Positions 1-22,562 of a DNA stretch of 22,562 nt are shown here, piece after piece; within the stretch, counting starts at the first letter, position 1, and each line of letters begins with the position of its first letter. The stretch lies in the IMG/VR virus record IMGVR_UViG_3300028392_000309, positions 1 to 22,562 of that record. One strand, 5' to 3'. The stretch comes from a virus. A model generated the notes under the pieces. It was not told the DNA's origin. It worked only from the letters and a program-made list of their open reading frames with translations, and did no database searches. The translations under genes and the position numbers were made by a program.

Positions 1-60
1 CTGGCAGACCATCGTACAGGTCAATGTCTGCCACTAATTCGGGGAAAAGCGGATGCTGTG
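1..60 (+). repeat. Palindromic intergenic element, copy A
   Basis: GGCAGAC (3-9) and GTCTGCC (26-32) form a perfect 7-bp inverted repeat around a 16-nt centre. They are followed by an AATT (36-39) and the purine tract CGGGGAAAAG (40-49). The same arms, the same GACCATC at the start of the centre, the AATT flank and the purine tract recur on the minus strand at 4391-4457. Here the purine tract follows the palindrome, whereas in copy B it precedes it, as if each copy were cut from a tandem array with a unit of about 60 nt. This copy touches the window edge, so more units may lie to the left. It sits about 75-130 nt upstream of the winged-helix gene and in the sense of its transcription. Function is unknown: operator, RNA hairpin or processing site are all possible. 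Confidence 0.6.
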
Positions 61-133
61 AATAGGAAATGAGGCGCTGTCCTCTATGACAGCCACAGAC
101 GCAGCGAGTACCCCATTAAATTAAGGACAAATC
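61..133 (+). other. Non-coding leader of the plus-strand genes
   Basis: No gene is evident between the repeat element and the start at 134. One perfect 6-bp inverted repeat is visible: GCTGTC (76-81), a 6-nt loop, and GACAGC (88-93). It has no following T-run, so it is not a standard terminator. A clear Shine-Dalgarno AAGGA lies at 123-127. I could not make out a convincing -35/-10 pair. A plus frame that is open from base 1 ends at TGA 70-72. It runs through the repeat and looks like chance, but the tail of an upstream gene cannot be ruled out. Confidence 0.35.
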
Positions 134-463
134 ATGAAACTATCAGATATTTTTGGCGGTCACCCTTTGAACTTGTTTCCGCGAGTTCGCAAAGATGACC
201 CAGTGACGAGTTACGAAGCAGCAGAATCAATCAAAGATAAAGTTCCGGATCATTACACCGAAATAATTGAATGTTTAATCCTTCACGGTGCGCTTGGCAA
301 AGATGGAATTTCTAACAAAACAAGATTAGACCCCAATCAAGTTGCCAGGCGGTTAAGCGAGATGGAACGTCTAGGGTTGATTAAGCAAACAGGCAACAAA
401 GTAAAATCAAACACCGGACGCAATGAACGCGAATGGTGTTTAAAGGAAAAACATGAATCTTAA
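134..463 (+). CDS. Small winged-helix DNA-binding protein
   Basis: This 109-aa protein has the pattern of small phage winged-helix proteins. A DPVTSYEAAES segment (residues 22-32) is followed by a helical region with LxxHGxLGKDGIS (about 49-60). Next comes a recognition-helix-like segment, LDPNQVARRLSEMERLGLI (about 66-84), and a wing ending in a GRNEREW motif. The layout resembles MarR-type or replication-regulator winged helices: an L-x-E-L/M-x-R-x-G-L-I helix before a beta wing. The start is supported by AAGGA six bases upstream of the ATG. The next small gene starts inside its last codons (11-nt overlap), so the two are probably translated together. It lies just downstream of the palindromic element, which makes autoregulation through that palindrome a testable but unproven idea. 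A transcriptional or replication role is inferred from the fold only. Confidence 0.75.
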   Translation: MKLSDIFGGHPLNLFPRVRKDDPVTSYEAAESIKDKVPDHYTEIIECLILHGALGKDGISNKTRLDPNQVARRLSEMERLGLIKQTGNKVKSNTGRNEREWCLKEKHES

Positions 464-599
464 TTTTGAAACAAATGAAATCAATTTTATCTTGCAAGTA
501 TTGGGTGAACTACCCACTAAATCAGGCGCTTATGTGCTGATGCAAAAGATTGAACATCAAGTAAAAACTCAACAACAGATACCTGAAGTCACTCAGTAA
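453..599 (+). CDS. 48-aa conserved phage protein
   Basis: This short gene reads ATG at 453 to TAA at 597-599. It has a good AAGGA Shine-Dalgarno (444-448) and overlaps the end of the winged-helix gene by 11 nt. The protein begins MNLNFETNEINFILQVLGEL and continues through LPTKSGAYVLMQKIEHQV. This matches a very common type of small phage protein: an amphipathic N-terminal strand/helix, a 'xLGxLPxKS' turn, then a helix of the form LMxKI..Q. The function of that type is not known to me. The overlap, the Shine-Dalgarno and the family-like sequence together argue that it is real. Confidence 0.7.
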   Translation: MNLNFETNEINFILQVLGELPTKSGAYVLMQKIEHQVKTQQQIPEVTQ

Positions 600-635
600 G
601 TCTTGTAACCGTCATTTTTAGCATCTAGGATAGCA

Positions 636-657
636 AATGCAGCAATCCCGCTGCGTT
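636..657 (+). promoter_or_regulatory. Hairpin abutting a Shine-Dalgarno
   Basis: AATGCAGC (636-643) and GCTGCGTT (650-657) can form an 8-bp stem with one G-U pair and a 6-nt loop in plus-strand RNA. The stem ends exactly where the TAGGAG Shine-Dalgarno of the 668 gene begins. In minus-strand RNA the G-U becomes a C-A mismatch, so the structure favours the plus transcript. There is no T-run, so it is not a usual terminator. It could tune access to the ribosome binding site; this is inferred from position only. Confidence 0.35.
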
Positions 658-667
658 AGGAGCAAGT

Positions 668-868
668 ATGTTTAAATTTGAAATGGAACTCGGTTGGATG
701 GGCAACGGCAAAATGACTGTCGAAACCCATGACTTTGACATGATTGAAGCCTTGAAGGAATTTGTTGAATTCCAAGAAGAGGCTGGCTGGATCGGCAATT
801 GGGACGCAGTTGACGTTGCCGAAGAAGGCGAAGAAGAAGAAGTTGCTGAAGAAGAAGTTATTGAGTAA
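668..868 (+). CDS. Acidic 66-aa phage protein
   Basis: A small protein of unknown function with a strong Shine-Dalgarno (AGGAG at 658-662). It has 18 Glu and 4 Asp against 3 Lys and no Arg, so it is strongly negative. The acid run is concentrated in the last 18 residues. The N-terminal half (FEMELGWMGNGK, then an amphipathic helix MIEALKEFVEFQEEAGW) could be a small alpha/beta fold. Its last 11 bases overlap the end of the convergent phosphoesterase gene. Small, very acidic phage proteins sometimes mimic DNA or bind basic host proteins, but nothing here proves that. I am fairly sure it is coding, with no functional call. Confidence 0.65.
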   Translation: MFKFEMELGWMGNGKMTVETHDFDMIEALKEFVEFQEEAGWIGNWDAVDVAEEGEEEEVAEEEVIE

Positions 869-1841
869 CTACTTTAATCACGCGGCCTCGAAACTCTATT
901 GAATCGGGGCTGTGTGTTGTCACCAGTTCAGGCAACAACAGCTTGCCATCCACAAAAGTAAGCACAGCAAAACCCGAACGCCAGTTAAGTGGCCCTTGCT
1001 CCGTGTAGTCTTCAAATTGTGGGCCATAGGGTTCTGCCAGCGTGCCAGTATCAATACCGTAGCGCACCCCGTTATAGTCCGAAAATGGCGTGACTTTTAA
1101 ACTGTGCAAGTGGCCTGTAACGATGTTCTTGCCTGACCACATGGTATTGTTGTGGGTAGCATGGATTCCGCCTTTAAATCGATGTTTGACCACCGTGTTT
1201 TCATTCATCCAGACTGCCCAACACGGTTCCCAAAGTGGGAAATGGTCACGCAAGGTAAAACCCTTAACGTGTTCATATTGAGGCGCATTGGCAGCTAGGA
1301 ACGTCTCAAACCGAGCATCATGGTTACCCAGGGGCCAGATTAGCTTGACATTGTGGCGAGCTTCTTTGGCTGTTTCTTCAATGTATCCCATTGAGATTGT
1401 GCAGGCTTTGAGTTCCTCCATGACCGAAGGAGACTTTGCCCAGCCAATGCGTGGGTGGCGCGAGATACCCGCCCCATCAAAAATATCTCCGTTTGCGATA
1501 ACTGCATTAGGCTTGAGTTCTTTGATGGCCCACAAAAGACCGTGAAATGCTGTGCTGTAGATGCCAGGCCAGAAGTGGGCGTCTGAAAAAACAATCACTG
1601 TGCCATTCAGGATGCCAAGGTCTTTTCTGGCTGGGTGAACGTGTGCTGTTTGCAGATGTTTGTATTGGTCAGTTGATTGCGGGGCTTTGATTTCTATTTT
1701 TTCTTTTTGTTCAATTCGTCGTCGCCGTTTGTGCAACCCAGACAAATCTATACCAAGGTTGATACTGGCTTGGCGTATTGAACTACTATTCTCAATTGCG
1801 CTAATAATTTGCTGGTCAGAATATTTTGTAGCAGGCATCAT
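858..1841 (-). CDS. Metallophosphoesterase with N-terminal HTH
   Basis: This 327-aa protein is the last gene of the minus-strand run. Residues 8-40 look like a helix-turn-helix (QQIISAIENSSSIRQASINL...), followed by a basic RRRR stretch. From about residue 80 it has the calcineurin-like phosphoesterase motifs in order: DAH (87-89), GDIFD (118-122), GNHD (172-175), a histidine after GGI (227), and TGHLH (242-246). These supply the di-metal ligands, so a phosphodiesterase or phosphatase acting on nucleic acid or nucleotide is likely; the substrate is unknown. The ATG at 1841 overlaps the stop of the acetyltransferase gene (ATGA). AGGA lies just upstream, and a second ATG follows at 1838. The DNA-binding-like head suggests the enzyme is directed to DNA, for example in nucleotide recycling or DNA processing. 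Its 3' end overlaps the convergent acidic gene. Confidence 0.8.
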   Translation of the reverse strand: MMPATKYSDQQIISAIENSSSIRQASINLGIDLSGLHKRRRRIEQKEKIEIKAPQSTDQYKHLQTAHVHPARKDLGILNGTVIVFSDAHFWPGIYSTAFHGLLWAIKELKPNAVIANGDIFDGAGISRHPRIGWAKSPSVMEELKACTISMGYIEETAKEARHNVKLIWPLGNHDARFETFLAANAPQYEHVKGFTLRDHFPLWEPCWAVWMNENTVVKHRFKGGIHATHNNTMWSGKNIVTGHLHSLKVTPFSDYNGVRYGIDTGTLAEPYGPQFEDYTEQGPLNWRSGFAVLTFVDGKLLLPELVTTHSPDSIEFRGRVIKVVTQ

Positions 1842-2275
1842 AATTTCCTACGCCAGTACAGCGTGTTTTTGCAACCCCACGGGTTAGAAGGTTCAAACAT
1901 TTTGAACCCACATGAAATTAAACTGTTTGCCGAAGCGGGGTTATGGCGGGTGTCAGTTATGACCCATTTCCACCCAAGAGTTTTTGCCTGTCGTACTCTG
2001 ACATTGATAAACTTTTTCTGTAACCCTTGTCCACGAGCAGCAGGCACAACACCTGCGCGGCACAGATACCCGCAATCAGTCCAACTAACGGTACGCACAA
2101 GCCCCGCAAAACCAATATCAACGCCATCTTGAGTAGCAATCCACCAAGATCCAAAATTAGTGTCATACGGCGTATCAAAAGGCAGGCACTTGTTTTGAAG
2201 TACCGACAATTTTAACTGGACAGATTCTTTGCGAATGTCAACACGTTTAATCATGAGCGTATTGAAATCGCTCAC
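1838..2275 (-). CDS. GNAT-family N-acetyltransferase (second copy)
   Basis: A 145-aa protein with the GNAT acetyl-CoA site. V77-P-A-A-R81-G-Q-G-L is motif A (consensus Q/R-x-x-G-x-G/A). It is followed by a long helix and by NPASANSLISCGF (112-124), the usual motif B where a residue after 'N..S...' packs on CoA. The acceptor substrate cannot be told from sequence. The longest reading starts at a GTG (2275) 10 nt after the endolysin stop and has no clear Shine-Dalgarno. An ATG at 2254 (residue 8) is an alternative. The stop overlaps the phosphoesterase start (ATGA), so the two are coupled. It shares little obvious sequence with the other GNAT at 12424 beyond the motifs. Confidence 0.8.
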   Translation of the reverse strand: MSDFNTLMIKRVDIRKESVQLKLSVLQNKCLPFDTPYDTNFGSWWIATQDGVDIGFAGLVRTVSWTDCGYLCRAGVVPAARGQGLQKKFINVRVRQAKTLGWKWVITDTRHNPASANSLISCGFKMFEPSNPWGCKNTLYWRRKL

Positions 2276-2285
2276 TATTACGCCG

Positions 2286-2795
2286 TTATGACATTGATAA
2301 CGCTGTTGCGTTTACTTCTTTGACCCTGCGTTCCCATCCCTTGCCAAATGTGTTCCATGTCTGGAGCATTTTGAGATACGCTAAACGGTATGCACAGTAA
2401 TCGTTGATGAGTTCTTTGGGGTGTTTATTTCGTACAGCTTGGATTGTCTTGTCGCCAATAACGCCATCTGCGTACACATTTACACAAGCCTGCAACCACT
2501 TTGCGGCACGACCTGGGCCTGAGTTGATGGCAGCATCAAAGACCACATAATCCACGCCAGAAGGCAAGTCATCACCTTTTACTTTGTCCCAATACTTTGT
2601 TTTGTACAGCGGCCCAACATCAGCAGGGGTAAGGGCTTTCATTGTTTTTGTATCTACCATGTGACCACAATGTTCTTCCCAAACGGCTTTGGTACACCCA
2701 AGGTTTGTTTCCCCGCCAGGATCTTTTGGGTTAAAAACGTAACCTCCCTCGTGAACAAGTACAGCAGCAAGGGCTTTGTCAAAGTTTTGATTCAT
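2286..2795 (-). CDS. GH108-type endolysin (muramidase)
   Basis: This 169-aa enzyme degrades peptidoglycan at the end of infection. The N-terminus has the family signature HEGGY..NPKDPGGETNLG, with catalytic Glu16. The middle region (GVDYVVFDAAINSGPGRAAKWLQ, about 81-103) and the following DGVIGDKTIQAV segment match the glycoside hydrolase 108 core and its attached peptidoglycan-binding helical domain. Length is normal for the family. There is no signal peptide, so export should depend on the holin encoded directly upstream. Its ATG overlaps the holin stop (ATGA, 2792-2795), the classic holin-endolysin coupling. Confidence 0.9.
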   Translation of the reverse strand: MNQNFDKALAAVLVHEGGYVFNPKDPGGETNLGCTKAVWEEHCGHMVDTKTMKALTPADVGPLYKTKYWDKVKGDDLPSGVDYVVFDAAINSGPGRAAKWLQACVNVYADGVIGDKTIQAVRNKHPKELINDYCAYRLAYLKMLQTWNTFGKGWERRVKEVNATALSMS

Positions 2796-3286
2796 TTTGT
2801 AGGCGTAGATTGGTGAAGAAGATCGTCTTTGGCCTGAGAGCCTGCGCTGCTACCAAAGTAAAAAGCAATGATGCCTGTCCATGCAGTACCTAAACTGCCA
2901 AGCATAATGTCAATCTGTGGGGCGTGTTCTATTTGCCCATACATTAAGCCACCCAAGATGCCAAAGAATCCAACTGTTACGCCAATCGCAAGGGTAGGCG
3001 GCAAATAACTCTTGGTTGCAACTTGCATATCACGGGCAGATTTGCGGTCTTCATTGCTCAACTTGGCAAAGTCAAGACCCATCTCTTTTGCCCTAGCAGC
3101 CATTTGTATCTCAGCCTGCTTGAGTAGCATGATCTGGTCAGCAGATAGTTTGCCCTCACTGATCGTTGCCTGAACGTCTTTAGGGTCAATGCCAATGGCT
3201 TTTGATACAGCCTCAACAGCAAGGCCAGCAAGGGGGCCGCCAAGAACTGTAGCAATAGTAGGAGCAATTTGTTCGAGCCAGTTCAT
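2792..3286 (-). CDS. Holin, 3TM (GTA-type) family
   Basis: I start this 164-aa protein at the ATG of MNWLEQIAP (3286). A strong AAGGAG lies just upstream and shares bases with the stop of the lipoprotein gene. The 26-residue longer reading would lie inside that gene and has no Shine-Dalgarno. An N-terminal hydrophobic segment (TIATVLGGPLAGLAVEAV, about 11-28) precedes a helical soluble part. That part contains an 'EDRKSARDMQ' motif typical of the GTA_holin_3TM family. Two membrane spans follow: about 100-123 (LAIGVTVGFFGILGGLMYG) and about 128-150 (IMLGSLGTAWTGIIAFYFG). It probably forms the inner-membrane lesion that releases the endolysin encoded immediately downstream. Confidence 0.82.
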   Translation of the reverse strand: MNWLEQIAPTIATVLGGPLAGLAVEAVSKAIGIDPKDVQATISEGKLSADQIMLLKQAEIQMAARAKEMGLDFAKLSNEDRKSARDMQVATKSYLPPTLAIGVTVGFFGILGGLMYGQIEHAPQIDIMLGSLGTAWTGIIAFYFGSSAGSQAKDDLLHQSTPTK

Positions 3287-3296
3287 ATTTATCTCC

Positions 3297-3890
3297 TTAC
3301 GGGCAAGGGCCAGAAACAAACCCAACAGAACTACATATGTTGGGGATTGCTGTACATGGTCCAACTACAGTTCCATTGGTACACCAATTAATTTGAGAAG
3401 ACGTTGATCCACTGACAAAAATCTCAGGCTTAACAATTGCAGATCGACCAATAACGGGTGTGGCAACAAAAGTAACGGTAGCAACTGGACCCGCTACAAA
3501 CTCTTGGGCAATAGGGCCTCGAAAAAATGGGGTTGGCAGCACCACATTTGCATCAAGGCGAACCGTCACAGGAGGCAAAGGAACACAAGGCCCAATAACA
3601 AACCCGTCTGTACACCAGTTGGGTGCTGGCAAGATCGGGATAGTAGTAATAATGGGAGGCGTTACTATGGCAATAGGGCCATCCACGGGGCCACTCACGA
3701 AGGTAACAGTAGGTGCAGATGCTGGTGTAGGTTGAGTACCACTTGGGCCAAGCACAAAGGGGTTAGGTGGCACAGCATCAAAATTCAGTTTGACAGCCAT
3801 TGATTTAACTGGAGGCATGACAGGAGTAGCAGGGTCAGATCCCACACCACAGCCCGACAAGGCAAGACACATAAGCATTGCGTATTTCAT
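3297..3890 (-). CDS. Pro/Cys-rich phage lipoprotein with internal duplication
   Basis: This 197-aa protein begins with a short signal sequence and a lipobox, LSGC, with Cys14 as the predicted lipidation site. It should therefore be anchored at the outer membrane or periplasm. The mature part is rich in Pro, Val, Thr and Gly and is built of two related halves of about 75 residues. Each has a 'V-L/N-D...P.PF..GP' start, a 'TVTFV..PV.G..AIV.P' middle and an 'NWCT(D/N)G.V(I/V)GPC' end. A shortened third end, ICSSVGFVSGPCP, closes the protein. Its Shine-Dalgarno AAGGA is good, and its stop overlaps the Shine-Dalgarno of the holin. A lipoprotein in a lysis cassette might serve as an outer spanin, but o-spanins are usually much smaller. 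Superinfection exclusion or surface modification are alternatives. Confidence 0.75.
   Translation of the reverse strand: MKYAMLMCLALSGCGVGSDPATPVMPPVKSMAVKLNFDAVPPNPFVLGPSGTQPTPASAPTVTFVSGPVDGPIAIVTPPIITTIPILPAPNWCTDGFVIGPCVPLPPVTVRLDANVVLPTPFFRGPIAQEFVAGPVATVTFVATPVIGRSAIVKPEIFVSGSTSSQINWCTNGTVVGPCTAIPNICSSVGFVSGPCP
3342..3794 (-). repeat. Tandem duplication inside the lipoprotein
   Basis: Residues about 33-107 and 108-183 of the lipoprotein align along their length. VKLNFDAVPPNPFVLGP matches VRLDANVVLPTPFFRGP, PTVTFVSGPVDGPIAIV matches ATVTFVATPVIGRSAIV, and NWCTDGFVIGPC matches NWCTNGTVVGPC. The cysteine pair and the GPC end are kept in both, and a third GPC end follows. The halves have diverged well, so the duplication is not recent. 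Confidence 0.6.
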
Positions 3891-3891
3891 C

Positions 3892-4383
3892 TCAGTTCCT
3901 TAGTTTGTACATAATAAATTCAAACGTACCCCACCCAATAAAACCAGCAGCAAGCACAGACACAAACCCAATTAACAAAATGTTTACTGTCTCTGCCATA
4001 TTTTCTCTGCGCTGCTTTGCTTTGGCCTCTGCCTCACGTTCCTCACGTTTGCGGTTAGCCACAATCATGTTGTATTCAGCTTGGATGGCTTCCCACACAT
4101 CACCCTGACCAGACCAAATCAACTGTTCTTTAAGTTTAGTTCTGGCATCCCTCAGAAACTTGGCCTGTATCACAGAATCAAGTGCTTGCGCCATCTCTGA
4201 GTTTGACGTTTTAGCCTTGGCTTGATTCGCACCCTTTTCAACGGTGTCGTGCATCTCAAAGAACTTGATCAGGTCGCCACTACATTCCTGTAGGTCTTTA
4301 CCCATCTGGATGGCTTCTTTGACCCCTGCAATAGTGCTTTTTGCTATTGCAAAGGCAGCACTAATCGTTATAGGGTCAATCAT
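3892..4383 (-). CDS. Small C-terminally anchored membrane protein of the lysis region
   Basis: This 163-aa protein starts MIDPITISAAFAIAKSTIAGVKEAI. It has a long charged helical middle (about residues 45-128, ending in the coiled-coil-like NRKREEREAEAKAKQRRENM). A single strong membrane span follows near the C-terminus (VNILLIGFVSVLAAGFIGWGTFEF, about 133-156), with a short basic tail. Proteins with an 'MIDPIT' start, a helical stalk and a C-terminal span recur near phage structural and lysis genes. I know no proven function for them. The position suggests a holin accessory or unconventional spanin partner. The upstream region is the palindromic repeat B, and only a weak GAGAG precedes the ATG. 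The stop overlaps the Shine-Dalgarno region of the lipoprotein gene. Confidence 0.7.
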   Translation of the reverse strand: MIDPITISAAFAIAKSTIAGVKEAIQMGKDLQECSGDLIKFFEMHDTVEKGANQAKAKTSNSEMAQALDSVIQAKFLRDARTKLKEQLIWSGQGDVWEAIQAEYNMIVANRKREEREAEAKAKQRRENMAETVNILLIGFVSVLAAGFIGWGTFEFIMYKLRN

Positions 4384-4390
4384 ATTGCGC

Positions 4391-4457
4391 TCTCAATTTG
4401 GGGCAGACGTTAACCCAATAGGATGGTCTGCCAGCACCCCCTTTTCCCCGGAGCTGG
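4391..4457 (-). repeat. Palindromic intergenic element, copy B
   Basis: On the minus strand this reads CGGGGAAAAGGGGGTGCTG, then GGCAGAC (4408-4402 counted on plus as 4402-4408, paired with 4426-4432), then CAAATTG. The 7-bp arms GGCAGAC and GTCTGCC enclose 17 nt. It matches copy A at 1-60 in both arms, in the GACCATC start of the centre, in the AATT flank and in the GGGGAAAAG tract. It fills most of the only sizeable gap in the lysis region (4384-4463) and ends about 18 nt before the start of the 163-aa gene. A second, imperfect stem is possible between GCCCAGCTCC and GGTGCTGGC. The latter shares GGC with the palindrome arm, so the two structures exclude each other. Confidence 0.6.
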
Positions 4458-4463
4458 GCTGGG

Positions 4464-4697
4464 TTATTTGTCTTGCTTGGCTTCCAACTTATCAAAGATC
4501 TTGCCAAGCATTTCTTTAATTTCACGCATATCCTCGCGATAATCATCGCGGGCAACATACGTTTTGGGAAGTTCTTCCCGTAGTTTAGACAAATCGGATT
4601 TCAACTCTTTGACAGCAGACCACATTTCACGCGCAAACCAACCTGCTACTGTAAAAGCTAATCCAATTGCTGAGTTAATTAGCGCCTGATATTCCAT
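4464..4697 (-). CDS. Small membrane/coiled-coil protein (XhlA- or holin-like)
   Basis: This 77-aa protein has one N-terminal hydrophobic span (about residues 6-24, INSAIGLAFTVAGWFAREM). A charged coiled-coil-like helix follows, reading VKELKSDLSKLREELPKTYV.. and ending IKEMLGKIFDKLEAKQDK. This architecture is common among phage holin-associated proteins of the XhlA type and small inner-membrane spanin-like proteins. ATG follows directly on the stop of the upstream gene (TAAATG), with GGAG at the right spacing. With the neighbouring 163-aa protein, lipoprotein, holin and endolysin it probably belongs to the lysis set. The exact role is uncertain. Confidence 0.7.
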   Translation of the reverse strand: MEYQALINSAIGLAFTVAGWFAREMWSAVKELKSDLSKLREELPKTYVARDDYREDMREIKEMLGKIFDKLEAKQDK

Positions 4698-5000
4698 TTA
4701 TGCGCTCCAAGGAAGACCGGATTCTTGCACAGGGTTGATTTGTGCGTTAATTTGACCTTGCAAACTAGCTTCAACCGTGTCTTTGCCCAAAGCATTCTGA
4801 ACCCAACCAACCACGACAGCTTCAGTCAACTGATCGTATGGGATGTAAGTCTCACCAGGTTCTTGTGTGTAGCCAATAGTGCCGTAAGTTGAGGCGGTGT
4901 AAGTGCCATCCACTGCGTTGACAATGTAATGCACCGTGACGACAAAGCCGTCAGAAGTCAGGCGATCCATTTGGGGGATTTGCCAGTTGAATGTAGTCAT
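4698..5000 (-). CDS. 100-aa conserved phage protein next to the tail fibre
   Basis: The protein opens MTTFNWQIPQMDRLTSDGF. It then has VVTVHYIVNAVDGTYTAS, TYGTIGYT, a GETYIPYDQLTEAVVVGWV helix, and ends NPVQESGLPWSA. This is a widespread small phage protein type, which I believe is catalogued as a domain of unknown function (DUF7936-like; unverified). It usually lies beside tail-fibre genes. It has no signal or membrane segment. The Shine-Dalgarno AAAGGAAA is good, and it lies 9 nt after the fibre gene. A fibre-assembly or virion-accessory role is a guess from position. Confidence 0.7.
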   Translation of the reverse strand: MTTFNWQIPQMDRLTSDGFVVTVHYIVNAVDGTYTASTYGTIGYTQEPGETYIPYDQLTEAVVVGWVQNALGKDTVEASLQGQINAQINPVQESGLPWSA

Positions 5001-5009
5001 GATTTTCCT

Positions 5010-6836
5010 TTAGATGCCTGCGGCTGCAAGGCGTTTGCGTAATGATTGAATTTCCTTGAGCAAAACAACTGTCAGGCGTTCATATTGGAAGCCTTCAACT
5101 TCACCGTCTGCTCCATAAGTCACAAGTTCTTTAATCCCAGCCGCATCAACTTCATCGGCAATCACGCCAAAATGGTCTTTAGTTTGGTCATCGTTTTCGC
5201 ATTTTGATTTGTAACGAACAGCGCGAATTTGGTCAACATTTATTTCTTCAAGATCACGCACATCTTGTTTATATTTCAAAGCCGAAACACCACCACGCTG
5301 CAAAAGACCAGCAGAACTTACAGCAACATAAGTAACAGCAGCCGTAGTATTTGTATAAATTGCAGGAACAGTAAGGTTACCGGCAGAGGTCAAGCGCATT
5401 AATTCGGCGGCAGTGTAGGCAAACAACAATGTGTCCCCGTCAAACCGTATCGCTGAAGATGAAGCCGAAGCACCACCTACAAGGCTAACCCCATCACCAA
5501 AATACGCTACGGATGAACCGTTTGCAGTTCGTATATAGCCACTTTGAACATCTAATCTTGCAGTAGCCGAAGTACCCCCAATAGCAAGTCGCCCACTGGA
5601 ATCCAGCGTCATCGCCTGAGTAAACGTGATGGCATTACCTGCTGTGCCTGATGGGGCGTTGTACCAAGAATGTGCGCCTAAATATTGCAAATAATATGAA
5701 GCAGTACCTGTTGCCACATATTTCCAGCCAGCGCCATCGTTATATGCGTTGTTACCAAGAACCATTGCCCCTGGCGCAGTTGAACCTGCTAAAAATGAAG
5801 TTTTAACAACAAACGCTTTATAGCCACTTGATGCCCAATCAGCACTCGGAGTAACACCCAGTCCAAGGTTACCGCCAGTTAGACGCATAGCTTCAGTACT
5901 AGCAATACCAAAAGCCAAATAATCAGAGCCAGCGTTGTAGTTGTATTGCAAATAGCCTCTGTAATAACTTGTTCCAGAAGCCGCAGTACCCCATTGCAAA
6001 TAACTAGATGACGTTGTGTTTGTCCATAATTGCAAACCACCAGCCGTAGTTCCTGGCGCTCCAATAGATACGTTTACTGCACCAGCATTGCCTGCGGTTG
6101 ACGTTCCAATACCCAAGTTAGTCCCATCAAACGTCAGCGCAGAACCAGTAGCCAATGCACTTGAAGATGATGCGTAGACCACACCGTTAGCGGTGAAGGA
6201 TGTTAGCCCTGTGCCGCCGTTGGTAGTTGCCAATGTGCCGGCAAGGGTGACAGCACCTGTAGTGGCAGAAGATGGGGTTAAACCAGTAGAACCAGCGCTA
6301 AATGATGTAACACCAGTAACTGAAGGGTTAATCAATTGGAATCGAGTTCCATCGTATTCAATTAGATAGATTCGACCGCTGACAATATCGCCTGCAACTA
6401 AGGCTGTTGTGCCTTGTTTAGTTATGCTTTTAGCACCAAGGCTGTTCAGGTTAATTGTAGAAGCGCCTGTGTTCGTATTAGGCGCAACAAATGAGAACAA
6501 ATTACCCGTTGCATAAGCACTAAGGGCGGGCGATAAAGTACCCACAAATGTGTCTGTACCTGTGACCGTTGCAATTTGTGTTGCGCCAGCTTGCAATTGA
6601 CCAAATTGAGCCGCATCAGTTGCGGCAGTGCCAGCACCCAAACCTGTGATCTTAAACGTCCCCATTGGGATGTTTGCCGTGGGTGTGGTCTGCCCATCTT
6701 TTGTCAATGCGGTAGTTAAACCGCTTGCCAAGTCAGCAGTCAGCAAGTTAAATGCTGTACTGGTGATTACTGTTCCTGTTACAACAGGCTGGCCCGCTGT
6801 ATTGATGTTGAATGTGCCTGAACCGTTGTAACTCAT
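5010..6836 (-). CDS. Tail fibre with C-terminal S74 chaperone domain
   Basis: This 608-aa adhesin probably contacts the host surface. The N-terminus (YNGSGTFNINTAGQPVVTGT) and the LTKDGQTTPTANIPMG.FKITGLG..T..TDAAQ segment (about 44-80) are the usual attachment/neck part of podoviral fibres. The middle is a low-complexity, Gly/Ser/Thr-rich beta repeat region. From about residue 518 it carries an intramolecular chaperone of peptidase family S74. The probable self-cleavage serine is in SALKYKQDV, followed by the RAVRYKSK, HFGVIADEVDAAG and YERLTVVLLKEIQSL elements, the last being the terminal helix. After trimerisation the chaperone should cut itself off. The Shine-Dalgarno TAAGGAAA is strong. 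It follows the 679-aa gene by 9 nt. Confidence 0.88.
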   Translation of the reverse strand: MSYNGSGTFNINTAGQPVVTGTVITSTAFNLLTADLASGLTTALTKDGQTTPTANIPMGTFKITGLGAGTAATDAAQFGQLQAGATQIATVTGTDTFVGTLSPALSAYATGNLFSFVAPNTNTGASTINLNSLGAKSITKQGTTALVAGDIVSGRIYLIEYDGTRFQLINPSVTGVTSFSAGSTGLTPSSATTGAVTLAGTLATTNGGTGLTSFTANGVVYASSSSALATGSALTFDGTNLGIGTSTAGNAGAVNVSIGAPGTTAGGLQLWTNTTSSSYLQWGTAASGTSYYRGYLQYNYNAGSDYLAFGIASTEAMRLTGGNLGLGVTPSADWASSGYKAFVVKTSFLAGSTAPGAMVLGNNAYNDGAGWKYVATGTASYYLQYLGAHSWYNAPSGTAGNAITFTQAMTLDSSGRLAIGGTSATARLDVQSGYIRTANGSSVAYFGDGVSLVGGASASSSAIRFDGDTLLFAYTAAELMRLTSAGNLTVPAIYTNTTAAVTYVAVSSAGLLQRGGVSALKYKQDVRDLEEINVDQIRAVRYKSKCENDDQTKDHFGVIADEVDAAGIKELVTYGADGEVEGFQYERLTVVLLKEIQSLRKRLAAAGI

Positions 6837-6845
6837 ATTATTTCC

Positions 6846-8885
6846 TTATCTTCCGTATTGGTCAATGTTTTGCCCAATGATTGAGCCGCCACCCGTTTGC
6901 AATTGAGTTGCTCTTTGGTTTAAAGCACGAATCAAAGCCGCCGTGTTTTCTACTTCTAATTGTCCCGTTGGGCCACGCATCAACAACATTTTAGCAAGTT
7001 CATTACGTGTTGTTTCAGGCATTTGGTTAATTACTTGACCAATCCTGTTTTTGACATTTGCCGCCTCACCAGCAGCCGCCAATGGGTTGCCAGTTGCCGC
7101 ATTTGCCACTGCCTTGCCCGCAGTTATTGTGGTCGGCATGACACCCAAGTCTTCAGCGCCAGCAAACCTAGAGAAAGTTGCAGCGCCTCGACCCACTTGC
7201 TCCAAAGGCTTCAATCGAGCTTCTTTGGCAACATCTTGAGCAAACCTTTGATAGTTATCGCCAAATATTTCTTTCAGTCGGTTACTAGTAGAAGGTTCTT
7301 TCCACATCTTTAGGAGTGATGTCTGACCTGCTTCTGTGCCAACTTTGTCTTTTAAAGACTGCAATGCACCTATGCGGAAAGCCTCTATTTCGCTTGGCGA
7401 CATATTGCCCATCAAGTCAGACAATGCAATATCGTCTTGCTTCATAGCGGTTCGGCCTTTAACGACAGCATTACTCAACTGTGAAGGGCCAGCGTAGGCA
7501 TCCAAGGCTTGACGGTAGATTGAACCATTTTTATCGGCAGGCGATAGGGCTTCTAGTTTCTTTGTCAATGCCACTCGCAAATCATCATAGGCTCGGCTTG
7601 TATTTGTTGCTTTGCCAAACTCGCCACGGGCTGATTCACCCATGTCATAAAGTGATTGCTTGACAACATCTAAAACTTTAAGTGGAACATCATCCCCCGC
7701 TTTTAGCTTGGAAATGTCAATTGGTAGCTGTCTATTCAATTGCGTCAACAATTCAGCCTTACCATGCGCAGATGTTGAAGCCTGAATCAAAGATTGCAAA
7801 TCAGGATCAATTTTGACTGATACATTTTCAAGCTGTTTATACAAAGGCGCAGAACTTGCCTTTTTAACCGCATCCAAGGCTTCTAGTGTGGCTGTAAAGC
7901 CCTTACCCTGTGTGCCTAAAGCCTCGTCAGCCGCGTTTACAAGGCGTTCAGGTCTAAACATCTGTTGCTCACGAATTCTTCGCTCCACAAGCGTTTTGGC
8001 TTGGCCTGGCATTGAGGCCATTAAATCTAATTTTGCCAATGCACTTGGCCCGCCCGCTTGCGCAATGCTTGCATTAGGATTTAAACCCATTTCACGTTGA
8101 ACACGGCTTAAAACAGAATTTACGCCATCTCCGCTTGACCCGCGCTCTAAGGCTTGAGCCAGTTGAATTCGAGCCGCTTCTTTGGCGCTTTCAGGATTAA
8201 AACGCTGTGCAACATTGCTACCCACGTTGTAAACGCCTTGCCCCATGCCTGATAAAACGCCACCAGACGCAGTTGCAATTGCCGCTTTTTTGGCAATGTC
8301 TTGGGCGTATTCTGTGGGATTGGTCACAGGGTTGATGTCGGATGCGCCAACAGCAGAAATAGTGCCTTGCGTACCCGCCATTTTTGCAGCCATTGCCATT
8401 TTTTGCGCTGCTGACAATGCCTCTGCTGTTTGAGCCGCTTTGCTTGTCATTCCAAAAGGAGTAAGCAAAAGAGGCAACCCACCAACCATTTCACTGGCGA
8501 ATGCCGTTTTGGGATTGGTTTCTCTAAATTGTTCGTTTACGCCTTTAACGTAATCACGGGTATTGGCATAAGCCTCAGATGGATTGGCATTAACGCCATG
8601 CTGCAAAATGTCCAAACCCGCTGCGCCCGCACCCGCGATCTTTGGCGCAAAGTTAAGAGTTAACCCTTGAGCCGCCGCCAAACCCATTTTGCTAGGCATA
8701 GACAAATCAGCCTGTCGGCCCTGCATCATTGCGGGGGATTCAACTGTTTTTTCTACTGCTGGCTGTGATGGTGAAGTTTGCGTAATCTTAAAAATTGCAG
8801 CGTTAACTTGGTCATCCGACATATTGACCGGAAAGTTAACTGGCCCAAAATTTGGGATTTCTACAGTTTTAAATGCTTCAGACAT
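6846..8885 (-). CDS. Probable internal virion/DNA ejection protein (679 aa)
   Basis: A large, mostly helical, Ala/Gly-rich protein. The first ~30 residues (VEIPNFGPVNFPVNMSDDQVNAAI) contain a 'P.fGpV.FP..MsDdQvnaaI' motif common at the head of phage internal proteins. Two Ala/Gly-rich hydrophobic stretches follow (about 84-110 and 190-225, e.g. IAKKAAIATASGGVLSGMGQGV), then a long charged helical body. No enzymatic motif is evident. The position is third of three large proteins between tail nozzle and fibre. This equals the ejection proteins gp7/gp20/gp16 of P22-like phages, which leave the capsid and form a conduit across the envelope. The ATG overlaps the preceding stop (TAATG). Function is inferred from position and composition. 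Confidence 0.65.
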   Translation of the reverse strand: MSEAFKTVEIPNFGPVNFPVNMSDDQVNAAIFKITQTSPSQPAVEKTVESPAMMQGRQADLSMPSKMGLAAAQGLTLNFAPKIAGAGAAGLDILQHGVNANPSEAYANTRDYVKGVNEQFRETNPKTAFASEMVGGLPLLLTPFGMTSKAAQTAEALSAAQKMAMAAKMAGTQGTISAVGASDINPVTNPTEYAQDIAKKAAIATASGGVLSGMGQGVYNVGSNVAQRFNPESAKEAARIQLAQALERGSSGDGVNSVLSRVQREMGLNPNASIAQAGGPSALAKLDLMASMPGQAKTLVERRIREQQMFRPERLVNAADEALGTQGKGFTATLEALDAVKKASSAPLYKQLENVSVKIDPDLQSLIQASTSAHGKAELLTQLNRQLPIDISKLKAGDDVPLKVLDVVKQSLYDMGESARGEFGKATNTSRAYDDLRVALTKKLEALSPADKNGSIYRQALDAYAGPSQLSNAVVKGRTAMKQDDIALSDLMGNMSPSEIEAFRIGALQSLKDKVGTEAGQTSLLKMWKEPSTSNRLKEIFGDNYQRFAQDVAKEARLKPLEQVGRGAATFSRFAGAEDLGVMPTTITAGKAVANAATGNPLAAAGEAANVKNRIGQVINQMPETTRNELAKMLLMRGPTGQLEVENTAALIRALNQRATQLQTGGGSIIGQNIDQYGR

Positions 8886-10501
8886 TACTCGACCTTTCCA
8901 GTTGCGGGGTTATAGGTCGGAATTCGACCTTTTCCCGCCTTGGTTGCGGCGTTACCCATGCCTGTTTGAATGGCGTCCCTGAACTTAGACAATGCGGTCC
9001 TGAAAGCATCAGGAGACTGCGCTGTTGAGGCTTCTGTCAATGCGGCTGTAGCTTTAGTTCCCTCAATCTCAGAGATTGCGCCCGAACCTTTCATGCGTTG
9101 AACAGCCTCAAGGAAAGCGCCACCCTTAACTTGGTCATAAAGGGCTTTAAAGTCAGCGCCAGGCGTGCCACCTTGGAATGGCTTGTACTCAAACGGGATC
9201 GTTGTTCCAACAACGTCTTTCAACCCTTTATGTTCAGGGGTAATGATTTTGCCTTGTGCATCTTTTGCGCCAATCATCCTATCAATTGCACCAATCAAAG
9301 TTTGACCTTGTTGCATTACTTGTGGCAATGCTCCAGCCGCTTCTTGTTGGATTTTGGCTTGGTTGACTTGCAACTCTTGTTGTGCTTTTGGCGACAACGC
9401 AGCAATTAAGGCTTGATTAGGCGATACAGGGGCCGCAACGGGTTGCACAGGCGCGGCAACGGGTCTGGTTTGCATAGGCGGCGTAACGAGTCTAGCTTGG
9501 GTTTGTGGCGCTTGCATAACGGGCTGATTAGCGGGTTGTGCCATAGGTTGTTGAACGGGTTGCACCATAGGTTGTGCCATATTTGGCGCACCGCCCGCAT
9601 TCAATCCAGTATTGAAATAAAGTTCTTTTGCACTGATTCCGATTCTTGCGCCTTCATTGGCAAGCGAGGCCCTCTGATTTGCACTCAAACCATTAAATGC
9701 GCGATCAGAAAGTTCACGCTCTTGCGTCAATTTTGCTTTATTTTGTTCTGCATCTTGCGTCAATCTTGCTTGAGTATCTGCGCTAACTGCGGGCAGTAAT
9801 AAAGACATATCTTTACCGCCACTGTTTTGAAACACTTTTAAACTTTCGGGTGTGAATGAGGCGGGGTTAACATTGCCAAAAGGAGATTTTGAACCACCTT
9901 CAAAAAGTTTTGCGCCTGTTTTTTTGCTGTATGCAATTTGACCTTCACCAAGAATTACGGGCACTTCTGGGGCAAGTTGAGCCATGTACATATTCATGGC
10001 TTGCTGTTGCATACCAGGCGTTTTAAACTCGCTAATCAACGATGGATCAAGCAAGCCCGCCGCCCTTGCCTGAACAGCGGGTGTGGTAAACGCCTTTTGT
10101 TGGTCAGGTTGCATCTCTGCAAATGTTGACGCAAGGTTTGGATTGTCTTGGAAGTCTGCCGCTGTTGGCTCTTGTTTCATTTCAGGCGAACCCGCTTGAC
10201 CTTGCAAGCCTTGAATCAATCGCTGAATGTCAGAAGATGTATCGGCTTGGTATTTTTCGCCCAAGGCTTTTTGCTCTGCTTTCAAGCCTTCTTGGTTTTT
10301 GTTTACTAAGTACATTTGAAGCACTTTAGCCAAACCTTGAACAGGGCTGATTGGGGCTTGAATGCCCATATAGGAACCCGCCTGCACAGGCTCAAATGCT
10401 TGCTGCTGAAGAATCTCAGCCATCTTTTGGCGGCGATCCAACTCTTGTTGCTGCAACTGGTAAGGGTTTGCAACATTAAACTGTTCGTACTGATTAGCCA
10501 T
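8885..10501 (-). CDS. Probable internal virion/DNA ejection protein (538 aa)
   Basis: A Gln-rich protein without a recognised domain. It opens with ANQYEQFNVANPYQLQQQEL and a helical stretch typical of phage internal proteins. Residues about 305-362 form a Pro/Gln/Val linker of short imperfect repeats (QPMVQPVQQPMAQPANQPV...). The C-terminal ~160 residues are helical, with an 'RMKGSGAISEIEGTKATAAL' element that recurs in such proteins. It is the middle member of the three large genes between nozzle and fibre, so an ejection role is likely. Shine-Dalgarno GGGG precedes the ATG, and the stop is shared with the next start (TAATG). No signal peptide or membrane span is seen. Confidence 0.62.
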   Translation of the reverse strand: MANQYEQFNVANPYQLQQQELDRRQKMAEILQQQAFEPVQAGSYMGIQAPISPVQGLAKVLQMYLVNKNQEGLKAEQKALGEKYQADTSSDIQRLIQGLQGQAGSPEMKQEPTAADFQDNPNLASTFAEMQPDQQKAFTTPAVQARAAGLLDPSLISEFKTPGMQQQAMNMYMAQLAPEVPVILGEGQIAYSKKTGAKLFEGGSKSPFGNVNPASFTPESLKVFQNSGGKDMSLLLPAVSADTQARLTQDAEQNKAKLTQERELSDRAFNGLSANQRASLANEGARIGISAKELYFNTGLNAGGAPNMAQPMVQPVQQPMAQPANQPVMQAPQTQARLVTPPMQTRPVAAPVQPVAAPVSPNQALIAALSPKAQQELQVNQAKIQQEAAGALPQVMQQGQTLIGAIDRMIGAKDAQGKIITPEHKGLKDVVGTTIPFEYKPFQGGTPGADFKALYDQVKGGAFLEAVQRMKGSGAISEIEGTKATAALTEASTAQSPDAFRTALSKFRDAIQTGMGNAATKAGKGRIPTYNPATGKVE

Positions 10502-10504
10502 GTT

Positions 10505-12421
10505 TTACCCCAATAAACCGTAGTTGACCATTTTGTAACCGCTTGGGTGCATCAAAACGGCTTCTGGCATGACTTTTTCAACTTCATCAGCCATTACACC
10601 TTGTTGATGCTCGCCCAGAATGTCGTATTCATAAAGACCGATTCCAAGTTTGTGTGTGCCAATGCGTTTAATATTGGATTTCAGTCTGCGATCAGACAAC
10701 ATAGGAAGCGCCGCACCCGCCAGACTAAACAAACCATTTGTTGCAGCATTAGCACCGGACTGCTGGATGCCGTAGTTTTGCATATTAGCCGCGCCTTGAG
10801 CTTGCGCACCCGCAAATATAGGCGCAGGCGCAATATTCGTTGGGTTGTAGCCTTGGAATTGAGGCATCTGCAATTGTGAGCCACTCATCAAACCCGTGAT
10901 TTCATTCAAAGGTTGATTGCGCAATGTCAATTGTTTTTGCAACTCTTGCAATGCCGCTTGATTGGCAAATTGCCCCGCACCCAGGTTTTGGTTGTATTGC
11001 TGAAGTTGAGCAGCATTATTTAATTGCTGTTGTTGCGATGCAATATTCTGATTTTGCAAGAGAGCTTGGTTTTGAGCCGCTTGGGTGTTCATCCCTTGCT
11101 GATAGTTCTGACCAATGGCAGCATTTGCAAGTTGTTGGCTTGTTACATTCTGCCCAAAGTTTTGCCCAATTGCTTGGTTTTGAGCCGCTTGCGTAGCCAA
11201 AGCATTGTTGAAATTCTGTTGTGTTGCTTGATTGCCAAGTTGTTGATTGGCTACGTTTTGACCAAAGTTTTGCGCAGCGGCTTGATTTTGAGCCGCCTGT
11301 GTTCCCATGCCTTGTTGGTAATTTTGAGCAATGGCTTGATTTTGCGCTTGTTGATTTTGCAAATTTGCACCAAAACTTGCCAATTGCGCTTGATTACCAA
11401 ATTGACCTGATTGCAATTGCTGATTAAACCCTTGGCCTTGGGCTGCGTTTTGTGCTTGTTGAGCAGCCAAAGCATTACCAAAGTTTTGTTGTGTGCCAGT
11501 GTTGCCATATTGACCCGCAGCCAAGGCTTGATTAAAACCTTGTTGATTTGCCGCAGTATCTAAACTAATTCCTTGCAATGCTGCTTGCGTCAACAAATCA
11601 TTTTGCTGCTGACTTTGATCTCGCATGGCGTTGGTATATGCTTCACCGCCCGCCACTAAACCTTGGTTTGCCAAGTTTTGAGCAGTTGCTTTTTGTTGGC
11701 GCTCCAATTGAGGCGCAAGGCGAGACATAATTGCCGCTTGGCCTGTAGTGCCTGCATTAACAGGCATTTGAGCAACATTACTCAAATTTAATTGGTTATT
11801 GGCAAGGTAATTATTGGCGTTTAAATTTTGATCTATTTTGCCAATATTACCAATGGAATTTTGAAGGTCAACGCCTTGAACACCGCCAGTTGCTTGCTGG
11901 CCTTGAAAATTAGCACTTGCTTGGGGATTAGCAACAGAACCATACGCTTGACCACTTTGCACATTTCCTTGAGCCGTACCGCCTACAACATTGCCATAGG
12001 CTCTATCGCCTGTAAATCCACCAGAAGCCCTGCCCATGCCCAACAAATCAGGCGACCCTTGTATTTGTCCAGAATTTGCAAGTGAAGTAGTTGTTTGCGG
12101 CCCTGTATATTGAAATGGCGTCCCAATAATACCGGATGCTTTTTGCAAACCAGTTTCACCAAGGCCAGCTAATTTTTGTTGGACTCGTTGTTGTGACTCC
12201 AACGTATTTTGCGCTGTTGGCGTTAGATATTGCACTATAGAAGGCTGATTTGTAGTAGGATCAAAATATACGTTTTGACCTCCTAATGGGCCTTGTATAT
12301 TAGGATTGTTTAGGTAACCCTGAGTAATCGCAGTTTCTTTGTTCGCCGCGCCTTGGGCAGTAGCAGCAGCCGCATAATCAGGCGTTGCGGGCGCACTTGG
12401 TTGAGGGCAAAAGAAAGCCAT
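10505..12421 (-). CDS. Q/N-repeat virion protein with S74 chaperone domain
   Basis: This 638-aa protein has three parts. Residues 1-290 are Gly/Gln/Asn-rich, with an 'LANQGLVAGGEAYTNAM..Q' helix near 250. Residues 294-491 consist of eleven 18-residue Q/N repeats. The end, from about residue 576, is a short S74-type domain with the canonical SDRRLKSNI start, then the YEYDILGEHQQGVMADEV element and VNYGLL at the terminus. The S74 fold normally trimerises and self-cleaves. This one lacks the long C-terminal helix seen in the tail fibre copy. Position directly after the nozzle and acetyltransferase genes equals the first ejection protein or tail needle of P22-like phages. A trimeric needle, a fibre or an internal protein would all fit. 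Shine-Dalgarno AAGGAA is good. Confidence 0.7.
   Translation of the reverse strand: MAFFCPQPSAPATPDYAAAATAQGAANKETAITQGYLNNPNIQGPLGGQNVYFDPTTNQPSIVQYLTPTAQNTLESQQRVQQKLAGLGETGLQKASGIIGTPFQYTGPQTTTSLANSGQIQGSPDLLGMGRASGGFTGDRAYGNVVGGTAQGNVQSGQAYGSVANPQASANFQGQQATGGVQGVDLQNSIGNIGKIDQNLNANNYLANNQLNLSNVAQMPVNAGTTGQAAIMSRLAPQLERQQKATAQNLANQGLVAGGEAYTNAMRDQSQQQNDLLTQAALQGISLDTAANQQGFNQALAAGQYGNTGTQQNFGNALAAQQAQNAAQGQGFNQQLQSGQFGNQAQLASFGANLQNQQAQNQAIAQNYQQGMGTQAAQNQAAAQNFGQNVANQQLGNQATQQNFNNALATQAAQNQAIGQNFGQNVTSQQLANAAIGQNYQQGMNTQAAQNQALLQNQNIASQQQQLNNAAQLQQYNQNLGAGQFANQAALQELQKQLTLRNQPLNEITGLMSGSQLQMPQFQGYNPTNIAPAPIFAGAQAQGAANMQNYGIQQSGANAATNGLFSLAGAALPMLSDRRLKSNIKRIGTHKLGIGLYEYDILGEHQQGVMADEVEKVMPEAVLMHPSGYKMVNYGLLG
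10949..11542 (-). repeat. Eleven 54-nt (18-residue) Q/N repeats
   Basis: Residues 294-491 of the 638-aa protein break cleanly into eleven consecutive units of exactly 18 residues. Examples are QNFGNALAAQQAQNAAQG, QNYQQGMGTQAAQNQAAA, QNFGQNVANQQLGNQATQ and QNFGQNVTSQQLANAAIG. The consensus is Q-N/G-F/Y at 1-3, a Leu/Val/Met at 7, Gln at about 10-11, and Asn-x-Ala near 14-16. Eighteen residues are five turns of an alpha-helix, so one continuous amphipathic rod is plausible. No unit has an insertion or deletion. Confidence 0.8.
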
Positions 12422-12423
12422 GT

Positions 12424-12861
12424 TTATTCCTTAAATTCGTATGTTTCGCCTGATGGTTCGTAGTTTGCTCTTGCAAGCAGAACGCTCAAATCTTGATTTT
12501 TTTTGTGGCTTATCATGATTTGATTTACGCCATTAACTTTAAGCATTTGCCCTGCTAATTTAAGCATTTTGCAAATTCCCAACCCGCCTCGATGTTCTGG
12601 CAGCACATAATAAAAAACATCTATTGCTTGCATTGCGCCATAAAAAGGCGATCTAAACACCATAAAACCTGCATGACCCGCCAATTCACCTGTTTCGGTG
12701 CGCAAGGTAAAGTATGCAAAATTTCCTGTTTTTTCCAACTCAATCATGCCGCCTAAATCGCTTTTTAGGTTAGCGTTGCCGTAGAGTTCAGCCCAATGTT
12801 TGCCAATAAGCACCACGGCTTCGGCTGAAACATCCGCAAATCTTTCCATCCTTGGGTTCAT
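12424..12861 (-). CDS. GNAT-family N-acetyltransferase (first copy)
   Basis: I start this 145-aa protein at the ATG of MNPRMERF (12861). That codon overlaps the stop of the nozzle gene as ATGA, the junction style used throughout this run. A reading four residues longer (12873) has its ATG immediately on AAGG, with no room for a ribosome. The fold signature is beta strands FAYFTLRTETGELAGHAGFMV, then DVFYYVLPEHRGGLG, with R91-G-G-L-G95 as the acetyl-CoA pyrophosphate loop. A helix and the strand INQIMISH-like VNQIMISHK follow. GNAT genes at this position occur in phages, where they may modify host or virion proteins. The target is not deducible. Confidence 0.82.
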   Translation of the reverse strand: MNPRMERFADVSAEAVVLIGKHWAELYGNANLKSDLGGMIELEKTGNFAYFTLRTETGELAGHAGFMVFRSPFYGAMQAIDVFYYVLPEHRGGLGICKMLKLAGQMLKVNGVNQIMISHKKNQDLSVLLARANYEPSGETYEFKE

Positions 12862-14399
12862 ATACCAGCCCATCCTTGTTGGAAAACAACATCAGTTGAG
12901 GCCCACTCAATTTGCAAGCCTTGTGAGGCTGATTTTAGCTGAATCCCCGCACAATAACCAATGCCAGTGACGCCTTGCCAGTTGTTTGTGATGATTGTTC
13001 CGCTTGACCACAATGCGTTATCCCAAAGTGATGTTCCCCACACCCCATAGCTTGACGGGCTAAAGTTCAAAGCTCCTGTTGTGTCTGATAAATCAAAATC
13101 AACATTTATGCCAACCAAAATGTTGGGAGTTCCATTTGTGAAAATAGATGGCCTGGCTCTTGTGAAATATTTTTTTACACCACGGTTTTCGTAATAGTTA
13201 AACGCTTGCAAAACAATCCCATTGATATCACTCACATCATCAGTAAAACCGTCCCAAGCCAAACCAACATAACCATCACTGCCAAAATATGGGTTGTCGT
13301 AAAATGTTTCCCAACAATTAGCGTCCCATCCTGTAAACCTTGTCCATGACTTTGTAATCGTGTTCATCACAAACTGCTCTTGCACACCAAGGCCAACAGG
13401 CACATTGATCCACAAAGCATTGTTTTTGGCGTGATAAAGCAAGGCCCAGCCAAATGAATTTTGATAAACCGTTGTGGCTTCAGTAATAGCGCCTTGAATT
13501 TTGTCAGATAAATTTACCCTTGGATCAAGTCGGCTTGATTGAAGCGCAGAAGCTAGTGGAAGTAAGCCATCTAAACTTAGGATTAGTAAGTCGCCACCGT
13601 ACTTGTACAAACAACGCCTAGAAACAGGCGCCCCGAGCTTCCAAACGCCCGCTAAAGCCCATGTACTTGCAGATGAGGGGTCTGTGCCTCGATAAACAAT
13701 AATCTCGCCCTGTGAGGTCACAAAAACAAGGTTATCGTCCACGCCGTAACCAGCGTCAATTGTCCAAGCACTAAAGGAAACGATGTAGCCGCCCATTCGA
13801 GCTATTGAACTCAAGTCCAAAACCTCGGCGGCGCCACCCACTGAATTAGTGGGCAAATACCATGCTTTTAGACTTTCTCTTTCAATAAACCAAACACGGT
13901 TTTTAAACAATGTGACATTGTTTAGCTTGTTTGTGGTTACGCCAGTGATGGCGATTGGCGAACTAGATGCGTTGACGCTTTGCCATGTTGTGCCGTTGTA
14001 AAGCAGTGGATCATCAACACCATTGCAAGCATAAAGAAAACTCCCACCAGGGGTTGTGACGTTAATATGCTCAAAACGGCTGTTGGTCAACCCTGTTTTG
14101 TCAGCAGCGCCCACAGCCCCTTTGGTTGTGCAGTTGTAAATGGAGCCACCAGCAATTCCAAACAACTTGCTTGTAGTGCCTGTTTCATATGCCATCACCG
14201 TGTCAACTTGCCCCGTGATACCTGTTGACCATTTACTGTACCCGCCGCGCAAGTTCACGCTTGACACAGTGGGGAAGTAATTAGTCATTGTCACCGCATC
14301 AGTTGGCGACATATTTGCTAGTGAATCGCGCACATTCCAACCGCCAACAGGGGCTGGAATACTTGCTACATTAGCGGCGGTTCGTTGGGCAATTTTCAT
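12858..14399 (-). CDS. Tail nozzle / tail tubular protein (gp10-like)
   Basis: This 513-aa protein starts with IPAPVGGWNVRDSLANMSPTDAVTMTNYFP, a conserved head of podoviral tail-hub proteins. These fold as beta-propellers and close the DNA channel (P22 gp10, T7 gp12 class). The body is beta-rich with propeller-like repeats: FGIAGGSIYN, FLYACNGVDDPLLYNGTTW, KNRVWFIERESLKAWYLP, LVFVTSQGEIIVYRGTDPS and DLLILSLDGLLPLA. It follows the adaptor gene with a TAATG overlap, which matches gp4-gp10 order. Its own stop overlaps the acetyltransferase start. The assignment rests on the N-terminal motif, repeat pattern and neighbours. Confidence 0.78.
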   Translation of the reverse strand: MKIAQRTAANVASIPAPVGGWNVRDSLANMSPTDAVTMTNYFPTVSSVNLRGGYSKWSTGITGQVDTVMAYETGTTSKLFGIAGGSIYNCTTKGAVGAADKTGLTNSRFEHINVTTPGGSFLYACNGVDDPLLYNGTTWQSVNASSSPIAITGVTTNKLNNVTLFKNRVWFIERESLKAWYLPTNSVGGAAEVLDLSSIARMGGYIVSFSAWTIDAGYGVDDNLVFVTSQGEIIVYRGTDPSSASTWALAGVWKLGAPVSRRCLYKYGGDLLILSLDGLLPLASALQSSRLDPRVNLSDKIQGAITEATTVYQNSFGWALLYHAKNNALWINVPVGLGVQEQFVMNTITKSWTRFTGWDANCWETFYDNPYFGSDGYVGLAWDGFTDDVSDINGIVLQAFNYYENRGVKKYFTRARPSIFTNGTPNILVGINVDFDLSDTTGALNFSPSSYGVWGTSLWDNALWSSGTIITNNWQGVTGIGYCAGIQLKSASQGLQIEWASTDVVFQQGWAGI

Positions 14400-15310
14400 T
14401 AAGGTGATGCCCCATAACCACTGTCTGGGATGTTGTCGTATCCGACCAAGATCGTGCCTGGCCTTGGTGCAAACGACAAGTTAGCCGCAGACATATCCAA
14501 AGCAATAGCTGCTTCCATTTCTTCCAAATAGTTGCGATACATTGCTGTTGTGTCAAAACCTTTAGCCTCAAAATATTTGAGCTTGGTTGAAAGAACCATC
14601 AAACGGTCAGGGTAAATGCAAGTATCAGAATCAGCGGTAAACGATGTCTTGGGTTCATCAAGGGCGCTGTTTGCCCATGCGTTTGATCGGTATTCATAAC
14701 CCAAAAACTCAGCGGTAGAAAATCCAGGCCAGATTTGAAAATACTTGCTGAACAAACGCCAGCGAATGCGGGGGCCTGTGGCGATGTATCCCGACAACAA
14801 CCATTCCCATTGCTGCGCATCTTCAGGGCCTAGCATCTCCCAATGCTTGTCCTTATCCCACATTGTCCTTGGGATAATGGCTTCGTAATCGCTAGGAAAT
14901 GCGTACTTCATCTTTTGGAAGTACACGGTTGCGTTGGTTGCGTCTGCTGTTGTTTTTCTAGTTAAAGTAACAGATGTGGCAGAGTCTACGCTTTGAATAA
15001 AGGTGTTTTGGTCAATGCCTGTACCAACCACCATGTAGGTGTTATCCAAACCATTTGTAGACGGAATTCCCGTGATAGATGATCCGCTACTAGACCATGT
15101 GCCAGTAGTGGTCAAATATTCAGTATAAAACTGCTTTTGTTTTGTAAGGGTTCGCCAAGGATGTTTGCGCAGAAACTCGTAACCACTTGCATTCATTAAG
15201 GCAAGTATTTGGGTAACGTCTTGATTAGAATTTCCAGCAACACTTGTCGGTGTTGACACGCCTAATTCGTTTGTAACTTGCTGCACTAACTGAAGCATAG
15301 TGCTAGACAT
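14399..15310 (-). CDS. Head-to-tail adaptor (gp4/tail tubular A-like)
   Basis: A 303-aa protein with an N-terminal helical region (MLQLVQQVTNELGV.. ILALMNASGYEFLRKHPWRTL). This region is typical of podoviral adaptors that bind below the portal, where 'E-F-L-R-K-H-P-W' resembles the 'e...W.f......l' signature of the family. A beta domain comes next, then MKYAFPSDYEAIIPRTMWD and the conserved GYEYRSNAW and 'FTADSDTCIYPDRLMVLSTKLKYFEAKG' segments. A final helix YRNYLEEMEAAIA follows. The Shine-Dalgarno GAGGTG is good, and the stop is fused to the nozzle start (TAATG). It should extend the portal and dock the nozzle. Confidence 0.75.
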   Translation of the reverse strand: MSSTMLQLVQQVTNELGVSTPTSVAGNSNQDVTQILALMNASGYEFLRKHPWRTLTKQKQFYTEYLTTTGTWSSSGSSITGIPSTNGLDNTYMVVGTGIDQNTFIQSVDSATSVTLTRKTTADATNATVYFQKMKYAFPSDYEAIIPRTMWDKDKHWEMLGPEDAQQWEWLLSGYIATGPRIRWRLFSKYFQIWPGFSTAEFLGYEYRSNAWANSALDEPKTSFTADSDTCIYPDRLMVLSTKLKYFEAKGFDTTAMYRNYLEEMEAAIALDMSAANLSFAPRPGTILVGYDNIPDSGYGASP

Positions 15311-15313
15311 AAT

Positions 15314-15844
15314 TTACACCTCTTTTTTAGGGCGGCCTCGTGCTTTTTCAGACAACAAGGCTTTCATTTGCTCTTGCAATTCTTTTAACTCAGAACGGGT
15401 TTGCTCCAACTCAAATGAACTCTCACTTTGATTGCGTCTCAGCAGATATGCTCTTGCTTTTTCACGCAATCCAACAGCGCCCATGCCTACGCGCTGCAAT
15501 TGAGCATCGCTTGCCGTAGCAACTTGCTCAACAGTTTGAAACTTTAGAATTTGCAATTCAGCCATTTGGCTGTCTGTAAATTCTTCAGGGCGGTCTAGAT
15601 GCCAATTTTGCAAAGTTGTGCCAATGACTGGCCCACCTTCTGAGTTTTGCATTTGATAGTGCAACCATTGACGGGGAAAGCGCTCTTTATGGTCATCACG
15701 AACAGGCTGTTCAATGATGTTGTACTTATCGCCAGGAACCATAATTCGCACAAACGGGGTGTCTTTGTACGGTGCTTTATCAAATGTATAAAACTCAACG
15801 TGCAGATGGGTGTCTGCATTTGCAATATCGGAATCTAGTGCCAT
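15314..15844 (-). CDS. 176-aa phage protein with HhH-like segment and coiled coil
   Basis: Function unknown. Residues 1-95 are a beta-rich domain (HLHVEFYTFDKAPYKDTPFVRI, RQWLHYQMQNSEGGPVIG). Residues about 100-138 look like a helix-hairpin-helix: VEQVATASDAQLQRVGMG, then AVGLREKARAYLL. The C-terminus is a charged coiled coil (SSFELEQTRSELKELQEQMKALLSEKAR) ending in the basic GRPKK, a motif like an AT-hook. HhH plus a GRPKK tail suggests nucleic-acid contact, perhaps at DNA packaging or inside the virion. It lies between a small virion protein and the adaptor. AGGAT precedes the ATG at normal spacing. Confidence 0.6.
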   Translation of the reverse strand: MALDSDIANADTHLHVEFYTFDKAPYKDTPFVRIMVPGDKYNIIEQPVRDDHKERFPRQWLHYQMQNSEGGPVIGTTLQNWHLDRPEEFTDSQMAELQILKFQTVEQVATASDAQLQRVGMGAVGLREKARAYLLRRNQSESSFELEQTRSELKELQEQMKALLSEKARGRPKKEV

Positions 15845-15861
15845 TTTTTATCCTGTGGGGA

Positions 15862-16224
15862 TTAAGCTGAAGTGACGGATGCCCAAGTTGTTGCGCTTGG
15901 GGCAAAAAGAATCATGCTCTTTGCAGTTGCCAATGTAACAGATGTCGCCGCTGCATTGATAGTTGAACTTGTATTGTAAGGGTAAACAGTGATAGTTTGG
16001 CCCGAATCATTACGAATACCAACCAGTGCGCCAGCTTCAGTAGGAGGCAATTTAACGCCTGTAGAAGCAGAGGAAGTTGTGATTGTGTTGAACACAGCCG
16101 ACAACAGTTTTGCATCAGCAGCAGTTGAACCCGTTGCAACAATGCCAACAGCGCCATCACCAGCGATGGAAACTGTAGACAAGGGCGAGTTGCCTGCGCC
16201 AAGAATTCGTGAAGGGATAGCCAT
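15862..16224 (-). CDS. 120-aa probable virion protein
   Basis: An all-beta, Ser/Thr/Ala-rich protein without charge clusters. A conserved-looking centre VGIRNDSGQTITVYPYN is followed by TINAAATSVTLATAKSMILFAPSATTWASV, i.e. regular beta strands closing with a tryptophan. This small domain type recurs in phage head modules; I cannot name the family. Its Shine-Dalgarno AAGGA directly follows the T-run of the terminator at 16236-16267. Translation therefore depends on transcripts that read through that terminator or start nearby. A capsid decoration or neck role is possible. Confidence 0.6.
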   Translation of the reverse strand: MAIPSRILGAGNSPLSTVSIAGDGAVGIVATGSTAADAKLLSAVFNTITTSSASTGVKLPPTEAGALVGIRNDSGQTITVYPYNTSSTINAAATSVTLATAKSMILFAPSATTWASVTSA

Positions 16225-16235
16225 AATAGTTCCTT

Positions 16236-16267
16236 AAAAAAAGGGCGGGTTTTATGCCGCCCCTTTT
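16236..16267 (-). terminator. Intrinsic terminator downstream of the capsid pair
   Basis: GGGCGG (16243-16248) and CCGCCC (16257-16262) form a 6-bp GC stem with an 8-nt loop. It is flanked by seven A on the left and by TTTT on the right. On the minus strand the hairpin is followed by seven T, so it should stop late transcripts after the 98-aa gene. The opposite direction has a shorter T-run, and that strand could end there weakly too. It is the only good intrinsic terminator I find inside the late run. It should let capsid and 98-aa mRNA outnumber the downstream tail genes. Confidence 0.8.
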
Positions 16268-16270
16268 ATT

Positions 16271-16567
16271 TTACACAGATGCTTTAGAGAACCATGCAAC
16301 ATTACCAGAAACTAGGTCAACTGCGGGCGAGGTGTATGACCCACCTGAAGCTGTTACCAAGAATGTGGTTGCATTGACAGTGCAAGCTGTTGTTGAGGCG
16401 GAAATAGATGCGTTGGCTTGACCCAACACATAAATCTTGCCATCAGAACCAAACACTTCAGCACCCAAGGGGCCAAATGTAGGAACAGCCGTTCCTGCGC
16501 TGTTTGTGTTGGTGTTAACGATGTTGTTAAAGTCAACACCAATGAGGGGGGTGATTGTATATGCCAT
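16271..16567 (-). CDS. 98-aa probable capsid-associated protein
   Basis: A small beta-rich protein directly downstream of the major capsid gene, ended by the terminator. The sequence VPTFGPLGAEVFGSDGKIYVLGQANASIS, followed by CTVNATTFLVTASGGSYTSPAV, suggests a compact beta-barrel or Ig-like fold. Position next to the capsid gene, in the same termination unit, suggests high expression. A capsid decoration (cement) protein is a reasonable inference, but there is no diagnostic motif. A strong AAAGGAG Shine-Dalgarno supports the start. Confidence 0.6.
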   Translation of the reverse strand: MAYTITPLIGVDFNNIVNTNTNSAGTAVPTFGPLGAEVFGSDGKIYVLGQANASISASTTACTVNATTFLVTASGGSYTSPAVDLVSGNVAWFSKASV

Positions 16568-16580
16568 GTTAGATACTCCT

Positions 16581-17582
16581 TTAAGCGATCAGAACGCCAC
16601 AGAACTGTGGGCCTGAGCTAGTCAAGTTACCAGCCCAACCAATCAACTTAACGATGGCATCTTGGTTAACGGCTTGACGCTCACCACCAATTGGCACAAA
16701 GTTACGGTCAACGTGAGGACGGAACATCAGATACTTGGTGTTCAAGAACCACATATGGTTTGCAGTAGCGGCAGACCCGATACCACCGTCAAGCACAACA
16801 TCAGATGCCATGCCTGCGCCATAGTATTTCAATGAAGCAAAACCAGCGCCTTGAGTGGAGTTGCCGCCATCAGTAACACGCTGGATGGATTGCATGGATT
16901 GCAAATACAAACGGTAGTAATTACTGTCAGCAACGATCAAATCAGGCTTGTCTGTGCCACGAATCAACTGAACGGCCAGGGCATCCATATAAGATTGGAT
17001 GTTTGAGGCTGAAACAGCAGAACCGCCATCAGTCACGCCAGAATATTTCTGCGAGCGCCAGAAAGTATAGTTAGCGCGGTTAATGCCGCCGTAAGTACCA
17101 GTGGAAGGTGCATCAGGAACTGCTGCGCCCAAACCAGTGATGTTTTTGCCGCTGTTGCCTGTGCCATCTGTGTAGATGTCACCGCCAATGCGGTTAGCCA
17201 ATTGAGATTCGGCAACCATCATACGACCATCAAGCAGATCAATAATAGCTTCTTTGCCCGAGTTCTGGATCATTTCCAAACCAGAGATGGACACAGCAGC
17301 AGCATATTGAGTAATGCTGAATTGGGCAGAACTGATAGGGCTGTTTTGCGAAACATTCAACACTTCGTAACCCGAATAAGAATTCGTGTTGTTAGTTGTT
17401 GTGTCGTTGTACATAATCTCTTGCAAAATCACGTTACCGCCAGAGAATGTTTTCACATTTCCACGGTCTTTGAGTCGGCGCAAGAGGGCGTTGTTGTTTG
17501 TGACGTTATCAGCTAACTCACCAGTACGGCTTTGAATGTTGGTCGCAATGATGTCGCTGATACTGGAATTGGCAAATGCCAT
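16581..17582 (-). CDS. Major capsid protein
   Basis: This 333-aa protein has the layout of HK97-fold coat proteins of a type common in aquatic podoviruses. The N-arm is IQSRTGELADNVTNNNALLRRLKDRG. An E-loop-like segment contains GGNVILQEIMYND. Next comes a P-domain helix (SGLEMIQNSGKEAIIDLLDGRMMVAESQLANRIGGDIYTDG), and then TDKPDLIVADSNYYRLYLQSMQ with an A-domain. The C-terminal part reads LNTKYLMFRPHVDRNFVPIG. It lies directly after the scaffold gene, as in most phages, with an excellent Shine-Dalgarno (TAGGAG). The gene order, length and late-module position make the call firm even without a search. Confidence 0.88.
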   Translation of the reverse strand: MAFANSSISDIIATNIQSRTGELADNVTNNNALLRRLKDRGNVKTFSGGNVILQEIMYNDTTTNNTNSYSGYEVLNVSQNSPISSAQFSITQYAAAVSISGLEMIQNSGKEAIIDLLDGRMMVAESQLANRIGGDIYTDGTGNSGKNITGLGAAVPDAPSTGTYGGINRANYTFWRSQKYSGVTDGGSAVSASNIQSYMDALAVQLIRGTDKPDLIVADSNYYRLYLQSMQSIQRVTDGGNSTQGAGFASLKYYGAGMASDVVLDGGIGSAATANHMWFLNTKYLMFRPHVDRNFVPIGGERQAVNQDAIVKLIGWAGNLTSSGPQFCGVLIA

Positions 17583-17601
17583 AATAATTCTCCTATATCA
17601 A

Positions 17602-18555
17602 TTAAAGTCGTGCAGATAATTGGTCAAATTGCTCTGCCAATAAACTGCGCCTATCTTGAGCATTGTTTTTGGTAGCCATTCCTGGTGTGGAACTCTTTAC
17701 CGAAACCGCATTAGCCCTTGCAGATTTCGCTGCTCGGTCTGCCGCTACTCGTTTTGCGTTATCCAATTCGGCCTGTTTGCTGACTTGTACGCTGTCAAAT
17801 AACTCAGGGTCGAGGCGCACAGCTTTTTCATATGCGTCCTCTAACGTCTGCGCCACGCCACTCTGTAGGAGTTGAATCATGGTCGGACGCGCTTCTTCAA
17901 AATATTCGGCTTTAGAGCTAAATTTTTCAATTTCGCCTAAAAGCTGCTGATTTTGAACTTGCTCTTGTTGCTGTTTCCAGCCAATCACTTCACCACGAAC
18001 ATTGTTTAGTTCGTTTTGTAGTGCGTAAATTGTCGGGTCAACTCCTTGAGGGAAGTTTACTTCATTTAAGTTTACCCCATATTGCTGCGCTAATCTACTA
18101 AATAATTGCAATTTATCTTGCCCATTACTAGTTCGCAACATATTGTCAGCCTCTAGCAAGGCTTTTATTGCTTTGGGTGCGTCTAGACCCATGCCTTGGA
18201 TGGTCTGCAAATAAGGGTTGACTACCTCATTGATCTGATCTGCAAACTGCGCCTTAGAGATTAAAGGCTCAACGCCCTTGCGCATTTGTTCCTCACGCTG
18301 CCAAGCATACTCTTGCATCCTTGGGTCGGCAGTTTGCCAAACATCGTGATAGTCTTTCTTCCAACTTGCTGGCGCACGCTTCCAAACTGGTTCTTCAACT
18401 GGTTCATCAGCGGGAAGTTCATCAGTAGATGCAAATTTCCCTGCATCGTCACGTTGAAACTTTGCGGGTTCAGCTACTTCATCAAATTGTTGTGAAAGCA
18501 ACTCACGGCGATTGTCGGGCGCTTCTGTTGGGACAATGGGTTCTGTAGTATCCAA
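17602..18555 (-). CDS. Capsid scaffolding protein
   Basis: A 317-aa, highly charged, helical protein. The N-terminus is acidic and disordered (TEPIVPTEAPDNRRELLSQQ, ASTDELPADEPVEEPV). A WKRAPASWKKDYHDVWQT..P..QEYAWQREEQMRKGVEP motif (about 58-95) follows; it is typical of podoviral scaffolds. A long helical, Gln-rich middle comes next. A basic C-terminal region (DNAKRVAADRAAKSARANAV) may bind the capsid protein. An RRxLLxxQFDxL motif occurs at both ends (13-25 and about 302-313). The start is TTG (18555), supported by AGGAG seven bases upstream; no ATG is nearby. It lies just upstream of the major capsid gene. Confidence 0.85.
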   Translation of the reverse strand: MDTTEPIVPTEAPDNRRELLSQQFDEVAEPAKFQRDDAGKFASTDELPADEPVEEPVWKRAPASWKKDYHDVWQTADPRMQEYAWQREEQMRKGVEPLISKAQFADQINEVVNPYLQTIQGMGLDAPKAIKALLEADNMLRTSNGQDKLQLFSRLAQQYGVNLNEVNFPQGVDPTIYALQNELNNVRGEVIGWKQQQEQVQNQQLLGEIEKFSSKAEYFEEARPTMIQLLQSGVAQTLEDAYEKAVRLDPELFDSVQVSKQAELDNAKRVAADRAAKSARANAVSVKSSTPGMATKNNAQDRRSLLAEQFDQLSARL

Positions 18556-18558
18556 TTG

Positions 18559-18900
18559 TTATCTCCTGTGGTATTTCATCTGATTGGCTTGTTCACGCAA
18601 TGAATTCATTATTTGATTGGCCTCGCTGTGGGTCATGTTCCCCAACTGTTGAGCCAACACCTCACGCCTTTTCTCATTAGATGGAGCCGTGAGTTTTGTT
18701 TCCATTGATTCATTGCCCACCTCAATACATCCGTTTTCTCTCAAATGTTCTCGGTGTCGGCTTCGGCTCTGGATCATAGAGCCGTCAATCATTGATTGAT
18801 AAGGAGCAATGTCGCCCATTATCATAGGAGCTTGTATATCATCATTGGCTTTGTGTTTTTCAACCAATTCGCCGTTACGTATAACGTAAGTTGTTCTCAT
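18559..18900 (-). CDS. 113-aa conserved head-module protein
   Basis: The N-terminus RTTYVIRNGELVEKHKA is followed by IMGDIAPYQSMIDGSMIQSRSRHREHLRENGCIEVGNE. This is a common phage pattern ('tYViRnGkLV.K....P.v..Di.pY.S..dG..I.sRs.HReHlr..gciEVGNE'). The C-terminus is a charged helix. It resembles a small zinc-ribbon-less adaptor of head genes; function unknown. Its ATG overlaps the stop of the 258-aa gene (ATGA), and 3 nt separate it from the scaffold start. Coupling to the scaffold suggests a head-assembly role. Confidence 0.68.
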   Translation of the reverse strand: MRTTYVIRNGELVEKHKANDDIQAPMIMGDIAPYQSMIDGSMIQSRSRHREHLRENGCIEVGNESMETKLTAPSNEKRREVLAQQLGNMTHSEANQIMNSLREQANQMKYHRR

Positions 18901-19673
18901 AGTAGCAAAATTTCCTCGTCATCTGATTCGATGTGGTCGTCCCAAATTAACTGCATTTTGTCCAAATTAGACAACATTTTCTGAATGTCTGTCAATGTGA
19001 CATTTTGCTTGGTTGCAATTGTAGCAAATGTTTCAACATAAGGCGCAATTATTTCTTCGGGTATCTTGCCTTCAACAATGCGCTCGTATGCCGCAATAAT
19101 TTCGTCTCTGCGCTTTTTATTCTTTTCTTGCTCACGTTTGAGTTGTTTTTTGAGCTTGTCAGGGCCAGGATCATGCGTATCATCAATGAAAATAATAGGC
19201 TTAAGAGGGCTTACATTGCCAACCGCACCTGTAGCCTGAACACCCGTTAGTTGAATAGTTTTGGAGATTGAGGCGAACGAGCCTGCAAATCCTGTTGCTA
19301 GTACACCATTGATGCCAATTGAACTGTTGGGGGTTAAAGATCCAGCCGATCCTGTAGCCGATACCCCACTTAGGCCAACAGTTACCGATTCACTTTCATT
19401 ACCCGCCAAACCAGAAGCCTGTACGCCAGTTAGCCCAATGCTTGTTCCATTGACGGGTGAACCAACAGCGCCTGTAGCGTTTACACCTGTTAATGCCTCA
19501 ACGCTTGCCTCTGTAACAGATCCTGCTGCGCCCGTAGCTTGGACGCCAGTTAATGCGGCGCTAACGGCAACACTAGGGCTGCCAACGCCGCCCGTAGCCT
19601 GATTGCCTGTTAATGGGAGACTATCCCATTGAGCATCATCCCAAGTACCTGTGCCCCAAGGCCCTTGTGCCAT
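18897..19673 (-). CDS. Repeat-rich probable virion protein (258 aa)
   Basis: The N-terminus has a short aromatic/Gly motif (GPWGTGTWDDAQWDSLPL). Residues 22-156 are seven repeats of about 20 residues with the core TGVxATGxxGS. The C-terminal ~95 residues are unlike these. They form a strongly charged helix (KLKKQLKREQEKNKKRRDEI) and then a helical domain ending in an acidic ESDDEEILLL. This resembles a stalk joined to a helical base. It lies between portal and scaffold and is coupled to both neighbours by TAATG and ATGA overlaps. A head fibre or decoration role is possible; I recognise no family. Confidence 0.62.
   Translation of the reverse strand: MAQGPWGTGTWDDAQWDSLPLTGNQATGGVGSPSVAVSAALTGVQATGAAGSVTEASVEALTGVNATGAVGSPVNGTSIGLTGVQASGLAGNESESVTVGLSGVSATGSAGSLTPNSSIGINGVLATGFAGSFASISKTIQLTGVQATGAVGNVSPLKPIIFIDDTHDPGPDKLKKQLKREQEKNKKRRDEIIAAYERIVEGKIPEEIIAPYVETFATIATKQNVTLTDIQKMLSNLDKMQLIWDDHIESDDEEILLL
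19206..19610 (-). repeat. Seven 20-residue TGVxATG repeats
   Basis: Consecutive units are TGNQATGGVGSPSVAVSAAL, TGVQATGAAGSVTEASVEAL, TGVNATGAVGSPVNGTSIGL, TGVQASGLAGNESESVTVGL, SGVSATGSAGSLTPNSSIGI, a 21-residue NGVLATGFAGS unit and a final TGVQATGAVGNV. Each ends in a hydrophobic 'L', giving a 60-nt DNA period. The glycines and hydrophobic positions are fixed while the second half of each unit varies. That is the pattern of a repetitive beta stalk. Confidence 0.75.
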
Positions 19674-20119
19674 TATGCAATACGCAAAAGACCTGTGGTC
19701 GCATCGTTAGTCGGCATGGTCAACGTAAAAGTGCCAGCCGTTACTGTTTGCGAGCCAAAGTTGTGAACGCTAACTGCTTTGTTACTAGCGCTTGAGTTGT
19801 AGATTAAAACAGCATCAAAAGCCGTTGTAACCGTCAAAGCAGACCATGAAAAACTGGCTGATGGCGTCCAATATGCTGTTGTGCCGCTAGTTGCCGGCGC
19901 ATTCGCATTGGTAACCGTAACGCCGCCCGCCGTGTAGCCTGTGCCTGATGTATTCGTGACCTCATTGGTTGTTGAATAAACAGTGGTTGCTGCACCCAAT
20001 GATCCAGTTGCAAAGTACAACGCCGCTTTAAAGGTGTTGCCTGTGCTTGGCGTGAAGTTGTGAGTTCCTGTGAGCAATTCGCCCTTAAAACTTGTACACA
20101 TTGCTGTTGTATTTGCCAT
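19673..20119 (-). CDS. 148-aa conserved phage virion-type protein
   Basis: A beta-rich protein with the recurrent phage pattern 'SFKgELLtGtHnFt....TFKaALYfatg.LGaaTT.Ys..nEv' at the N-terminus, then YTAGGVTVTNANAP. A WTPSASFSWSALTVTTAFDAVLIYNSS segment and a closing QTVTAGTFTLTMPTNDATTGLLRI follow. Such proteins occur in many uncultured tailed phages near head or tail genes. The function is not established to my knowledge. The Shine-Dalgarno AAGGAAA overlaps the upstream stop. The stop shares TAATG with the 258-aa gene. It has no signal peptide or membrane span. Confidence 0.68.
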   Translation of the reverse strand: MANTTAMCTSFKGELLTGTHNFTPSTGNTFKAALYFATGSLGAATTVYSTTNEVTNTSGTGYTAGGVTVTNANAPATSGTTAYWTPSASFSWSALTVTTAFDAVLIYNSSASNKAVSVHNFGSQTVTAGTFTLTMPTNDATTGLLRIA

Positions 20120-20128
20120 TTTATTTCC

Positions 20129-20314
20129 TTAGAAAGATGATGCAGCGCCATCAGCAAGTGCTGCGTGCTTGAGTTTTACATGAACCGAACGGTGTACCAA
20201 TTCACCTTCAAACCAATATTCAACCCACTCGGTTGTTTCTGTGTCAGTGTCTACTTGACCTTCACGCTTCTCAAGCAAAGATTCATGTATTTCACCTTTA
20301 GTGGTTGTAATCAT
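20129..20314 (-). CDS. 61-aa phage protein coupled to the portal
   Basis: A small charged protein. The centre is ESLLEKREGQVDTDTETTEWVEYWFEGELVHRSVHVKLK. The regular 'E..VEYWFEGELVHRSV' strands suggest a small beta fold. Its ATG overlaps the portal stop (ATGA). No family is recognised. Translational coupling to the portal, and 9 nt to the next gene, argue that it is genuine. Confidence 0.6.
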   Translation of the reverse strand: MITTTKGEIHESLLEKREGQVDTDTETTEWVEYWFEGELVHRSVHVKLKHAALADGAASSF

Positions 20315-22562
20315 TTGATAACCTCCATGCCAATTGCTTTACCATCAGGCCCGCGCACAATTCGTTTTGGAGCCGAAATCATATCAGCCACGTTTTTCAT
20401 GACTTGGGTGTTGTCATTTTGGTTTTTAAGCATTTCTTGCATTGTGCCAACGCTGTGGTTGTGGCTGTTCATAACTTGTTGGTGAGAATTATTTACCGTG
20501 TTCATCATTGCTTCAATCATGCCGCGCAAGTCTTGATTCAGGGTTGCGTGCATTTGTTGTTGCGCATCCATGTCTTCTGGGAGCAAAGACGCTGAATGGC
20601 TGATTTGAGCCACTCGAATCTTTGTATTGGCATCCAACTCAGCCCTGAAACGCTCCATTTGCTGCTCACGCTCAAGTTTTGCGCTTTCCAATTGGGCATT
20701 AAATTGCTGTTTCTGCGCCTCAAACTGCGCTTGGGCTTGTGCAATTTGCATATCAGCCTGCATCCGCATCTGCTCCAACTGTTGTTGAGCCTGCATCTTC
20801 ATCATTTCAGGATCAGGTTTAGGCGGTTGTGGTTGCGCCATCTTCTGTTTAATTTGGTCAAGTGCCTGGTCAATAACGCCCTCAAGTTCTTGAGATGACT
20901 TAAACGCACTGATACCAAACTTCATTATTTCCATCAAAACAGGCGTCATCTCTGGGCTTGCTTGTGCAACTGGCATGGCTTGCTGTAAAAAGCCAGCAAA
21001 CGCGCCAATAAACTCAGTGCGCTCACGCTTTATTGCCGCTTCATCTAATTGAACCAGGCTGTCTGCCGCCACTTCAATTCTAAAGTTGCGCAAAGGCTTG
21101 TCTTTTAGCAATTGCAAAGCCTGCGGAATCATTTGCTGATCAGCGGGTTGCATCTGGCTTGCCGCCGCATACTGCAAAATTGTTTGCGGCTGAAACTTAG
21201 TGCAAATGATCTGCGCTTTGAGCCTAATCAAGTCAGAAGCAAACAACGCCACTTCTTCTTGCATAGAACGCAATCTAAGGCTTGCAAACTGACCTTTGAT
21301 CTGTTGGGCGGTAGCTGTCTCACTTGCCTGCGATGCACCCCTCAAAATGTCTGACAAACCTGTGATTTCATAGATTTGTTGCTTGATTTCTTGTCTTGCG
21401 CGATAGCATTGCAGCAAAGCATTTGCCAAGGTGTCCAAGGGCAACAGGTCAATTGACCCTTTTAAGCCGCCCTTTTCACTGAACGCCATCCATTTATCAA
21501 CAGGAATCAACGTGTTGTTGTCGCCTTCTGTCAACAATCGTTGCAATGCGGGTGTGCTTGCATCGTAAACACCACGCACACGCAAAGACTTCACTAGTCC
21601 ATCAATGCGGTCGCTCAAGATGTCTAATTCGTTAGCTTGGTCTTGATAAAGAACGAAATCAGGAACAGGAACAAGGCTGTCGCTTGTCATCGTTGCATAC
21701 AAAGGCCTGCAACATGGAAAAAACTGCTCTAACTCTAGCGGGTCATCTCGTACGTCAATGAACTTGTTGCCTTGCTTGCTGAACCAATAGACCTTGGCGG
21801 TTTCTTTGTCCCACAACTCGCAAATCTTAGCGCGGGTGTATTCTTTTTGGTTGCTTGCGTAGTTTGATAAAGGATCTGGGCCGCTATCCAAAGGGATATT
21901 ACGCGCAGCTTCTTCACCAAAACGCTCAACTAGTGCATCTTTGGTCATGTAGACCCAACGCCAAACTTGAGTTACTTCCTCCCATGTACGGGCAACGCTG
22001 TGACCAAAATCAGCCCAATGCACATAGTCTGTCGGTGCGCATTCGTACTCGATCTGCTCCATTGGCTGAACTTCGCCTGCCGTGAAGTCTTGGCTTTCCG
22101 CCTCGTCTGCGTCTTCAGTGACTTGGAGGCCATCATCGTTCCCGAGCATCTCTGGCATACCTGGCACTTCGGTAACGTGCGGCTCGTAACGCACCCAAGC
22201 TACGCCTCGCCCTCCCAAAAAGCGATCCTCAACCGCATGGCGCATCGTGCTTCTAAAGTCGGTGTAATGCTCAATCTCAAAATCTAAAGCACGCTCAATT
22301 AAGATTGACGCAACACGCCCAACTGGATCATTGTCGCCAAATCTACGGCTGACATCAGCCTTGGGCATCTTGCTATATACAGCGGGTATCAGGGTAGAGA
22401 CGTTTGACCAAAGAATGTTAAATTTGGCAGTGTCATTGCCGCTTGCGCTGCGAGTGTCATCCCTGTAGCGCCTAATGATTTTCTTGGTACGCGCTTCCCA
22501 TTTCTTGAACTCATTGTCATAAGTGGCAATTAGGGAGTTGTACTTGTCAACTTCAGTTGGGA
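20311..22562 (-). CDS. Portal protein (N-terminus outside window)
   Basis: The frame stays open to the right edge, so the true start lies outside; at least 749 residues are visible. The first visible part contains NDTAKFNILWSNVSTLIPAVYSK and PKADVSRRFGDNDPVGR, followed by a GGRGVAWVRYEPHV strand. These are characteristic of podoviral (P22-type) portals. Further on are the CPTDYVHWADFGHSVARTWEEV element, the clip/stem region (DRIDGLVKSLRVRGVYDA) and ITGLSDILRGASQASETATAQQIKGQFASLRL, which in portals lines the tunnel. The C-terminal 200 residues are a long Gln-rich helical region (QQQLEQMRMQADMQIAQAQAQ). This is like the barrel of P22-class portals. The ring of 12 sits at the unique vertex and works with the terminase, which must be encoded further right. 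Confidence 0.9.
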   Translation of the reverse strand, partial: PTEVDKYNSLIATYDNEFKKWEARTKKIIRRYRDDTRSASGNDTAKFNILWSNVSTLIPAVYSKMPKADVSRRFGDNDPVGRVASILIERALDFEIEHYTDFRSTMRHAVEDRFLGGRGVAWVRYEPHVTEVPGMPEMLGNDDGLQVTEDADEAESQDFTAGEVQPMEQIEYECAPTDYVHWADFGHSVARTWEEVTQVWRWVYMTKDALVERFGEEAARNIPLDSGPDPLSNYASNQKEYTRAKICELWDKETAKVYWFSKQGNKFIDVRDDPLELEQFFPCCRPLYATMTSDSLVPVPDFVLYQDQANELDILSDRIDGLVKSLRVRGVYDASTPALQRLLTEGDNNTLIPVDKWMAFSEKGGLKGSIDLLPLDTLANALLQCYRARQEIKQQIYEITGLSDILRGASQASETATAQQIKGQFASLRLRSMQEEVALFASDLIRLKAQIICTKFQPQTILQYAAASQMQPADQQMIPQALQLLKDKPLRNFRIEVAADSLVQLDEAAIKRERTEFIGAFAGFLQQAMPVAQASPEMTPVLMEIMKFGISAFKSSQELEGVIDQALDQIKQKMAQPQPPKPDPEMMKMQAQQQLEQMRMQADMQIAQAQAQFEAQKQQFNAQLESAKLEREQQMERFRAELDANTKIRVAQISHSASLLPEDMDAQQQMHATLNQDLRGMIEAMMNTVNNSHQQVMNSHNHSVGTMQEMLKNQNDNTQVMKNVADMISAPKRIVRGPDGKAIGMEVIK

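Follow-up and report, generated by a model that had tools for sequence, protein, structure and literature searches.

The window analysed here, a 22.6-kb fragment from an uncultured phage (22,562 nucleotides in full), carries the same short palindrome twice, and the question is what this palindrome does. The original prediction offered three answers: the operator of a regulator, a family of RNA hairpins or a small mobile repeat.

The two copies in the window

Exactly two matches to GGCAGAC-N10..24-GTCTGCC are found in the window, at 3-32 on the plus strand and at 4402-4432 in the minus sense. The pair of palindromes that had been claimed is thus real: shuffled sequence gives an expectation of 0.00, and none of 100 shuffles reaches two. 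Both copies are accompanied by the 10-mer CGGGGAAAAG (40-49, plus; 4441-4450, minus), the sharing of which is not significant alone, 1.44 occurrences being expected when one mismatch is allowed. A 19-nt block, 40-58 compared with 4432-4450, is 89% alike between the copies.

The tract described as common to both copies is present in each, but its placement needs correction. It had been put on opposite sides of the two palindromes, as though both were offset cuts from a tandem unit of about 60 nt. In copy B, however, the tract is internal to the element, where it forms the 3' arm of a hairpin, P1, followed by AAAAG, while the 5' half of copy A itself precedes base 1. A tandem unit is accordingly unsupported, and the tract at 40-49 looks like the remnant of a second, partial copy rather than the other side of one such unit. 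The full copy A is seen in L123, a contig nearly identical to this one, where it follows the stop of a 74-aa ORF without a library match, at the end of an ERF-YqaJ-74aa operon. Copy B occupies 4402-4466, so that the span first given for it, 4391-4457, loses its 5' end. Its sequence, TAACCCAGCCCAGCTCCGGGGAAAAGGGGGTGCTGGCAGACCATCCTATTGGGTTAACGTCTGCC (minus sense), opens with the stop codon of a 77-aa ORF, the upstream gene (4464-4697, minus; phrog_462); the libraries recognise no SSB or capsid protein here. The parts of both copies are collected in Table 1.

Table 1. Parts of the element in the window, with the fold assigned to each and its basis
Feature	Position	Strand	Basis or remark
Copy B, complete long form TAACCC...GTCTGCC	4402..4466	-	one of the 22 copies aligned in A5
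S3 5' strand TAACCCA; 4464-4466 is the stop codon of ORF 4464-4697(-)	4460..4466	-	ORF end; TAA/TAG/TGA covary with TTA/CTA/TCA
Hairpin P1 (CCC..GGG), CTCC loop, then AAAAG	4441..4458	-	weaker: summed pairing 69, highest shuffle 66
S1 5' strand GGGGTG, partner 4420-4425	4435..4440	-	3/6 pairs changed on both sides; 100% paired, 22 copies
Loop L1, CT	4433..4434	-	CT or AT in nearly all compact copies
S2 5' strand GGCAGAC, partner 4402-4408	4426..4432	-	palindrome count and covariation
S1 3' strand CATCCT	4420..4425	-	covariation, A5
S3 3' strand TGGGTTA	4411..4417	-	5/7 pairs changed on both sides
S2 3' strand GTCTGCC	4402..4408	-	palindrome count and covariation
Copy A, 3' part only: L1 CT 1-2; S2 5' strand 3-9; S1 3' strand from 10; S3 3' strand 17-23; S2 3' strand 26-32	1..32	+	full copy in L123
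Remnant of second, partial copy, CGGGGAAAAGCGGATGCTG	40..58	+	89% like 4432-4450(-); no S2 after it

A second hairpin, GGCGCTGTC-CTCTAT-GACAGCC (93-116), stands after copy A and before the start codon at 134. It is perhaps another decayed pseudoknot, whose loop might pair with ATAG (62-65).

A predicted pseudoknot in long and compact forms

The arms of the palindrome, GGCAGAC and GTCTGCC, pair to form a stem, S2, and the bases flanking the 5' arm pair to form another, S1 (GGGGTG with CATCCT in copy B). The strands follow one another in the order S1 5', S2 5', S1 3', S2 3', each stem being separately supported; because S1 and S2 cross, the predicted fold is an H-type pseudoknot, with a loop L1 of two bases. 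In the phage family to which the window belongs there is a third helix, S3, which starts at the stop codon of the upstream gene and, in this long form, encloses S1 and P1. In an early reading of the long form only S3 crossed S2; it was replaced after the local S1 had been recognised. Minimum free energy folding of copy B without pseudoknots recovers the S2 hairpin, by a method that cannot represent the S1-S2 knot.

An alignment of 22 distinct long-form copies (A5) places S3 in columns 1-8 with 56-62 and S1 in columns 32-37 with 47-52, and S2 reads GGCAGAC/GTCTGCC in all but one copy, which has GGCATAC/GTATGCT. Pairing is kept in 99.3% of cells and 9 pairs are changed on both sides. The covariation score is 0.260, compared with 0.129 for shuffled (0/500) and at most 0.062 for slid alignments, controls which ignore the relatedness of the copies. 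S3 covaries with the stop codon itself, so that TAA, TAG and TGA are paired with TTA, CTA and TCA, respectively. Hairpin P1 is plausible, its support being weaker than this (Table 1).

The fold recurs in a wider family. At least 120 stretches of viral contigs match GCTGGCAGACC-N6..26-GTCTGCC, compared with 14 for a permuted S2; the matches to the generic pattern GGCAGAC-N13..20-GTCTGCC in viral contigs were mostly due to chance and were discarded. Most members of the wider family are compact, consisting of an S1 of 3-9 bp, CT, GGCAGAC, the S1 partner, an A-rich loop and GTCTGCC. Their S2, which is GC-rich at its base, has compensatory variants (GGCACCC/GGGTGCC, GGCAGAG/CTCTGCC and GGCATAC/GTATGCC). 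In an alignment of 40 compact copies from unrelated phages, partly chosen by the motif (A6), 95.2% of cells are paired and 62 are doubly changed, with a covariation score of 0.418 compared with 0.090 after shuffling (0/500), a control that again takes no account of relatedness.

The compensatory changes that had been proposed as a check are thus found in both alignments, and the pseudoknot predicted from this covariation is very probably correct. Of the original answers, the RNA structure family stands, as a pseudoknot rather than a hairpin. The invariant G.U pair that S1 carries in A5 favours RNA over DNA. An operator bound by a regulator is unsupported, because S1 and S3 vary freely in sequence while their pairing is kept, because the G.U pair is invariant and because all examined copies lie in the sense of local transcription, as had been noted for the two in the window.

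A search of Rfam returned nothing relevant to the element, and BLAST of its DNA against isolated phages gave essentially no matches. No description of it was found in the literature covered, mainly open-access papers. Two groups of matches from a genome scan were set aside. Those in Aquificales sit in the 3' coding end of an apparent TnpB gene, and those in Bradyrhizobium belong to a separate repeat family. The former read CGCTGGCAGACCG..GTCTGCC, within a coding end that reads KALADRLKSALPVDCGE (L324, L344, L346, L384 and L388 from Aquificales/Desulfurobacterium, and L330 and L341); this end of the apparent TnpB gene is where omega RNAs are encoded. The latter (L326-L328, L337, L345, L347, L361, L374, L377, L382 and L387) share CTCCGCTGGCAGACCGGTACGTCTGCCTTCTCCCC, a conserved block that may be a structured RNA or repeat in its own right.

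Gene ends that carry the element

The element had been described as lying upstream of a start codon. The median distance to the next start is indeed 29 nt, but the fixed reference is the upstream stop codon, at a median of 21 nt by mechanical gene calls, and the stop codon itself provides the first bases of S3 in the long form. Where the upstream genes can be named, they mostly encode SSB proteins of different families (PHROGs 1192, 224, 9002, 112, 7011 and 44) and major head proteins (3437, 267 and 283), proteins that a phage needs in large amounts. The downstream genes, by their PHROGs names, are mixed and unrelated.

As the compact copies were partly selected by motif, two surveys were anchored on proteins instead. 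Downstream of gp32-like SSB genes, a pseudoknot follows the stop codon in 44 of 64 distinct regions and in none of 192 shuffled ones. Reverse complements passed the score threshold, which was set by the analyst, in 3% of cases, and other gene ends (227) in 7%. S2 here includes GGCAGAC, GGCAGAG, GGCAGAT, GGCACCC, GGCGCCC, GCTCCCC and GCCCTCC; therefore it is the structure, and not one sequence, that is kept. Among podovirus capsid genes, collected by protein, a pseudoknot follows the stop codon in all 46 distinct sequences. A single copy is present per gap in both surveys.

In related phages this place can be taken by a terminator. In nine SSB relatives CCCCCACC..GGTGGGGG-TTTTT occupies it, and terminator-like hairpins are found just after the capsid or SSB stop codon in the cultured relatives Vibrio 1.182.O, E. 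coli EcoM_APEC, Alteromonas ZP6, Yersinia YeP4 and SPO1 (gp32.4). In other cultured phages whose capsid or SSB genes are related, neither a pseudoknot nor a terminator-like hairpin is present there.

Compact copies are often followed by a T-tract: 65 of 128 have a run of at least four T residues in the next 16 nt, compared with a background of 4.8%, and the tract mostly starts a few nucleotides past S2 rather than immediately behind it. Among window-type copies the proportion is 1/26. Promoters directly 3' of compact copies are no general rule (10%, compared with 12% in shuffled sequence).

A probable 3'-end role and its rivals

Position, choice of genes and replacement by terminators argue for a role at the 3' end of the upstream message. 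Sequence makes it on balance probable that this pseudoknot, with the palindrome as its S2 stem, acts in cis at the 3' boundary of phage genes, where it would end or shield the message upstream. Compact copies with a T-tract would probably act as a transcription terminator, or together with one. The window form, which has no T-tract, would more likely block 3'-to-5' exonucleases and separate the upstream message from the next gene; for copies of this type, behind small genes of no assigned role, such a barrier or insulator is the preferred reading. A terminating ribosome would have to melt S3, and on its departure the RNA may fold back onto the end of the reading frame to give a knotted 3' end. 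In flaviviral xrRNAs the hairpin loop of a three-way junction pairs with downstream bases, and the long form has such a junction; the likeness is at most one of working, a putative exonuclease resistance, and no sequence relation is claimed. Against a 3'-end role stand the T-tract displacement and its near absence from window-type copies, the half of compact copies without a four-T run, the position of the window copies after genes other than a recognised SSB or capsid gene, and the many relatives without the element.

A wider proposal is more tentative: the element may represent a phage RNA family, widespread and as yet undescribed, whose pseudoknot replaces the hairpin as the 3' end of the most abundant messages, with the stop codon built into its paired bases in some lineages, such that translation termination would control its folding. 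If true, a knotted RNA would take the place of the plain terminator hairpin in ending or protecting the SSB and capsid messages of many environmental phages, and the element would be a new and very compact (~30 nt) 3'-end part. With it one could study whether a pseudoknot can terminate bacterial RNA polymerase or halt the 3' exonucleases of bacteria, and the long form, with a stop codon within a helix, would allow a direct test of a link from translation termination to the structure of mRNA 3' ends.

The nearest rival is an intrinsic terminator and nothing more, in which the S2 hairpin and U-tract do the work and S1 pairing is incidental. The T-runs of compact copies, the GC-rich base of S2 and the true terminators in the same place after the same genes in related phages are all as this would have it, and the element, like such a terminator, lies just 3' of a gene. 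It nevertheless has two crossing stems in place of one hairpin, and its T-tract is usually displaced by a few nucleotides, or missing in the window form. S1 would moreover be unnecessary, yet compensatory changes preserve it across unrelated phages, which makes this explanation unlikely.

Other structured RNAs share some features with the element. STAXI (Rfam RF01728) is a pseudoknot near SSB genes, listed from Enterobacteriales, with two or three tandem repeats and UUCG loops (PMC2864571). The element resembles it in fold and neighbourhood; however, it is single in each gap, and the RF01728 covariance model matched none of 12 records at E<=10. ToxI, of type III toxin-antitoxin systems, forms a tandem array ahead of the toxin gene, whereas the element is mostly single and the genes that follow are unrelated. 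The ToxI antitoxin RNAs are likewise small RNA pseudoknots (PMC5772629).

The mobile repeat of the original prediction, here a small mobile or linker element spreading among gene junctions and giving homology for module exchange, has partial support. A search with the 163-aa protein encoded beside copy B found 55 contigs, in several of which the element directly precedes the gene for this protein. Others lack it, and there the upstream gene leads without interruption to the start codon of that gene. When contigs that share one upstream gene are compared, the element is present in 5 and absent in up to 22; the count was made through a short peptide motif, and in L138, L139 and L175 another gene seems to intervene. 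The element also follows unrelated upstream C-termini (...KIFDKLEAKQDK, ...PSEETE, ...VKKIIG and ...DEDISF) and precedes several different genes, and a partial second copy adjoins copy A. However, inspection by eye of junctions with and without the element showed neither terminal inverted repeats nor target-site duplications, and the place of compact copies after SSB and capsid genes is conserved in many relatives. S1 and S3 differ between copies while their pairing is kept, which structural selection explains and recent spread does not; mobility is an improbable explanation.

A translational operator in the 5' leader of the downstream gene, perhaps bound by the phage SSB, is similarly doubtful, since, for all that the next start is some 29 nt away and SSB genes are over-represented, the SSB gene is the upstream one, the downstream genes are unrelated, capsid genes carry the element too, and some copies precede a tRNA-like sequence and no protein gene (L501). 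The model for such an operator, the gene 32 leader pseudoknot of T4, is located 67 nt 5' of that gene (PMC3014915); the element is likewise a phage H-type pseudoknot tied to an SSB gene, but is found 3' of the SSB stop codon and not 5' of the gene that would be regulated.

Elsewhere in the window, imperfect 60-nt repeats at 19217-19612, within ORF 18897-19673(-), encode a repeated short motif, and a large, low-complexity ORF rich in Q, N and A (10505-12421, minus) has an end that resembles an intramolecular chaperone domain (DRRLKSNIKRIG).
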